From Deltaproteobacteria bacterium (GTDB taxonomy: Bacteria; Myxococcota; Myxococcia; Myxococcales; SZAS-1): 64,000 bases of DNA. Position 1 is the first letter of the stretch. Each line of letters begins with the position of its first letter. Of the stretch, positions 1 through 64,000 are shown in pieces. Position numbers and translations under genes: made by a program. The notes under the pieces were generated by a model. It was not told the DNA's origin and ran no database searches. It worked only from the letters and a program-made list of their open reading frames with translations. The stretch lies in assembly GCA_018266075.1 (NCBI GenBank), contig JAFEBB010000008.1, positions 62,001 to 126,000 on the forward strand, written 5' to 3'.

Positions 1-336
1 CTTGGGATAACCCACGCCCTGGATGATGGCGAGCTGGTTGGCCTTGAAGCGCGTGTGGAGCTTAACCAAAGCGTTATGCAGCGCCACCTTGCCGTCGAGC
101 TCCAGCGTCTCGTTCGGATCCAGCCCGACCTTCGGACGCAGCTTGCGGTACCGCGGATCCGCCAGCGGCGCGACGGTGTTCAGGCCATCGTTTCCGCCCG
201 CGAGCTGGATGAGCACCAGCGCCGGCCCGGGCGTCGACTTGGGATCTGCGAAGAGCTCGAGCGGAAAGCCGTCCACCGCGAGCGACGCCGCGCCCAGCCC
301 CACCCCTTGCAGAAAGCTCCGCCGCGCGATGGCCAT
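1..336 (-). CDS. DUF1501 family exported protein (C-terminus outside window)
   Basis: Reading leftwards from an ATG at 336, 112 codons stay open to the window edge, so the gene is cut. The start of the protein carries a twin-arginine-like RRSFLQG signal followed by a small-residue stretch, then the block LVLIQLAGGNDGLNT and a conserved PLADPRYRKLRP segment. Both are typical of the DUF1501 family (sulfatase-like fold, function unsettled). It begins 2 nt after the stop of the DUF1800 gene, and the DUF1800-DUF1501 pairing is widespread in myxobacteria and planctomycetes. The pair is probably one operon acting in the envelope; the substrate is unknown. Confidence 0.9.
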   Translation of the reverse strand, partial: MAIARRSFLQGVGLGAASLAVDGFPLELFADPKSTPGPALVLIQLAGGNDGLNTVAPLADPRYRKLRPKVGLDPNETLELDGKVALHNALVKLHTRFKANQLAIIQGVGYPK

Positions 337-338
337 GG

Positions 339-1697
339 TCAGCTCAGCTGGTACTCGGGAGAGGAAATCAGCAGGTGCAACATGCCGCGGACCTTCTCGT
401 CGAGCACGCGCGCGTCGGTGAAGAGCGTGAGGGGCTTGCCCTTGCCGTCCTTCGGCCCTTGCGGATCCGGCGTCTCCACGTAGCGCAGGATGGCGGCGCG
501 CAGCGGCTCCGACGCGCGGCCGTCGAGCAGCGCATTCGCCGCCAGCTCCACCATCTGCTTGGCGCTCGTGGGCCCGATACCACCAAAGACCGCTTCGGGA
601 TTCACGTGGCTCGTGCCCTCCGGTCCGCGCGCGGTGGTGATCGAGGCGGCGAAGTTGAAGCGCTCGAACAACGTGCTGGTCGAGATCCACGCCTCTCCGC
701 CGTCCCAGCCCTTCACGCTCGGCGGGTTGAAGAGATCCTGGCCCATGCGCGCCATCAGCCCTGCCACCTGGCGCGGCGCGATCGTGCCGCCCAGGCTGCG
801 AATGGAGCCGATGACGTACTCCGCCGGACTCTTGATGAGCGCGCGGTAGGCTTTCTCCGAGCTGAAGATGGGCGAGAGGAAGATCGCGCGAAGCACCTCA
901 CGCACGTCGCCGCGGGTGTCGTGCCAGACCTTCACGAACGGCGCGAGCGTCTTCGGATCCGGATCCGGGTAGACGAAGAACGCGAAGAGCCGCGCCGTGA
1001 GCCGCTGCGCCGTCGCCGGGTGATCCGCGAGCGTGGAGAGGACTTCCGTCCCGTCGAAGTTGCCCTGCTTGCCGAGGAACTTCTTCGAGTCGCCGTCGTG
1101 CTGGTTCGGATTGAACGCGAAGGCATTGCCGCTGAGGCCCCAGCCGGTGAACGCGCGCGCGGCTTCTTGCACGTCGGTCTCGGTGTACGGCCCGAGCCCG
1201 GTGGTGAAGAGCTCCATCACCTCGCGCGCGAAGTTCTCGTTGGGCCGGCCCTTGGTGTTCGACGCGCCGTCCAGGTACACGAGCATCGCCGGGTCGCGCG
1301 CCACGCGCTGGAGCAGATCTTCGAAGCGGCCGAGCCCGTGCTCGCGGAAGGTCTGGTTCTGCAGGTACATCAAGTACGGATTGCCGACCTTGTTGTTCGC
1401 GGTGGCGAAGTGCCCGTGCCAGAAGAACGCCATCTTCTCCACGAGCGGCCGGCGGCTGTGGATCATCCGGTAGATCCACCACACGCGGACGTCGTCGATG
1501 TTGGAGAAGTCGAGCAGCCCGCCAATTTGCTGATCGAGATCGCCGAGGCCGTCGGTCACCTGCGCCGGCTCCACGAGCTCGCGCACCGTGGCTTCGTAGC
1601 CCGCGTCGAGCCGCGTCTCGAGCTCACCTGGCGCCGCGCCGAAGCCCGCGCGCCGGAGCAGGTGCGACATGCGCAAGCGGGGATCGATCGAGCTCAT
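339..1697 (-). CDS. DUF1800 domain protein
   Basis: A 452-residue protein matching DUF1800 over nearly its whole length. Near the N-terminus it has HLLRRAGFGAAPGE. Further in come KMAFFWHGHFAT, a REVMELFTTGLGPYTETDV block, ARAFTGWGLSG, and KFLGKQGNFDG. No signal peptide is obvious. It is the first gene of the pair with the DUF1501 gene (2 nt gap). The family has no assigned reaction; co-occurrence suggests the two products work together. The upstream 90 bp hold a heptamer repeat array. Confidence 0.9.
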   Translation of the reverse strand: MSSIDPRLRMSHLLRRAGFGAAPGELETRLDAGYEATVRELVEPAQVTDGLGDLDQQIGGLLDFSNIDDVRVWWIYRMIHSRRPLVEKMAFFWHGHFATANNKVGNPYLMYLQNQTFREHGLGRFEDLLQRVARDPAMLVYLDGASNTKGRPNENFAREVMELFTTGLGPYTETDVQEAARAFTGWGLSGNAFAFNPNQHDGDSKKFLGKQGNFDGTEVLSTLADHPATAQRLTARLFAFFVYPDPDPKTLAPFVKVWHDTRGDVREVLRAIFLSPIFSSEKAYRALIKSPAEYVIGSIRSLGGTIAPRQVAGLMARMGQDLFNPPSVKGWDGGEAWISTSTLFERFNFAASITTARGPEGTSHVNPEAVFGGIGPTSAKQMVELAANALLDGRASEPLRAAILRYVETPDPQGPKDGKGKPLTLFTDARVLDEKVRGMLHLLISSPEYQLS

Positions 1698-1734
1698 GCG
1701 ACTCCTGGTGACGACGACATCTTAGTTCGACCGA

Positions 1735-1769
1735 TCGTGGCTCGTGACTCGTGGCTCGTGGCTCGTTCG
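1735..1769. repeat. Heptamer array: TCGTGGC/TCGTGAC units ending in TCGTTCG
   Basis: Five consecutive 7-bp units read TCGTGGC, TCGTGAC, TCGTGGC, TCGTGGC, TCGTTCG. The array lies between the 3' end of the kinase gene and the start of the DUF1800 gene, so it is intergenic. A second array of the same design, ending in the same TCGTTCG unit, lies at 6854-6881. Function unknown. Confidence 0.85.
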
Positions 1770-1788
1770 GTGATGTAACAGTTTGTTT

Positions 1789-4656
1789 TCAATGGAGCGC
1801 CGACTGCTGCCAGGCATCGAGCGCGGCGAGCTCGCCCTTGCGCTCGGGCAGGTTCGCGAAGTCGGCGCGCGCGAGCTTCGCCAATTGCACCGCGCGCGTG
1901 CGATCGCCGTTGGACGCGATCAGCGCCTTCGCCAGGTTGAACCGAATCTGCGCCACCCAACCCGGGAAGAACGGGTGCGCACTCGAGAGCGTGAGCGCGC
2001 GCTCGAGCTGGGTCTTCGCGGCGTCGGGCTGGTTCGCGGCCAGGTTCGCGGCGCCGCCGACCATGAGGTAGCTCACCCACTCCGCGCTGTCGGGCTCGAG
2101 CGCCTTCTGCTTGATGGCCAGGATCTGCGCGAAGTCGGCCTGCGCCAGCGCGGCACGGCCGGCCGCGAGGTGCGCGCCGGCGGCGTAGCGGAGCACGTCG
2201 GCGAAATCCGGATCCGCGGCGACGCCGAGCTTGTCGCCGAGCGCAGCGGCCTGTGTGGCCTCCGCGAGTCCCCGATCGACCTGACCCGCGGCCACGTCCG
2301 CCCACGCAGCGATCGCGAGCGCGATGGCCGAGTCGAGGTTCTCGCCGTTGATCTTGGCGATGCTGAGCACGTGCTGCGCAGCCTGCTCGGCATCGGGGAG
2401 GCGGCCCATGTCGGCCTGGAGCTCGGCGAGGTTGGTCCACACCACGCGCACGCCGTTGCTGTCCTGGCCGAAGATGGCGTCGCTCACCGCGAGCGCCTGC
2501 TTGTACGTGGCGAGCTCTTCGTCGTAGCGGCCCACGCTGTCGAGCGCGGCGCCGAGGTTGTCGAGGGCGCTGAGCATCTCCGGGTGATCCGCGCCGTACA
2601 CGCTGCGCGCGAGCTCCACGCCCTTCTGGCAGTGCGCGATCATCTCCGAGCTCTGGCCCTTGCGGTTCTCGACCACGCAGATGGCGTGCTCGAGCTCGTA
2701 CTGCGCCAGAGGATCGCTGCCCACGCGGGCCGTGAGCGCGCGCGTGCGCTCGGTGAGCGCCTCGAGCTCTGCGGTCGGCCTCCCCGCGAGCGCTGATCCA
2801 ATCAACAACCGCGACGCCGCGCGCGCCGCGAGCTGATCCATGCGCGAGCTCTCCGCGAGGTCGAGGGCCTGCTTGCCGCTCTGCACCGCGGCAGCGAAGT
2901 CGTCGTCCTTGCCCTGCGCGCGGGCGAGCGACATCAGCGCTTGCGCTTGCAGCGGCGCGAAGCCGAGCTGCTGCGCCTCGGCGGCCGCGGCCTGGAAGAT
3001 GGGGATGGCGTCGCGGTTCTTGCCCACGCCCAAGAGCGCGTTGGCGCCCGCGAGCTTCACGCGCAGCGCTTCGACCTTGGCCGCTGCCTGCGGCGTGGGC
3101 TGGTCGATCACCGCGAGCGCGCGGGCGTCGGCGCAATCCGACACTTGTGGAAGCGACGCCATCGCGCCGCTCGCCGCGGCCACCATGGGCTTGTCCGCGT
3201 GTTGCAAGAGCGCGCTCACCGCGTGGAGCTCGAGCCGCTGCGACTCGAGGCAATCGAGCCGCAATTGCAGCGCCGCTTCGCTCTGCGCGTGGTCTTCACG
3301 CGTCGCACGACACGCGCCCTCGAACGCGCCGACCCACGCGGTCGCGGTTCGATTCATCGACTTCTCGGTGTACGCCCAGGTCGCGTCGGCGCCGTTCACG
3401 CCCGAGGCCAGGAACGCGGCCTTCACCGCTTCTTGCGTGGTCGGATCCCAAGTGCCTGCGAGGCGCGTCTGCGGATTGCTGCACGCGTCGCCCGAGCGAT
3501 GGACGATGAGATCCGCGACGACGGATCCAAGCAAGATCGCGAGAAACGTCGCGCCGCCCGCGGTCACCAGGCGCCGGCGACGCACGCCGGGATCCGCGTC
3601 GAGCGCGGCGATGAGCGCGTCCATCGACGGGAAGCGCTCGTCGGGCCGCATCGAGATGCCCTTGAGCAGCACGCGCCGCAGCCACGGCGGGACGTTGGTG
3701 CCCTTGGGCGCGTCGCGCGGCGGAACCGGATTCAGCGGGTTCACGCGGCCTTCGAACGGACGTTCGCCGTAGAGCGCCTCCCAGAGCGCGACGCAGAAGC
3801 TGAACTCGTCGGTGCGTGCATCGACGGGCGCGGCGAGGGCCTGCTCCGGCGCCATGTAGCCGGGCGTGCCCATCACGGCGCCGGGCCGCGTGAGCGTGGT
3901 GTCGAGCGCGTCCTTGCCGCGATCGGAGATGGAATCCTCGCCGGGCTCTTCTTCGTCGCGGCCTTCGATGGCGCGCGCGAGGCCGAAGTCGGTCACCTGC
4001 ACGCGCCCGTCTTTTCCGAGCAGCACGTTCGACGGCTTGAAGTCGCGGTGGATCAAGCCCGCCTGATGTGCAGCGGCGAGCCCGCGTCCCGCGGCGACGA
4101 AGATGGCGAGCACCTCGCGCCACGGCCGCGGCGACTCCACCTCGTCGATCCACTGGCGCACCGTCTTGCCCTCGACGAGCTCGAGCGCGAGGAAGACCTT
4201 GTCGCCGTGGGTGCCCACGTCGTGAATGGCCACGACGTTCGGGTGGTGCAGCTTGGCCATCGCCTGCGCTTCGCGGAGCAGGCGGTTCTTGCCGACCGAG
4301 GCGCTCTTGCCGCCGGTGCTCTCGGCGCGCATCAGCTTGAGCGCCACCTTGCGATCGAGCTCGGGGTCGTACGCGAGGTACACGATGCCCATGCCGCCCT
4401 CGCCGAGCGGGCCGACCACGAGGTAGCGGCCCACGGTCTCGCCGCGGATCATGGGCTGGGAGTTCTCGGGCGGGCGCTCTTCGGCGGGCAGGCCGGGCCG
4501 CATGGTGCGCGTCTCGCCGGAGCCGCCCGCGAGCCGCGAGCGACACTTGGCGCACTCGAGGAGGTGCGCCTGCACGGCGGCGGCCTCCCCGGGAGCCGAG
4601 AGGTTCGCGGAGAAGCGCGCGAGCACCTCGTCCACCGGACACGGCGCCGCGCTCAT
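1789..4656 (-). CDS. Ser/Thr protein kinase with N-terminal zinc-finger motif, TM segment and TPR tail
   Basis: 955 residues. Residues 1-42 hold C6, H31, C35 and C38 in an anti-sigma-type (zf-HC2-like) arrangement. The kinase domain spans about 77-353: glycine loop GEGGMGIVY at 86-93, K107 in VALKLM, HRDFKPSN at 203-210, DFG at 223, and APE at 269. All catalytic residues are present. One membrane segment lies at about 363-385, followed by a roughly 550-residue alpha-helical region of tetratricopeptide-like repeats. By family knowledge it phosphorylates Ser/Thr in the cytoplasm, while the TPR part would lie outside the inner membrane. Substrate unknown. It stands alone, without a neighbouring phosphatase. 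Confidence 0.93.
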   Translation of the reverse strand: MSAAPCPVDEVLARFSANLSAPGEAAAVQAHLLECAKCRSRLAGGSGETRTMRPGLPAEERPPENSQPMIRGETVGRYLVVGPLGEGGMGIVYLAYDPELDRKVALKLMRAESTGGKSASVGKNRLLREAQAMAKLHHPNVVAIHDVGTHGDKVFLALELVEGKTVRQWIDEVESPRPWREVLAIFVAAGRGLAAAHQAGLIHRDFKPSNVLLGKDGRVQVTDFGLARAIEGRDEEEPGEDSISDRGKDALDTTLTRPGAVMGTPGYMAPEQALAAPVDARTDEFSFCVALWEALYGERPFEGRVNPLNPVPPRDAPKGTNVPPWLRRVLLKGISMRPDERFPSMDALIAALDADPGVRRRRLVTAGGATFLAILLGSVVADLIVHRSGDACSNPQTRLAGTWDPTTQEAVKAAFLASGVNGADATWAYTEKSMNRTATAWVGAFEGACRATREDHAQSEAALQLRLDCLESQRLELHAVSALLQHADKPMVAAASGAMASLPQVSDCADARALAVIDQPTPQAAAKVEALRVKLAGANALLGVGKNRDAIPIFQAAAAEAQQLGFAPLQAQALMSLARAQGKDDDFAAAVQSGKQALDLAESSRMDQLAARAASRLLIGSALAGRPTAELEALTERTRALTARVGSDPLAQYELEHAICVVENRKGQSSEMIAHCQKGVELARSVYGADHPEMLSALDNLGAALDSVGRYDEELATYKQALAVSDAIFGQDSNGVRVVWTNLAELQADMGRLPDAEQAAQHVLSIAKINGENLDSAIALAIAAWADVAAGQVDRGLAEATQAAALGDKLGVAADPDFADVLRYAAGAHLAAGRAALAQADFAQILAIKQKALEPDSAEWVSYLMVGGAANLAANQPDAAKTQLERALTLSSAHPFFPGWVAQIRFNLAKALIASNGDRTRAVQLAKLARADFANLPERKGELAALDAWQQSALH

Positions 4657-4707
4657 GAAGTCCGCCCCGTCACGCAGGCGGAAGCATAGCGGGGTTTGCG
4701 CCCGGGC

Positions 4708-6774
4708 TCAGCTGCCCACGCGACGCCGCCGCACCATCGCGCCGATCGCCGCGACGATCGCCAGGAGCTCCTCGCCCGGCACCGACGCGCAGCCCTTGCC
4801 CTTCACGGTGTTGCCGGTGGTCCCCGTCGAGCCGCCGGTGCTCGTCGCCGTGCCCTCGATGGTGCCGCCGGTGCTGCTCGCGCCTGCAGTGGTCGAAGCG
4901 GTCGTGGCGCCACCGCCGGTGGTGGATGACGTCGACGAGCTCGTGGACGTCGCGTGTCCGGTGGTGCCGGTGGTCTCGCTGCTCCCGGTGCTGGAGCCCG
5001 TGGTCGTCGACGACGCGGTCGACGCGCTGTGTCCCGAGGTGCCGGTCGTCGACGCCGCGGCGGTGGTCGAGGTGCCGGTCGTGCTGCTCGCGGTTGCGGT
5101 CGCGGTGGTCGTCGTCGACGTGCCGCTCGTGCCCGTGGTGCTGCTCGCGGTCGACGTCGACGTCGACGTCGAGGTGCTGGTGCTCGTCGTCGACGGCGGG
5201 TTGCAGTTGCAGCCGCCCGCGCAGGCCACGCTGTTGCTGGCCCAGAGGACGCTGCCGTTGGTGTCGTAGATGACGAGGTTGCCGTCGTCCTGAACGGCGA
5301 GCGACGCGCCGTTGTGGCCGCCCGTGGCGCTGTACCACATGGGGCAGCCCTCGGCGGAGTAGAGCACCAGGTTGCCGTCGCTCTGCATGGCCGCGGTGTA
5401 GCCGTCGGTGCCGCCGGTCTGCGTGTTCCAGATCGCGCCGCCGCCGTGCTGGTACACCACGAGATTTCCGTCGCCCTGCATCACCAGGTTGAAGCAGCCG
5501 CCGCACGCCGCCACCGAGTCGCCGCGCGCCAGGCCCGAGCCCGCAGGCATGCTGCCGCAGCCCGTGACCTTGCTGCCGACGGGGCCCGTGCCGCTCGACC
5601 AGAGCGGGTGTCCGCTCGCGCTGTAGACCACGAGGTTGCCGTCGTCCTGCACGGCGAGCGTGGCGCCCGGGTTGCCCCCGGTGTTGCTCGCCCAGATGGC
5701 GCAGCCCTGGCTCGAGTAGAGCACCAGGTTGCCGTCGCCTTGCATGATGAACGCGGCGCCGCCCTTGCCGTTGGTGTGCGTGTCGAAGAGCGGGTTGCCG
5801 TGCACGTAGAGGACGACGTTGCCGTCGGTCTGCATCACCAATCCGAAGCGGCCGTCGCAGCTGGTGGCGGTGTCGCCGGCGCCGAGGCCTTCGCCGGAGG
5901 CGAGCGCGCCGCAGTGCGCGGGTGCCGTCGTGCCGGGCGTGCCGCCGCTGCAGGCGCCGCCGCTGAGCTCGCTCGCCGAGCCCACGCCGTGACCGATGGC
6001 GCTGGTCGCGGTGCAGCCCACGGTGCCGCCGGCGAAGGCCGCGAGCGCGGCCGCGTCGCCGTTGAAGATGTCGAGGTCCACGTTGCCGCCGATGCCGGGC
6101 ACGCTGCCGCGATCGCTGTACTGCCACGCGGTCCAGTTGCTCCAGCCGCCGGGCATCGCCGGGCACACGCCGTTGTCGCAGTAGCAGTTGAAGTAGTCGG
6201 CCACCCAGAGCGCGTCGCCGCCGAAGCCCGACGCGCCGAAGCCCGACCACAGCCCGGGGCTGGTGTAGATGATGGTCTGCTTGCCGGTGCGCGCGGCGAT
6301 CTCGTTGATGAAGGCCTGCGCGTTCGCGGATGCGGTCGCCCCGCCCACGCCGTCGCTCACCTCCCAGTCGAGCATGGGCGGCAGGTCGCCCGCGCCGATC
6401 GTGCCCACGTAGCTCAGGTAGTAGTCGGCCTGTTGCGTGCCGTCGTCGCCGGGGTGGAAGAAGTGGTACGCGCCGCGCGCCACGCCGTTCGCCTGCATGC
6501 CGCTCCAGTTCGCGGGGAACGTCGGATCTCGGTAGCTCACGCCCTCGGTGGCCTTGGTGTACGCGAACTTGATGCCCGATCCCGCCACCGAGCTCCAGTT
6601 GATGCTGCCCTGGTAGCTGGAGACGTCGATGCCCGGCAGCGTGCCGCCCGCCGCGCAGACGGTGAGCAGGTCGCGCACGGTGTCGTCGTGCTGCTTGAGC
6701 GGCTGCGTGTCCTGGCCGCACGCGGCGAAGAGCGCGAGAACGGCCAGCAGCGTGGAGCGGGTCGAGGTCGTCAT
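4708..6774 (-). CDS. Secreted GH25 lysozyme-like lipoprotein with two bulb-lectin domains
   Basis: 688 residues. A lipoprotein signal ends at C19 (LALFAAC). Residues 47-245 form a glycoside hydrolase 25 domain: GIDVSSYQG with D50, KATEG, and the catalytic acid in MLDWEVSD (E138). GH25 enzymes cut the MurNAc-GlcNAc bond of peptidoglycan. Residues 285-395 and 405-515 are two B-lectin domains with six QxDGNxVxY mannose-site motifs in all. A Ser/Thr/Gly linker of about 135 residues follows. The C-terminus has C662, a hydrophobic stretch and VRRRRVGS, resembling a MYXO-CTERM surface-sorting tail. It probably serves predation, competition or wall remodelling at the surface. Having both a lipobox and a MYXO-CTERM-like tail is unusual. 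Confidence 0.9.
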   Translation of the reverse strand: MTTSTRSTLLAVLALFAACGQDTQPLKQHDDTVRDLLTVCAAGGTLPGIDVSSYQGSINWSSVAGSGIKFAYTKATEGVSYRDPTFPANWSGMQANGVARGAYHFFHPGDDGTQQADYYLSYVGTIGAGDLPPMLDWEVSDGVGGATASANAQAFINEIAARTGKQTIIYTSPGLWSGFGASGFGGDALWVADYFNCYCDNGVCPAMPGGWSNWTAWQYSDRGSVPGIGGNVDLDIFNGDAAALAAFAGGTVGCTATSAIGHGVGSASELSGGACSGGTPGTTAPAHCGALASGEGLGAGDTATSCDGRFGLVMQTDGNVVLYVHGNPLFDTHTNGKGGAAFIMQGDGNLVLYSSQGCAIWASNTGGNPGATLAVQDDGNLVVYSASGHPLWSSGTGPVGSKVTGCGSMPAGSGLARGDSVAACGGCFNLVMQGDGNLVVYQHGGGAIWNTQTGGTDGYTAAMQSDGNLVLYSAEGCPMWYSATGGHNGASLAVQDDGNLVIYDTNGSVLWASNSVACAGGCNCNPPSTTSTSTSTSTSTSTASSTTGTSGTSTTTTATATASSTTGTSTTAAASTTGTSGHSASTASSTTTGSSTGSSETTGTTGHATSTSSSTSSTTGGGATTASTTAGASSTGGTIEGTATSTGGSTGTTGNTVKGKGCASVPGEELLAIVAAIGAMVRRRRVGS
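4790..5205. repeat. Low-complexity Ser/Thr linker DNA with GTCGAC microrepeat
   Basis: This part of the lysozyme gene encodes a Ser/Thr/Gly linker and is internally repetitive (TCGACG/GTGGTC units, with GTCGAC three times near 5151-5170). It is a coding repeat prone to length change rather than a separate element. Confidence 0.6.
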
Positions 6775-6853
6775 GGCGGCGGATTATCGAGACGCGCGTG
6801 GAACAAGTTGTCGAAGGGGCATTGTCGAATTGGATCCGGGCGGATCCGCCCCG

Positions 6854-6881
6854 TCGCGGGTCGTGGGTCGTGGGTCGTTCG
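6854..6881. repeat. Heptamer array: TCGCGGG/TCGTGGG units ending in TCGTTCG
   Basis: Four units read TCGCGGG, TCGTGGG, TCGTGGG, TCGTTCG. The phase and last unit match the array at 1735-1769. It lies next to the perfect 12-bp palindrome GGCGGATCCGCC (6839-6850), upstream of the lysozyme gene. It may be a dispersed repeat family. Confidence 0.8.
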
Positions 6882-6956
6882 TCCGGCGCGGGCGTGGCCA
6901 CGTTGCCCTGGGGCCGCTTGACCCCTGGGTCAGTTCGACCCGCCCTCGCGCCCGCG

Positions 6957-7202
6957 ATGACGCAACCCGACGTGCCCCGAACTCGCGCACTTCGCTCGCA
7001 GTGCGGGTTGGCCCGGAAGCTGCTCTGGGAGTTTGCAATCCTGAAGGAGCCCACGGTCGAAGCCGCGACGTCCGCCGCGCTCGCCAAGCGCATCGTCTCC
7101 CAGGCCGGGTTCGAGCTGCTCGCGGGCAGCCACAACGAGAACGTGCACGTGCGGCTCGAGGCGGAGACGCCGGCGCGGACGGACTTCAGCCTGACGTGGT
7201 GA
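6957..7202 (+). CDS. Small protein of unknown function
   Basis: An 81-residue frame from ATG 6957. From about 7050 to the stop nearly every codon ends in G or C, as in true genes here, which supports translation of at least the C-terminal half. No signal peptide, membrane segment or motif is recognised. The segment ARKLLWEFAILKE and the stretch ending at FSLTW look like a compact alpha/beta fold. No good Shine-Dalgarno precedes the ATG, so the start is uncertain. It lies between two genes on the other strand. Confidence 0.45.
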   Translation: MTQPDVPRTRALRSQCGLARKLLWEFAILKEPTVEAATSAALAKRIVSQAGFELLAGSHNENVHVRLEAETPARTDFSLTW

Positions 7203-7329
7203 CTGCGCGCCCGGTGGGGAGCGAGAACCGCGGCGTCGCCATGCGGGCAAGACCATCGATGGGCGGGGTGGTCGCCTCGTGGGCAGCACGCATCCGGAGC
7301 TGGCGCCGCACGGCGAGCCTGCGCATCGC

Positions 7330-9798
7330 TCAGGCTGCCCTGCGTCTGCTCGGCGAGCGACGCACCAGCTTGACCGCCTCGAGCACGGAGACGGGGAAGA
7401 GACCCACCCCCAAGCAGAGGGCCGCGTCGGCGAAAGAGATGGCTCGGATCTGAAAGAGGGTCTGTGTCGCGGGAATGAAGTGAAGCCCGAGCTGGACCAA
7501 CACGGAGAGGGACACCACACCGAGCAGGCTGAGGTTGCTGAACGCGCCCACCTCCCAGAAGAGCTTGGTCCTGCTCCGGGAAGCGAACGAGCGGAAGAGC
7601 TCCGCGAAGACGATGACCGAGAAGGCGAGGTTGCGGGCTCCCACCACATCGCGGCCGCGGAGGGCCCAGGCGAAGACGCCGAGCGTCGCCGCGGTCTGGA
7701 GCAACCCCGTGAAGAGGATGGATGCCCACTCGGGCCGGCCCAGGATCGGCTCGTCCGCGCGGCGCGGGGGCCGGCTCATCACCGCTTCGTCGGTCGGGTC
7801 CATCACGAGCGCGAGCGCGGGCAGGCCATCGGTGACGAGGTTGATCCACAGGAGCTGCAGCGCGGTCAGGGGAAATGGGAGCCCCACCACGGAGGCCACC
7901 AGCATCACCGCCAGCTCGCCGGCGTTGCCCGAGAGGAGGTACACGAGCGACTTGCGGATGTTCTCGAAGATTCCGCGGCCCTCTTGGACAGCCGCCACGA
8001 TGCTCGCGAAGTTGTCGTCGGTGAGCACCATGTCGGCGGCTTCCCGGGTGACCTCCGTCCCCGTCTTGCCCATGCAGATGCCGATGTGGGCTTCGCGGAG
8101 CGCGGGCGCGTCGTTGACGCCGTCGCCCGTCATGGCGACCACAGCGCCGCGCGCCTTCCAGGCCCGGACGATCTTCAGCTTGTCTTCGGGCGTGGCCCGC
8201 GCGTGGACGACCTCTTCGATGGGCTTGCCGGGCACGGCGATCCCAAGCTCGCGTGCGATCACCTGGGCGGTGGTGGGGTGATCGCCGGTGATCATCACGG
8301 TCTCGATGCCCGCAGCGCGCGCCGCCGCGATGGCTTCGATCGCCTCCGTCCGCGGCGGGTCGGCGATGCCGATGAGTCCGAGGAGGTGAAGGTGCTCCTC
8401 CGCCGGGCCCTTCCCGATGGCGACCGCGAGGACCCGCAGCCCCCGCGCCGCCATCTGGCCGTTGGCCTCCGCGGCAGCCTCGGTCCCCGACGTACAGCGC
8501 GGGAGCACGGCCTCCATGGCACCCTTCACATAGAGGACGCCGTCCGCCCGCAGGATCGACATCCGCTTCCGCTCGGAGTCGAAAGGGTTCACCGCGGCCC
8601 GCGGCCTGTCGCGTTCGATCTGCCCACGTCGAATCCCGCGCTCGGCCGCGTCCCTGAGGATGGCGAGCTCGGTGGTGTCCCCTGTGCCGCCCTGGCCGTC
8701 CGGCGCGAGCTCGGCGTCCGAGCACGCAGCCGCGGCGTCGATGATCTGGTCGTGATCCGGCCCCCAGACCTCCCGGACGCTCATCACCCCGGTGGTGAGG
8801 GTGCCGGTCTTGTCGGTGCAGATGACCGTGGCGCAGCCGAGCGTCTCCACCGCGGGGAGCCTCCGCACCAGCACGTGGCGAGAGACCATGCGCCGCACCC
8901 CCACGGCGAGCGCGATGGTCACGATGGCCGGGAGCCCCTCGGGGACGGCGGCGACGGCCAGCGACACCGCCGAGAGGAACACGGTGAAGAGTCCGAGGCC
9001 CCGGAGGAGGCCGAGGAGCGCTACCACCGCCACGATGCCCAGGCAGAGGTAGAGCAGGACCTGGCTCACCTGGGCCAGCCTCTTCTGGAGCGGTGTCTCG
9101 GTCTCCTCGGCCGTCGCCAGCAGGTGGGCGATCTTGCCGAGCTCGGTGCGCATTCCGGTGGCGACGGCCACGGCGCGCCCGGTCCCGTTGGCGATGTGGG
9201 TGCCCATGAAGACGGCGTCATGGCGCTCCGTCACGCGTGCGTTCGGGACGGACGGCATGGTGGACTTCTCCACGGGCTCGCTCTCGCCGGTGAGCGTCGC
9301 CTCGTTGGCCGTGAGGACGTGCGCCTCCGTGAGTCGCGCGTCGGCCGCGACGATGTCTCCTGGCTCGAGCAGCAGGTTATCGCCGACCACCACCTCCACC
9401 GCGGGCACGACGAGGGAGCGGCCGTTTCGCACCACCCGCGCGCGCGGCGCGGTCATCGACCGGAGCGCCAGCACGGCGCGCTCGGCGCGGTACTCCTGGA
9501 AGAACCCCACCAGCGCGTTGATGAAGACGATCGTCCCGATCGCGACGGCGTCGGCCACTTCACCGAGGAACGCGGAGATGGTGCAGGCGCCAAAGAGGAG
9601 CCAGATCACAGGGCTCTTGAACTGGCTCGCGAACATCACCCACGGCGAGGTGGCCTGCTCGCGCTTGATCTCATTGGGGCCCTGCATCGCGAGCCGGCGT
9701 GCGGCCTCCTCATCGCTCAGGCCCAGCGCATCCTCGAAGCCGAGGGAGGTGGACGTCGCGGTCCCGGGCGGGCTCGGCGGAGGAACGGTGTTCGTCAC
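7330..9798 (-). CDS. P-type cation-transporting ATPase, P2A (Ca2+-ATPase-like)
   Basis: 822 residues with a complete P-type ATPase layout: N-terminal cation-ATPase region, TGES actuator loop (170-173), VPEGLPA in TM4 (PEGL at 286-289), phosphorylated D329 in CTDKTGTLT, KGA nucleotide-binding motif, MITGDHPTT, and TGDGVNDAPAL. TM5 carries NAGE and TM6 reads LLWINLVTDGLPALAL, as in SERCA/PMR1-type P2A pumps. It should expel Ca2+ or a similar cation at the inner membrane using ATP. It lies on the same strand as the second P-type ATPase at 10441-13038, with the PGPGW gene between them on the opposite strand. The ion is inferred from TM4-TM6, not proven. Confidence 0.93.
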   Translation of the reverse strand: MTNTVPPPSPPGTATSTSLGFEDALGLSDEEAARRLAMQGPNEIKREQATSPWVMFASQFKSPVIWLLFGACTISAFLGEVADAVAIGTIVFINALVGFFQEYRAERAVLALRSMTAPRARVVRNGRSLVVPAVEVVVGDNLLLEPGDIVAADARLTEAHVLTANEATLTGESEPVEKSTMPSVPNARVTERHDAVFMGTHIANGTGRAVAVATGMRTELGKIAHLLATAEETETPLQKRLAQVSQVLLYLCLGIVAVVALLGLLRGLGLFTVFLSAVSLAVAAVPEGLPAIVTIALAVGVRRMVSRHVLVRRLPAVETLGCATVICTDKTGTLTTGVMSVREVWGPDHDQIIDAAAACSDAELAPDGQGGTGDTTELAILRDAAERGIRRGQIERDRPRAAVNPFDSERKRMSILRADGVLYVKGAMEAVLPRCTSGTEAAAEANGQMAARGLRVLAVAIGKGPAEEHLHLLGLIGIADPPRTEAIEAIAAARAAGIETVMITGDHPTTAQVIARELGIAVPGKPIEEVVHARATPEDKLKIVRAWKARGAVVAMTGDGVNDAPALREAHIGICMGKTGTEVTREAADMVLTDDNFASIVAAVQEGRGIFENIRKSLVYLLSGNAGELAVMLVASVVGLPFPLTALQLLWINLVTDGLPALALVMDPTDEAVMSRPPRRADEPILGRPEWASILFTGLLQTAATLGVFAWALRGRDVVGARNLAFSVIVFAELFRSFASRSRTKLFWEVGAFSNLSLLGVVSLSVLVQLGLHFIPATQTLFQIRAISFADAALCLGVGLFPVSVLEAVKLVRRSPSRRRAA

Positions 9799-10032
9799 AG
9801 GGGCTCCGAACCTTCAGGAAGCGTGCCCGCGCCGGCGCCGTGGAACGAGCCGTGGAGCAGGGCGTCCGCGCCAGGCGTGCGCGAAATCGACAGCGGCCAT
9901 TCCCGCGCGCAGGTCTTGCGTCGACCGTCCAGGACCCGGCATCGACGAGCACGACGACCGCCGCGCGACCTTTTGTTCGCTCTCCACGTGGTTAAGCGTT
10001 AGGTCGCAGGACGGACTCGCGCCGAGGGCCGA

Positions 10033-10431
10033 TTGAAGTCGAAGTCGCTCATTCGCCGGGTGTTGTTCACGCTCGTGGGCGGGGCGCTGCTCTTCGTGGG
10101 GCTGTTCCTGCTCGCGCTCCCAGGCCCGGGCCTGCTGGTGATCGCGCTGGGGTTGATGGTTCTCTCTTGGGAGTACCCGACCCTGCGGCGGCACGCCGAC
10201 CGGATGCGTCTGCGTGCGGTCGGCTCCGCGCGCGAGCTGGGTCACCACCCGATCAGGTTCGCACTCGGGGTGGCCGTCTCGGTGGCGATGGTCGGGGCTG
10301 GCGTCGTCGTTGGCCTCATGGAACCTCGGTCTGGCTCGAAGCTGTGGACCGGGGCGTCCCTGGTCCTCAGCGGCGTGATCCTGCTCGTCACCCTCGTCCT
10401 GGCTCAGCGCGTGCCGCCACCTGACGCCTGA
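10033..10431 (+). CDS. PGPGW-type small membrane protein
   Basis: 132 residues from a TTG start preceded by GAGGG about 6 nt upstream; no nearer ATG fits. It has two hydrophobic hairpins. The first contains LLALPGPGLLVIALGLMVL, the signature of the PGPGW transmembrane family (here with L instead of W), and is followed by WEYP and a basic segment. The second pair of helices lies at about 77-125. The role of the family is unknown. It sits between the two P-type ATPase genes on the opposite strand; its stop is 10 nt from the stop of the second ATPase. Confidence 0.8.
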   Translation: MKSKSLIRRVLFTLVGGALLFVGLFLLALPGPGLLVIALGLMVLSWEYPTLRRHADRMRLRAVGSARELGHHPIRFALGVAVSVAMVGAGVVVGLMEPRSGSKLWTGASLVLSGVILLVTLVLAQRVPPPDA

Positions 10432-10440
10432 GGCGCCGGT

Positions 10441-13038
10441 TCATCGCGCGGCCGGCGTTCGATGGAGCGGCCTTCTTCCCGATGGTCGGCTCCATGCGCT
10501 CGGGTGTCCCAGGCGCTTCCAGACCTCGAACCAGAGGATGCTGGCCACACCCACGGTGATCCCGGCGGCGATGTCGATGGCGTGGAGCGGCGAGAAGCGG
10601 AAGAGCTCCGCTGCGGCCGGAACATAGATGGCCACCGCCAGGAACGCGCACGCCCCGCCGAGCACCCACCACAGCCAGCGATTCGGGCGCCGAGCGGTCG
10701 CCACGATGGTCTCCTCCCACGAGCGATTGGCGAGGATGAGGGCCAGGTCGGCCACGATGAGGGTAGCGAAGGTGAGGGCGCGGGCGTGGGCCTCGGGCTC
10801 CCCGCGCGCGAGCGCGAAGCCGAAGACCGCGAGCACCGCCAGCAACACGCCCAGGCCCTGGCCCAGACTCACCCAGAGCAGGTGGCGTCCGAAGAGCGGC
10901 GCACGCGGGTCGCGCGGGGGGCGCCGCATGATGCCTCGCTCCTCGGGTTCGGCCTCGAAGACCACGGAGCAGGCCGGATCGATGATGAGGTGCAAGAAGG
11001 CGATGTGAATCGGCATCAGAACCAAGGGCCATCCGAGGGCGATGGGGAGGAGCGTCAGCCCAACGATCGGCACGTGAACGGCGAGCACGAAAGAGAGGGC
11101 CTTCTTGAGGTTGTCGACGATGCGGCGCCCGAGCCGAACCGCGGACACCAGCGCTCCGAAGTCGTCATCGAGCAGCACCAGGGCGGCCGCCTCGCGCGCC
11201 ACGTCCGTGCCCCGCCCGCCCATCGCGATGCCAATGTGAGCGGCCTTCAACGCGGGCGCGTCGTTCACGCCGTCGCCCGTCATGGCCACCACCTCGCCGT
11301 TGGCCTGGAACGCCTGGACGAGCCGGAGCTTCTGTTCGGGGAGCACGCGCGCGAAGACCCGGGTGTCCCGGACGTGGCGGCGAAGCGCGTCGTCGGAGAG
11401 CGCCGAGATTTCTTCGCCCCGCAGGGAGATCTCCGGGCGATCGAGACCGACCTGGCGCGCGATGGCCGCGGCCGTCCCAGGGTAGTCGCCGGTGATCATG
11501 GCCACGTGGATGCCGGCAGCGCGGCACTCGGCCACCGCCGCAGGGACGTCGGCGCGCACCGGGTCGGCCAGGCCCATGAGCCCCAGAAGCTCGAAGGGGA
11601 TCGCGGTGGGGCTCTCGGGAAGCGCGTCCACGCTGGGCAGCGTGGCGACCGCGACGGCCAGCACGCGCAGGCCCGCCCCGGCCAGGCGTTGAACGGCGTC
11701 GCGGAGCTCGGCGTGCCGGGGCTCGTCCAGCCGGCACAGCCCGGCGACGGCCTCCGGCGCACCCTTGCAGGCCACGACCAGCTCTGGCTTCCCGGGCGCA
11801 CGCCAGGCGTGGGTCACGGCCAACAACTTCGGCGAGAGCGGGTACTGGCGGACCAGCCGCCAGTCCGGGGGAAGGTGTTGGGTGCCGCTGAGGTGCGCCG
11901 CGCCCAGCTCCACGAAGGCGCGCTCCATGGGATCGACCGGGTCGGGATGGCTGGCCAGGACGCTGAACTCGACCAGGGTGCGAAAGAGCTCCGGGAGCGG
12001 CTTCTCGCCAAGCTGCTGCAGCTCGAGGGTGGTGTGGCCGACCACCATCTGCGCCACGCGCATGCGGTTCTCGGTGAGGGTGCCCGTCTTGTCCACGCAG
12101 AGGACCGTGGACGACCCGAGGGATTCCACCGCGGGAACGCTCCGCGCGAGCACCCGCCTCAGGGAGAGCCGCCGCGCCCCGAGCGCGAGAAAGATGGTGA
12201 CCACCACCGGGAACTCGTTGGGGAGCACGGCCATGGCCAGGGTGAGGCCGGCGAGCCCGCCGCCCAGCCAATCGTGCCGGAGGGCCCCGTAGGCGATGGC
12301 CACCAGGACGGAGAGCGCAGCGCCGATCCAGGCCAGCTTCCGGACCAGCGCTCGGGTCTCGGCCTGGAGCGGGGTGGTGTGGCGATCCACCGTCCGCAGC
12401 GCGAGCCCGATGCGACCCATCTCGGTGCGGCTGCCCGTGGCGAGCACCTGGGCGGTGGCCATGCCCTGCACCACCAGGGTGCCGGCGTACACGAAGGGCA
12501 GGTCCTCACCGCCGGGGCGCGGAAGAGGTTGTGCGCCGTCCCACACGCCCTTGCGCACCGGCACCGACTCGCCCGTGATCAGCGACTCGTCGACGGTGAG
12601 GTGGGTGGCGTCAATCACCGCCGCGTCGGCGGCGACGCGGTCGCCCTCGGCGAGGACGATCAGGTCGCTCCGGACCACGTCGCGGCCCGCGATGCGCTGG
12701 CGCACGCCGCCCCGGATGACCAGCGCCCGCGGGCTGGCCAGGTCTCGGAGGGCCTCCAGCGCGCGCTCGGTCTTGCGCTGCTGGACCAAGGTGATGCCCA
12801 GGATGAACACCACGAACCCGAGGAGCATGGCTGCCTCTTCGCGGTCGCCGAGGACCACGTAGACCCCGCCACACGCGAGCAGCAGGACCGTCATCGGGTC
12901 CTTCACGAGCTCGATGAGGGCGAGGACCAGGTTGCTGCGGCGCTTCCCGGACAGCTCGTTGGGGCCGTCCAGCTCGAGGCGCTGGGCCGCCTCCTGCTCG
13001 GTGAGTCCGGTCCGGCGGGTCGTGTTCGGCGCGGCCAT
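10441..13038 (-). CDS. P-type cation ATPase of the PNEFP (TM4) subtype
   Basis: 865 residues from ATG 13038, chosen because GAGGA stands about 5 nt upstream and because it leaves the eight-cysteine gene clear; an ATG 18 codons earlier would overlap that gene. It has TGES, D316 in CVDKTGTLT, MITGDYPGT, and TGDGVNDAPAL. TM4 reads AVLPNEFPVVVT (PNEFP at 273-277) where Ca2+ pumps have PEGLP. TM6 reads IAFLHLIIDPACSVVFEAEP. These mark a bacterial/archaeal P-type subgroup of unsettled ion specificity, so Ca2+ should not be assumed. It is an inner-membrane pump. Confidence 0.92.
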   Translation of the reverse strand: MAAPNTTRRTGLTEQEAAQRLELDGPNELSGKRRSNLVLALIELVKDPMTVLLLACGGVYVVLGDREEAAMLLGFVVFILGITLVQQRKTERALEALRDLASPRALVIRGGVRQRIAGRDVVRSDLIVLAEGDRVAADAAVIDATHLTVDESLITGESVPVRKGVWDGAQPLPRPGGEDLPFVYAGTLVVQGMATAQVLATGSRTEMGRIGLALRTVDRHTTPLQAETRALVRKLAWIGAALSVLVAIAYGALRHDWLGGGLAGLTLAMAVLPNEFPVVVTIFLALGARRLSLRRVLARSVPAVESLGSSTVLCVDKTGTLTENRMRVAQMVVGHTTLELQQLGEKPLPELFRTLVEFSVLASHPDPVDPMERAFVELGAAHLSGTQHLPPDWRLVRQYPLSPKLLAVTHAWRAPGKPELVVACKGAPEAVAGLCRLDEPRHAELRDAVQRLAGAGLRVLAVAVATLPSVDALPESPTAIPFELLGLMGLADPVRADVPAAVAECRAAGIHVAMITGDYPGTAAAIARQVGLDRPEISLRGEEISALSDDALRRHVRDTRVFARVLPEQKLRLVQAFQANGEVVAMTGDGVNDAPALKAAHIGIAMGGRGTDVAREAAALVLLDDDFGALVSAVRLGRRIVDNLKKALSFVLAVHVPIVGLTLLPIALGWPLVLMPIHIAFLHLIIDPACSVVFEAEPEERGIMRRPPRDPRAPLFGRHLLWVSLGQGLGVLLAVLAVFGFALARGEPEAHARALTFATLIVADLALILANRSWEETIVATARRPNRWLWWVLGGACAFLAVAIYVPAAAELFRFSPLHAIDIAAGITVGVASILWFEVWKRLGHPSAWSRPSGRRPLHRTPAAR

Positions 13039-13051
13039 GGGGTCCTCGTGC

Positions 13052-13405
13052 TCAGCGCCGTGCCGGCGACGGCCCACCATCTGTTGCGGCAACCTCCCTG
13101 AACCAAACGCAGGTGCCGGCGAGGCAGCCGCACGACAAGCCCGGACGAGGCCACCGGCCGCCAGACTCGAAGGGGCAGGTGGTGATCAGTTCCTCGGCAG
13201 CGCAGACCTCCTGCGCGCAACCTGACGTCCGACAGTCGTCGTCGACTCGACAATCGTTGTGTCTCGATGGGGCCTCGAGCCTTCGATAGAGGGGGTCGGC
13301 CGGGTCAATCGCAGGCGCTCGCGTGGGAGGTGTTGCCCAAGCGAGGATCGCGGTCGAGCTGGCGACCCCAACCGCCAGGGCAACACTGGCGCAAAATCTC
13401 CTCAT
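13052..13405 (-). CDS. Exported eight-cysteine-cluster protein
   Basis: 117 residues from ATG 13405, chosen because the protein then begins with a clean signal peptide (MRRFCASVALAVGVASSTAI...AWA). An in-frame ATG 27 codons upstream is possible but gives a charged, non-signal N-terminus. The mature part has exactly eight cysteines in the order NDC, DDDC, SGC, EVC, TTC, LSC, GC, GTC, fitting the eight-cysteine-cluster domain seen in myxobacteria, probably four disulfides. Function unknown. It ends 13 nt before the ATPase start and may be co-transcribed with it. Confidence 0.75.
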   Translation of the reverse strand: MRRFCASVALAVGVASSTAILAWATPPTRAPAIDPADPLYRRLEAPSRHNDCRVDDDCRTSGCAQEVCAAEELITTCPFESGGRWPRPGLSCGCLAGTCVWFREVAATDGGPSPARR

Positions 13406-13495
13406 GCGTGGACCTCGGACGCAGATCCTGCGGGGTTGATGGGCATGGTTCGCCTCAACCCAGAGCCAACGCAGGAACCGCGCCATCGAGCCCGA

Positions 13496-13975
13496 CTACT
13501 CGGATGCGGCTCTGGCTCCCGTGTCGCGAGCCCAGGCGCAGATGGCTGCCACGTCGGCTGCGTCCAGGTGAGCGTCCCGGTGCACGAGCCCGTACGTGAA
13601 CGGCGGCATCTCGCCCTCGCGCACCTCCGCACAACTCTCATCAAGCAGCTTGCCGCGCTCCTCCGGAGAGACGCGGCTCCACTCGGAGAAGTTCACGTTC
13701 TCCCGCCCCTCGTTCACGTCGTGGATCACCAGCCATGAGACGGGAGCGACGTTGCTGTACCAGGGCCAGCGCGTGCGATTGGAATGGCAATCGAGGCAGG
13801 CGCGCTCGAGCACCAACCGGGTGTGAGCGTCCGCGCCGTCGAGCGGAGCGCTGCCTTGCTCGGGCGGGTTGGTCCGCGCGGGGCGAATGAGCTGCGCCAG
13901 GAGCAGGCACAGCCCGAGCCCGAGGGCGAGGCGCCGCGGCCAGCGCCTCCGCGGGCGCGCAGCGTCCTCGCTCAC
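13496..13975 (-). CDS. Membrane-anchored haem-binding domain protein
   Basis: 159 residues. An N-terminal arginine-rich stretch is followed by one hydrophobic anchor (ALGLGLCLLLAQLI). The mature part contains CLDCHSNRTRWPWYSNVAP, a c-type haem attachment site (CxxCH) in the context typical of the haem-binding (Haem_bd) family, and later GEMPPFTYGLVH, with the likely axial Met. It should hold one haem c in the periplasm. Its ATG overlaps the stop of the ferritin-like gene upstream by 4 nt, so the two are translationally coupled. Confidence 0.88.
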   Translation of the reverse strand: MSEDAARPRRRWPRRLALGLGLCLLLAQLIRPARTNPPEQGSAPLDGADAHTRLVLERACLDCHSNRTRWPWYSNVAPVSWLVIHDVNEGRENVNFSEWSRVSPEERGKLLDESCAEVREGEMPPFTYGLVHRDAHLDAADVAAICAWARDTGARAASE

Positions 13976-14457
13976 TGCATCCCCGTCGGCTTCGCGGCCT
14001 TCTCGAGCCGCTGGAGCTCGGCCTCGAAGGCGCGCAGGTGGCCCGCCTCGTCTTGACGGATCTCGTTGAAGCGATCGGCAGCGGCCTGGTCACCGGCCGC
14101 CGCAGCCTTGCGCGCGAACTCGGGGTACATCGTCTCGACCTCGTAGCGCTCGCCGGCGATGGCGTCCTTGAGGTTGTCGATGTCGCTGCCCACCAGTCCC
14201 GCGAGATCGGCCTCCTCGGCGAAGTGCTGGCCGTGTTCGGTCCTGGCGGTGCTGCCGAAGAGCTCGGCCAGCTTGGGGTCGCCCGCGGCGCGCGCGTGCT
14301 TCGCGAAGAGGTCGTACTTGGCGAACGCGAAGGCCTCGCCGTGCATGGAGGTCTTGAGGTCCTCGATGGTTTGCGGGCTGGGCTTGGGTGAGCTGGCACG
14401 GCCTGCGGCGAAGGCAGCAGGGACGAGTACGGTGAGGGCGACGATGGCGAGGCGCAT
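13972..14457 (-). CDS. Exported ferritin-like (rubrerythrin-type) di-iron protein
   Basis: 161 residues with a signal peptide (MRLAIVALTVLVPAAFAAG). The remainder is a four-helix bundle with the rubrerythrin di-iron ligands: E in HGEAFAFAKY, ExxxH-type TEHGQH, GERYEVETMY, and DEAGHLRAFEAEL. There is no rubredoxin CxxC part. Rubrerythrin-like domains reduce peroxide or handle iron; export to the periplasm is less common. It is coupled by a 4-nt overlap to a haem-binding protein, suggesting a periplasmic electron-transfer or peroxide-defence pair (inference). Confidence 0.85.
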   Translation of the reverse strand: MRLAIVALTVLVPAAFAAGRASSPKPSPQTIEDLKTSMHGEAFAFAKYDLFAKHARAAGDPKLAELFGSTARTEHGQHFAEEADLAGLVGSDIDNLKDAIAGERYEVETMYPEFARKAAAAGDQAAADRFNEIRQDEAGHLRAFEAELQRLEKAAKPTGMQ

Positions 14458-14706
14458 GAGAGTCTCCTGGATCGATCACCTCAATCGATAAGCACCCCGG
14501 TCGCGATGGGGGAGCCTGCGGGCGAACGCCGGCAGCTCGGAGAATTGGAAGATGTTGCGTCGTGCGCGGCCGTGTCCGGCTGCGCGGTGCCTGAGATTCA
14601 CTTCGGGACGCTCGACCGGCGCGCGCGCCCGAAACGAGAGGCAGCCCGGTTGGAAAGCAGGACCTAGATCTCAGGGCGAAGCCGCCCGACCCGAGATGCG
14701 AGCCGC

Positions 14707-15504
14707 GTGACCAGACCGACTCGAGCTCCGTGCATTGCAGCACACCTCCTCGTCATCTGCGCCGGGCTCGCGGTGAATGCGCGGGCGCGTGCACAAGGCA
14801 GCTTCGAAATTCAAATCTACGAATCCGAGCTGGTCGCGCCTGCTCACACGCTGGCCGAGTTGCACAGCAACTTCACCATCGAGGGTTCAACGACCACCTC
14901 CGATGGGACCTACCCGACCCGCCACCAGCTGCACGAGACGCTCGAGGTCACCCACGGGTTCGCGGATTGGTTCGAGCTCGGCGCCTATGTCTTCACCAGC
15001 ACCCAGCCGGGCCTCGGCGTGAACTGGGTGGGAGACCACATTCGGCCCCGGGTGGGCGTTCCCAAGGAATGGGACTGGCCGGTGGGTATCAGCCTCTCTC
15101 AAGAGTTCGGGTTCCAGAAGCGCAAGTACTCCGTCGACACCTGGACCTACGAGCTGCACCCGATCATCGACCGGCACCTCGGCGCGCTCTACATGAATCT
15201 GAGCCCCATCTTCGAGCTCTCCGTTCATGGCGCGAACGCGGGCCAGGGCTTCTTCTTCGCGCCCAATGCGAAGCTCAGCTTCGACGCGACCCGGGTGGTG
15301 ACACTGGGTGTGGAGTACTACGGCACCTTGGGGCCGGTGGACGCGATCCTGCCGTGGGCCGACCAGCAGCAGCAGGTGTTTCCCACCGTCGACCTCAACC
15401 TCTCGCCCAGGTGGGAGATCAACCTCGGCCTCGGCGTCGGTCTGACGCGCGCCACGGACCCGCTGATCTCGAAGGCGATCGTGGGCTACCTGTTCGATCT
15501 CTGA
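14707..15504 (+). CDS. Outer-membrane beta-barrel protein (unassigned)
   Basis: 265 residues from a GTG start. A signal peptide ends near ARAQG. The mature chain is a run of alternating polar/hydrophobic strands rich in aromatic residues, without cysteines in the mature part, and ends in GYLFDL, a barrel-like C-terminus. It resembles transporter-like or phenol-MetA-like barrels of Gram-negative bacteria, but I cannot assign a substrate. Its stop lies 7 nt from the stop of the convergent histidine kinase gene. Confidence 0.75.
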   Translation: MTRPTRAPCIAAHLLVICAGLAVNARARAQGSFEIQIYESELVAPAHTLAELHSNFTIEGSTTTSDGTYPTRHQLHETLEVTHGFADWFELGAYVFTSTQPGLGVNWVGDHIRPRVGVPKEWDWPVGISLSQEFGFQKRKYSVDTWTYELHPIIDRHLGALYMNLSPIFELSVHGANAGQGFFFAPNAKLSFDATRVVTLGVEYYGTLGPVDAILPWADQQQQVFPTVDLNLSPRWEINLGLGVGLTRATDPLISKAIVGYLFDL

Positions 15505-15511
15505 GCCGCGC

Positions 15512-17017
15512 TCAGATGGGCGGTGCTTGGGTCGAGCTTGGGGCAGTGGGCAAAGCCGAAGCCGTGGTGGCGTCTTGCACGAGCGGCAGGAGCAGCTCGA
15601 ACGTGGTCGCCACGCCGGGGACACTGTCGAAGTCGAGCGTGCCTCCATGGGCGGCGACGATCCGGCGCGCGGCGGAGAGCCCGAGCCCAACGCCGGGAGC
15701 AGCCTCCCGTGTCGACGGCGCGCGGCCGAACGGCTCGAAGACGTACCGGCGCTCATCCGGGTCAATCCCCACGCCATGGTCCGTGACCGTGATGGACGCG
15801 AGGTCGCCGCGCTCACGGAGACGCACGTGCACGGTCCCTCCACCGGGCGAGTACTTGATGGCGTTGCTCAGCAGGTTGTTCAAGACCTGCTCGAGCCTCA
15901 GTGGATCGCATTGGGCCACCACCGGCTCGCTCGGAACCTCGAGCTCGATTTGGTGCTGAACCGACTGGTTCCGGAAGAGGGCGACGGACTCCCGGATGAG
16001 GTCGCGCAGGTCCGTGGGCCGGCGCGCCAGGTCGAGCTCGCCGTGTTCGATGCGCGCGGTATCGAGGAGGTCACCCACCATTCGATCCAGGTGCTCGACC
16101 TGACGGCCAACCAGCTTCCATGCGGGATCCCCCCGCTGCGGCGCTCCGTGGCTTCGGCGAGCCCGGTTGTCGGTGACCAGCTTGAGCACGGTCAGGGGAT
16201 TGCGAAGATCGTGGGCAATCGCCGCCACGAACCTCACCTGGGTCGCGCGCCGGTCCTCGAGGACGTCGGCCATGTGATTGAAGGATTCGCCGATGGAGAC
16301 CAGCTCGGCGGCGCCGCCTGGTGTCACCCGGACGTTGGGCTCGCCGTGGGAGAACCGGTCCATGGCGTCCTTGAGCGCGGTCACCGGGCGTCCCAGCCCC
16401 CACTGCACGGCCGCGAGGAGCGTGGCGATCTCCAGGAGCAGCGCGCCGACCACGACCACGCGCCCCACGTCGGCGAAGGTGGTCAGCCGCGTCGCGCGAG
16501 CGCGCGCCAGGCGAATCTGCTCCACGTCGTGGCTCCGAAACGCCGCCACGGATTCCAGTGCGCCGGTGAGCGCCGTGGCCGACCTCGACCCTGCACCGCC
16601 GGGTTCGGGCGAGGCGCGGTTGGCCGCGTCCAGGCTCGCCTGCACCCGGGCCCGGAGCTGGGCGACCGCCTTGCGCTCTCCTGGGTCGTCGGCCAGATGC
16701 TCGAGCGATGCGACCTGGCGCAACACGCTTCGCCGGGTGTCCTGACGGATCGCCTCGGTGGTGGCGGTCCGATCCGTCCCCTGCACGCTGCTCAGGCGAT
16801 CGTAGGAGAGGAGGTTGGCCGTCAGCGCCTCGCAGGTGGGGATCACCAGGGCGTCGTTCTCGACCTCGGCGATGGCCTCCTTGGCGACCGACCCTTCGGA
16901 GAAGAGCGCGATGGTGGTCAGAATCGACACGATCAGGAGCAGGGCCAGCAGCCCGACCAGGGCACGGAAGCTGGGGCGCACACCCTTCGTCGTGCGAGCG
17001 CGAGCCCAGGCAGTCAC
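15512..17017 (-). CDS. Membrane sensor histidine kinase, orphan
   Basis: 501 residues from a GTG with GGAG 8 nt upstream. TM1 is at about 20-42 and TM2 at about 182-205, enclosing a helical periplasmic sensor. A HAMP region (RPVTALKDAMDRFSHGE) follows, then the HisKA box AAIAHDLRNPLTVLKL with the phosphorylated His, and a HATPase domain with N box NLLSNAIKYS, DHGVGIDPD and GVGLGLSAARRI. It autophosphorylates and would pass phosphate to a response regulator, but none is adjacent. It is divergent from the ABC operon starting at 17304. Confidence 0.92.
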   Translation of the reverse strand: MTAWARARTTKGVRPSFRALVGLLALLLIVSILTTIALFSEGSVAKEAIAEVENDALVIPTCEALTANLLSYDRLSSVQGTDRTATTEAIRQDTRRSVLRQVASLEHLADDPGERKAVAQLRARVQASLDAANRASPEPGGAGSRSATALTGALESVAAFRSHDVEQIRLARARATRLTTFADVGRVVVVGALLLEIATLLAAVQWGLGRPVTALKDAMDRFSHGEPNVRVTPGGAAELVSIGESFNHMADVLEDRRATQVRFVAAIAHDLRNPLTVLKLVTDNRARRSHGAPQRGDPAWKLVGRQVEHLDRMVGDLLDTARIEHGELDLARRPTDLRDLIRESVALFRNQSVQHQIELEVPSEPVVAQCDPLRLEQVLNNLLSNAIKYSPGGGTVHVRLRERGDLASITVTDHGVGIDPDERRYVFEPFGRAPSTREAAPGVGLGLSAARRIVAAHGGTLDFDSVPGVATTFELLLPLVQDATTASALPTAPSSTQAPPI

Positions 17018-17303
17018 GGTGCAGCTCCGGTTGAGAGGTCAATCACACTGATGAGTGGTCACGACGGCTCACAACGCACGACCGCCGTCGCAGTACTCCC
17101 CGCGCGCTGGGGCGGGGGCTGATTGGGCGCAGCGCGGGGAGGCAATGGGGCTCTCGCCGGGCTCGCACGCAGGTCGCGCAACATTTTCGCTGGCGAGCGC
17201 GCACGGCCAGGCCCGAGCCTCGCGCGGGAACGCACGGGCACATGGCACGCAACCTGAATCGCTGGAGGCCCGGCCGCCAATTGCGCGTCGAAGGGAGGAC
17301 AGC

Positions 17304-18029
17304 GTGCCCAGCAGTCCCGCCCCAGGCGCCGTGGTGCTCCGAGCCCACCAGCTCAGCAAGACGTACCTGATGGGCGAGGTGGCGGTGCGCGCGCTGCGCG
17401 GGGTTGACTTCGAGCTCTACGAGGGGGAGTTCGTGGTCTTCCTCGGCCCTTCCGGGAGCGGCAAGTCCACGCTGCTCAACATCCTGGGCGGGCTCGACGT
17501 GCCCAGCTCCGGAGAGGTGTCGTACCGCGACCACGATCTGGCGCACGGCGACGACGCGGCCCTGACCCGGTACCGCCGCGAGCACGTGGGCTTCGTCTTC
17601 CAGTTCTACAACCTCATCCCCAGCCTCACCGCCCGCGAGAACGTGGCCCTGGTGACGGACATCGCCGAGCGGCCGATGGAACCGGAGGAGGCGCTGGCGC
17701 TCGTCGGGCTCCGCGAGCGCGTGGACCACTTCCCGTCGCAGCTCTCCGGCGGCGAGCAGCAGCGGGTGGCCATCGCCCGGGCCATCGCCAAGCGGCCGGA
17801 CCTGTTGCTCTGCGACGAGCCCACGGGCGCCCTCGATGCCGCCACAGGCAGGTTGGTGCTGGAGGTTCTGGAGCGCGCCAACCGCGAGCTGGGGAGCACC
17901 ACCGCGGTCATCACCCACAACGCGCCCATCGCCGCGATGGCGAACCGCGTGGTGCGCCTTGCGGACGGCCGCATCGCCCAGGAGCGCCGCAACGCCGCGC
18001 GCACGCCGGCCGCCGAGCTGAGCTGGTGA
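17304..18029 (+). CDS. ABC transporter ATP-binding protein (LolD/MacB type)
   Basis: 241 residues from GTG 17304, chosen because AAGGGAGG lies 6 nt upstream. The frame is open for 83 codons further, but that stretch is not protein-like. Walker [11 protein letters not shown]-loop [18 protein letters not shown], signature [14 protein letters not shown], Walker [13 protein letters not shown], and switch His in ITHN are all present. This is the MacB/LolD class that drives FtsX-type permeases. Its stop overlaps the start of the permease gene by 4 nt (GTGA). Confidence 0.95.
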
Positions 18030-20377
18030 AGGCCCTCGATCGCAAGCTGCTGCGCGATCTGGTCCACTTGCGCGGGCAAGGGATCGCCACTTCCTTGCTG
18101 GTGGGCTGCGGCATCGCCAGCTACCTGGCCTCGGTGTCGACGTACCGGTCGCTCCAGCGCTCGCGCGACGCCTACTACACCCAGGCGCGGTTCGCCGACG
18201 TCTTCGCGCACGTCGTCCGGGCGCCAGAGCCGGTGCTGGCTCGCCTGCGCGAGCTGCCCGGCGTGGCCGCCGCCGAGGCCCGGGTCACCGACGTGTTTCG
18301 GCTCGAGGTGCCGGGTGCCGTGGCGCCGGCGCGAGCCCAGTTCGTGTCCGTCGAGGACGGCAGCGCGCTCGACGCGTTGCACCTGCGCAAGGGCCGCTTC
18401 CCGGAGCGCGACGACGAGGTGCTGGTGAGCGAGCTCTTCGCCCAGGCCAACGGCCTGGAGCCCGGCTCGAGCCTCGAGGCGGTGGTGAAGGGCAAGCGCG
18501 TGTCCTTGCGCGTGGTGGGCATCGCCCTCTCGCCGGAGTTCGTGTGGATCATCCCGGCCGGCGGCCTCTGGGCGAACGACAAGCGCTTCGGCGTGGTGTG
18601 GGTGCCGCGGCGCGCGCTGGCCCGCAGCATGGGCATGGAGGGCGCCTTCAACGACGTGGTCGTCGCGCTCGCCCCCGGTGCCAACCGCGCCGAAGTCATC
18701 GACGCCGTCGACCGGGTGCTCGAGCCTTACGGGAGCTTCGGGGCCGTGGGCCGCGACCGGCAGCCGTCGGGTCGCCTCGTGGACCAGGAGCTCGCCCAGC
18801 TCCGGACCACCGCCACCCTGCTCCCCGCGATCTTCATGGGCGTGGCGGTGTTCCTCCTCAATGTCCTGCTCGCGCGAATCATCGGTACGCACCGCGAGCA
18901 GATCGCCGCGCTCAAGGCGCTGGGCTACGCCAACCTCCGCATCGGGCTGCACTACGTGGAGCTGGCCCTGGTGCTGGTGGCAGCGGGCGCTGCGGTGGGG
19001 CTCGGCCTCGGCGCATGGACGGGGGCGCGATTCATCCAGCTCTACGCGCAGTACTTCCGGTTCCCCGTTCTTGCCTATCGGCTCGACGCGGACGTGGTGC
19101 TGGAGGCGCTGGCGATCGCGGCGGCATCGGGCCTGCTGGGCGCCGCGCGGGGCGTGCTGCGCGCCACCCGCCTGGCGCCCGCGGAGGCCATGCGGCCGGA
19201 ATCGCCCGCGGTGTACCGACGCTCGGCGGTGGAGCGCGCTGGCCTGGATCGCCTGTTGCCCACCTCGGCGCGGATGGTGCTGCGCACCCTCGAGCGCCAT
19301 CCCATCCGCGCGGCCCTCTCGGCGCTCGCCATCGGTCTGGCCACCGCCATCCTGGTGGTCGGCCGCATGACCTTCGACTCGGTGGACTGGATGCTGGCGA
19401 TCCAGTTCGAACGCATCCAGCGCGAGGATGTGGCCGTGCGGTTCGAGGGGCCGCTCGCGGATCGGGCCCGGCTGGAGCTGGAGAACCTCCCCGGCGTTCG
19501 GGCCGCGGAGCCGGAGCGGGTCGTCCCGGTGCGCATCCGCGCGGGCCACCACGCGCGCGAGACCGCGCTCGTGGGCGTGCCCGAAGGCGGCACGCTGAGG
19601 CAGCTCCTCGGCCCGGACCAACGCCCGCTGGTGCTGCCGGAGTCGGGCGTGGCGCTCTCGCGGGTGCTCGCCGAGCTCCTCCAGGTCCGGCCCGGCGACG
19701 GTGTGGAGCTGGAGGAGCTGGAGGGCGCGCGGCGGCGCTTCCAGGCGCCGGTGACCGGCGTGGTCGATGATCAGCTCGGGACCGCGGTGTACGCCCGGAT
19801 GGGCGAGGTGGCGCGGCTGCTGCGCCAGCCGCGGCTCGACTCCGGTGCGCTGCTCGCCGTCGACGGGGAGCGAATCGGCGAGGTCGTGCAGCGCCTCGAG
19901 CGCTATCCGCGGGTGGTGGACGTGGAGCGCAAGGACCTCGCCGACGAGCAGGTGCGCCGCCAGACGACGGATCTCTTCGTCACCTATCAGCTCGTCCTCT
20001 CAGCCTTCGCCGCGGTGATCGCGGCGGGCGTGGTCTTCAACAACGCCCGCATCGCGCTCGCGGTCCGAAGCCGGGACCTGGCCACGCTGCGCATTCTGGG
20101 CTTCACCCGCGGTGAGGTGGCGGCCGTGCTCGTCGGCGAGCAGGCCATTCAGCTCCTGATCGGGGTGCCGCTGGGCCTTCCGCTGGGGCGGCTCATCGGC
20201 GCGCTGCTGTTCGCGCACATGGACCGCGAGCTCTACCGCTTCCAGGTGGTGGTTACCCCGGAGACGCTCGCGCTCTCCGCGCTCACGGTGGTCGGCGTGG
20301 GCGCCGCCAGCGCGCTGCTGGTGCGCCGGCAAGCGGATCGGATGGACCTCGTGGCCGTGCTCAAGGCCCGGGACTGA
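18026..20377 (+). CDS. ABC transporter permease with two FtsX-like domains
   Basis: 783 residues. The first TM is at about 20-40, followed by a large periplasmic MacB-PCD-like domain (to about 265). A three-TM FtsX bundle spans about 268-385, a fourth TM near 430 starts the second half with another periplasmic domain, and the final FtsX bundle lies at about 650-765 (contains [18 protein letters not shown]). This two-half, eight-TM form differs from four-TM MacB. It is coupled to the ATPase gene by a GTGA overlap and followed 9 nt later by an HlyD-type adaptor. Likely role: ATP-driven export or mechanotransmission of a lipoprotein or hydrophobic compound (substrate unknown). Confidence 0.93.
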
Positions 20378-20386
20378 GGTGGCGCC

Positions 20387-21580
20387 ATGCTTTTCAAGCC
20401 CCTCCACCTCGCTGGCGCCGCGCTGATCGGAGCGGTGCTCGCGCTGCTCTTCTACGCGTTCTCACCGCGGCCAGTCCCCGTGGAGGTGGGCAAGGTGACG
20501 CGCGGGCCGCTCCACGTGAGCGTGGAGGATGAGGGCAAGACGCGCATTCGCGAGCGCTACGTCGTGTCGGCTCCCATCGCCGGGACGATGGCGCGCATCG
20601 AGCTCGAGCCGGGCGCCCCCGTGGAGCCCGGGACGGTCTTGGCTCGCTTCCTCGCTCCACCCAGCCCTTTCCTCGACCCACAAGCCCGAACCGCGGCGGA
20701 GGCCCGGCTCCACGCGGCGGAGGCCGCGGAGCGCCAGGCGCGCGCCAGCGCTGCTCGCGCCCAGGAGGGACTTGCGCTGGCCGACAAGGAGCTGGCCCGC
20801 ACCCGCCAGCTCGCCCAGGAGAACGCGATCCCGCGGCAGAAGCTCGACCAGGCCCAGTCTCTCTTGAAGGTCCGGCAGAGCGAGCTCGACATGGCCGAGT
20901 TCGCGCAGGACGTAGCGGTGCACGAGGCCGAGTCGGCGCGGGCGGCCCTGGCGGGGCCTGGCGCCGGGATGTCGGGCGGGCAGGGGACGCTCGATGTCAC
21001 CTCGCCGGTGCACGGCGTGGTCCTGCGGGTGCTTCGGGAGAGCAGCGGGGCCGTGGGGGTGGGGACGCCGCTGCTCGAGCTGGGCAACCCGCTCGAGGCG
21101 GAGGTGGTGGTGGACCTGCTCACCCAGGACGCCATGCAGGTTCAACCAGGGATGCCGGTCGCGTTGTCCGACTGGGGCAGCGGTGCGCCGCTCGCGGGCC
21201 ACGTGCGGCGGGTGGACCCTGCGGCATTCACCGAGACGTCGCCGTTGGGCGTGGCCGAGCAGCGGGTGAACGTCATCGTCGATTTTGACGCGCCTGCCAC
21301 GGCTCGACCCGCACTCGGCGACGGCTTCACCGTTCAGGCACGGATCGTGACCTGGGCGGAGCCGAGCGCGCTCCAGGTTCCGGCGAGCGCGATCTTCCGG
21401 ACGGGTCAGGGATGGAGTGCCTTCGTGGTGGAGCGCGGCCACGCGCGGCAGCGCGCCGTCGAGGTGGGTCACCGCAACCCGCTCGCGGTCCAGGTGATGG
21501 CCGGCTTGATGGAAGGCGACGCGGTGGTGCTGCATCCGGCCGAGTCGGTGAGGGATGGCGCTGCCGTCGAGGCGCGGTGA
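20387..21580 (+). CDS. HlyD/MacA-family periplasmic adaptor
   Basis: 397 residues. One N-terminal membrane anchor (LAGAALIGAVLALLFYAF) is followed by a barrel-sandwich hybrid domain split by a coiled-coil hairpin (about 100-190, Ala/Gln/Arg rich), then beta-barrel and membrane-proximal domains. Two lipoyl halves are visible: SAPIAGTMARIELEPGAPVEPGTVL and TSPVHGVVLRVL. It would link the inner-membrane ABC transporter to an outer-membrane channel. No TolC-like gene is in the operon, so the channel must be encoded elsewhere. It is the last gene of the three-gene operon. Confidence 0.92.
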   Translation: MLFKPLHLAGAALIGAVLALLFYAFSPRPVPVEVGKVTRGPLHVSVEDEGKTRIRERYVVSAPIAGTMARIELEPGAPVEPGTVLARFLAPPSPFLDPQARTAAEARLHAAEAAERQARASAARAQEGLALADKELARTRQLAQENAIPRQKLDQAQSLLKVRQSELDMAEFAQDVAVHEAESARAALAGPGAGMSGGQGTLDVTSPVHGVVLRVLRESSGAVGVGTPLLELGNPLEAEVVVDLLTQDAMQVQPGMPVALSDWGSGAPLAGHVRRVDPAAFTETSPLGVAEQRVNVIVDFDAPATARPALGDGFTVQARIVTWAEPSALQVPASAIFRTGQGWSAFVVERGHARQRAVEVGHRNPLAVQVMAGLMEGDAVVLHPAESVRDGAAVEAR

Positions 21581-21593
21581 AGGTGTGGGACCC

Positions 21594-21617
21594 CGGCACC
21601 GGTTCGTTGAGGTGCCG
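21594..21617 (+). terminator. Hairpin after the ABC operon
   Basis: Perfect 7-bp stem CGGCACC/GGTGCCG with a 10-nt loop, starting 13 nt after the adaptor stop. No U tract follows, so factor-independent termination is uncertain. Confidence 0.4.
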
Positions 21618-21986
21618 TGCGATCGGTGGGCGCCGGAGAGCCTTTGACCGTGCTCGGAAATGGGCGGCACTGACCAGCGCGACCATGAACGCGCGTCCCA
21701 CGAGGCCTTCCGAGCAAGAACGCGAAGTGAGGACCCAGGACTGCTGTTTGGAGGCAGCCTTGCGCTCGCCTCGAGCTGGCGATCCCGATGCGCTACGGAC
21801 AGGTCGCCGCGGAGGACATGTTGCGCTGCTGCGGGCGCTCGCGCTCGGATCCGCGTTCACGTGCACCGGGGCGTCGCCGGGCGCGATCGCGAAGCAGACA
21901 GCCCCTGCGTCGATCAGAAGGCTGCTTGGGGGATGGCAGGGCGCGCACCCGGCGCGTGCTACGCTCGCCGGCGTCGACGCCTCCCC
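21618..21986. other. Intergenic region before the kinase gene
   Basis: About 370 bp between the ABC operon hairpin and the kinase ATG at 21987. The frames that cross it are not protein-like. I see no clear promoter motif or repeat; it probably contains the promoter of the kinase operon. Confidence 0.5.
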
Positions 21987-23723
21987 ATGCCCCAGCCCTC
22001 CCTCGACACCGATCCGCTCATCGGCCAGGTCATCGGCGAGTCGTACCGCGTGGTCCGGGCGCTCGCCTCCGGCGGCATGGGGCGGGTGTACGAGGCCGAG
22101 CATGTGCGGCTGTCGGCTCGCCGGGTGGCCATCAAGGTCGTCCGGGGCGAGCTCTCCGGCGATACCACCGCGCTCGAGCGCTTTCGCCGCGAGGCCGACG
22201 TGGCCAGCGCGCTGGGCAACCCGCACATCGTGCAGGTGCTGGATTGGAACGTGCTCCCCGACGGCGCGCCGTTCATGGTCATGGAGTTCCTGGAGGGGGA
22301 GGACCTCGCCAGCCGCGTCGCCCGGGTGGGACGGATGCAGATCCCGCAGGTGCGCGCCATCCTTGCGCAGGCAGCCTCCGGGCTCGAGGCCGCCCACGCG
22401 CGCGGGGTCATTCACCGGGACATCAAGCCCGAGAACATCTTCCTGGTTCACAGCGGAGGCGAGTCCGACTTCGTGAAGCTCCTCGACTTCGGGCTCTCGC
22501 TGGTGCGTGGTGGGAGCAAGCGGCTCACCGGCCAGCTCGCTGTGCTGGGCACGCCCTGGTACATGAGTCCAGAGCAGGCCCGGGCCGTCCGCGACCTCGA
22601 CGCGCGCACCGACGTGTACTCGCTCGCGGTGGTGCTCTACCAATTGCTCACCGGCAGCGTGCCCTTCGACGCCGAGAACGCGATGGGGGTGCTCACGCGA
22701 ATCGTCACCGAGGCGCCGACGCCGATGCGCTCGCTGGCTCCCGGCATCCCCGAGGCGCTCGACGCGGCTGTCCTGCGCGCGATGGAGAAGGATCCTGCAA
22801 AGCGTCCGGCGACGGTGCGTGAGCTCCTCGCCCAGTTCGACCTCGCCACCGCCTGGACGAACCAGCCGAGCGTCGCCCCGGGCGCCGACGACCAAACCGT
22901 GAGTCGCTCCGGCCCCGTCTCGGCACCGAACATGGTGCTGGAAGACACCGTGAAGCGTGCTTCGCTCGAGCCGATCGCGCAGAGCGCGACCACGCCGAGT
23001 CGCCGCGCGCTCGAGGTGCCCGAGGCCGAGCCGGCCATGGATCGCGCCGCCACCGAGATCGGTCCTGCGCCGCAGCGGGCGATGTCCGGGGAGGCCGGAC
23101 GCAAGCGGGGGCGGGTGGCGAGCGTCACGCGTCAGGAGGAGGAGCTTCCGGAGCCGCAGCCCAGCGTGCGAACCGAGGCCGCGCGCCCTGCGCTCGAGGT
23201 ACCGGACGCTTCTTCCGCGCGTGGCGGACCCGGAGCTGTGCGCGCAGGGATCGCCCTCGTCGTTCTCGTGATCGCGGCGGGGGGGACCTGGCTCCACTTC
23301 CGTGGCGGCGAGACGCCGGAGCCGGCCGTCGAGGTGAAGAACGCCCAACCTGTCGCCCAGCCCGCTGTCGAGCCCGTCGCCAAGCCCACTGCCAAGCCCG
23401 TCCCTGAGCCCGCAGCGCAGGTGACGCTCCGTCTCGCGCCCACACCGTTGGACGCAGCGATCGTCGTGGACGGAAAGGCGCAACCGGGTCGCGAGCTCGC
23501 GGTCGCGCCGGGAGTGCGGGTCCACGTGCGCGCCACCGCTGCCGGTTACCTCCCGCTCAACCTCGACCTCACCGCCGCCCAGGACCAGACCGTTCCGCTC
23601 GTCCTCACGCGCGTGGTGGCCGCTGTTCCGCGGCCGGAGGTGCAGCGGCCGCGAGAGAAGGCGTCGCACCCGAAGACCCAGAAGGGGCCGGGGATGGTCA
23701 AGGGTGACGACCTCTTCAAGTGA
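21987..23723 (+). CDS. Ser/Thr protein kinase with TM segment and extracytoplasmic PEGA-like domain
   Basis: 578 residues from ATG 21987, chosen because the kinase fold starts about 17 residues later and the upstream extension is not protein-like. The kinase domain has SGGMGRVYEA, VAIKVV, HRDIKPEN, DFGLSLV and GTPWYMSPEQ; all catalytic residues are intact. A Pro/Glu-rich juxtamembrane region precedes a TM at about 416-440. The rest is a Pro/Ala spacer and a PEGA-like beta domain (VTLRLAPTPLDAAIVVDG). The cytoplasmic kinase is coupled to an outside sensor. It is followed 3 nt later by a TPR/PEGA-like exported protein, probably part of the same pathway. Confidence 0.93.
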   Translation: MPQPSLDTDPLIGQVIGESYRVVRALASGGMGRVYEAEHVRLSARRVAIKVVRGELSGDTTALERFRREADVASALGNPHIVQVLDWNVLPDGAPFMVMEFLEGEDLASRVARVGRMQIPQVRAILAQAASGLEAAHARGVIHRDIKPENIFLVHSGGESDFVKLLDFGLSLVRGGSKRLTGQLAVLGTPWYMSPEQARAVRDLDARTDVYSLAVVLYQLLTGSVPFDAENAMGVLTRIVTEAPTPMRSLAPGIPEALDAAVLRAMEKDPAKRPATVRELLAQFDLATAWTNQPSVAPGADDQTVSRSGPVSAPNMVLEDTVKRASLEPIAQSATTPSRRALEVPEAEPAMDRAATEIGPAPQRAMSGEAGRKRGRVASVTRQEEELPEPQPSVRTEAARPALEVPDASSARGGPGAVRAGIALVVLVIAAGGTWLHFRGGETPEPAVEVKNAQPVAQPAVEPVAKPTAKPVPEPAAQVTLRLAPTPLDAAIVVDGKAQPGRELAVAPGVRVHVRATAAGYLPLNLDLTAAQDQTVPLVLTRVVAAVPRPEVQRPREKASHPKTQKGPGMVKGDDLFK

Positions 23724-23726
23724 CGC

Positions 23727-24818
23727 ATGCCCGAGTCGCCTTGTGAGGCACGGGGTCGATGGCGGAAGATCCTCGAGCTGGCCAATCGCATGGGGAGCTT
23801 CACCTTGGTCCGCCGCATCGCGCTGTCCATCCTCGCAGCCTTGGCGCTTGGGCCGGCGCCGGCAGCCGCCGAGCCTGCGCCCGATCCGCAGGTCCAGGCC
23901 AAGGTCATCCGCCTCGTCGACTCGGGCTCCACGGCGTTCGAGGTGGGGAACTACGCGCTCGCGGTTCGCGACTTCCACGAGGCGTACGCGCTCTTCCCCA
24001 GTCCGAAGATTCTCTTCAACGTGGCGCGGGCGGAGCTTGCGCTGGGTCACTCGGCCGAGGCAGCGGAGGCCTTCGACGAGTTCGTGCGGCGCGAGGCCAA
24101 CGACGGCAGCCTCGACGAGGCCAAGGTCTCCTTCGCGCGCAACTCGCTCGCGGAGCTTCTGAGCAAGGGCAAGGTGGTCCGCGTGGACGTCGAGGTGGAG
24201 CCCAACCGGGCCACCCTCACCGTCGACGCGCGGAGCGTGCGCACGCGGTTCTACCTGGCCAGGACGGCGCTCGACGCCAAGCACCTCCTGGAGGGCTCTG
24301 CCGAGGGCTGGACCCGTGCGCACCTGGAGTTCACCCTCCGCGACGTCCTGGAACGGCCCGCGCCGCTGCGGCTGGTGCTCACCGAGGCCACCGACGCCAA
24401 CCTGGCCAACGCCGCGCGCGCAAAGGCCGCGACGACCGAGACCAAGCCTGCGTCCGAGTCCCACGCTGCGAAAGAAGCCCCGGAGCCGAACGTGGAGGCC
24501 AGCCCGCCCTCGTCGTCCGGACGCGTCCCGGCGTACGTGACGTTCGGCGTCGCCGGTGCCCTGGCGGTGGGCGCGGCGGGCACCGGGACATGGGTCCTCT
24601 CGCAGTCGAGGAGCCTGCAGGGTTGCGCGGGGGCTTCGATTGCTTCGTGCGCCAATGCGGGCAATGCCTCCGCGGTCTCGCTCCGCACCAAGGCTCGGGT
24701 CGCCGACGTGCTGTGGATTGGCGCAGCCGCAGCGGCCGCGACGGGCGGTGTGCTCTTCTATCTCGCTCCGGCAGGCGACGGCTCCGGTGGCGAGATCGGC
24801 ATCTCAGGTCGTTTCTGA
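23727..24818 (+). CDS. Exported TPR/PEGA-like protein next to kinase
   Basis: 363 residues from ATG 23727, 3 nt after the kinase stop. An ATG at 23790 would give a cleaner signal peptide (MGSFTLVRRIALSILAALALG...AAA) and may be the true start. The mature part has a TPR-like pair (STAFEVGNYALAVRDFHEAYALFPSPKI), a beta region with VRVDVEVEPNRATLTVD, a Ser/Glu-rich linker and a hydrophobic hairpin near the C-terminus (VTFGVAGALAVGAAGTGTWVL and VLWIGAAAAAATGGVLFYLA). Proteins of this design commonly accompany myxobacterial Ser/Thr kinases. Precise role unknown. Confidence 0.75.
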   Translation: MPESPCEARGRWRKILELANRMGSFTLVRRIALSILAALALGPAPAAAEPAPDPQVQAKVIRLVDSGSTAFEVGNYALAVRDFHEAYALFPSPKILFNVARAELALGHSAEAAEAFDEFVRREANDGSLDEAKVSFARNSLAELLSKGKVVRVDVEVEPNRATLTVDARSVRTRFYLARTALDAKHLLEGSAEGWTRAHLEFTLRDVLERPAPLRLVLTEATDANLANAARAKAATTETKPASESHAAKEAPEPNVEASPPSSSGRVPAYVTFGVAGALAVGAAGTGTWVLSQSRSLQGCAGASIASCANAGNASAVSLRTKARVADVLWIGAAAAAATGGVLFYLAPAGDGSGGEIGISGRF

Positions 24819-24833
24819 ACCAGGAGGATCGCA

Positions 24834-25958
24834 GTGCTGAGGTGGCGAATCGGATCACGCGTCCTCATCGCGGCGGCGCTGTTTGGCGCCACGGGATGCG
24901 AGTACATCGCCAGCACGCCCGGCTCGCCCACCTCCAGCGGCGCGACCGCGGGGAGCACCAGCGCAGCCCAGGGCTCTGGGACCTCGGGCGCGAGCGGCAC
25001 CACGGAGGGCAACGGGAGCGGGAGCTCCACGGGCTCGCACACCTCGAGCAGCTCGGGTTCACAGGCGGCGAGCTCCTCGAGCACCAGCGGAACGGCCTCG
25101 ACGGGGACCACAGGATCGGGGAGCACCACCACCAGCTCGACCAGCACCGGGGCCACGAGCGGCTCGATCAGCGTCGGGGCCACGAGCGGCTCGAGCACCG
25201 GCGTCGCCGCGACCACGACGAGCACGGGCAGCGTCACCTCGGGCACCTCGACCACCGGCAGCAGCGCCAGCACCGCGGGAAGCTCCGGCTCGAGCGGATC
25301 GACGGGAGCGAGCGGCTCCACGGGTGGGGCCTGCCCGCCCGGCAAGAACTTCGTTGTCGACGTCATCCCCACGCCGCTCGGGGACACGGTGCTTGTCTCC
25401 GGCAACGGATCGACGGGATTGAATTTCGGCCAGCTCACCGTCGCCAACGTGAGCGCAGGGCTCGGACCGCAGGGCTCGGCGGGCCTCTTCTCCTTCACCC
25501 TGTCGCCGAACGCGGTTACGGCGTTTAGCACCGGCAACATCCTGAGCGTGGAGCTCGTGGTGACGCGCGCGCTTCAGGACGCGCAGAACTGCGGCGGGGG
25601 CGGCTGTCCGGCCTCGGCGGGGACGCTCACCGCCAACGCCTTGCGGACGGACTGGACGGAAGGCAACGGCAACGCCGGCAGCGGCGCCACCTGGGACACG
25701 GTCGACGGACACACTCCCTGGAACGGGTCTGGCGCAACCGGAGCGGGTGACATCGCCACGCCCGGCATCGTCGTCATCGTGGACGCCACGCAGCCTCAGG
25801 TTAGCTTCACGCTCGATGGCTCGGACTTCTCGGGCCTGATGGGCTTCACCACCGTCGCGGTGCGCGTGGGAGCGTCGAATGGCGCCACGTTCACCATCGC
25901 GACGAAGGAGAGCTCGGTGTACGCCGCGCCGCTGCTGCAGCTCACGTACTGTCAGTAG
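24834..25958 (+). CDS. Lipoprotein with Ser/Thr/Gly linker and DNRLRE-like beta domain
   Basis: 374 residues from a GTG with AGGAGG 6 nt upstream. A lipoprotein signal ends at C22. Residues 25-165 are almost only Ser, Thr, Gly and Ala, an extended stalk. Residues 168-374 form a beta-sandwich with LFSFTL, VELVVTRALQDA, DWTEGNGNAGSGATW and a TPWNGSGATGAGD block, the pattern of DNRLRE (disaggregatase-related) domains. Such domains are found in surface proteins with carbohydrate-related roles. It follows the kinase/TPR pair 15 nt downstream and is probably co-transcribed. Confidence 0.72.
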   Translation: MLRWRIGSRVLIAAALFGATGCEYIASTPGSPTSSGATAGSTSAAQGSGTSGASGTTEGNGSGSSTGSHTSSSSGSQAASSSSTSGTASTGTTGSGSTTTSSTSTGATSGSISVGATSGSSTGVAATTTSTGSVTSGTSTTGSSASTAGSSGSSGSTGASGSTGGACPPGKNFVVDVIPTPLGDTVLVSGNGSTGLNFGQLTVANVSAGLGPQGSAGLFSFTLSPNAVTAFSTGNILSVELVVTRALQDAQNCGGGGCPASAGTLTANALRTDWTEGNGNAGSGATWDTVDGHTPWNGSGATGAGDIATPGIVVIVDATQPQVSFTLDGSDFSGLMGFTTVAVRVGASNGATFTIATKESSVYAAPLLQLTYCQ

Positions 25959-25989
25959 GCGCGTGCGTTGCATCGTGATGCTCAACCAC

Positions 25990-26023
25990 GGCGCCGCTGA
26001 GGCGAGCGGGCTCAGGGGGCGCC
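25990..26023. terminator. Bidirectional hairpin between convergent genes
   Basis: GGCGCC plus CTGAG on the left pair with CTCAG and GGCGCC on the right, with a small bulge. The element covers the last bases of the cytochrome gene (minus strand) and lies 31 nt after the stop of the DNRLRE lipoprotein gene. It could end transcription from both sides. No U tract. Confidence 0.3.
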
Positions 26024-26395
26024 GCAGCTCATCCAGGAGTCGATGCGGTTGATGTCGGCGCTGCTCACTCCGCCACCGGGTGGCATGGAGCTGGAGTCGA
26101 TGCGCGAGCGGATGGCGCTGGCCTGGCTGGTCACGGACGACTTCGAAGAAGCGAAGCCGTGGCATCCGCCGCAGTTGGTCGCGAAGAAGCCCTGCGCGTA
26201 GTTGTTCCAGGTGTCGGCGCCGCAGTTCGAGCCGCCGTCCCCGAGGCCGACTCCGCCCGTGTTGCCCGAGCCGGTGGGGCCAATCCCATCGCCGCAGCCG
26301 GACAAGAAGAGCAGAGCGGCGACGAGCAGGCCGATGATGCAGAGCAATCCCACGACGGCCGCGTCGCGGCCGCGTCGTTCATGGTGCGCGGTCAC
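26012..26395 (-). CDS. Mono-haem c-type cytochrome-like lipoprotein
   Basis: 127 residues from GTG 26395, chosen because GAGGA lies 4-5 nt upstream and a normal lipoprotein signal then follows (hydrophobic core GLLCIIGLLVAALLF, lipobox LSGC, Cys 34). An in-frame ATG at 26455 would add 20 residues. The mature part has a Gly-rich linker, TNCGGCH for haem c attachment and SSMPPGGG, supplying the usual MPP axial Met. It is a small periplasmic electron carrier or a cytochrome domain of unknown partner. Confidence 0.8.
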   Translation of the reverse strand: MTAHHERRGRDAAVVGLLCIIGLLVAALLFLSGCGDGIGPTGSGNTGGVGLGDGGSNCGADTWNNYAQGFFATNCGGCHGFASSKSSVTSQASAIRSRIDSSSMPPGGGVSSADINRIDSWMSCGAP

Positions 26396-26568
26396 GTTGT
26401 CCTCGACCCATGCGACCGCTCGGACCCGGTCGCCGGGCCGCATGGCGCGGCCCACTTGATGAAAACGAAGGGCCCTCGCTGCGGATGCGCTCGCCGGCTG
26501 ACCCGGCTTCCCGTTCTTCCTCTGGAGCGGCAGAGGGCCCGTTCGCCCGGCCGCAACCGGAGGCTCCT
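26396..26568. other. Structured intergenic leader with 8-bp inverted repeat
   Basis: GGGCCCTC at 26470-26477 and GAGGGCCC at 26533-26540 form a perfect 8-bp inverted repeat enclosing 55 nt. It lies between the divergent cytochrome gene and a short frame with a strong ribosome site. It may be a leader-RNA structure. Confidence 0.35.
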
Positions 26569-26670
26569 ATGACCAACCCAGACCTCCGAGCTCCACCTTC
26601 CCGAGTGGGTGCCTTGGTGCAACAAGCACAAGCAATCATTCAATTACAAAGAATAGGACGGCGCCGGTGA
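26569..26670 (+). CDS. Possible 33-residue leader or small protein
   Basis: ATG 26569 is preceded by CCGGAGG with 5-6 nt spacing, a near-ideal ribosome site. The frame runs 33 codons to TGA at 26668. The product is MTNPDLRAPP... ending in AIIQLQRIGRRR, amphipathic and basic. The second half uses AT-rich codons (ATT CAA TTA CAA AGA ATA), unlike neighbours. The gene for the barrel protein starts 49 nt downstream. It could be a leader peptide or an independent small protein. Confidence 0.4.
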   Translation: MTNPDLRAPPSRVGALVQQAQAIIQLQRIGRRR

Positions 26671-26719
26671 ACGATTGGAGGTGGCTTCAGTCTTCCGAAT
26701 GTCGTTCACGGAGGCTGAA

Positions 26720-27928
26720 GTGCTTCGGCCGATCTGCATCGCGCTCGTGCTCACCGCACCATCTCTCGAAGCTCACGCAGCGCCGATCCAGGTGGCGCCC
26801 GGCACCCCAATCGTCTCGGTCGCCGACGCGGAGGGCACCCCACGTCCTGGCTATCGGGTCGCGGGCACGCTCGCACTCGAGGTGACGGGTCCCACCACGC
26901 TCGACATCGCCTGCTACGTCAAGGCGCCGCTCTCGTTCAAGCTGACGAGCCAGCTCGGCGGCGCGAAGGCCGAGTCGCATCGCGTCAGCGCAGTTCCCAT
27001 CAAGGTGAAGGTGCCCAAGCACCTGGGCGCGGTCGCTCGGCTCACCCTGCCGGTTCCCGCAGGGCCGCAGCACCTGACCCTCAGCGCCCCGGGCTGCGTG
27101 CTCACCGTCGAGGCGGAGCGCGAGCGCGTCACCAGCATCGAGCGGACCACCACCACCACGACCTACGTCCTGGGCCAGGAGAGCGGTACCGTGCCCGCGC
27201 CACCGCCCAGCCGCGCGCCGGCAGCGGCGCTGCCCCCGGCTGTGCCCGCGCCCGCCGCCTCCCCCACGCCACTCGTGGCCGTCGTGCCCGAGGCGCCCCG
27301 GCCTGCGCCCGCGCCGCCTCCAGCTCCGACACCGGCGCCCATCGTGATCGCCCAGCCCGCGAAGCCCGAGGCTTCCGAGGCCGCGCCCGCGCGGGTGCAG
27401 CGCATCCGGACCTCGGTGCGCCTGGGCACGATCGTCCCTCGGACGGAGCTCGGCACTGGCTTCGCCGTCGCGGGCGACGTGGCATATGCGCTCCCCGTCG
27501 CGGACAATCGGGTGAGCGTCGGCCTCGGGGTGGGCTACGCCATGAGTCCGTACCAGGGACCGAAGATCATCCCCGGACGCGGCTACGATCCGGCCTTCAC
27601 GCAGAACACCACCCTGGTGCCGGTGAGCCTCGAGGGGCGCTTCACCCAGCGGATCGGCGCGAGCGGGCTCGCGCTCTACGGCGGCCTCGGGGTGGAGTTG
27701 CTCTTTGTGAGTGCCTCCTTCCAGAACTTCAGCGCCACGAGCTCGGCCAGCGACACCACCTTCGGGATCGTGTTCGAAGGCGGTCTCGAGTACCCGCTCG
27801 GCCCGGGCGCAGTGGTCGCTGACCTTCGCTACTCGGAAGCGCGCGCGGATCTCGGGCCCCTGGGCAACACCGGCCAGGACCAGCTCGGCGGCGCGCTCCT
27901 CACCGCGGGCTACGCACTTCGCTTCTAA
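26720..27928 (+). CDS. Exported outer-membrane beta-barrel protein with Pro/Ala linker
   Basis: 402 residues from GTG 26720. This start is chosen because GGAGG lies 5 nt upstream and the protein then begins with a signal peptide (MLRPICIALVLTAPSLEAHA). Earlier in-frame starts (TTG 26675, ATG 26699) lack a well-spaced site. Residues 21-145 are a beta domain with two cysteines, then about 75 residues of Pro/Ala. Residues 230-402 form an 8-strand-like barrel ending in ALLTAGYALRF, a C-terminal aromatic typical of outer-membrane proteins. It may tether the outer membrane to another envelope component. Function unknown. Confidence 0.75.
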   Translation: MLRPICIALVLTAPSLEAHAAPIQVAPGTPIVSVADAEGTPRPGYRVAGTLALEVTGPTTLDIACYVKAPLSFKLTSQLGGAKAESHRVSAVPIKVKVPKHLGAVARLTLPVPAGPQHLTLSAPGCVLTVEAERERVTSIERTTTTTTYVLGQESGTVPAPPPSRAPAAALPPAVPAPAASPTPLVAVVPEAPRPAPAPPPAPTPAPIVIAQPAKPEASEAAPARVQRIRTSVRLGTIVPRTELGTGFAVAGDVAYALPVADNRVSVGLGVGYAMSPYQGPKIIPGRGYDPAFTQNTTLVPVSLEGRFTQRIGASGLALYGGLGVELLFVSASFQNFSATSSASDTTFGIVFEGGLEYPLGPGAVVADLRYSEARADLGPLGNTGQDQLGGALLTAGYALRF

Positions 27929-27969
27929 CCGAATCGCTCGGCCGACCGATTCTCATCCGGAGAGTCTTC

Positions 27970-30900
27970 ATGAAGAGGCTGTTGTGGGTCGTCGTGTGCG
28001 CGGCGTTCGTCGCTTGCGCCAAGAAGGACAAGAGTCCGCCGCCGGCGCCCATCCTGGAGCCGCTGCCTTCGAGCACCGAGCTCGCCACGCTGCACCTGCG
28101 CGGCACGGCGCAGTACGGGGCCACCATCGCCATCACGCGTACGCCCGCCTTCGGCAGCGACGCGCCGCCCTCGCTCACCGCGGATCCGTACACCGCTCAC
28201 TTCGAGACCGACCTTCCGCTCGCGGTGGGTGAGAACACCTTCAGCATCACGGCCTCGAACGTGAACGGCCCCGGTGCGGCGGCGACGCTCACCATCACCC
28301 GCGCGCCCGCGAAGCCGGCGAGCCTGCAGCTCTCGCTCGACACCACCATCGTGCGCGCCGACAACGGCACGCTCATCGCCCGGGCGCGCATTGGCAACCC
28401 GGAGGCCATCCCGCTCGACGGCTTCGAGATCGACTTCACCGCCACCCCGGGCGGCGCCGGTGCGGCGGACGGCGGCGCGGCGAGCGTCACCGCGACCGCG
28501 AAGACCGACGCCACGGGCCTCGCGATGGCCACGCTCACCGGGCTGAACGTCGCCGGCGACTGGTCGCTCAAGGCGGCGTCCAAGGACAACGCCGGGGCCA
28601 GCGACTCGGCCATGTTCGTGGTCACCGGCGGCGCGCCGGCGAGCATCGCCCTGGCGCTCGCGGCGCTGCCTGACGGCGGCGCGGGCAACCCCGAGCTGAC
28701 CGTCATCGCGGGCACCGACGTCCAGGCCACCATCGTGGTGCGCGACCAGCCGCAGAACGTGCTCAGCGTGCCGTTCACCCTCTACACCGACGCGCCCGGC
28801 GCGATCATCGAGGGCTCTCGCATCATCCACCTCGACAAGGCGAGCGCGCAGCCCTACCACGTGGTGGCCAGCATCCCCGCCACGGCGGCGACCGGCAGCC
28901 AGGTGCTCACCGCCGAGGGCTTGCTCACCGTTCAGCCCGGTGGGCCGGCGACGATCGTCATCACCCTGCCCAAGACCACGGTTGCCTCGGGCGAGGCGAT
29001 CATCCCGACGGTCGTGGAGCAGGACGCGGTGGGCAACGTGGTCGCCAACGCCACGCCGAGCCTGCAGTGGAGCCCCGCGGCAGCGAGCTTCGATGCCACG
29101 TCCGGCGCGTACACCTTCGGCGCCGCCGGCAGCTACACCCTGACCGCGACCGACGTGGCGAACGCCTCGCTCACCGCGACCGCCACCCTCACCGTGGTGC
29201 ACGGCCCGCCCGCGACGCTCAACCTGAGCCTCGGCGCGAGCAGCGTGGCCGCGGTGGGGACGGTGAGCTACACGGTGAACGTCCTCGACGCGGCGGGGAA
29301 CGTGCTCCCGCCCAACGACGCCCTGGTGAGCGTGGTGACCGACGCGCCCGGCGCGGTGGTCGCCGCCGGCCAGATCGCCAACCTCTCCAAGGCCGGCAGC
29401 TTCACGGTCTTCGCGCAGGTCACCGGCACCAACATCGCCGACAGCAAGCCCCTCACCGTCACCGCGGGGCCGACCACCACCGTGCACCTGAGCTTGAGCG
29501 CCCTCACCGCGGCGGTGAACTACCCGGTGCCGTACAGCGTCACCGTGCTCGACGCGAGCGGCAACCCCACCAGCGTGAACGTGAGCGTCACCAGCAGCGC
29601 GCCGGCGGGCACCACCACCCTGGACGTGGCGAACCAGACCATCGCCGAGTCGCAGCCGGGCACGTTCACCATCACCGCGCAGGCGATCGACGGCAGTGGC
29701 AACCCCATCGCCGGCGCGACCGACCGGCAGACCATCACCATCGCCATCCCCGCGGACCTGAGCCCGCCCACCCATGTGGCCGTGGACGCGCCCACGGGCG
29801 GCTCCATCTTCGCGCCGGGCTCCACCCTGACCGTGCAGGTGCAGGCGCAGGACGACGTGGCCCTCGAGTCCATCCGCTTCGAGGCGCGCTCCGCCAGCGG
29901 CACCACCCTCTGCAGCGATGTGGCCCTGCAGCCCGCGGGCACCACCTGCGTCGGCGTGGCCGGCGTGACGGGCTGCGCCGCGGTCGCCACCTTCAGCTGC
30001 CGCATCTCGGGCAACGCCCCGACCGGCGCGGCGAGCATCATCGGCGAGGCCACGGACACCAGCGGCAACACCACGCTCTCCGCGCCGGTGTCGGTGCAGA
30101 TCGATCTCGCGGCGCTGTTGGTGGTGGGCTCGAACATCAGCGCCACCACCCTCGCCTCGGGCGGCCTGCTCGACAGGCCCACGGGCATCGTGGGCGACGC
30201 CGCGGGCAACCTCTACGTGACCAACAGCGGCGGCTCGTCGAACGTGATCGAGATCGCCAGCAACGGGGTGATGTCCGCCCTCACCGGCGCCCTGGTGACG
30301 CGTCCGTTCGATCTCACCCTCGATCGCGCGAGCAGCACCCTCTTCGTGACGCTCGACAACACCGGCCGGATCATGAAGCTGCCCCTCGGCGGCGCCACGT
30401 CGAACCTGGTGAACAACGGCTGCTCGGGCTTCGAGGGCATCTTCTACGACCCGACCATCCTCGCGAACACGCTGCTCTCCGCGGACCAGGGCAACGGGTC
30501 CATCGCCTTCTGGTCGTCGACGAGCCCGAGCACCAACTGCCCCACGGGTGCCTCGGCCGACTCCTGGAACGGCCGCCTCAACACGCCGTACGGCATCACC
30601 GATCGCACCAGCGCGGTGGCGGGCGACGTGGAGGTGTTCGCAGGCGACGACAACAACAACCGCATCTTCCGCAGGCTCCTCAACGCCTCGACCACCAACT
30701 GGACGGCGACCACCTACTCCAACGGCTCCACCGTGGATGACGTCACGGGCACGAACGCCGGCGGCGGCTGCAATGGGCCAGGTGGCAACTTCCCGGCGTG
30801 CCAGCCGCGGTTCCTGAAGCTCTCGCCGACCGGAAAGCTCTACGCGTCGAACTGGGGCGGAGACGGCATCACCAGCTACACGCTTCCCGCGACGGCCACG

Positions 30901-31059
30901 CAGAGCTGCCCGTCCAGCGGCTGCGTGGATCCCTCGCTGGTCGTCTCCAACTTGCAGCAGCCCGCGGGCATCTACTTCCTGGACGCCACCCACATGGTGG
31001 TGGTCGATCGCGGCGCAAATGCGGTGTTCCTGCTCGCCAAGACGAGCGGCACGTTCTGA
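27970..31059 (+). CDS. Large surface lipoprotein: Ig-like repeats plus beta-propeller-like C-terminus
   Basis: 1029 residues with lipobox FVAC at C16 (MKRLLWVVVCAAFVACAKK). From about 100 to 700 the protein is a tandem of Ig-like (Big-type) beta-sandwiches with recurring L/V-T-A-x-VLDAxGN segments. One module near 640-695 has four cysteines. Residues 715-1029 carry propeller-style motifs (RPTGIVGDAAGNLYVTN, RPFDLTLDRASSTLFVTLDN, QQPAGIYFLDATHMVVVDRGANAV), resembling NHL/SMP-30-type blades. It is a probable cell-surface protein. The gene is 41 nt after the barrel protein gene, probably co-expressed with it. Confidence 0.82.
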   Translation: MKRLLWVVVCAAFVACAKKDKSPPPAPILEPLPSSTELATLHLRGTAQYGATIAITRTPAFGSDAPPSLTADPYTAHFETDLPLAVGENTFSITASNVNGPGAAATLTITRAPAKPASLQLSLDTTIVRADNGTLIARARIGNPEAIPLDGFEIDFTATPGGAGAADGGAASVTATAKTDATGLAMATLTGLNVAGDWSLKAASKDNAGASDSAMFVVTGGAPASIALALAALPDGGAGNPELTVIAGTDVQATIVVRDQPQNVLSVPFTLYTDAPGAIIEGSRIIHLDKASAQPYHVVASIPATAATGSQVLTAEGLLTVQPGGPATIVITLPKTTVASGEAIIPTVVEQDAVGNVVANATPSLQWSPAAASFDATSGAYTFGAAGSYTLTATDVANASLTATATLTVVHGPPATLNLSLGASSVAAVGTVSYTVNVLDAAGNVLPPNDALVSVVTDAPGAVVAAGQIANLSKAGSFTVFAQVTGTNIADSKPLTVTAGPTTTVHLSLSALTAAVNYPVPYSVTVLDASGNPTSVNVSVTSSAPAGTTTLDVANQTIAESQPGTFTITAQAIDGSGNPIAGATDRQTITIAIPADLSPPTHVAVDAPTGGSIFAPGSTLTVQVQAQDDVALESIRFEARSASGTTLCSDVALQPAGTTCVGVAGVTGCAAVATFSCRISGNAPTGAASIIGEATDTSGNTTLSAPVSVQIDLAALLVVGSNISATTLASGGLLDRPTGIVGDAAGNLYVTNSGGSSNVIEIASNGVMSALTGALVTRPFDLTLDRASSTLFVTLDNTGRIMKLPLGGATSNLVNNGCSGFEGIFYDPTILANTLLSADQGNGSIAFWSSTSPSTNCPTGASADSWNGRLNTPYGITDRTSAVAGDVEVFAGDDNNNRIFRRLLNASTTNWTATTYSNGSTVDDVTGTNAGGGCNGPGGNFPACQPRFLKLSPTGKLYASNWGGDGITSYTLPATATQSCPSSGCVDPSLVVSNLQQPAGIYFLDATHMVVVDRGANAVFLLAKTSGTF

Positions 31060-31076
31060 TCGCCGGTTGCGCGTGT

Positions 31077-31106
31077 GGAGCGGCCGGGATGGGCTCCGGC
31101 CGCTTC
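31077..31106 (+). terminator. Hairpin after the Ig-like lipoprotein gene
   Basis: GGAGCGGCCGG pairs with CCGGCCGCTTC (one G-U pair) around an 8-nt loop, 18 nt after the stop codon. No U tract follows. Confidence 0.5.
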
Positions 31107-31126
31107 AGGCAGCCGCAAGCAGGTCA

Positions 31127-31241
31127 TGCAGACGAGGATCTCGCCCAGGTTGCCGCACCACTTGCGCTGCTCATCGAGCGCAGTGTTGAGCTGCGTCTCC
31201 GAGATGAGCCTCGCGGCCAGCAGCAGTTCGCCCAGCTTCAT
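31127..31241 (-). pseudogene. Fragment resembling the GspE/PilB N-terminal (T2SSE_N) domain
   Basis: Reading leftwards from ATG 31241, 38 residues (MKLGELLLAARLISETQ... to GEILVCM) match the start of type II/IV secretion ATPase N-terminal domains (pattern xLGELLxxxGLIxxxQLxxALxEQ). After that the frame runs into the antisense of the terminator and the lipoprotein 3' end and is not protein-like. It is therefore a truncated remnant or an orphan module. A similar segment (RLGELLILEELITAADLAAALDDQ) is inside the neighbouring DUF4388 protein. Confidence 0.55.
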
Positions 31242-31329
31242 CCATCAGGCGTACGGCAACACCCGCGTCGGTCACTTGCGCTCGGGTGTCGAGAAGGAGC
31301 ATCCACCGCAACTCGTGCACGCCGGTCGG

Positions 31330-32013
31330 CTAGGCGAGCAACCCCAGGGCAAGGAGCGCCCCGAGAAGGCGGATATCCTGCTCGCTTCGCGCAGGGAGAT
31401 CCGTCGCCGCGAGCCCGCCGGCCCCGGTGCCGAGCTGCCGGACCAACCGAAGCTCGGCGGGACTTAACCGGAGCGCCTCGAGCTGTGCGGCCGTTGCGCG
31501 AAGCTTGACCGACTTCGCGAGCATCGCGTGCACAAACTCCGTGACGGCTTCCAGAGGAACGCCCCCGCGGAACGCGCCCAGCGAGGTCTCGGCGATCGAG
31601 AACCGCACCGTGTGTTCGGTCAAGGTAGTACCGGCTTCCATGGCCGTTGCGGCGCCGGGAGTCGAGAGCGCTCGGACGAAGACCACCCTCGCCTGGTCGT
31701 CCAGGGCGGCAGCAAGGTCCGCTGCGGTGATCAGCTCCTCGAGAATGAGGAGCTCACCCAACCTGAGATGGGAGGCCTTGGCCAAAGCGCCGATGGGACC
31801 AACGAGGTCAGCGTCGAGCCTGCCTTGCGCGGCCAGCAGATCGCCGAGTCGGTCCTCCGTGAGCTCGGAGCGAGTACCCACGAGGTAGCCCGACCTGACC
31901 CACAGCTCGCGCTTCGCTCCCGGAACTCCAACCTCGAGCACCTGTGCGAGCCCTGTGAGGTGGGCTTCGGCGAGACACGCGAGCACATCGCGATTCAAGG
32001 GCGCTGTGGGCAA
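31330..32013 (-). CDS. DUF4388 (PatA N-like) domain protein
   Basis: 227 residues from TTG 32013, chosen because GGGGAG lies 8 nt upstream and the DUF4388 pattern starts at once (LNRDVLACLAEAHLTGLAQVLEV). An upstream in-frame ATG (32217) would add 68 Arg/Cys/Ala-rich residues and overlap the lipoprotein gene. Blocks ELWVRSGYLVGTRSEL, RLGDLLAAQGRLD and RLGELLILEELI are typical of DUF4388 proteins, often linked to gliding, secretion or signalling. The C-terminal half is helical (SPAELRLVRQL). It is a cytoplasmic protein of unknown role. Confidence 0.72.
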   Translation of the reverse strand: MPTAPLNRDVLACLAEAHLTGLAQVLEVGVPGAKRELWVRSGYLVGTRSELTEDRLGDLLAAQGRLDADLVGPIGALAKASHLRLGELLILEELITAADLAAALDDQARVVFVRALSTPGAATAMEAGTTLTEHTVRFSIAETSLGAFRGGVPLEAVTEFVHAMLAKSVKLRATAAQLEALRLSPAELRLVRQLGTGAGGLAATDLPARSEQDIRLLGALLALGLLA

Positions 32014-32155
32014 TTTGGAGGCTCCCCTCTCAGCGCACTCAATCGCCCGAGCAGGCGGTCGCCTCGCCCTCCCGTAGCAACGGTCGCCTACAGGATCGGA
32101 TGCCCGGCGCGCTCGAGCCAGCGAGCGAGGGCACCCGGCGCAAGCCCCGCACCGA

Positions 32156-32386
32156 CTACTTGGGGTTGCACACGTCGCTGGAGCAAACGCCGCCGCCGAT
32201 GCCGGCGCACTCCTCATCCTTCGTACACGCTTGGGTGCAGCGGCCGGTCATCGGGCCCTGGGTGGGACAGATCATCGAGCTGGTGCAGTCGGAGGCCTGG
32301 CCACAGCTCCCGCCGTAACCCGACGCTCCGCCGCACGAGCTCAAACAGAAGAGGCCCAGCACCAGCGAGATTGCGCGAATCGGCAC
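32156..32386 (-). CDS. Small cysteine-rich lipoprotein
   Basis: 76 residues from a GTG with GGAG about 8 nt upstream. The lipobox is LSSC (C18). The mature part has six further cysteines (SCGQASDC, MIC, RCTQACTKDEEC, VCSSDVC), a pattern common in myxobacterial lipoproteins listing Cys-rich knots (DCxxxxxC...C). Binding role unknown. It precedes the DUF4388 gene on the same strand. Confidence 0.75.
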   Translation of the reverse strand: MPIRAISLVLGLFCLSSCGGASGYGGSCGQASDCTSSMICPTQGPMTGRCTQACTKDEECAGIGGGVCSSDVCNPK

Positions 32387-32489
32387 GTCCGTCTCCGAGG
32401 TGATCCGGCCGGGTGTTGACGTCGGTCTCTTGTGAAGACCTTCGTGCGCGCCAAAGGTTCACGCGGTGTCGCGCGTGCGTCCGCCGTGG

Positions 32490-33011
32490 TCACGGATTGG
32501 GCGCCGGCGTCGCGCGCCGCGTCACCGGACATCCTTGCCGGTACATCAGCGCCACGCGGCTCTCCACGTGCTGACGAAGCACCTGGAGCTGCGAGGGATC
32601 CTGCGGCGTGAGGATCACCCGGGCCCCGCCATCGATGTCCTCGACGGATGCCTTCGCCGAGTTCATCGGCGGCACCTCGCCGCCGCTCACGCCGTGTCCG
32701 GGCGCGTTGGAGCGGGAGGCGACCGCCGTTCCGCCGAGGTCGTGGAGCGCGTTGTGACGCTCGGCCACGGCAGCGACGCGGCGGCGCAGCTCCGCGACGC
32801 CGCCCTTGTGGGTCGTGAAGTCGAGCGCCGCGCCGCCCTCCACCTTGCTCGTCACCACCCTCGTGCCCGGGACCGCGAAGGGGCAGATGCCGCCCGTCGT
32901 CTCGGCCGTGATGGACGCGGCTCCGGACCGGGGTGGGCCCGACGCTGCGAAGGCGCTGAGCCACGCGCTGCTGCCCAGCACCACCATTCCCACGAACGCG
33001 CGGATCTTCAT
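32490..33011 (-). CDS. Exported protein of unknown function
   Basis: 173 residues from ATG 33011, supported by GGGAG about 8 nt upstream and by a signal peptide (MKIRAFVGMVVLGSSAWLSAFA). In-frame codons further upstream lack these features. The mature part has VPGTRVVTSKVEGGAALDFTTHKGGVAELRRRVAAVAERHN followed by a Gly/Pro loop and VEDIDGGARVILTPQDPSQLQVLRQHVESRVALM. This is an alpha/beta repeat that looks like two similar halves, each with a helix carrying a His near its end. Possible metal or haem contact is a guess. Confidence 0.65.
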   Translation of the reverse strand: MKIRAFVGMVVLGSSAWLSAFAASGPPRSGAASITAETTGGICPFAVPGTRVVTSKVEGGAALDFTTHKGGVAELRRRVAAVAERHNALHDLGGTAVASRSNAPGHGVSGGEVPPMNSAKASVEDIDGGARVILTPQDPSQLQVLRQHVESRVALMYRQGCPVTRRATPAPNP

Positions 33012-33401
33012 CGAGCAGCTCCCGAAGGCCGATCGGGCCCGTGCTGACGCCACCAGCCACCCAGTGGATATGCATGCGCGGTGAACCGTCGAACCCCCGG
33101 ATGAGCCTCGAGCGCCGGTGTCCCGAGCTGCCAGGCAGCCGGCGGGCCGTACCCCCGGGCGCGCTCGGGACACCCGGGGTCAAGAGCTCCGGAGGGCACG
33201 TGACGCTCGTGAGCGCGGTGGCAGCGGGCGTTCGCGCTGATGGAGCAGGCGCTGGAGCGAGAGCCGAGGCCCTCGGCGGGATGGACCACGATGAGCGGGT
33301 TCAAGAGTGTGTCGAATGACCATGAAAATGAAGTCAGCGGTCGCCGAACGGTCGTCGCGGCGCGTGAGCCCTCATGCGCTCTGCTGATACCGTTCACGGA
33401 C
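33012..33401. repeat. Divergent intergenic region with 11-bp inverted repeat (33118-33173)
   Basis: GTGTCCCGAGC at 33118-33128 and GCTCGGGACAC at 33163-33173 are exact inverted copies with a 34-nt spacer, and the match extends outward with few mismatches (CCGG/CCGG). The region separates the exported-protein gene from the kinase gene, which point away from each other. It could be an operator or a structured RNA. No gene is seen here. Confidence 0.6.
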
Positions 33402-35597
33402 ATGCCTGTGGGAAACCTGGGCCCCTACACGCTGCTGAGGAAGCTCGCCACGGGCGGAATGGCCGAGGTGTTCCTCGCGCGCGACGGCCGCGACGCGAGC
33501 GGCCGCAACGTGGTGGTCAAGCGCATCCTGCCCGGGCTTGGTGAGGACCCGGAGTTCGTCGAGCTGTTCCTGAACGAGGCGCGCGTCACGGCGCAGCTCC
33601 ACCACCCGAACATCGCCGGCGTCAGCGATCTGGGCCGCGTCGATGGCGCGCTCTACATCTGCATGGAGCTGGTGGAAGGCCCCAACCTCCGCGACATCCT
33701 GCGGGTGTTCAATCGCTCGCGCGTGGCGCTTGGCGAGGCGCAGGCGGTGCGCATCATCGCGGATGCGTGCAAGGCGCTGGGTTACGCCCACGACGCCCGC
33801 GGCCTGGATGGAGCGCCGCTCAACGTGGTGCACCGCGACGTCTCGCTGGACAACATCCTCCTCTCGCGCCACGGCGAGGTGAAGGTGGTGGACTTCGGGA
33901 TCGCCAAGGCCGCGAGCGCCTCGCACATCACGCGCAGCGGCATGGTGCGCGGCAAGATCTCCTACGTCGCCCCGGAGCGGCTGGCGGGCCAGCCGGCCGA
34001 CCGACGCGCCGACGTGTTCGCCCTCGGCGTCTGCCTCTTCGAGTTGCTCACCGGCGTGAGCCCGTTCGCGGCGACCAGCGAGATCGCGATGATGCAGGCG
34101 ATCATCAGCAGCGCGCCCGCGTCGCTGCACCGCGTGCGTCCCACGGCGAGCCCCGAGCTGTCGCGCATCATCGGTCGCGCGCTCGAGAAGGATCCGCAGC
34201 GGCGCTATCCCGCCTGCGCGGTGATGCAAGAGGAGCTGGAGGCGCTCCTGGTTCGGACGCCGGTGGCTCCCGAGTCGCTCGCGTCGATCGTGACGGAGGC
34301 GCAGCGCCTGGAGCTGCAGGGCCCGGTGGAGTCGGCGCCGAAGCCCGCGCGCCCGGCTGTGCCGGTCGAGGTCGAGCTGCCCACCTCGCCCGAGCTCCCA
34401 GCCTCGGGGCCCGATCTCGACCAGACCGAGGCGGAGATCGATTTCGCTCAGCTCTCGAAGGACGCGGGCGAGGACCTCGACATCGACATCTCGGTGGAGT
34501 CGGGCCTGACCCACGCCTTGCCCCGGGTGCGGCAGATCCTCTCGCAGGTGTCGGACCGCGAGCTCGCCGCGCACCTCGACGTGGTCTTCGGCGCCGCCGA
34601 CCTGTGCATCGCGAGCGTGCGCAGCATCGACCTCACCCGCTACGAGGTGGAGCAGGAGACCGCCCAGGATCTGGGCATGTGGGAGGAGCTCGCGCCCGCG
34701 GTGGCAAAGTTGATCGCCGCCATGAACGGGCTGCTCGCGGAGGTGACCATTCACCTGCCTCCACCTCCGCCCGGCGCATCCCCGTCGCCGCCGGCGGTGG
34801 CCGCCATCCACCGGCACACCGCCTCCTTGCGCGAGGAGCTCGCGGCCTTCAACCGCGGGCTGCGGCGTTCGGAGATCGTGGCCTCGCGGTGGAACCTGCT
34901 CACGTACCTGCAGGAGGGGCAGCTCAAGTTCCTGGTGGCCCTGAGCGAGCTGGTCTTCGAGGGCGTGCGCAGCTTCCGCGAGGTGAAGCGCGCCGAGGTG
35001 GTGCCGCACTACCAGGCCACCATCGAGGAGAGCCTGGCCGTGCGCCGGGCGATGATCGACCTCACCCGGGTGATCTCCCAGCACGCCGCCGGGCTGGCCA
35101 AGGCCGCGGCCGCCGAGGTGCCCGCGCGCCTCCAGGCCCTGGAGCGCGACCTGCGCGCCTTCGCCAAGACGGCCACCTACGCCTGTCTCTGGGCCCGCGA
35201 CAAGCAGGCCATCCTCCGCACGCGCGCCCGACTGACGCAGCTCGCGTCGAGGCGGGAGGACCTGGCCCTGGCGCGGAAGGAAGTGGCCACGTTCGCCGGC
35301 TTCGTGAAGCAGCTCGGCGCGGTCAACGGGGCGTTCCTGGAGAGCCACGATCGCGAGCTGGCCGCCGAGCTGCTCGCCGAGCTGGAGAAGGCCGCCGAGA
35401 TGCGGGCGCCCGAGCGCGTGCGCGGCGTGATCGGGCAGGTGCACGCCGCGGCGTGGAAGATGTACGGCCGCGACGTCGAGCTGGACCGGCACCTGCGACA
35501 GAGCATGAAGCGGGGCGACAAGCCGTCCTCGGCCGCGGAGCTGAACGCCGACCTGGCCACGCTGCGCGAGCTCATGGTTCGGATCCAGAGCGCCTGA
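33402..35597 (+). CDS. Ser/Thr protein kinase with HRDVS catalytic loop and novel helical tail
   Basis: 731 residues from ATG 33402, where the kinase pattern begins 5-6 residues later (LGPYTLLRKLATGGMAEVFLA). VVVKRI supplies the ATP-binding Lys. The catalytic loop is HRDVSLDN instead of HRDxKxxN, so the loop lysine is Ser. DFGIAKA and APERLAG are normal. This HRDVS variant is frequent among myxobacterial kinases. There is no TM segment. Residues 360-731 are long helices rich in Glu/Ala/Arg (coiled-coil-like) after a Pro-rich linker with acidic DQTEAEIDF; I recognise no family there. It is cytoplasmic. Confidence 0.9.
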   Translation: MPVGNLGPYTLLRKLATGGMAEVFLARDGRDASGRNVVVKRILPGLGEDPEFVELFLNEARVTAQLHHPNIAGVSDLGRVDGALYICMELVEGPNLRDILRVFNRSRVALGEAQAVRIIADACKALGYAHDARGLDGAPLNVVHRDVSLDNILLSRHGEVKVVDFGIAKAASASHITRSGMVRGKISYVAPERLAGQPADRRADVFALGVCLFELLTGVSPFAATSEIAMMQAIISSAPASLHRVRPTASPELSRIIGRALEKDPQRRYPACAVMQEELEALLVRTPVAPESLASIVTEAQRLELQGPVESAPKPARPAVPVEVELPTSPELPASGPDLDQTEAEIDFAQLSKDAGEDLDIDISVESGLTHALPRVRQILSQVSDRELAAHLDVVFGAADLCIASVRSIDLTRYEVEQETAQDLGMWEELAPAVAKLIAAMNGLLAEVTIHLPPPPPGASPSPPAVAAIHRHTASLREELAAFNRGLRRSEIVASRWNLLTYLQEGQLKFLVALSELVFEGVRSFREVKRAEVVPHYQATIEESLAVRRAMIDLTRVISQHAAGLAKAAAAEVPARLQALERDLRAFAKTATYACLWARDKQAILRTRARLTQLASRREDLALARKEVATFAGFVKQLGAVNGAFLESHDRELAAELLAELEKAAEMRAPERVRGVIGQVHAAAWKMYGRDVELDRHLRQSMKRGDKPSSAAELNADLATLRELMVRIQSA

Positions 35598-35729
35598 TCA
35601 GTTCGCCCGCGTCACGCACATCATCAACGGCAAGGGCACGGCTTCCGCCAGCGGCAGGAGTACTTCGCGCGGATGGAATTGCCAGTCAGCCAGCGTGTGG
35701 TACTTCCTCGCGTCCTTCGAGGTGACCAC

Positions 35730-36047
35730 ATGCCGCGACCGCGCAACGTCGACCCCATTCGCAGCGCCATTCACGAGCTCGGCCGTCACATGGCCGAGCA
35801 GCTCGCCGGCGAGGCTCGCGGCGGAATCGCCAAGGCGCCCGCGCGCAACGTCGGCGCCGCCCGTCGGACCGTGACCGGCATCGCCGCGTGCATGGTCCAC
35901 GGCTGCGGCCGCGCGAAGATGTCAAAGGGCCTGTGCTCCGCGCACTACCAGAAGGCGATCCGGCTGAAGATCAACCCCGAACGCATCGGCGCCGCGGAGC
36001 AGGCGAAGCTCGCGGCGGATGGGCGCGCGCTGCGGTGGAAGAAGTAG
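35730..36047 (+). CDS. Small putative zinc-binding protein (CxxxxC...CxxH)
   Basis: 105 residues from ATG 35730, preceded by GAGGT with 6-7 nt spacing. A basic helical N-terminus (PIRSAIHELGRHMAEQLAGEA) is followed by CMVHGCGRAKMSKGLCSAHY, whose cysteines and His could hold one zinc ion. The tail is Lys/Arg-rich. It may bind nucleic acid (inference from charge and motif). The gene is alone, 132 nt after the kinase stop. Confidence 0.65.
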   Translation: MPRPRNVDPIRSAIHELGRHMAEQLAGEARGGIAKAPARNVGAARRTVTGIAACMVHGCGRAKMSKGLCSAHYQKAIRLKINPERIGAAEQAKLAADGRALRWKK

Positions 36048-36096
36048 AGCGTTCCAACAGCGCGCTCGGCGTCACATGACCCGAGGCACTCGTCGG

Positions 36097-36126
36097 GTGA
36101 GACGGCGCACCGTTGTGCGCTACACT
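36097..36126 (+). promoter_or_regulatory. Possible sigma-70-type promoter
   Basis: GTGAGA at 36097 and TACACT at 36121, each 4 of 6 to consensus, with 18-nt spacing. It lies 55-75 nt ahead of a strong terminator. Weak on its own. Confidence 0.25.
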
Positions 36127-36127
36127 T

Positions 36128-36206
36128 TGCGCGGCGGCGCGTGCTGCTGAATCCCCCCTGGCAGACGCGTTGCTGCCCTCGGCCGATGGCCGGGGGCGTT
36201 TTCTTT
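36128..36206 (+). ncRNA. Candidate small RNA ending in a strong terminator
   Basis: Between the possible promoter and the terminator lies about 80 nt without a protein frame. It can form a GGCAG/CTGCC stem and exposes a CCCCCC run that could pair with Shine-Dalgarno sequences. No family was recognised. It could instead be only the 3' trailer of the zinc-binding protein mRNA. Confidence 0.3.
36176..36206 (+). terminator. Intrinsic terminator
   Basis: CCCTCGGCC pairs with GGCCGGGGG (one G-U) around a 3-nt loop, followed by CGTTTTCTTT. It is the clearest factor-independent terminator in the window. Confidence 0.7.
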
Positions 36207-36442
36207 CGGCTGGTCAAAGGCTGACGCTCGACGCCCGCTTTGGCCCGGTCGGTGGTCTTGGCGCAGTAGGTTGGATTCGAAGCCAGCGCGTCCTCCGAAC
36301 CCCATCGACTCTGGCTTCCGGGTCTCCCGTCCGCGGAGGGGCGGGAGACTCTCAATCTCACCGGAGGTCGGGGGACGACGGCAGCTGCCGCTCCACCTCG
36401 CGGCGCGCGTCGGCGAGCACCAGGTCGATGCCCGGAGCAGGT
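36207..36442. other. Intergenic stretch with no gene seen
   Basis: From the terminator to the next gene (minus strand) there is no protein-like frame. It includes an inverted GTCTCCCGTCC...GGGCGGGAGAC element near 36325-36350, the likely terminator hairpin of the 36443-36742 gene. Confidence 0.35.
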
Positions 36443-36742
36443 TCATACCCGCGTTCCACGCGTCACCACGTGCAGCTTCGGTCGCGTGCCAAAGAAGAAC
36501 CGCGCCTCCTGGTCGGGCTCGATGCCAGCGGCCTCGAGCCGGAGCCGAACGAGCTCCTCGTTGCCACACGGCCTGATGTAGCCGTGGCTGTCCTTGTAGA
36601 GCACGCGCACGGCGAGCAGCTTGGCGATGGCCTCGACCTGGTGCTGCTTGGAGCCGTGGACGTGCGCGGTCCATTCAAGGAGCTCGGGTTCGGTGAGGGG
36701 CCAGTCGCGACGAACAAGGAATTCGAGCAGGGACGAAGGCAT
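36443..36742 (-). CDS. Small protein of unknown function
   Basis: 99 residues from ATG 36742, preceded by GGAG with 7-nt spacing. The N-terminal half is helix-turn-helix-like (LLEFLVRRDWPLTEPELLEWTAHVHG and QHQVEAIAKLLAVRVLYKD), then a short beta segment SHGYIRPCG. That layout fits a winged-helix fold, but I cannot name a family. No neighbour on the same strand is close enough to suggest an operon. Confidence 0.6.
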   Translation of the reverse strand: MPSSLLEFLVRRDWPLTEPELLEWTAHVHGSKQHQVEAIAKLLAVRVLYKDSHGYIRPCGNEELVRLRLEAAGIEPDQEARFFFGTRPKLHVVTRGTRV

Positions 36743-36926
36743 GTGGGTTCTCCGAGTGCGGGCGCGCGAAAATGCGAGCCCGTCCACCTCGGCAAACGGC
36801 GGAATGCGCCACCGTCAAACCGGGCGTTCCCCGTCACGATTGAGCGGGGGTCACCACCTGGTCGACCGGTGGATCGTCGGGGTGGACCAACTGCAGTGGC
36901 GACCGAGAGCGCCGGCCTGAGGCCCG

Positions 36927-37193
36927 TCAGCCCCGCTTGCCCTTGCGCTCGGCCGCGTCCCAAATGCGCTCCTCGAGCTCGCCGGCCTCCACCTCGGTGT
37001 CCGGCTGCTCGAGCTGCTCGGCGGGGATGAGCACGTAGTCGCCGACCGAGGGCTCCTCGCCCTCGAGGTAGACGACGCCGCACTCGTGGTCCTGGTCGTC
37101 GAGGTCGTAGTCGTCCAGGTACCCGAGCTTGCCCTGGTGGTCGCCGGCGATGATGCGCACCGGGCCGTAGTACCCCTCTTCAGGCTTGGCCAT
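36927..37193 (-). CDS. Small acidic protein, KOW-like start
   Basis: 88 residues. The N-terminal part GPVRIIAGDHQGKLGYLDDYDLDDQ resembles a KOW-type beta-barrel turn. The rest is acidic (EVEAGELEERIWDAAERKG). ATG 37193 starts 2 nt after the stop of the GFA gene, so the two are probably co-translated. Function unknown; an RNA- or protein-binding SH3-like fold is possible. Confidence 0.7.
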   Translation of the reverse strand: MAKPEEGYYGPVRIIAGDHQGKLGYLDDYDLDDQDHECGVVYLEGEEPSVGDYVLIPAEQLEQPDTEVEAGELEERIWDAAERKGKRG

Positions 37194-37195
37194 GA

Positions 37196-37645
37196 CTAGC
37201 GCTTCACCCAGGCCGCGTACTCGGCGATGAGCGCGCCGTACTCCGAAGGGTCCGGGAACTTCTCGAACGAGCGCACCGCGCCGGTCGCGGCCCAGGGCAG
37301 CTTCTCGCTCACGTAGGTCTCTGCGTAGGGCGCGAAGTCGCGGTGGGCGTCGAGCATGGTCGGGCGCACGTTCACCAGCGGCGCGCCTGTGGGACGCGTG
37401 AACATCCAGCTCAGGCAACTCGGGCAGAAGAAGTGTTGCGCCTCGGGACGCTTCAGCCCGCCCACCACCGGCTCGCCGCGGATCACCTCGAAGCCCTCGG
37501 TCGGCACCATCAGCGTCAGCGAGAACGCGCTCGCCGACATCGTCTGGCATCCGGTGCAGTGGCACGCCGTGGCCATCAGTGGCATCCGGGTGATGCGGAT
37601 GCGGGTCTGACCGCAGCGGCAGCCGCCTTCCATGGGCAGGTTCAT
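37196..37645 (-). CDS. GFA-family (CENP-V/GFA) zinc protein
   Basis: 149 residues from ATG 37645 (an upstream ATG at 37678 would add 11 residues without resemblance). Zinc ligands of the glutathione-dependent formaldehyde-activating fold are present: GGCRCG, ACHCTGCQ and FFCPSCLSW. The length is usual for the family. Members bind glutathione adducts or other small thiol compounds; the substrate here is unknown. First gene of a two-gene unit with the KOW-like protein. Confidence 0.9.
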   Translation of the reverse strand: MNLPMEGGCRCGQTRIRITRMPLMATACHCTGCQTMSASAFSLTLMVPTEGFEVIRGEPVVGGLKRPEAQHFFCPSCLSWMFTRPTGAPLVNVRPTMLDAHRDFAPYAETYVSEKLPWAATGAVRSFEKFPDPSEYGALIAEYAAWVKR

Positions 37646-37654
37646 GCGAGCAAC

Positions 37655-37810
37655 TTGCCTTCGGCAGGCCCTCCACACAAGCGCAAGCGTCGCAGGGGCT
37701 GGTTCTTCCGCCTCCGCGCCGGGCGTCGCGAGGTCCCCAGCACCGCGCGCGGGCTGACCACCGTGGTGCGCGAGGCGATCTCCGCCTGGCGCAGCTTTGG
37801 GATGTCGTAG
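37655..37810 (+). CDS. Possible 51-residue basic protein
   Basis: Frame from TTG 37655 to TAG 37810. Codons between 37680 and 37800 are strongly G/C-ending, like real genes here. The product is basic (HKRKRRRGWFFRLRAGRR) followed by TARGLTTVVREAISAWRSFGMS, which could be an amphipathic helix. No ribosome site is clear, and it may be a gene fragment. Confidence 0.3.
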   Translation: MPSAGPPHKRKRRRGWFFRLRAGRREVPSTARGLTTVVREAISAWRSFGMS

Positions 37811-37939
37811 TGGGCGAGCCGGCTACTACTGACACCCGCGCGGCCACGCCGCCAGCAGCAGCTGTCCGAAGTGCGGGAGCAGCGCAGTCTCGGTACCAGC
37901 AGTGGCCTGCATGATGGTCGTGCTGACTCGGCGTTCGCG

Positions 37940-38335
37940 CTAGCGCTCGAACAGCATCATCTGGGCGCCGAAGATCCGCTGGACGTGGTTCTCGTACTGC
38001 GCCTTGGAGAACGACCCCTGCTCGATGGTGACGCTGGTGATGGTCACCGCCAGCGCGTCGTCCATCTGTTTCTGGACCGCGGCGTTCTCGGCCTGGAGCT
38101 TCTCCTTGAGGGCCCTGGCTTCGGCCGCCTTCTTGGCTTGCTCGGCCTCGAACGCGGTCTGGAGATCGATCGCCTCGCGGACGGTGACGTGCTCCTTGGC
38201 CGGCTCGCCGCCGAGGGCCGACCCCATCGCCGTCCGCAGGATGTACGCGCCGACCTTCTCCTTGTCGGACGGCGGGAACCGCCGCCGCCGCGAGACGCAT
38301 GCCTGCTCCCCAAGGTGATGCGCGGACGGTTTCAC
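37940..38335 (-). CDS. Coiled-coil protein, start uncertain, possibly N-truncated
   Basis: 131 residues if started at GTG 38335; an internal ATG at 38227 would give 95. From about residue 22 onward the sequence is convincingly coding: PSDKEKVGAYILRTAMG then a long helix with ALKEKLQAENAAVQKQMDDALAVTI and a terminal QYENHVQRIFGAQMMLFER. There is no ribosome site or signal peptide at either start. Another frame offers GGGGAG plus ATG at 38299 with a short MRLAAAAVPAV start, so a frameshift may have split the gene. Confidence 0.5.
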   Translation of the reverse strand: MKPSAHHLGEQACVSRRRRFPPSDKEKVGAYILRTAMGSALGGEPAKEHVTVREAIDLQTAFEAEQAKKAAEARALKEKLQAENAAVQKQMDDALAVTITSVTIEQGSFSKAQYENHVQRIFGAQMMLFER

Positions 38336-38385
38336 CAAGGGGGCGCGGGTCGGAGGACTCAAAGGCCAGGCGGCACGCGGCCAGG

Positions 38386-38778
38386 CTACGAGCACGTACA
38401 CGCGCCAGGGATATTCTGCTGGCACCACTGGGCGCAGCTCTGGCCTGCCGCAAATTGGCACTGCACGCCGGACGGCCCGCCCATCACCGACTCGCATTGC
38501 GACTGTCCGTTGCACGTCCAGTGCGCGCACGGCCCGCTGCCGCTGGTGCCGCTCGAGCCACTCGAGCCACCACAGAGGACGTAACCCGCGCACGCTGGGC
38601 CGTCGGCCGGGCCGTAGGGAAAGCACTTGGGGTTGCCGCCGTTGGGGCACCAGTACGGCGTCTGGGTCGGGCAGCAGGTGCCGTTGCCACAGTCGAGCGG
38701 CGCGGTGTCGGGGCAGACCGTGTCGGGAGAATTGCAGCCCGCGAGCGCGAGCAGCAGCGCGAGGGCGATGGGCTTCAT
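38386..38778 (-). CDS. Cysteine-rich lipoprotein
   Basis: 130 residues from ATG 38778. Signal MKPIALALLLALAGC with lipid-anchor C15. The mature part is dense in Cys (TVCPDTAPLDCGNGTCCP, YWCPNGGNPKC, ACAGYVLC, CAHWTCNGQSQC, SCAQWCQQNIPGACTC) separated by a Gly/Ser linker. It forms at least two disulfide-rich modules. Role unknown; likely outer-membrane anchored. Confidence 0.75.
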   Translation of the reverse strand: MKPIALALLLALAGCNSPDTVCPDTAPLDCGNGTCCPTQTPYWCPNGGNPKCFPYGPADGPACAGYVLCGGSSGSSGTSGSGPCAHWTCNGQSQCESVMGGPSGVQCQFAAGQSCAQWCQQNIPGACTCS

Positions 38779-39349
38779 GCCCGACAGCTTGGCGTCATCG
38801 GGTTGGAACAAGCAAACAGGCGGGTCGCTGTGACCGGAGCCCGACCTCGGCGGTGGCCGAAAGTCGTCGGGGCCTTCACTCGCGAGCTCAGCTACGTCGC
38901 GTCGCGAGCGGAGGTCGCGAGCTGCGCGAGATCATCCAATCAGTTACCCAAGCAACCCGGTGAACTCGACCTGATCTTCCGCGATGCCCAGCGCGCTCGA
39001 TAGCATTGGGTATGGCTTCGCGGCCTCTGCCACGGCGAGCACTCGCGCCCGACAGGCAAGTCGGCGACCGCCGGCTCGTGGGGCGCCGTCCGCGCGAGGT
39101 GCTGAGAGAAGCGGAGTTCGCGCACTTGATGAACGCGGGCTACCCGCGGCGGCAGGCGAAGCAGTGCTCGCTCGAGCAGTACTCGGGGCCCCGCTCGGCG
39201 ACGACCGGGAGAAGGGCGCGACGGCAGCTGTTTGGGCACCGGCCCAGCGACTGCGCCCAATGCTTCAGGATGCGCCGTTTCCGTCCGGTCTCGACCCGAT
39301 GGAGAGCGGGGTGCTCCCGCGAGTTTCAAGCGCCCTGGGTGGCCCAACC
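38779..39349. other. Gene-poor stretch with remnant of duplicated HNH gene
   Basis: 570 bp between a lipoprotein gene and the histidine kinase gene. No intact gene is convincing. The only recognisable content is the HNH-gene tail described at 39111-39215. Confidence 0.5.
39111..39215 (+). pseudogene. Remnant of HNH gene 3' end
   Basis: Bases here encode EFAHLMNAGYPRRQAK in one frame, closely matching the last 16 codons (EFAHLMNARYPRRLAK) of the HNH gene at 43861-44361. The DNA match continues past that gene's stop (GTGCTCGCTC...AGCA) into its terminator region. The stop codon is changed (TAG to CAG). Nothing similar to the HNH catalytic part is present. Confidence 0.7.
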
Positions 39350-40756
39350 TTAGATCTCTGCGTGCCGCTCCATGGCCGCTGCCTTCCTCGCCGTCCACGC
39401 CAGCGGGAGCTCCACCCAGAAGGTGCTCCCCCGGCCTGCCGCCGCGTCCACGCCCACGCTGCCCCCGGCCGCTTCCACGATCCGCTTCACGATGGAGAGC
39501 CCCAGGCCCGTTCCCGGCAGGCTCTGCACACCCTCGGCGCGAAAGAGCGGCTCGAAGACCTGCCTGGCCTCGGCTGGCGACATGCCCGTGCCGTTGTCCT
39601 GCACCCAAAGGCGATAGCGCCGCCCGTGCACGCGCCCTTTGATCGCCATCTCCAGGGGCACCTCCACCCGGCGGTACTTCACCGCGTTCTCCCCGAGGTT
39701 CCAGAGCACCTGGCGCAGCAGCCCATCGCTGCAGCCCACCGCGGCCGGCTCCACATCCACCTCGAGCCGGCCCTTCACCGTCTGGATCGAAGGCGCGAGG
39801 TCCACCCGCACGGCGTCCACCACGTCGGCCACCTGGGCCACCCCCTTGGGCGTCTGCGCGTCCACCCGGGACAGCGCGAGGAGGTCGGCGATGAGGGCCT
39901 CCATTCGGCCCACGCCGCGCCGCAGCAGCGCGAAGATCCCCGAATCGGCAGGGCGCTCCCCCTCGAGCTTGGTCGCGGCCATGGACACCACCGAGAGCGG
40001 CCCGCGCAGATCGTGGGCCACCCGGCCAGCGAACGCGTCGAGCTCGCGGTTGCGCACCACCAGCGCCTCGGCGAACTGCCGGCGCTCCTCCTCTTTCCGC
40101 TCGATGCGCCGGGCCACGCTGAAGCCCGAGGCCAGGGCCACCAACGCGGTGAGCGCGGCCAGGGTGAGCCGCTGGGTCATGGCGTCGCCCTCGAGCTTCT
40201 GCAGTTGGTCGGTGCCCTCCTTGGCGTCGGTCTGGTTGATCTGCAGCAGGGTGGTCGCGTCGCGGTCGATGGCGTCGAAGATGGGCTCGACGGTGATGAG
40301 CTCCTCGCGCTCGGCGCCGGCGAGGTTCTGGCGGGAGAGCCGCAACACCGAGTCGAGCTGGGTGCTGGCGTGCTCGACGTCTCTTCTGAGCTGGGCGAAC
40401 GCCTCGGGCTCGCCGCGCGAGACGGCGATGGGCCCATAGGCGCGCGCCGTATCATCGAAGTCGGCGCGCGTCGCGACCAGCTCGCGTTCGATCGAGGCCA
40501 TGACCGCGGAATCTTGCTCCACGATGTGTCGCTCCACGAGGTCGCGCTGCCGCTCGATGTTGGCGGTCATGTGCTGCACCAGGCGAATGCTCTCCAGCGA
40601 GTCGCCGTTCACGTGGGCCACCACCTCCCGGACGCGGCGCCACTGCACGTAGTCGATGAGGTTGGTGGTGACGATGAAGAGCACGATGAGGATGGGCGGC
40701 CCGTAGAGCACCAGTCGCCGGGTGGGCCTCAGCCGCTGGGGAATCACCTCGGGCAT
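39350..40756 (-). CDS. Membrane sensor histidine kinase
   Basis: 468 residues. TM1 at about 16-36, a helical four-helix-bundle-like sensor, and TM2 at about 196-215 (LTLAALTALVALASGFSV). HisKA box FAGRVAHDLRGPLSVVSM, N box NLGENAVKYRR, QDNGTGMSPAEAR and GTGLGLSIVKRIVEAAGG. It should phosphorylate the receiver protein encoded 9 nt upstream on the same strand. Signal unknown. Confidence 0.92.
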   Translation of the reverse strand: MPEVIPQRLRPTRRLVLYGPPILIVLFIVTTNLIDYVQWRRVREVVAHVNGDSLESIRLVQHMTANIERQRDLVERHIVEQDSAVMASIERELVATRADFDDTARAYGPIAVSRGEPEAFAQLRRDVEHASTQLDSVLRLSRQNLAGAEREELITVEPIFDAIDRDATTLLQINQTDAKEGTDQLQKLEGDAMTQRLTLAALTALVALASGFSVARRIERKEEERRQFAEALVVRNRELDAFAGRVAHDLRGPLSVVSMAATKLEGERPADSGIFALLRRGVGRMEALIADLLALSRVDAQTPKGVAQVADVVDAVRVDLAPSIQTVKGRLEVDVEPAAVGCSDGLLRQVLWNLGENAVKYRRVEVPLEMAIKGRVHGRRYRLWVQDNGTGMSPAEARQVFEPLFRAEGVQSLPGTGLGLSIVKRIVEAAGGSVGVDAAAGRGSTFWVELPLAWTARKAAAMERHAEI

Positions 40757-40765
40757 CGGACCTCC

Positions 40766-41167
40766 CTACGGATTGAGGACGCTGGGTGAAGGGTGCGGGA
40801 CCGCGCGCTCGCGGAGTCCGATCTCCACCAGGTGAAGGGCGTCGTCGATCCGGTAAGGCTTGGCCAGAAAGTAGGGTGTCCCCACCATGGCCGCGACCTG
40901 GGGCAGGCCCACCACGCCCGAGAGCAGGACGATGGGGATCTCCTCGAGCCCGCTGTCGTGCACCAGGAGCTGGTACGCCATGTCCGGTCCGTTCAGCACC
41001 GGCATCTCCACGTCGAGGAGGATGAGGTCGGGCCTGCTCGCATGGATCAGCGCGAGGCCCTCCCGGCCATCGTGGGCAATCCGACAGCGGTGACCTTCGG
41101 CGCTCAGGAACTCGCTTAGCAGGGCGGCCACGTCGTCGTCGTCGTCGACAATGACCAGGTCTGCCAT
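40766..41167 (-). CDS. Single-domain response regulator
   Basis: 133 residues, nearly all receiver domain: acidic pocket VDDDDDV, phospho-acceptor in LILLDVEMP, T/S position VLLSG, and K in LAKPY. There is no output domain, so it acts through protein contact or as a phosphate shuttle. It is the first gene of the pair, with the kinase 9 nt downstream. Confidence 0.92.
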   Translation of the reverse strand: MADLVIVDDDDDVAALLSEFLSAEGHRCRIAHDGREGLALIHASRPDLILLDVEMPVLNGPDMAYQLLVHDSGLEEIPIVLLSGVVGLPQVAAMVGTPYFLAKPYRIDDALHLVEIGLRERAVPHPSPSVLNP

Positions 41168-41541
41168 GGCTCCCTGCGACCTTCACCGAGGGTGAGAGCG
41201 CGGGCCGGGCCCGAGCCTCTGCGGCGGCCAGATTCACATCGCCTCAAATGTAGTCACGGGCGGTCGAGCCACCGCGGCCACGCTCGCAAGACGGCAGGTG
41301 CTCGAACGCGCGCTGGCCGCAGCGTTCGAGGTCGAGCTGGCGAAGGTTAAGAGCTTCTACGCCGACGCGGCCAGTCGTGGCAGCGCGGTGCTGGCGTGCG
41401 CTGCCGCGGGAAGGCGGTCGGCGGGGGCGAGGCCCGAGGAGCGCCGAGGTTCGGGCGAGCTTGAGGTACCGCGGACGGGACTTCTCGACCGGCGAGTCGC
41501 TGGAGGACGTGCCCGAGCTGCCCGAGGCTGACGTTCGGAGC
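41168..41541. other. Degenerate stretch upstream of the IS21 remnant
   Basis: About 370 bp without an intact gene. Some parts use G/C-ending codons (for example LERALAAAFEVELAKVKSFYAD near 41298-41380), suggesting decayed coding sequence, but I cannot assign it. Confidence 0.35.
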
Positions 41542-41690
41542 ATGCGCGGCGGCGCGCTGCTCATCACCAGCAAGACGAGCTGCGGCCAGTGGGGCAGGGC
41601 GCCAATGCTCGCCGCGGCCAACCTCGAGCGTTGCTGCACCACTCCATCACCGTGCACATCAAGGGCCAGAGCCATCGCTCGCTTGAGCCC
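41542..41690 (+). mobile_element. IS21-type IstB remnant with frameshift
   Basis: Frame 1 reads RGGALLITSKTSCGQWGRAPMLAAANLER; after loss of one base the text continues LLHHSITVHIKGQSHRSLE. Together they match the C-terminal part of IstB-type ATPases of IS21 elements (pattern RGSLLITSNxxFxxWG...DRLLHHxxxxxIxGxSYRLxE). The Walker motifs, IstA transposase and IS ends are absent, so it is dead. Confidence 0.65.
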
Positions 41691-41694
41691 GACT

Positions 41695-42126
41695 TCACGC
41701 GGCCTGTAAGCAACGCGCGAGGCTCATTGCCAGATCGCCGACGCTCAGAATGCCAATGGGGACGCCGGAATCATCCACGACGGGGAGCGCGTCGAGGTGG
41801 TTCTCCACCATGAGCGCCGCCGCATCTTTGAGAGGATAGGTGGGACTCACGACGATTGGCTTGCGGGCCATGACCATCGCGACGCTGAGTCCAAGGAGGG
41901 TCTCGCTGGAGCAGCGCCATGGGTCGCGCACATTTGGGGATTGGATCCACTCGATGAGATCAGACTCGGTGAGCAGCCCGGCCAGTTGGCCGTATCGCGT
42001 GACGACGGCGCGCTGGCGCTCGGACTCGCGCATCAGGGTGAGGACTTCTCGGACTCTCGCCCCCGCGTCGACGACGAGGAAGTTCCGACTCATCGCAACG
42101 GCAACATCATCCAGCGTCTCGCACAT
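41695..42126 (-). CDS. CBS-domain pair protein
   Basis: 143 residues from ATG 42126, with AGGAG 8 nt upstream (an ATG at 42168 would add 14). It consists of two CBS motifs: SRNFLVVDAGARVREVLTLMRESERQRAVVTRYGQLAGLLTESDLI and MARKPIVVSPTYPLKDAAALMV...DALPVVDDSGVPIGILSVGDLA. CBS pairs bind adenosine nucleotides and regulate partners. No catalytic domain is attached. A paralog lies 65 nt upstream on the same strand. Confidence 0.9.
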   Translation of the reverse strand: MCETLDDVAVAMSRNFLVVDAGARVREVLTLMRESERQRAVVTRYGQLAGLLTESDLIEWIQSPNVRDPWRCSSETLLGLSVAMVMARKPIVVSPTYPLKDAAALMVENHLDALPVVDDSGVPIGILSVGDLAMSLARCLQAA

Positions 42127-42191
42127 GTCGTAGCTCCTGTAGTTCGGCCGGCAGGCCGAGAGATTCAATCGGCTTGCGCGACTGCCAAACG

Positions 42192-42623
42192 TCAGCGCTT
42201 CCGAACAAGCTCGAGCAGGCTCTGCGCGAGGGCACGCAACGTCAGAAGCCCGATCGGTGCACCCGAATCGTCAATCACAGGAAGTGCGCTGAGGTTGTTC
42301 TCCAGCATGAGGGAAATTGCGTCATCCACGGTGGTCGTGGCCCAGGTGGAGATTGGATCTGCGGTCATGATGGCGTCGACGCAGACCCGCGCGAGCTTCC
42401 CCTGAGACTCCCTGGCGGCGTCGCTTCGAAAAGGAGGGGGCATCCAAGTGAGCACGTCGCGGTCCGAGACGATCCCGTCCAGTCTCCCGGCCCTCGTGAC
42501 GAGAACGTGGGTGGCGTGGACCTCTTCCATCGCGCACACCGCGTCGCCGACGGTTTCTGCGACGTCGATTGCCCTCGGAAAGGGAGTCATCACCTCGGCT
42601 ACCGTTGTGGTGTTCCAGGTCAT
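42192..42623 (-). CDS. CBS-domain pair protein (paralog)
   Basis: 143 residues from ATG 42623, preceded by GAGGGG with about 6-nt spacing. The two CBS motifs are TTTVAEVMTPFPRAIDVAETVGDAV...TRAGRLDGIVSDRDVLTW and DAIMTADPISTWATTTVDDAISLML...SALPVIDDSGAPIGLLTLRALA. Same length and layout as the downstream gene, indicating tandem duplication and divergence. Three short hairpins lie 75-190 nt upstream and may be regulatory. Confidence 0.9.
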   Translation of the reverse strand: MTWNTTTVAEVMTPFPRAIDVAETVGDAVCAMEEVHATHVLVTRAGRLDGIVSDRDVLTWMPPPFRSDAARESQGKLARVCVDAIMTADPISTWATTTVDDAISLMLENNLSALPVIDDSGAPIGLLTLRALAQSLLELVRKR

Positions 42624-42697
42624 CGAAGTCCCCTCGTGCTTTTCCCGAATCAAATGCAGGCCTGCGCGCTCGAGATGACGCGGGGTTGGCCCGCGCC

Positions 42698-42810
42698 GCC
42701 GTGCTTTCCACGGCGAACGCGCGATCGCACCTCAGCAAGTCCGCGGGCTTGGAGAACGAGCTCGCTCGGAGCCGTGCTTTTCACGGCCCCAAAGCCGTGC
42801 TTTCCACGGC
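42698..42810. repeat. Three copies of hairpin GCCGTGCTTTYCACGGC
   Basis: Copies at 42698-42714, 42771-42787 and 42794-42810. Each is a perfect 6-bp stem (GCCGTG/CACGGC) with a 5-nt loop CTTTC or CTTTT. They lie between the CBS gene (minus strand) and the gene starting at 42941 (plus strand). The second and third are 6 bp apart. They may be a binding site cluster or a dispersed REP-like family. Confidence 0.8.
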
Positions 42811-42940
42811 ACGGGTCAGGGGGCGACGAGTGAATTCAACAGTTTGAGGTTCGGCACCGAGGCTGCTCATGCGGCGGTCATCGTTCGACGTTCGCGTCGG
42901 CGACCTCCGCAATCCAGCGGAGAAAAACTAGGAGTCGCAC

Positions 42941-43777
42941 ATGCCTCGCCCGAATCAGCTGATCAATGTCCCCCTCGATGAGTTCCTCCGCGCCGTGGTC
43001 AAGTCCATCACCCTCTACATGGGCGCCAAGGACACCCTGCTGCTCAACGGCAAGACGTACACCAAGCAGCAGTTCCTGGCGGAGCTCGCCAACCAGGAGA
43101 AGCCGTTCGATGACGTGGACAACGCCCACAAGGCGCTGACCCTCCGCATCGCGGACAAGGAGGCGGCGCTCCCCGGCGTGCTCACGTTCGCGAACGACTA
43201 CATCGCGGCGATCCGCAGCACGTACGGGAGCGACCCGGCCACGCTCACCAAGTTCGCGGTGCCGAGCCGGAAGGCGCCCCGCGAGCTGACCGCGACCGAG
43301 AAGGTGGAGAAGGCCGCCAAGGCGGTGGCCACGCGGAAGGCGCGCGGCACGATGGGCAGCCGGCAGAAGGAGGGCATCAAGGCCACCGGCGACTTCACCG
43401 TGTCGGTGGGCTCGACGTCGAGCTCGCAGCCCACCTCGAGCGCGCCCTCTGCGGCCGCCCCGGTGAGCACCACGCCCGCCAGCCAGCCGGCGAGCGCCCT
43501 CGCCCCGGCGCCCACCGCCGCTCCGATCGCCAGCACCCCGGTGCAGCCGATCGCCTCCGCGCCCCCGGTGAGCACGCCGGCCCCCGCGCCGGTGAGCACG
43601 CCCATCGCCTCGGCGCCGATCGTGGCGCCCGTCGCGAGCGCGCCCGCCGCCACGCCGCTGCCCACCGTGGCCGCGGCGCAGCCCACGGCGGGCAACGCCA
43701 GCAGCATCCCGGTGACCAATGGGGTGCCGGGCAACGGCGGCGCGGCCCCGATGCTCATGAACGGCTCGGATCACTAG
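42941..43777 (+). CDS. Protein of unknown function with Pro/Ala/Ser tail
   Basis: 278 residues. AGGAG precedes the ATG by about 7 nt. Residues 1-150 are a conserved-looking helical region (YMGAKDTLLLNGKTYTKQQFLAEL, DKEAALPGVLTFANDYIAAIRSTYG, and ARGTMGSRQKEGIK near 135-148). The last 130 residues are low-complexity Ala/Pro/Ser/Val with repeated ASAP and STPA units. No signal peptide. Similar N-terminal parts exist in uncharacterised bacterial proteins. Function unknown. Confidence 0.75.
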   Translation: MPRPNQLINVPLDEFLRAVVKSITLYMGAKDTLLLNGKTYTKQQFLAELANQEKPFDDVDNAHKALTLRIADKEAALPGVLTFANDYIAAIRSTYGSDPATLTKFAVPSRKAPRELTATEKVEKAAKAVATRKARGTMGSRQKEGIKATGDFTVSVGSTSSSQPTSSAPSAAAPVSTTPASQPASALAPAPTAAPIASTPVQPIASAPPVSTPAPAPVSTPIASAPIVAPVASAPAATPLPTVAAAQPTAGNASSIPVTNGVPGNGGAAPMLMNGSDH

Positions 43778-43860
43778 GCCGATGCAGCTGCTGAAGACGC
43801 GAGGGCGTCCCGCCCGCTCGGGGGACGCCCTTCGTGTCTCCGCAGCCCGAGGAGACCGCC

Positions 43861-44361
43861 ATGCGAATCCTCATTCAGCCGGAAGAGGTCGAAGCCGCCC
43901 GCCACGGCATCCACCGCAGCTCCGCGTGGCCCCACGTGGAGAGGCTCCACCTCCAGCTTCAGCCGAAGTGCCTGTGCTGCAAGCCGGGGATGCGACCCAA
44001 CGCAGGCGTGCAGGTGCATCACATCTTCCCGTTTCACTACTGCATCGCGCTCGGCAGGCCAGATCTGGAATTGGACCTGCGCAACCTGGTCACCCTCTGC
44101 GAGAACGAGCTCGGCAAGCCCGGGGAGAACCACCACCTGCTGGTGGGGCACCTCGATTCGTTCCGGTCGTCGAACCTGAACGTGCTCGAGGACGCCAAGG
44201 GGATCTTCCACGGCCGCTGCGCCGAGGAGATCCGCAAGAGCGCGCGGTGGCTCGAGCGGGTGGGCCAGCGGCTCCGGCCACTCGGGGAGATGTCGGAGCA
44301 CGAGAAGGACGAGTTCGCGCACTTGATGAACGCGCGCTACCCGAGGCGGCTGGCGAAGTAG
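43861..44361 (+). CDS. HNH endonuclease-like protein
   Basis: 166 residues from ATG 43861, preceded by GAGGAG with 6-nt spacing. It has CxxC-type zinc ligands (C37, C40), VHHIFPFHY with H53-H54 as the HNH signature, NLVTLC (N75, C80), and HH at 91-92, giving a zinc-containing HNH fold. It should be a nuclease, but no partner (methyltransferase, toxin domain or phage gene) is next to it. A copy of its 3' end lies at 39111-39215. Confidence 0.8.
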   Translation: MRILIQPEEVEAARHGIHRSSAWPHVERLHLQLQPKCLCCKPGMRPNAGVQVHHIFPFHYCIALGRPDLELDLRNLVTLCENELGKPGENHHLLVGHLDSFRSSNLNVLEDAKGIFHGRCAEEIRKSARWLERVGQRLRPLGEMSEHEKDEFAHLMNARYPRRLAK

Positions 44362-44382
44362 TGCTCGCTCAACCAGCACCTG

Positions 44383-44411
44383 AGGCTCCGCTCGGTTGAC
44401 GAGCGGGGCCT
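44383..44411 (+). terminator. Hairpin after the HNH gene
   Basis: AGGCTCCGCTC pairs with GAGCGGGGCCT (one G-U) around a 7-nt loop, followed by CTCGCTTTCG. It lies 21 nt after the stop. Confidence 0.6.
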
Positions 44412-44475
44412 CTCGCTTTCGTGACGGGTCTGGCGTGGAGAGCGAGAGGCTCACGAAGGCGCATAGAAGCCGACG

Positions 44476-44745
44476 TCACACGAGATGAGACTTCAAGCTG
44501 GCCAGCTCGGCCTTCAACCCTGCCGCCATCTCTGCATTGAGGCGGTCAACTCCGTGCTCGTCTATCAAGTGCCGCTCGAACCCCGCGCGCAGCTCGCGTC
44601 TGGCGTGGGCGTCGTCGCGACAGAGGACGGTGAGCCGCCACCCACATCGAGCGCAACGGGCTACGAGGTGATGAATCCCCAGACCAGGTTCGGCGGTGGC
44701 CTGAACCAATCCAACGTCGACAGCTGCTCCGCTCGGCGCCTTCAT
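44476..44745 (-). CDS. Small putative zinc-binding protein
   Basis: 89 residues from ATG 44745; an upstream in-frame ATG (44814) would add 23 residues. It contains VARCARCGWRLTVLC and FERHLIDEHG, which could form a C..C..H..H-type zinc site in a split beta/alpha fold. A helix ends the protein. No partner gene is evident. Confidence 0.5.
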   Translation of the reverse strand: MKAPSGAAVDVGLVQATAEPGLGIHHLVARCARCGWRLTVLCRDDAHARRELRAGFERHLIDEHGVDRLNAEMAAGLKAELASLKSHLV

Positions 44746-44968
44746 TCGAGGCCCCCCGGCCGAATTGACCTGACGTGTACACCAAAGGCCGAACGAGTCG
44801 AGCAGCGATCGCATGACGAGCGTGAGTGGTTGAACGAATCTCGTCGCCGGTGGCGGATGAGGTGAGCGCGCGTTCCCGAGCCACGCCGCGACGACGTGGT
44901 CACGCGCACCACGTGGAACTGACGTTCGGCTCGCTCGGGCGCAGGCCAGCGGCTCGCTGGCAGCGGCA

Positions 44969-45240
44969 TCAATGGAGCGGGTGAGCCTCGGACATGCGCC
45001 GGGGCAGGCTCACGGTGGAGGTGGACCCCTGGGCGGGCTCGCTCACCACTTCAATCTTGCCTCCCATGGCGGCCACCAGCTGGCGGATGCTCCACAGGCC
45101 AAGCCCCTTGCCCCAGACCCGGCGGATGGGTGGATTTGCTCTTCCCGAACCGCTCGAAGATGTGAGCTCAGCTCTTCAGTCATGTCACTGCTGAATGTCA
45201 CGGCCATTCTCCTCGCCGAATTCCAAGAGCTGCCGATCGG
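44969..45240 (-). pseudogene. Histidine kinase ATPase-domain remnant with several frameshifts
   Basis: Read leftwards, pieces of a HATPase domain appear in different frames: LLEFGEENGR, then VTFSSDMTEEL, then HIFERFGKSKSTHPPGLG, then GKGLGLWSIRQLVAAMGG followed by SEPAQGSTSTVSLPRR and a stop at 44969-44971. Each piece fits the next in family order, so at least three frame changes have occurred. The N-terminal part of the kinase is missing. Confidence 0.8.
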
Positions 45241-45336
45241 CCCTCGGGCCACGGAATTCCGCGGCTGTTCCTTTCCATTCCCGGCTAGGCTTACGAGCCG
45301 ATGGCGAAAGCAAACTGAGGCTCGGTCGAGGGGTTC

Positions 45337-45666
45337 ATGAAACAAGAGGCGCTGGCACGCTACTTGGCTCTTCCCACTGCCATTCATCGGCAGTCTGGCG
45401 CACTGCTCTCCCTGTCGCAGTACTTGAGCGATCCGGCCGCAGCACGTTCCATCGAGGAGCTGCCTCTCGAGTCGCAACTCGTAATCGTCGAAGCGCGTTG
45501 GAAGGCCGGCGAGTGGTCAGACATCATCTACGGCAGCGAGGGTCTGGTGGATCGCGATCGAGCCATTCATGAGCTCGAAGCGCAAACGGAGATTGGCAAA
45601 TATCTACTTCGCATGGAGATTCGAGCCATGCAATTCGCAATTGAAGCAGCGAGGTCCAGCCCGTGA
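45337..45666 (+). CDS. Small helical protein coupled to the caspase-like gene
   Basis: 109 residues. GAGGGG lies about 4 nt before the ATG. The chain is nearly all helix with no signal peptide or cysteine: QEALARYLALPTAIHRQSG, SIEELPLESQLVIVEARWKAGEW, then DRDRAIHELEAQTEIGKYLLRMEIRAM. Its TGA overlaps the GTG of the next gene by 4 nt, so the two are translationally coupled and probably function together, for example as adaptor, chaperone or immunity partner (inference). No family recognised. Confidence 0.7.
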   Translation: MKQEALARYLALPTAIHRQSGALLSLSQYLSDPAAARSIEELPLESQLVIVEARWKAGEWSDIIYGSEGLVDRDRAIHELEAQTEIGKYLLRMEIRAMQFAIEAARSSP

Positions 45667-47666
45667 CGATGTACCGCGCGCGAATTGGTGATGGTGGAGG
45701 GTTCCAAACCGCTCCGACGCAGGCCTTCAATGTTGGCACCGGCTCGTTCACCGTCATGGCCATGGTGTCGACACGCACCGGCGGAACGGTGGTTGCTCGG
45801 AAGGGCACGGGAGCCGGAACGGGCAACGGCGGGTTTCTTCTCGCGATCAATCCCGATGGCTCGATCAAGTTCGTCACGGACGACGGGTCTGGCTATCACC
45901 AGGTCGTGACGGCGCCCACCATCGTGAACGAAGGCAATTGCCACACCGTTGCTGGCATCCGCGATGGGGCGAGGCTCGCCATCCTCCTCGACGGTTTGGA
46001 AGTGCCGGTGACGGCCTCGGGGACCCACCCACCGCCGCTGGACATCGACAGCGGCGCGCCACTCACGATCGGGTTTTCGCAGCAAGATCCGCGTGGCCAG
46101 TTGGTGGGTGAGGTCATGAACGTCAGCTTCTGGGCCGCTGCGCTCTCTGGTGACCTGCTCGTTCGGGCGGCCTTCCGGCGGGTCACCGGCTCGGAACCCA
46201 ATCTGAGGGGCTATTGGGATCTGAATGAACGCACCGACGATCGGTCTCCAAACAGGAATGCTTTGCAAAGCGTTGGAGCGGTTGCCTTCGAATATTGTTT
46301 CGAATGCATATGGAATACAGGAGCGAATGCATATGTATTCTGTTGCATCAGCAACTACACGAACGAGCACGTCCCTTCGACCACGAAAACCATTTCGAAG
46401 GTGATCGATGTGCCGATCGGGTCTTCAGTCTTTGGGATGTCGATTCTTCAGCATGACCGTGACTTCCCATTTTATGCGGAGGTCGTCCTCACGGATCCCC
46501 AGGGGCGTACATTCAATCAAGATCAGAATACAGAAACGCTGTTCACTGCGACGCGTCGAGGCCAGCCTTGGGCGGTGATGGTGGTGAATCCCACGCCTGG
46601 GCCCTGGCGGGTGCAGGTCTCAAATGCTGGGAACGAAGAATTTCATCTCTACATGGGGACCATCCCAACAACGGCAGTTGTCCAAACCTCGGTCGGCGCG
46701 CTGACCCCCTTGTACCCTTGGTCTTTGGCGGCCAATGACGTCGAGGGGTGGTGGGGTGGCGTCATCTCTGCGGCCGTTGGCCTTGTCGCGGGCGTGGTGG
46801 TTGTGGCGGCGATCGTCGTAACCGGCGGCGCCGCGATTCCAGCTGTCGCGACCGGCGTCGCGGTATTCGGGATGGTGAGCTACAGCATGGCGGCGGCGAT
46901 GCTACCGAGCGTCGACACGTCCTCAGCGTACAAGGCAACGGAACAGTTGGGAGGATTTGCCGGCTTCATCGTCGCGCCCGACAAGCTTCTGTTGATGGAT
47001 GCAAACGTCGACGCCGATCGCGCGACGCAGATCATGTATCGGCAACGAAGTCGAAAGCTCTATACTGCGGTCACCGCGAGTCCCTTCAACAAGGTTCAGG
47101 CTCAGCTCGTCGGTGCGGACATGAAGCAAGCGAAGGTTGCTGCCCAGTTCCAGAGCTTTGCTTCTGGTTACGTGAGCAGCGGTGGGCACGGCCGTCCAAC
47201 CTACCAATGCGGGTGGTACGTCAGTGATCCCACCGGACCTCTCGAAGAGGTGCTCTCGACCAGTGGGTCTGCTCGCTTCGTCAATGTGGCGAACAAGATC
47301 ATCCACCTCTTTGCGTGCCATTGCGGCGCGGCTGGAACGGCGGATCGACCGGGTCTTGGACGCGCGATGGTCTCGGCCGGGGCCGTGGCCTTCTTTGGTT
47401 ACAATGTGGGGTTTGTCCTGAACGTCAACCAGGCCGCCGCGTTCTGCGATTGCGACATCAAGATCGATCTCGCACTGATCGGCGGCGGGACGTGCGACGA
47501 CGCGTATCGACAAGCGATCGCCCTCTACAATTCGACGATCGCTCGGCTGAAGGTTGATGGTGACTTGCAGGCGGCGGCGCAACTGGAAGGCAACCGCGAC
47601 GCGCTGGTGTCGCCTTCGACGAACGCAATGTACGGCAACCGGTGGGCTTCGCTGAAGACCAGCTAG
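45663..47666 (+). CDS. LamG-like / beta-sandwich / membrane hairpin / caspase-like peptidase protein
   Basis: 667 residues from GTG 45663 (ATG 45669 is possible). Residues 5-205 form a concanavalin-A/LamG-like sandwich (GSFTVMAMVST, GGFLLAINPDGSIKF, LAILLDGLEV, GEVMNVSFWAAAL). Residues 240-335 form a second beta-sandwich resembling P-type or pre-peptidase domains (GPWRVQVSN). Residues 362-415 are a Gly/Ala/Val membrane hairpin. Residues 440-600 resemble the caspase fold: a strand ending in SSGGHG (H509) and IIHLFACHCG (C552) followed by GLGRAMVSAGAVAFFGYN, as in CHAT/gingipain-type peptidases. There is no signal peptide. GC and codon use are clearly lower than neighbours, suggesting transfer. 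It may be a membrane-acting protease effector, for defence or cell death. Confidence 0.75.
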   Translation: MTMYRARIGDGGGFQTAPTQAFNVGTGSFTVMAMVSTRTGGTVVARKGTGAGTGNGGFLLAINPDGSIKFVTDDGSGYHQVVTAPTIVNEGNCHTVAGIRDGARLAILLDGLEVPVTASGTHPPPLDIDSGAPLTIGFSQQDPRGQLVGEVMNVSFWAAALSGDLLVRAAFRRVTGSEPNLRGYWDLNERTDDRSPNRNALQSVGAVAFEYCFECIWNTGANAYVFCCISNYTNEHVPSTTKTISKVIDVPIGSSVFGMSILQHDRDFPFYAEVVLTDPQGRTFNQDQNTETLFTATRRGQPWAVMVVNPTPGPWRVQVSNAGNEEFHLYMGTIPTTAVVQTSVGALTPLYPWSLAANDVEGWWGGVISAAVGLVAGVVVVAAIVVTGGAAIPAVATGVAVFGMVSYSMAAAMLPSVDTSSAYKATEQLGGFAGFIVAPDKLLLMDANVDADRATQIMYRQRSRKLYTAVTASPFNKVQAQLVGADMKQAKVAAQFQSFASGYVSSGGHGRPTYQCGWYVSDPTGPLEEVLSTSGSARFVNVANKIIHLFACHCGAAGTADRPGLGRAMVSAGAVAFFGYNVGFVLNVNQAAAFCDCDIKIDLALIGGGTCDDAYRQAIALYNSTIARLKVDGDLQAAAQLEGNRDALVSPSTNAMYGNRWASLKTS

Positions 47667-47819
47667 ATGAACGCGACCCGAAAATCATGGGCTCCGGGCC
47701 TGGTCGCGCTCGCAGCACGGCGCCTCCCCTGGCTGCGGAGCGGCAGGTGGCCGTTCGGCCTCTTCAGCATCGAGACCGACACGGGCATCTCCATTCAGTC
47801 CGTTCAGCCTCGAAATTGA
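47667..47819 (+). CDS. Possible 50-residue protein abutting the caspase-like gene
   Basis: ATG directly follows the TAG of the caspase-like gene, and the frame runs 50 codons. The product starts MNATRKSWAPGLVALAARR and contains LPWLRSGRWPFGLF, a basic aromatic amphipathic segment. Coupling by re-initiation is possible. There is no proper ribosome site, so it may be chance. Confidence 0.3.
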   Translation: MNATRKSWAPGLVALAARRLPWLRSGRWPFGLFSIETDTGISIQSVQPRN

Positions 47820-48019
47820 AGAGCGGTCACTCGGCGCCCCAGCCGTCTTCTACCGATTGATGCCCGGGCGGCCCAACGCCGCCCCCTGTTCTTCACGCTT
47901 GTTCACTGCCAAACCGGCTCCGACGCCGAGCACGAGCGCGGCGCATCGTGAGCGCGGGCGCGTGCTAAGAACCGATGACAGCGCTCCCAGGAGCGAACTT
48001 CCACCGAGGGGAACGGCGG
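47820..48019. other. Intergenic region before the hybrid kinase
   Basis: 200 bp with no protein-like frame, repeat or clear promoter. It marks the return to high GC after the lower-GC cassette. Confidence 0.4.
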
Positions 48020-50305
48020 ATGACGGACTCCATACCCAGCTCGAGGTCCAGCATCTGGACCATCCTGGAACGCACCGGCGATCTGCTGGTGCTCCTCCGT
48101 CCCGACGGGACAGTCACCTACGTGAGCGACTCGATCCGCACGCTCCTGGGTATCGACCCTGCCGAGGCCGCCGTCATGCGCGAGATGAAGGGCGTGCCGC
48201 CCGAGGACCAGGCGGTCTGCGCGAAGGCCTTTGCCGAGGTTTGCGCGCAGCCGGGCGCGCGGGTGCACTACGAGTTCCGGGCGCGCCGAGCCGACGGCGC
48301 CACGCTCTGGCTCGAGAGCGTGGCCACCAACCAGCTCCACGATCCCGAGATCGCCAGCATCGTCACCCTCTACCGCGACATCACTGCCCGCAAGGGTGCC
48401 GAGGCAGAGCTGCGCGAGACCCAGCGCCGCATGACCTTTCTGCTCTCGGCGACGTCCGCGGTCACCTATAGCGCCAGCCCGACGGGCGAACACGGGGCGA
48501 CGTTCATCAGCGAGAACGTCCTGGCCATGACCGGCCATACTCCGCAGCAGTACCTGGCGGACCCCACCTTCTGGGTCTCGCACGTTCACCCCGAGGATCG
48601 TCCGTCGGTCCTGGGTGGGATCCCGGCGCTCTTCGAGCTCGGGTACAAGGAGTTCGACTACCGCTTCCTCCACGCCGACGGGAACTACCGCTGGGTGCAC
48701 GACGCCTGCTCGCTGGTGCGCAACCCGGATGGCTCGCCCAAGGAGCTGATCGGCTACTGGGTAGATGTGACGGCGAGGCGGGCCGCCCAGGAGGCGGTGC
48801 GGAGCTCCGAGGAGACGTTCCGCACCCTCATTGAAAACCACCCCGCGGCCATGCTCGTGCACCGCGACGGCAAGATCGTGCGCGCCAACCCGGCCATGGT
48901 CCGCTTGCTCGATTACGCCTCGGCCGAGGAGCTCTTCCTCAAGGAGCCGCTGGAGCTGGTGCACCCGGAGGATCGTGCGTTCGTGCAGGCGCGCATGGAG
49001 AAGAGCCGCGTCACCGGGAGGGCCCCCGCCGCCGAGCAGCGGCTCGTCCGAAAGGATGGGAGCGCCCTGGTGGCCGAGGTGGAGTCAGTCATCCTGAACA
49101 TCGACGGGCGGCAGTCGGCGGTGGTCTTCGCACGCGATCTCACCGAGCGCCGCGAGCTCCTGGCGCGCATGGCCGCTGCGGACCGGATGGTGGCGGTGGG
49201 GATGCTCGCTTCGGGCGTGGCCCACGAGATCAACAACCCGCTGGCCTACCTGATCACCAACCTCAGCTTGCTCGAGCAGGGCGTGCCCGCCTTGCTTCGA
49301 GGTGAGCGCGATGGGCGCAACCGCCTCCGCGCCGACGACGTCCCCCAACTCCTCGCCGACGCCCAGGAGGCCGCGGGGCGCGTGGCAGGCGTGGTGCGCG
49401 ATCTGCGCTCGCTCAGCCATGCCGAGCCGGGCGAGCTGCGACCCACGGACGTGCGCGCTGCGCTTGGCGCCGCCCTGAAGATGGCCCAGAACCTCATTCG
49501 GCACCGGGCCAGGTTGGTGGAGCAGTACGAGGACGTCCCTCCCATCAACGCCGTGGAGGGCCAGCTGGTGCAGGTCTTCCTGAACGTGCTCGTGAACGCG
49601 GCCCAGGCCATTCCCGAAGGTCGGGCGGAACAGCACCGCATCCAGCTCAAGGTCCGCCTCGAGCCCGACCGGAAGGTGGCGGTCGAGATCCACGACACCG
49701 GTGTGGGCATCCCAGCCGAGGCCCTGAGCCGCATCTTCGACCCGTTCTTCACCACCAAGCGCGCGGGCGAGGGCACCGGGCTGGGGCTGGCCATCTGCCA
49801 GCGGCTGGTTCGCGCCTTCGACGGCGACATCCGCGTCTCGAGTGAACCGGGGCAGGGCACCCGGGTGGTGCTTCGGTTTCCACCCGCGCCGGGCACCACC
49901 GTCGGCGCTGCCCAGCACCCGGAGCAACTGCCGGCAACGCCAGGCGGGCGGGTGCTCATCGTGGATGACGAGCCGCGCTTCGGCACCTCCCTGCGGCTCT
50001 TGCTCACGGGCGACTACCAGGTGCGTGCCATGACCGACGCACGCGAAGCCTTGGCGGTGCTCCAGTCGGGCGAGCGCTACGACGCCATCCTCTGCGACCT
50101 GATGATGCCTTGCATGACCGGGATCGAGTTCCACGGCGAGCTGAGCCGGCGGCTGCCCGACCTCGCCCGGCGGGTGATCTTCCTCACTGGTGGCGCCATG
50201 ACCGCCCAGGCGCGAGACTTTCTCGCCCAGACCTCGAACCCCTGCCTCGACAAGCCGGTGACCCCGCAGGTGCTCAAGAGCGCCATCGACGCCGTCATCG
50301 GCTGA
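48020..50305 (+). CDS. Hybrid sensor kinase: three PAS, HisKA, HATPase, receiver
   Basis: 761 residues from ATG 48020, supported by GAGGGG 8-9 nt upstream (an ATG 15 codons earlier lacks one). PAS1 is at about 10-120 (LVLLRPDGTVTYVSDS), PAS2 at 130-255 (a PAS_3-like part with FDYRFLHADGNYRWV), and PAS3 at 260-375. The HisKA box is SGVAHEINNPLAYLI. N box NVLVNAAQAI, DTGVGIPAEALSRIFDPFFTTK and GTGLGLAICQRLV complete the kinase. A receiver follows: IVDDEPRFG, LCDLMMPCMTG, FLTGG, and K in DKPV. It is cytoplasmic and may need a downstream phosphotransfer partner. Confidence 0.93.
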   Translation: MTDSIPSSRSSIWTILERTGDLLVLLRPDGTVTYVSDSIRTLLGIDPAEAAVMREMKGVPPEDQAVCAKAFAEVCAQPGARVHYEFRARRADGATLWLESVATNQLHDPEIASIVTLYRDITARKGAEAELRETQRRMTFLLSATSAVTYSASPTGEHGATFISENVLAMTGHTPQQYLADPTFWVSHVHPEDRPSVLGGIPALFELGYKEFDYRFLHADGNYRWVHDACSLVRNPDGSPKELIGYWVDVTARRAAQEAVRSSEETFRTLIENHPAAMLVHRDGKIVRANPAMVRLLDYASAEELFLKEPLELVHPEDRAFVQARMEKSRVTGRAPAAEQRLVRKDGSALVAEVESVILNIDGRQSAVVFARDLTERRELLARMAAADRMVAVGMLASGVAHEINNPLAYLITNLSLLEQGVPALLRGERDGRNRLRADDVPQLLADAQEAAGRVAGVVRDLRSLSHAEPGELRPTDVRAALGAALKMAQNLIRHRARLVEQYEDVPPINAVEGQLVQVFLNVLVNAAQAIPEGRAEQHRIQLKVRLEPDRKVAVEIHDTGVGIPAEALSRIFDPFFTTKRAGEGTGLGLAICQRLVRAFDGDIRVSSEPGQGTRVVLRFPPAPGTTVGAAQHPEQLPATPGGRVLIVDDEPRFGTSLRLLLTGDYQVRAMTDAREALAVLQSGERYDAILCDLMMPCMTGIEFHGELSRRLPDLARRVIFLTGGAMTAQARDFLAQTSNPCLDKPVTPQVLKSAIDAVIG

Positions 50306-50479
50306 AATCGACGCAGCGCTGCAGCGCGAGTCCGCCACGACGGTGGCTGTGCGTGGCGCTTCCCAGCGCCGACGACCGCGCTGGCCCGCCCCTTGCTCAT
50401 TGCCTCCCGCGAAGCGCCACTCGGCGCTCGCCCTGGCCCGCCTGCGCGCCCCGCGTAGGCCGTTCTCTCGAGGTTCGCG

Positions 50480-51322
50480 ATGCGTCTCGACACCACCCAA
50501 TTCCACGGCGGCGGCAACCCCGTCGCGCACTCCCCGCGGGCGCTCGGCGACGCGCTCGAAAAGCTCGAGTCCTCTCTGCAGGATCGCGCGGCCCAGCTCG
50601 ACCAGCGGCTCCGCGCGCTCTCCAAGCAGAAGGCGGAGATCGCCACGCTGGTGGCGTCGCTGGGGCGGGCAGGTGTGGCCGTCGATGCCACCTGGGAAGC
50701 GGTCTTCGAAGACCCCCGGGTGCGGCCTGACCCGTCGTGCGAGGCGCTCACCGCTGCCGCACGCGAGGCCCACCAGGCCGCGGTGGCCGCATGTGAGCGC
50801 GCCGCCCAGGCGCGCGCCGCCGACCTCGAGCGCCGCGCCCTCACGGCGGCCGAGCTCGAGTCCCAGGCGGCGGAGCTCGCGGCCCGCGCGCGAGAGCTCC
50901 TCGCCCAGGTGACCGCGCCGCAGGTGGCCAAGACGGTCATCTCCGCGCCCGCGGCCAAGCCGAGCCGCCCGCCTGTCGCGGCCGACGAGCGCCGGACGCA
51001 TGCTCGGACGCGCTTCGAGGCCAAGGTCGACTTCGAGAGCGACCACAACTTCTTCACCGGCTTCTCCAGCGACATCTCCGAAGGCGGGCTGTTCATCGCC
51101 ACGGTGAACCTGCTCCCCATCGGCTCGCGGGTGGACGTGACCTTCAGCATCGGCGAGGGCCCCTCGGTCTCGGTGACGGGCACGGTGCGCTGGATGCGGG
51201 AGATCCTCGACGACGCCGCGGTGATGCCCGGCATCGGTGTGCAGTTCGACGCCCTCCCCGAAAACGTCCGCAGCGGGATCCATCAGTTCATCGGCGCCCG
51301 CGATCCCCTGTTCATGGCCTGA
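50480..51322 (+). CDS. Coiled-coil plus PilZ domain protein (TIGR02266-like)
   Basis: 280 residues. Residues 20-155 are helical and Ala/Glu/Arg-rich (coiled coil). After a Pro-rich hinge comes a PilZ domain: RRTHARTRFEAKVDF (RxxxR) and FSSDISEGGLFIAT (DxSxxG), ending with VMPGIGVQFDAL. PilZ domains of this kind are common in myxobacteria and may bind cyclic di-GMP. It is likely a motility or cell-surface regulator (inference). Followed by the TM/TPR-like gene 36 nt later. Confidence 0.85.
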   Translation: MRLDTTQFHGGGNPVAHSPRALGDALEKLESSLQDRAAQLDQRLRALSKQKAEIATLVASLGRAGVAVDATWEAVFEDPRVRPDPSCEALTAAAREAHQAAVAACERAAQARAADLERRALTAAELESQAAELAARARELLAQVTAPQVAKTVISAPAAKPSRPPVAADERRTHARTRFEAKVDFESDHNFFTGFSSDISEGGLFIATVNLLPIGSRVDVTFSIGEGPSVSVTGTVRWMREILDDAAVMPGIGVQFDALPENVRSGIHQFIGARDPLFMA

Positions 51323-51357
51323 GCCGTCCAAACCACCGCTTCAATCCGGAGGCACCC

Positions 51358-52113
51358 ATGTCGAAGTCATCGGAAGCAGTTTCCCTCACGATCTGGCCCG
51401 ACGGCGCGAGCGCTCCGGGAGAGGTGCTCATCCGGGAGGCCGTGTCCGGCGAGCAGCCGCCGGGGCGCACCTCGACCAAAGCCGCCTTGGCACGTGTGGA
51501 GACGGCGCCCATGCAAGCCGAGCCTCCGACGCGGATCGGCCCCGCGGTGGTCGCGACCCCAGCCGGCGCCGACGAGGTCATGGAGGACACCCGGCCGGGA
51601 AACCGGGTCGTGCCTCCGACCGTGGGCATGTCGGCGCCACCGGGCCGAGCCCCCGAGAGCTCGGGTGCGCTCGGCGTGATCGTGGGCATGGGGGTCGCGC
51701 TGGCGGTGGGGGTGCTCATCGGGCTCCAGCTCGCCCCGAAGCTCTTTCCACCCCTGCCGCCACCGGAGCGCGCGGCGGTGGCCACCTACCTCGAGGGTGC
51801 CGAGGTCCTGGTGCAGCAGAAGCGCTACGAAGGGGCGAAGGACCTCCTCGATCGAGCGCGGGCGCTCCACACCGCGGATCCAGCGCTCAACGTGAAGCTG
51901 GTGGGGCTCTCCGACCATGTGGGCATCGAGGTCACGGAGCTGCGGCTGCGCCGGGCGCTGGCCCTGGGTGATGTGGACACAGCACGCAAGGAGCTCATGA
52001 AGCTGGCCGACTCGGCGGCGGCGCCGGAGCGGGTGAGCAACCTGCGCCAAGCGATCGAGGATGCGTCGAAGGGCGCGCCGGCCAATGCGAAGACCGCCGA
52101 CGCCGCCGGATGA
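51358..52113 (+). CDS. Single-TM protein with TPR-like C-terminus
   Basis: 251 residues. GGAGG lies about 6 nt before the ATG. Residues 1-100 are disordered, with Pro-rich repeats. The TM is at about 103-125 (ALGVIVGMGVALAVGVLIGLQLA). The C-terminal region has TPR-like helices (AAVATYLEGAEVLVQQKRYEGAKDLLDRARALH, LRLRRALALGDVDTARKELMKL). There is no enzyme motif. It may be a membrane-tethered scaffold co-expressed with the PilZ protein. Confidence 0.7.
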   Translation: MSKSSEAVSLTIWPDGASAPGEVLIREAVSGEQPPGRTSTKAALARVETAPMQAEPPTRIGPAVVATPAGADEVMEDTRPGNRVVPPTVGMSAPPGRAPESSGALGVIVGMGVALAVGVLIGLQLAPKLFPPLPPPERAAVATYLEGAEVLVQQKRYEGAKDLLDRARALHTADPALNVKLVGLSDHVGIEVTELRLRRALALGDVDTARKELMKLADSAAAPERVSNLRQAIEDASKGAPANAKTADAAG

Positions 52114-52186
52114 TCCTCCCGCTCACTGGACTCGCCTTCCCCGGGTGAGACGGGCTGCGAAGGGGGGCGCGAAACGGGAGCGGTTT

Positions 52187-53603
<1,417 letters not shown>

Positions 53604-53611
<8 letters not shown>

Positions 53612-55172
53612 GGTTGTTTCTCGTGACGGCGCCTTTCGTGCGCGACGCTGGCCGCGCCGAGGCCGCCGTTCCATCGAATACGGAGCGGACCTTCGCGGCG
53701 AGCAGCTCGGGGGTGAACGGCTTCTGGAGATAGGGCGCGCCCGAGTCGAAGACCTCGTCGTGCACCACCGGGCCACCGGTGTAGCCGGACATGAAGAGGA
53801 CGCGAAGCCCCGGCCTCGTCGCAAGCAGCCGATCGGCGACCGCCTTCCCGTTCATTCCGGGCATCACCAGGTCCGTGATGAGCAGATCGATCCGGCCGGT
53901 GTGGCGCTCAGCCAGCGCCAGGGCCTCCTCCGGGCCGGCGGCCTCCAGGAGCGTGTACCCCGCCCCGCGCAAGATGCGCAGCAGGACGGCGCGCACCGCG
54001 GGGTCGTCCTCGACCACGAGGACCACGCCGCTTCCCTTGGGCAGCGCCTGCTGCAGCGCCGCGGTGTCCACGAGCTCGGGCTGCTCCCCCATCCGCGGGA
54101 TGAGGACGGTGAAGGTGGTGCCTGCTCCTTCCGTGCTCTTCACCACGATGTCGCCGCCGAGCTGCTGGACGATCCCGTAGATGGTCGAGAGCCCGAGCCC
54201 CGTGCCCTTACCGGGCGGTTTGGTGGTGAAAAACGGCTCGAAGAGCCGCGCCTGGATGTCTTGGCTCATCCCCGTGCCGGTGTCGGACACCGCCATCAGC
54301 ACGTAGTGGCCCGGCTGAGCCCCGAGATGGCCACGACTGTTGGTGCCGAGCAGCACATCGGCGGTCTCCACGGTGATGGTGCCTCCCCGGGGCATCGCGT
54401 CGCGCGCGTTCACCGCAAGGTTGAGGATGATTTGCTCGATGCACCCCTTGTCGGCGCGCACCAGACCGAGGCCAGGCAGCGGGTTGAGGACCAGGTCGAT
54501 GTCCTCGCCGAGCAGGCGGACCATCATCTCCCGCATCTCGCCAAGGACCTCGTTGAGGTCGAGGGGCTCGGGGTCGAAGACCTGCTTCCGGCTCACGGCG
54601 AGGAGCTGTTTGGTCAACGCCGCCGCGCGCTCGGCCGAGGCCATGACCTGCTTCACGTCGGGCTGGCTGGGGTGCTCCGGGCCGATGTCCTCCTGCACGA
54701 AGCGGCAGAAGCTGAGCACGGCGGTGAGGATGTTGTTGAAGTCGTGCGCCACCCCGCCGGCGAGCCGGCCAATGGCCTCCATCTTCTGCGACTGGCGGAG
54801 CTGCCGCTCGAGCTCGATGCGCTCCGACACGTCGACCGAGAAGATCACCACACCCTCGGGGCACGGCTCGATGTGCAGCTCGAACCAGGTCTTCGTGCCG
54901 TCCGAGCGGGTGAACTCGTTGGTGACCTTGCGAGCTGTCCGCTCGGTCATGCAGGTGCCGACCGCTTGAAGGAACTCGGTCCTCGCCAGCTGAGGGAATA
55001 CCTCCAGCATCGTCCGGCCCAGGAAGTCCTCCCTTCGCAGATTGGCCTGTCGACACACGGCGGTGTTGACGAAGAGGTACCGCCACTCGGAGCTCAGGAT
55101 CTGGACGCCCTCTTGAACCGAGTCCAGCGCCGAGGCCAACCGGTCGCTCGGAACTGCAGGCTCCAACCCCAT
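53604..55172 (-). CDS. PAS histidine kinase with C-terminal receiver
   Basis: 522 residues. PAS domain at about 10-130 (VQEGVQILSSEWRYLFVN). HisKA with GGVAHDFNNILTAVLSF, N box NLAVNARDAMP, DTGTGMSQDIQARLFEPFFTTK and GTGLGLSTIYGIV. Receiver at about 385-505 with VVEDDPAVRA, LLITDLVMPGMNG, MSGY, and K in QKPF. No TM segment. It probably phosphorylates the overlapping NtrC-type regulator, whose start lies 8 nt inside this gene. Confidence 0.94.
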
Positions 55173-55617
55173 GTCATGCCCCCAGGTGGTGTCGTCTCAG
55201 GACGCCAGATCGCGCCTTGGCGATTGGGCGAGCCGTGCTTCGACCCAGACACTGTAACGCAGTCGCAAGATTCAAGTTACTTCCTGGAATTAATACTCTT
55301 TTGGGGCGCGCAAGTTTGTGCTCGAACACCTGTCCGGGTCAGAGCCCTTTAGGGTTGTAGGGGCGAATGCGTCGCGCCGCGACCTGAGGCCGACGAGACC
55401 GAGAATCCAGGCTCGAAGCCGGTGCGGCCGAACGATCAGGCCCTCGTCAACTCGAGTGAAGCCTGGGGTGGGCCCGCATGGGTCATGGGCGCCCCGCTGG
55501 CCAGCACTTCGGTCCGGCGTGACCCACCGCCGGCGTTCGCAAGGGCCGAGACTTCCGAGCGAAGGCCTGCGGCACACCCCGTGCTCTTCCGGCTGCTGAC
55601 TGCCACCGGAGGAACCC
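55173..55617. other. Divergent intergenic region, AT-rich patch
   Basis: 445 bp between the kinase gene (minus) and the metalloprotease gene (plus). About 55265-55320 is AT-rich (TTACTTCCTGGAATTAATAC...TTTGTG), the most AT-rich patch in this part of the window, and likely holds promoters. I looked for a sigma-54 -24/-12 site and found no convincing match. No gene seen. Confidence 0.45.
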
Positions 55618-56739
55618 GTGCGACGCGCTCTCGTCATCCTCATCGCCCTGGCCGCACCCTGGACGGCTCACGCCTACGACCTGGAGCAGGCCTCGGACGG
55701 CGCGCCGGTCCGATGGGCCAGCGGCTTCACGCTCTACGTGGATGCGAGCTCGCGAAACGTCTCCGCGAGCGACGTGATGGCAGCGGCCACAGCAGCCGGT
55801 GCGCAGTGGTCGAAGGCCGCAGCGGTTGACGTGGAGGTCCAGTCGGAGCCGCAGCATGGCGAGCCCGGCTACGACCCCGAGCACGCCGAGGGAAACCGGA
55901 GCGAGGTCATCTTCGTGGAGAGCGACTGGGAGTACGACATGGACGTGGCGGCCACCACGCTGGTCACCACCGACACCGTGACCCACCAGATCGTGGACGC
56001 GGACATCCTGGTGAACGAGGACCAGAACCGCTTCGACGTCCTCCCCGCCAACTCGAAGCCCGGGTACGGCCTGGAGCTCGACCTCCAGGGCTGCCTCACC
56101 CACGAGCTCGGGCACGCGCTCGGTCTGGCGCACAGCGCGGGCCACGCCGAGGCGACCATGTTTGCGGGTACGGAGGTCGGCGAGATCAGCAAGCGGGAGC
56201 TGGCGCCAGACGACGTGGACGGCGTTCAGTTCCTCTACGGCACGCCGGGGTCGCCCAAGACGCCCTGCGCGGCGGGCTGCACCGCGGGGCTGGGTCCCGA
56301 TGGCGTCGCGTCCCTCCTCGCCGCGCTCTCGGCGCTCGCGAGCGCCCGCCGCCGTCGCCGCGCGCGCATGCTCGCTTGCGGTTTGGTGTTCGCTGGATTG
56401 ACCCTCGCGGTGGCGGCGACGGCCTGGGCCGACGAGGGCTCACGTTCCCCGCGCCCGGCGGAGAACGTGGAGAAGGTGCTCGCGGGCCAGGTCACCCACA
56501 CCGTGTCCAGGTGGCAGGGCGGGCGCATCTACACCGACGTCGAGGTCGAGGTGGCGACCTGCTCCTCTGGCTCGTGCGATTCCGTGGAGACCTATCGCGT
56601 GCCCGGCGGGACGGTGGGTCGGCTCCAGCAGCAGCTCGGCGACGTCCACGTGCCCGCGCCCGGTGAGGATGTGCAGGTCTCCCTGGCGCGAGCGCGCGAC
56701 GGTCACCTCCGGCCGCTCGTCGCGGCGTCGCACCGCTGA
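55618..56739 (+). CDS. Matrixin-like metalloprotease fused to a second exported domain
   Basis: 373 residues from a GTG with GGAGG 5 nt upstream. Signal MRRALVILIALAAPWTAHA. Zinc site HELGHALGLAH (H162, E163, H166, H172) and the Met-turn-like ATMFAG mark a matrixin/metzincin protease. Residues 217-250 read like a MYXO-CTERM tail: two Cys, a hydrophobic segment and RRRRRAR. The frame then continues from M251 with a second signal-like stretch (MLACGLVFAGLTLAVAATAWA) and about 100 residues with a beta-sandwich-like pattern, two cysteines, and GQVTHTVSRWQGGRIYTDVEV. It may be a two-part precursor or a fusion by loss of a stop. Confidence 0.85.
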   Translation: MRRALVILIALAAPWTAHAYDLEQASDGAPVRWASGFTLYVDASSRNVSASDVMAAATAAGAQWSKAAAVDVEVQSEPQHGEPGYDPEHAEGNRSEVIFVESDWEYDMDVAATTLVTTDTVTHQIVDADILVNEDQNRFDVLPANSKPGYGLELDLQGCLTHELGHALGLAHSAGHAEATMFAGTEVGEISKRELAPDDVDGVQFLYGTPGSPKTPCAAGCTAGLGPDGVASLLAALSALASARRRRRARMLACGLVFAGLTLAVAATAWADEGSRSPRPAENVEKVLAGQVTHTVSRWQGGRIYTDVEVEVATCSSGSCDSVETYRVPGGTVGRLQQQLGDVHVPAPGEDVQVSLARARDGHLRPLVAASHR

Positions 56740-56776
56740 AGACGAAGCACTTCACGCTGTCACTGCGGCGGGCTCG

Positions 56777-56805
56777 AGCGACCCTCGGGTCCGCTGCGCG
56801 TTTTT
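56777..56805 (+). terminator. Possible intrinsic terminator
   Basis: AGCGACC...GGGTCCGCT forms a short stem with one bulge, followed by GCGCGTTTTTC. It lies 37 nt after the metalloprotease stop. Confidence 0.4.
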
Positions 56806-56983
56806 CTCCGTTCGGTCGCAGGGCCCGCGAGGACGCGGCGACCCCCTGGGTCGACGCGGACCCGCTCCGCATCGGAACGCGTTGCGGTGTGGCCGAGGAA
56901 GAACGCGGCGTTGTCAGCGATCGCGGGCGAAACGCGCGGCGGCACCGCCTTTGCTCTGGAGCAGGTCATCCCAGGAGGAACCC

Positions 56984-57577
56984 ATGAACGACGCTCCCGA
57001 GCAGCTCCCGGCCGCGAACACCGAACCGGAGAAAGAGCAGTCCTGCCGCTCCATCCTCATCGTCGACGACGAGGAGTTCGTGCGGAACGCCCTCCGGCGC
57101 GCCCTGCGCAGGGAGGGCTACCAGCTCCACTTCGCCGACGGCCCGGAGGCGGGCCTGGAGCTGCTCAAGCAGACCCCCGTCGACCTGGTGATGAGCGACC
57201 AGATGATGCCCGGCATGACCGGCACCGAGTTCCTGAGCCTGGTGCGCGACCGCTGCCCGGACACGGTGCGCATCCTCCTCACCGGCCACGCCGACATGGA
57301 CGTCGCCATCAAGGCCATCAACCACGGCGAGATCTACCGCTTCCTCTCCAAGCCCTGGGACGACCTCGAGCTCAAGCTCACCCTGTACCTGGCCTTCGAG
57401 CGGCTCGCCCTGGAGCGGCAGAACCGCCGCCTGCTCTTCCAGCTCCGGCGGCAGCAGATCTTCCTGGGCGCCCTGGAGCGCGAGCACCCCGGCATCCTCC
57501 AGGTGGTGCGCGACGAGAGGGGAGCGATCGTCCTCTCGGAAGACGAGCTCTCCAAGGCCACCGCCGCAGCCATCTGA
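56984..57577 (+). CDS. Response regulator with helical C-terminus
   Basis: 197 residues from ATG 56984, with AGGAGG 6 nt upstream. Receiver at about 22-140: IVDDEEFVR, VMSDQMMPGMTG, LLTGHADM, and K in LSKPW. The tail is helical (FERLALERQNRRLLFQLRRQQ) with a C-terminal ...DELSKATAAAI and no DNA-binding or catalytic domain. It resembles RpfG-type or coupling receivers, but without HD-GYP. It precedes the GAF/PAS kinase by 20 nt and should be its partner. Confidence 0.9.
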   Translation: MNDAPEQLPAANTEPEKEQSCRSILIVDDEEFVRNALRRALRREGYQLHFADGPEAGLELLKQTPVDLVMSDQMMPGMTGTEFLSLVRDRCPDTVRILLTGHADMDVAIKAINHGEIYRFLSKPWDDLELKLTLYLAFERLALERQNRRLLFQLRRQQIFLGALEREHPGILQVVRDERGAIVLSEDELSKATAAAI

Positions 57578-57597
57578 GTGGATGAGGGTCCACATTC

Positions 57598-59619
57598 ATG
57601 ACCGCCGAGCGCCTCCCCGTTCTCCTCGCCGACGGTCCCCGCCTGCGGGCCAGCGCCGCGCGGCCGCTGCTGGATGCGGCCGGCTTCTTGAGTCGGCCCT
57701 TTCGCGGCGAGCGGCAAGGGCCCGCGCTCATCCTGGTCGACCCCGAACGCCACGACGCCCGCGCGCTCCTCGAGGCCCCCGAGGCCGAATCGCAGCTCCG
57801 GGCAGTGGCCTTGCCCGAGGACTCTCGGCTCCTGCAGCGCTGCCTCGACCAAGCCGCACAGGGGCTGGGCCAACCCGACCTGGCGCAGGCGGCGCAGATC
57901 ACCGCCATCGTGAGCGAGCTCTCGGGGCTGGCCGACCTGAATGCGGTGCTGCGGCTGGTGACCGTCCGCGCGCGGCAGCTCGTCGACGCCGAAGGGGCCA
58001 CGGTCTTCCTCGTCGACTACGACCAGGGCGAGCTGGTGGTCCGCGCCGCCGAGGGCGGGACCGGCGTGCAGCTGGTGGAGACCCGCAGCAGCCTGGGGCA
58101 GGGGATCGCGGGCTCGGTGGTGCAGAGCCTCCGCCCGCTCCTGGTGAATGCGCCCGCCGAGGATCCGCGCTTCGACGCCACCAACGATCGGCGCACCGGC
58201 TTCGTGACCCGCAACCTGGCAGCGGTGCCCATCTTCTGGCACGGGCGCCTCGTGGGCGTGTTGGAGGCGGTGAACCGCAACGGCGGCCCCTTCAGCGAAG
58301 CCGACCTGCGCGCGCTGGTCACCCTGGCACAGCACGTGGGCATCGCCGTGAACCACACCCGCGCCGCCGAAGCCCTGGTGGCCACCGCCTGGGCGGCGCG
58401 GCAGCGCTCGCAGGATCTGGAGACCCTGGTGCGGGAGCGGACCGATGTCCTCACCCGCGCCAAGAGGGAGTGGGAGCAGACCTTCGACGCCATCGCCGAG
58501 CCGATGGCGGTGATGGACGGCTTCGTCATTCGCCGCGCCAACAAGGCCTACGCGCGGCGGGCGGGGCTTCTCATCAATGAGGTCCCGGGCCGCACCTGCT
58601 ATCGCCTCCTGGGGCGGACGGCGCCGTGCCCGAACTGCCCGCTTGCGCGGACCCCGCCAGGCACCAACGGCGAGGTAGAGCTCCACTCCGGGCGATTGGA
58701 GGCGATCTCCGGCTTCGCCCTCGCCGACGGCGGCACGATCGCGCACTACCGCGACGTCACCTTGGAGCGCGCGCTCGAGGCCAAGCTCCGCGCTGTCGAT
58801 CGCCTGGCCGCGGTGGGTCAGCTCGCCGCCGGCGCGGCGCACGAGATCAACAACCCGGTGGGCTTCGTCTCCTCGAACTTGGTGACGCTGAGCAGCTACC
58901 TCACCGATCTCGCGGGCGTGGCCAACCGTGCGGCGCTGGCCGGAAGGCTGGCCGCGGTCGGCGACCTCAAGGGCGCGGCGGCGCTCTTCGTTTCCGACGA
59001 GGTGGACGTGGACATCGAAGAGACGGTCACCGAGGTCATGGCCCTGGTGACGGAGAGCCGCTCTGGGCTGGAGCGGGTGACCAACATCGTCCGGGCGCTG
59101 AAGGAGCTGGCCAAACAGGAGGTCCAGACCGCGCCCGAGCGGGTGTCGGTCTCCACCCTCGTGGACACCGTGCGCCGGCAGCTCGCGCCCCTGCACCCCA
59201 AGGTGCGCGCGAGCTGGCGCCACCGGACCGACGTGCCCGTGGTCTGCCAGCCCCTCCATGTGGAGCGGGCGCTGGCCGCAGTGGTGAAGAACGCGCTCCA
59301 GGCCGCCCAGCAGGGCGGCGGGAACGTGGAGCTCTCCGTGGAGGCCATGGGGAGCGAGGTGCGCGTCACCGTGGCCGACGACGGCCCGGGCATCCCCGAT
59401 TCCATTCGGATGAAGGTCTTCGAGCCCTTCTTCACCACCCGCGGTGTAGGCGGCGGCGTGGGCCTGGGCCTCACGGCGGCCTACGGGATCGTGGCCCGCC
59501 ATGGAGGCCGCATCGAGCTCGTGCCCCGGCAGGGTGGCGGCACCCTCGCGGTGATCGTGTTCCCCGCGGCCGCGAACGCTCCGGAGAGCGCTCTGGGCCT
59601 CGACGAGTCCGCGGCTTGA
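57598..59619 (+). CDS. Sensor histidine kinase: N-terminal pseudo-receiver-like, GAF, PAS, HisKA, HATPase
   Basis: 673 residues. Residues 1-85 resemble a receiver without the acidic pocket. The GAF domain is at about 105-255 (ATVFLVDYDQGELVVRAAEGG, GIAGSVVQSLRPLLV). The PAS domain spans 295-395 and carries CYRLLGRTAPCPNCPLA, a cysteine motif of PAS domains that may hold a cofactor. HisKA box AAGAAHEINNPVGFVSSNL, N box VVKNALQAA, ADDGPGIPDSIRMKVFEPFFTT and VGLGLTAAYGIV are intact. It is soluble and partners the upstream receiver. Confidence 0.93.
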   Translation: MTAERLPVLLADGPRLRASAARPLLDAAGFLSRPFRGERQGPALILVDPERHDARALLEAPEAESQLRAVALPEDSRLLQRCLDQAAQGLGQPDLAQAAQITAIVSELSGLADLNAVLRLVTVRARQLVDAEGATVFLVDYDQGELVVRAAEGGTGVQLVETRSSLGQGIAGSVVQSLRPLLVNAPAEDPRFDATNDRRTGFVTRNLAAVPIFWHGRLVGVLEAVNRNGGPFSEADLRALVTLAQHVGIAVNHTRAAEALVATAWAARQRSQDLETLVRERTDVLTRAKREWEQTFDAIAEPMAVMDGFVIRRANKAYARRAGLLINEVPGRTCYRLLGRTAPCPNCPLARTPPGTNGEVELHSGRLEAISGFALADGGTIAHYRDVTLERALEAKLRAVDRLAAVGQLAAGAAHEINNPVGFVSSNLVTLSSYLTDLAGVANRAALAGRLAAVGDLKGAAALFVSDEVDVDIEETVTEVMALVTESRSGLERVTNIVRALKELAKQEVQTAPERVSVSTLVDTVRRQLAPLHPKVRASWRHRTDVPVVCQPLHVERALAAVVKNALQAAQQGGGNVELSVEAMGSEVRVTVADDGPGIPDSIRMKVFEPFFTTRGVGGGVGLGLTAAYGIVARHGGRIELVPRQGGGTLAVIVFPAAANAPESALGLDESAA

Positions 59620-59748
59620 GCCTCGCCCGGCGGGTGAACGCGCGCCGGTGGGTGAATTAGCACCCGGCTCGCCTCCGCCTCCCAGCCCTGCAACCGCGCG
59701 AGTTCTCGCGGAGTGGGCGTTGGCATCCCGAATGCTCTGAGGCCGGGC

Positions 59749-60744
59749 ATGGAACACTTCGAGCCCACGCCCTCCGACGACACGGTCGTCCTCGCCGCGC
59801 GCAGGTCGAGCCCCAGCGTGCCCCGGCCGCGAACGCGCGCGTCGGGCTCGTGGCGGGGGATCCAGTTCGCCCGGGTCACGCTGCCCGACGCCACCATGCA
59901 GGACGTGCAGATCGAGCGCCGTGGCCAGGGGCCGCTGATGGCCACGCTCATCGACGCCGAGTGCCGCATCAAGCCGCTCGTGCAGCTCGACTTCAGCGAG
60001 GGCGCCACGCCCCGCGTGACCTGGGCGCCCGACCGGGAGGTGTCCCTGGCCGACTCGCTGGAGATCGTGGCCAAGGTCTGCGCCGCGCTGGCGCAGGCCG
60101 CGGCCGGCGTCGCCGTCCAGGAGTCTGCCGCGTCGTCGAACCCGCTGGCTCCGCCCCCGACCGACGACGCACTCGAGGAGGAGCTCGCGCGCGCGCTGCC
60201 CTCGCGGAGGTTCGGGCTGGCGCTGCTGGGCATCGTCGTGGGGTCGGCCGGTCTCCTGGCCGCCTTCGCCGGTTGCCTCGGCCGCCACGAGGCGCACGGC
60301 GCTTTCGAAGGAGGAGCGCCCAATGCCGTGGCCACGCCGGTCGCCGCCACGGTCGTCGAGCCGCGAGTCGCCGCGGCGGCAGCGGCAGTTCCGGCGAGCG
60401 AGCTGGAGCGGGTCGCGCCCGTGCCCGCGGCGAGCAGCAGCCCCGCGGTCGCCGGCCGCGATTCGGTCAAGCCCGCGCACCGGGGCCACCACCTCATCGC
60501 GCGCTCGGAACGGCGCCACGTGAAGGGGCTCGCCCCGAACACCGGGCTGGTCGCGTTGCGCACCAAGGCGGGCCTCGAGGTCTCGCTGGACGGGCTCTGG
60601 GTGGGCATGACGCCCGTGCGCGCCATTCCCCTCGCCGAGGGGGGCCACGTGCTGGAGCTGCGCCAGAGCCCCAAGGTCACCCAGGTCCTCGACCTGGAGG
60701 TCACCGCTGGTGATGAGGTCACCCTCTTCCTCGAGCTCGAGTAG
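59749..60744 (+). CDS. Membrane protein with C-terminal PEGA-like domain
   Basis: 331 residues from ATG 59749, with GAGG about 6 nt upstream (ATG 59713 lacks one). Residues 1-140 are a cytoplasmic domain with beta strands (GIQFARVTLPDATMQDVQIERRGQ). The TM lies at about 157-178 (GLALLGIVVGSAGLLAAFAGC). A Val/Ala/Pro linker leads to a PEGA-like domain (ALRTKAGLEVSLDGLWVGMTPVRAIPL). It is followed 3 nt later by the OmpA-type gene, suggesting a complex across the envelope. Confidence 0.75.
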   Translation: MEHFEPTPSDDTVVLAARRSSPSVPRPRTRASGSWRGIQFARVTLPDATMQDVQIERRGQGPLMATLIDAECRIKPLVQLDFSEGATPRVTWAPDREVSLADSLEIVAKVCAALAQAAAGVAVQESAASSNPLAPPPTDDALEEELARALPSRRFGLALLGIVVGSAGLLAAFAGCLGRHEAHGAFEGGAPNAVATPVAATVVEPRVAAAAAAVPASELERVAPVPAASSSPAVAGRDSVKPAHRGHHLIARSERRHVKGLAPNTGLVALRTKAGLEVSLDGLWVGMTPVRAIPLAEGGHVLELRQSPKVTQVLDLEVTAGDEVTLFLELE

Positions 60745-60747
60745 CCC

Positions 60748-62916
60748 ATGCGAACCCTCGAACCCGATCCCTGCAACCCGAGCATCCTCCTCGTGGCCCT
60801 CATCTTCGCGGTCCTGACGACGTGCGGCTGTGGCGTCGCCGCCGATGAGCCGGTCGCAGGCGCTCCCAGCGAGCGCGCCCAGAGCGCGCTGGATGGCGAC
60901 GGCGGCGCCGATGGAGGCACGGAGCCGCAGGACGTTGCCCTCGCGCTGGATGGCGGCTGCACGGTGATCGTGGTGGCCGAGGACGGCGGGGCGACCCGCC
61001 CGATCGTCCCGGCGAGCGACGATCAGGAGCTCTCGGGCAGCGGCTGCAGCAGCGCCGGTGGACGGAGCTCAGTCCCCTTCGAGCTCCTGCTCCTGGCGGG
61101 CACCTGGACGCTGCTCCGTCGGCGCCGCGCAGCGTCGACGCTCGCGCTCGTGCTCGGCGTGCTGGCGCTGGGGGCGCGGGCAGAGGCGGCGAGCACGTCG
61201 ACCGCGGGCTTCGCCCTCGACCGCTTTGAGGCCGCGGAGCGCGGGAGCCACTGGTTCGCGGCCGATGATCTCGACCTCCAGGGCGAGCTGCGACCGACGC
61301 TCGGGTTCACGGCGGACTTCGCCGACGCGCCGCTCGTCATCCGCTCCCTGAAGACGGGCGCGACGGAGCCCCTCGTGGCGTCGCAGCTCACCACCCAGCT
61401 CGGGGCCAGCTTCGTCCTCGCCGATCGCGTGCGCTTCGGGTTGACCATGCCCGTGGTGCTCGACTCCCAGGTTGGCGCCGGGTCCCTGGGCGGCTACCCG
61501 TACGCGCCTGCGAGCGGCGTGGCCCCGGGCGACATGCGCGTGGCGGCCGACGTGCGCCTCCTCGGACGCGCCAACGGCCCGCTCGCGCTCGCCCTGGGTG
61601 CGCGGCTCTACGCTGCGACCGGCAGCACCGCCGCATTCGCGAGCGACGGCCGCTCCCGCGCGGGGCTGCGCGCTGCGGTGGCGGGGGCCCTGGGCCATTT
61701 CCACTACGCGCTCGCGCTGGAAGGCGTCGCCCGGCCCAGCGACCCCACCGCGACCGTGCCCCTGGGGAGCGGCGCGAACCTCGCTGCGGCGGTGGGCTGG
61801 CAGAGCGCGGGTGGTCGCGTGCGCATCGGGCCGGAGCTCATCGCTGCGCTCGACCGCTCCGCCAGCGCACTCGTGCCCAGCGCGCCGGGTGCGAGCGCGG
61901 AGGCGCTCCTCGGCGCGCATGTGCAGGTGGGCCCGGTGCTGCTCGGGCTCGGCGCAGGACCCGGTCTGTCCCAGGGCGTGGGCACGCCGCGCTGGCGCGG
62001 GCTGGTCTCCTTCGACTGGTCGCCGCCGCCCGAGCAGAAGCGGTCCATCGACACGGACGGCGACGGCATCGTCGACGCGCGCGACGCGTGCCCCGAGGTC
62101 GCGGGCGAGCCCGACCCCAACCCCGCGCGCAATGGCTGTCCGCACCCGCCGCCCGACCGCGATGGCGACGGCATCCCCGACGCCCAGGACGCCTGCCCCG
62201 ACCAGCCCGGCCCCGCCACCACCGACGCGGCGCGGAACGGCTGCCCCGTGCCCCCGGCGGATCGCGACCACGATGGCATTCCCGACGCCGAGGATGCGTG
62301 CCCCGACGTGTCCGGTCTGGTGAGCGGCGACCCGGCCCGCAACGGCTGTCCGCCGCCGGATCGCGACGGCGATGGCGTGCCCGATGCACAGGACGAATGC
62401 CCGGATACCCCCGGGAACCCGGAGCTCGGCGGCTGCCCCGGCTCCGATCGCGACGGCGACGGCGTCCCTGATCGCCTCGACAACTGCCCGGCGGAAGCGG
62501 GGCCGGCGTCGAACCAGGGCTGTCCCGAGAGCCAGCCGCAGATCGTGGCCATCACGCGCCAGAGACTGGTGATGCGCTCGTCCATCACCTTCGCCGGGAG
62601 CTCGGCGCGGCTGGAGTCGCAGAGCGAGGCCGTGCTCGACCAGGTGGCCCGGGTGCTCAAGAATCACCCCGAGATCGTGGCGGTGACGGTGGAGGGCCAC
62701 GCCGACGTGCATCCGCTCGCCGACGCGAACTTGAAGCTCTCGGTGGCTCGGGCCCAAGCGGTCATTCACTACCTGGCTGCGCACGGCGTGGCCCACGGCC
62801 GGCTCCAGGCGCGCGGCTACGGCTCCACCCAGCCGCTCGTCGACCGCGACGGCTCGGCGGAGGCCCAGGCGCAGAACAGCCGGATCGAGCTCCGCTTCTT
62901 TGCCGTGATGCGCTGA
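60748..62916 (+). CDS. OmpA-family TSP3-repeat outer-membrane protein with N-terminal MYXO-CTERM-like unit
   Basis: 722 residues. The first signal-like segment (SILLVALIFAVLTTCGC) is followed by an acidic domain. Then C100 with SSAGG, a hydrophobic run and LLRRRRA (about 124-127) read like a MYXO-CTERM tail. At once a second hydrophobic segment (STLALVLGVLALGARAEA) follows, which would be the signal of the main protein. Residues 150-430 form an outer-membrane barrel. Residues 432-588 hold several calcium-binding TSP3 repeats (DxDGDGIPDxxDACP). The C-terminal OmpA domain is at about 600-722, with EGHADVHP and SVARAQAVIHYL and the NSRIELRF end. The OmpA domain should bind peptidoglycan. Confidence 0.9.
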   Translation: MRTLEPDPCNPSILLVALIFAVLTTCGCGVAADEPVAGAPSERAQSALDGDGGADGGTEPQDVALALDGGCTVIVVAEDGGATRPIVPASDDQELSGSGCSSAGGRSSVPFELLLLAGTWTLLRRRRAASTLALVLGVLALGARAEAASTSTAGFALDRFEAAERGSHWFAADDLDLQGELRPTLGFTADFADAPLVIRSLKTGATEPLVASQLTTQLGASFVLADRVRFGLTMPVVLDSQVGAGSLGGYPYAPASGVAPGDMRVAADVRLLGRANGPLALALGARLYAATGSTAAFASDGRSRAGLRAAVAGALGHFHYALALEGVARPSDPTATVPLGSGANLAAAVGWQSAGGRVRIGPELIAALDRSASALVPSAPGASAEALLGAHVQVGPVLLGLGAGPGLSQGVGTPRWRGLVSFDWSPPPEQKRSIDTDGDGIVDARDACPEVAGEPDPNPARNGCPHPPPDRDGDGIPDAQDACPDQPGPATTDAARNGCPVPPADRDHDGIPDAEDACPDVSGLVSGDPARNGCPPPDRDGDGVPDAQDECPDTPGNPELGGCPGSDRDGDGVPDRLDNCPAEAGPASNQGCPESQPQIVAITRQRLVMRSSITFAGSSARLESQSEAVLDQVARVLKNHPEIVAVTVEGHADVHPLADANLKLSVARAQAVIHYLAAHGVAHGRLQARGYGSTQPLVDRDGSAEAQAQNSRIELRFFAVMR

Positions 62917-63095
62917 CTGGGTGTGGCGTGACCCAGGATCTGTATGGCGACCCAGGTGGTCCGGATCGAGGGCGGGAAGGGTGGATTTCAGATTCCGGAG
63001 TGTTTGGCACCGGTTGTCCAGCGGTGCGCGGCTCGCAAGCCAAATGAAGATTTCTGGCACGCGTTGAGCATTCGGAGGGCTGCGTGGAGGACGCA

Positions 63096-64000
63096 ATGAT
63101 CGAACTGGCACGCAGCTGGACCGACGAGCTCGTCGACGCCGAGGAGGCGCTGGTTCGGCATGAGGGCTCTGCCGAAGAGGCCATGGCTCTGGCTGCGCAA
63201 GCCGCCCGCCTCGCGGTCGACGCGGACGATGCGCTGGTCGCCGTTCCGCAGGGCGACCACTTCGTGTGTCACGGGTCGCTGGGTCCTGCGATTCCGGCGG
63301 CTGGAGCGCGGGTTCCGCTCGCGGGGGGCCTGGTGGAGCGATGCCTCTCGGAGCAGAGGATCCTCTTCGTCGACGACCTCGCGCAGGAGCAGCGGGCTCG
63401 CCCCGCCAGCGCTCTTCGACCGGTGCAGGGCGCCCTGCTGCTGGTCCCGGTGATGAGCCACCAGAACGCCCTGGGCGTGCTGGTGGTGTACCGGAGCTCG
63501 ACGCGCGCCTTCGGGCCAGAGGAAGGCAACCGCCTGCGCGTGCTGGCGTCCATCGCAGGCCTGGCGATCTCTCGAAGCCATGAGCGCCGCCAGCAGCATC
63601 GCCTCGAGGGACACATCCTGCGCTCCCCACTGGGGCTCATCGTCTTCGACGGCAGGGGTAACCTGCTCCGTGCCAACCGGAAGGCCTGTGAGATTCTCGG
63701 CCGCCCGGAGCGCGAGCTCCTCGAGCTGGGCTGGGAGGCGCTCACCGCGCGCGACGGGACGTCGTTCGGTGGCCTGGTGGCGGAGGTCGTATCCGGCCAC
63801 CGCGACGCGGCCGAGTGCGAGCTCCGGCTGGAGCTCCCGGACGGCTCGGTGAATTGGGCGAGCGCGGTGACCACGGTGGTGATGGGCGAGGGGGGCGGTG
63901 TCTCGTACGGGGTGGTCCAGCTCAAGGATCTCACCGCCGGCGTGATCGCCGAGGAGCGCGCGCGCCGCTCGGCGGCGCTGCTCGAGGCCTTCAGCGAGAC
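63096..64000 (+). CDS. GAF/PAS sensor protein, probable histidine kinase (C-terminus outside window)
   Basis: 301 codons from ATG 63096, preceded by GGAGG with 6-nt spacing, open to the window end. Residues 1-170 form a GAF domain (VVYRSSTRAFGPEEGNRLRVLASIAGLAISRS at its end). Residues 180-290 form a PAS domain (GLIVFDGRGNLLRANRKACEILG, SVNWASAVTTVV). The helical lead AEERARRSAALLEAFSE at the edge would feed a HisKA domain, not seen here. Confidence 0.85.
   Translation, partial: MIELARSWTDELVDAEEALVRHEGSAEEAMALAAQAARLAVDADDALVAVPQGDHFVCHGSLGPAIPAAGARVPLAGGLVERCLSEQRILFVDDLAQEQRARPASALRPVQGALLLVPVMSHQNALGVLVVYRSSTRAFGPEEGNRLRVLASIAGLAISRSHERRQQHRLEGHILRSPLGLIVFDGRGNLLRANRKACEILGRPERELLELGWEALTARDGTSFGGLVAEVVSGHRDAAECELRLELPDGSVNWASAVTTVVMGEGGGVSYGVVQLKDLTAGVIAEERARRSAALLEAFSE

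Follow-up and report, generated by a model that had tools for sequence, protein, structure and literature searches.

The window (the whole stretch of 64,000 nucleotides that was analyzed) contains on its forward strand, at 60748..62916, a fused ORF of 722 aa, in which a MYXO-CTERM protein is continued by a second protein made up of a signal peptide, a beta-barrel, TSP3 repeats, and an OmpA domain. The single frame runs from an ATG at 60748 to the stop at 62916 and passes through the junction of the two proteins without any stop codon. Because the third-position GC is coding-like in all of its parts (0.83–0.95, vs 0.70 in the stretch 3′ of the gene), the frame is taken to be real. The neighboring ORFs in the window, judged by their translations, encode signaling proteins.

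The N-terminal hydrophobic, signal-like stretch ILLVALIFAVLTTCGC (60748..60837, on the forward strand like all features of this gene), of either type I or lipoprotein type and modeled by AlphaFold2 as a low-confidence helix of residues 13–23, precedes the first product (60838..61035), which is small, acidic, and of low complexity over ~70 aa, with pLDDT mostly <50. A Pfam search of this N part (about 100 residues) gave no domain, and a homologue search with the N-terminal 105 aa gave none that was convincing. There follows an internal MYXO-CTERM-like tag (61036..61128), consisting of GCSSAGG with Cys100 (61045–61047), the hydrophobic helix FELLLLAGTWTLL, which is short with Glu and Trp inside, and RRRR (aa 124–127; 61117–61128), and then the signal-like ASTLALVLGVLALGARAEA. 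The latter is predicted to be a second signal peptide (61129..61188), the signal peptides throughout being judged by hydropathy and motif only, and coincides with a helix at residues 129–147 of the AlphaFold2 model; RRRR would form its n-region, and its cleavage site likely lies, to judge from the sequence, after ARA (Ala145) or AEA (Ala147).

The remainder of the protein, 595 residues after the Arg cluster, begins with a predicted outer-membrane beta-barrel of about 12 strands (residues 182–424; 61291..62019), in which most blocks of the AlphaFold2 model have a pLDDT >90, followed by five stretches of TSP3 calcium-binding repeats (62050..62538; PF02412, E 3.5e-17, 62.2 bits) and an OmpA peptidoglycan-binding domain (62545..62913; PF00691, E 7.9e-18, 65.1 bits), both exceeding the Pfam gathering scores. 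The model, calculated with an alignment from 33 relatives, places the OmpA domain at residues 600–720, where Foldseek finds OmpA-family C-terminal domains, and helices at residues 13–23, 112–118, and 129–147, leaves the first 90 residues disordered, and separates the second signal-peptide helix from the first barrel strand by about 35 residues. The barrel resembles FapF, an amyloid-secretion channel, by fold only (target-normalized TM about 0.6 in Foldseek, ~11% identity). The order of parts claimed by a sequence-only reading of this gene, with the tag in the middle of the protein and an exported OmpA/TSP3 protein behind it, is thus borne out both by direct reading and by the TSP_3 and OmpA matches. 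At 46% identity, C36 of the same genome is the closest paralogue, and its N terminus is an ordinary signal peptide at the position homologous to the second signal peptide of the 722-aa protein.

Internal tags in the window and in the whole genome

The 722-aa protein has the TIGR03901 signature with its invariant Cys as well as the hydrophobic helix followed by an Arg-rich cluster, whereas its score (12.6 bits, for C8:123036–123128, equivalent to window 61036–61128) lies below the curated cut-off of 20 bits and its tag is internal instead of C-terminal. A second junction, matched at 13.0 bits, is present at 56.3 kb within the gene at 55618..56739 on the forward strand, encoding a matrixin protease (PF00413, E 5.5e-10), a MYXO-CTERM tag, a second signal peptide, and an exported protein of ~100 aa; the Cys is encoded at 56278, RRRRR at 56347–56361, and the predicted second signal peptide at 56368–56430. 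This gene has a fused homologue, L278, in the genome G030 (L278/L209), and the two halves are separate but nearby in other relatives. In several relatives, the small C-terminal domain of this fusion forms a gene of its own, upstream of a matrixin-type protease nearby.

When all 201 window frames of ≥150 aa were examined with a strict junction detector (Cys, helix, R-cluster, helix, cleavage motif), which like the hydropathy scan treats signal peptides and second membrane helices alike, exactly two sites were found, identical with the two junctions described above. Shuffled frames gave a mean of 0.055 sites per set and never reached two sites in 200 runs, so that a chance origin of the window junctions is rejected, in agreement with the earlier claim that two such cases in the window go beyond chance. 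An ordinary C-terminal MYXO-CTERM protein is also encoded in the window, its 691-aa frame ending with KGCASVPGEELLAIVAAIGAMVRRRRVGS (4720–4794, reverse strand).

The myxosortase MrtX is encoded in the genome (NF040593, 234 bits vs the cut-off of 180). Searching the whole genome with TIGR03901 gave 74 matches; from the 66 viewed in context, plus those in the window, about 53 tags were counted as ordinary C-terminal ones and six as internal, the latter distributed over five ORFs and in all six cases followed by a signal peptide within a few residues. Besides the two window genes, these ORFs encode a Kelch protein joined to a DUF2380-like protein (C3), a Cys-rich protein joined to a TIG-domain lipoprotein (C41), and a 2534-aa chain (C105; L009:3304–10908 in G000) with two junctions and three proteins in series, namely a CARDB/He_PIG protein, a second CARDB/He_PIG protein, and a Cys-rich lipoprotein (LGTGC). 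Pieces related to this triple ORF occur in two overlapping ORFs at L199 in G003. Seven other loci with internal TIGR03901 matches (L041, L049, L052, L053, L054, L058, and L060) were discarded, being in the wrong frame or without the Cys motif.

Fused and split forms in related genomes

When 39 genomes from the order were searched with the 722-aa protein, many very long ORFs with the same terminal barrel–TSP3–OmpA unit were found, and these ORFs carry the same internal junction when read in sequence. About 60 more fused junctions were identified in related genomes by such reading. In the alignment of 21 junctions, no column is invariant except that of the tag Cys, and the profile derived from it detects full-length, stop-free junctions in most families of the order; at E 1e-7, it matches 107 of the 193 genomes of the phylum, some of which supplied the profile, with a few of the matches spanning one half only or containing a stop. 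About 40 further junctions were read in sequence, and two Bacteroidota genomes searched as a small control gave no junction. The rarity of such junctions, named beforehand as a finding that would tell against the sequence-only reading, does not hold for the order.

In a set of 65 junctions, the Arg cluster and the second hydrophobic core are separated by a median gap of four residues, AxA follows the second helix in 53 (23 expected from shuffles), and either AxA or a lipobox follows nearly all second helices. The second halves fall into several classes, including barrel–OmpA proteins, He_PIG/CARDB proteins, Cys-rich or TIG lipoproteins, and β-propeller proteins after amidases. At L200 and L208, an N-acetylmuramoyl-L-alanine amidase is fused via the junction to beta-propeller (PD40) proteins, with a lipobox in two of three. 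The small genome G003 (3.8 Mb; loci L187, L191, L195, L198, L199, L211, and L213) has 14 matches to the profile, of which many are full junctions, and may belong to a fusion-rich lineage.

Sister species show purifying selection on the junction at the protein level, the dN/dS values across it being 0.034 (L174/L175), 0.28 (L095/L098), and 0.37 (L093/L094) in three sister pairs. Among 26 species of one genus, the adhesin/barrel–OmpA pair is fused in six (G033, G141, G097, G105, G115, and G128) and split in 20, where either a stop is followed by a new ATG ~30 bases on or the frames overlap. A maximum-likelihood tree of these species requires at least three switches between the two forms, all forced by well-supported branches. 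Among relatives of the 722-aa gene, the MYXO-CTERM gene is likewise found separate, lying just upstream at L125, where 122 nt separate its stop from the start of the OmpA gene, and overlapping the OmpA gene at L092. The possibility, also raised against the sequence-only reading, that relatives have the parts as separate genes is hence correct in that the genes are often separate, but the fused form exists too, with repeated switches; the coexistence of both forms therefore supports two products rather than refuting them.

Proposed cleavage into two products

The analysis shows that the ORF is a fusion, that the fusion is conserved, that fused and split forms have switched, and that an MrtX gene is present. 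The most probable reading, held with moderate confidence, is that the 722-aa ORF is a two-product secreted polyprotein, cut by myxosortase after the Cys and by signal peptidase. The N-terminal signal would export part 1 until the MYXO-CTERM helix halts it in the inner membrane, with RRRR staying cytoplasmic; the same RRRR would act as the n-region of the second signal peptide, one Arg cluster thereby serving both signals, and the second signal peptide would restart export to bring the barrel–TSP3–OmpA protein into the periplasm. This topology is proposed because the tag helix ends in cytoplasmic Arg, where the next helix starts, to end with AxA outside. MrtX would cut after the probably lipidated Cys100, yielding part 1 as a surface lipoprotein-like product, and signal peptidase I would cut near Ala147, setting the barrel protein free to enter the outer membrane. 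A link of ~35 residues is too short to span the periplasm uncut, with the barrel in the outer membrane and the leader in the inner membrane, so that cleavage at the second signal peptide is all but necessary. The two products would be made jointly in a 1:1 ratio, in analogy to the overlapping traA–traB genes but in fused form. We infer both cleavages, the lipidation, the stoichiometry, and any partnership of the products. In Guo, Haft and Wall 2025, MrtX is described as cleaving the MYXO-CTERM protein TraA, for which the Cys is needed (PMC11980579).

Substantial weight is given to a rival, unlikely as we judge it, in which part 2 is the only useful product: only the second cut happens, the N part with its tag is a degenerate leftover to be degraded, and the OmpA protein is made with an unusually long leader. 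Such a reading is favored by the weak tag score and by the nature of part 1, predicted as disordered with low confidence and, being tiny, of low complexity, and without homologues, perhaps without function. It is opposed by the retention of the Cys, the helix, and the Arg cluster, by the coding-like composition of part 1, and by the tag being kept at the five other junctions of the genome. Considerably less probable is an uncut chain, in which an inner-membrane hairpin links part 1 and the barrel–OmpA part as a single envelope protein. Ordinary two-helix membrane proteins also have the look of a helix–RRRR–helix hairpin, from which neither the detector nor the hydropathy scan tells a signal peptide apart; nevertheless, AxA or a lipobox stands after nearly all second helices, some second halves are lipoproteins, the distance from the hairpin to the barrel is short, and the halves are encoded as two separate proteins in relatives. 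Separate translation of the halves from an internal start, or a fusion arising from assembly error or fresh loss of a stop codon, is very improbable: although the halves are separate genes in many homologous pairs and in-frame start codons occur within some other junctions, the window junction has no usable ATG, GTG, or TTG in frame, by which internal re-initiation there is rejected, and error or random stop loss is rejected by the purifying selection on fusions in sister species, by the presence of fusions in genomes that are complete as one contig, G033 for example, and by the several junctions per genome, six in one genome being too many for errors.

The two-product reading, and with it the earlier proposal of a polyprotein or coupled-export design, is supported by the four more junctions in three further ORFs of the genome, by the dozens in relatives, and by the selection at the junction. 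The fused two-protein ORF appears to be a genuine means of producing protein pairs that has evolved repeatedly. Evenly balanced in our judgment is the broader proposal that the tandem of MYXO-CTERM tag and signal peptide with a shared Arg cluster is a general myxobacterial polyprotein cassette, giving 1:1 pairs in one translocation event, with lineages switching freely between fused and split forms. On this proposal, the cassette would sit between many exported proteins unrelated to each other (adhesin and outer-membrane barrel; Ig repeats, Ig repeats, and lipoprotein in a triple series; amidase and lipoprotein; protease and small protein; Kelch and DUF2380), and each pair would consist of a surface-anchored protein with an outer-membrane or periplasmic partner. 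To our knowledge, secreted polyproteins of bacteria are few. If cut as proposed, the chains would represent a recurring means by which the members of a surface protein pair are synthesized and exported in a coupled manner, and for many ORFs annotated as a "giant adhesin" the number of predicted products would double; the natural fused/split pairs within one genus make the function directly testable.

Comparison with known systems

The 722-aa gene is of an already known kind, since the same architecture, here with a reduced first part, has been published for MXAN_5598 of Myxococcus xanthus. Guo et al. call internal MYXO-CTERM tags rare and name this protein, suggest a gene fusion for it in comparison with the TraA/TraB overlap (PMC11980579, PMC3325183), and propose that its N-terminal part is processed and anchored (PMC11980579). 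Like the 722-aa ORF, MXAN_5598 has, as presented there, an internal MYXO-CTERM tag and then a beta-barrel and OmpA in one ORF, but a large adhesin takes the place of the N part of about 100 aa, its neighbors are ftsA/ftsZ instead of signaling genes, and the accessible text describes no second signal peptide directly after the Arg cluster (PMC11980579). Four loci in related genomes (L093, L095, L096, and L099) are probable orthologues of MXAN_5598, because an FtsZ motif adjoins the gene as in that account (PMC11980579); they are giant adhesin–barrel–OmpA fusions with totals of ~2200 to 5080 aa and a second half of ~600 aa throughout. No description was found in the open-access literature of the frequency of the tandem, its occurrence in unrelated gene pairs and in a triple series, the shared Arg cluster, or the fused/split switching.

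The outer membrane exchange pair TraA/TraB similarly consists of a MYXO-CTERM protein and then a barrel–OmpA type protein, and traA and traB are translationally linked, with ORFs overlapping by four bases (PMC3325183). However, these are two ORFs vs one here, and the PA14/Cys-repeat receptor part is absent here; the TraB model NF033763 matches the 722-aa protein with 155 bits, best over residues 529–715, not reaching the cut-off of 700. That a sorting signal can work in the middle of a protein is illustrated by HVO_0405, an ArtA substrate of Haloferax volcanii, a fusion with a C-terminal-type sorting signal mid-protein that was shown to be cut there in an ArtA-dependent manner (PMC7157517), although the archaeal sorting enzyme and signal are unrelated to myxosortase. 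A mid-protein sorting signal is also indicated by the name of the NCBIfam family "midcut-by-XrtH" (NF033207), which belongs to the exosortase XrtH system and, of the two window genes, matches only that at 55618–56739, with 10.8 bits vs the cut-off of 45.
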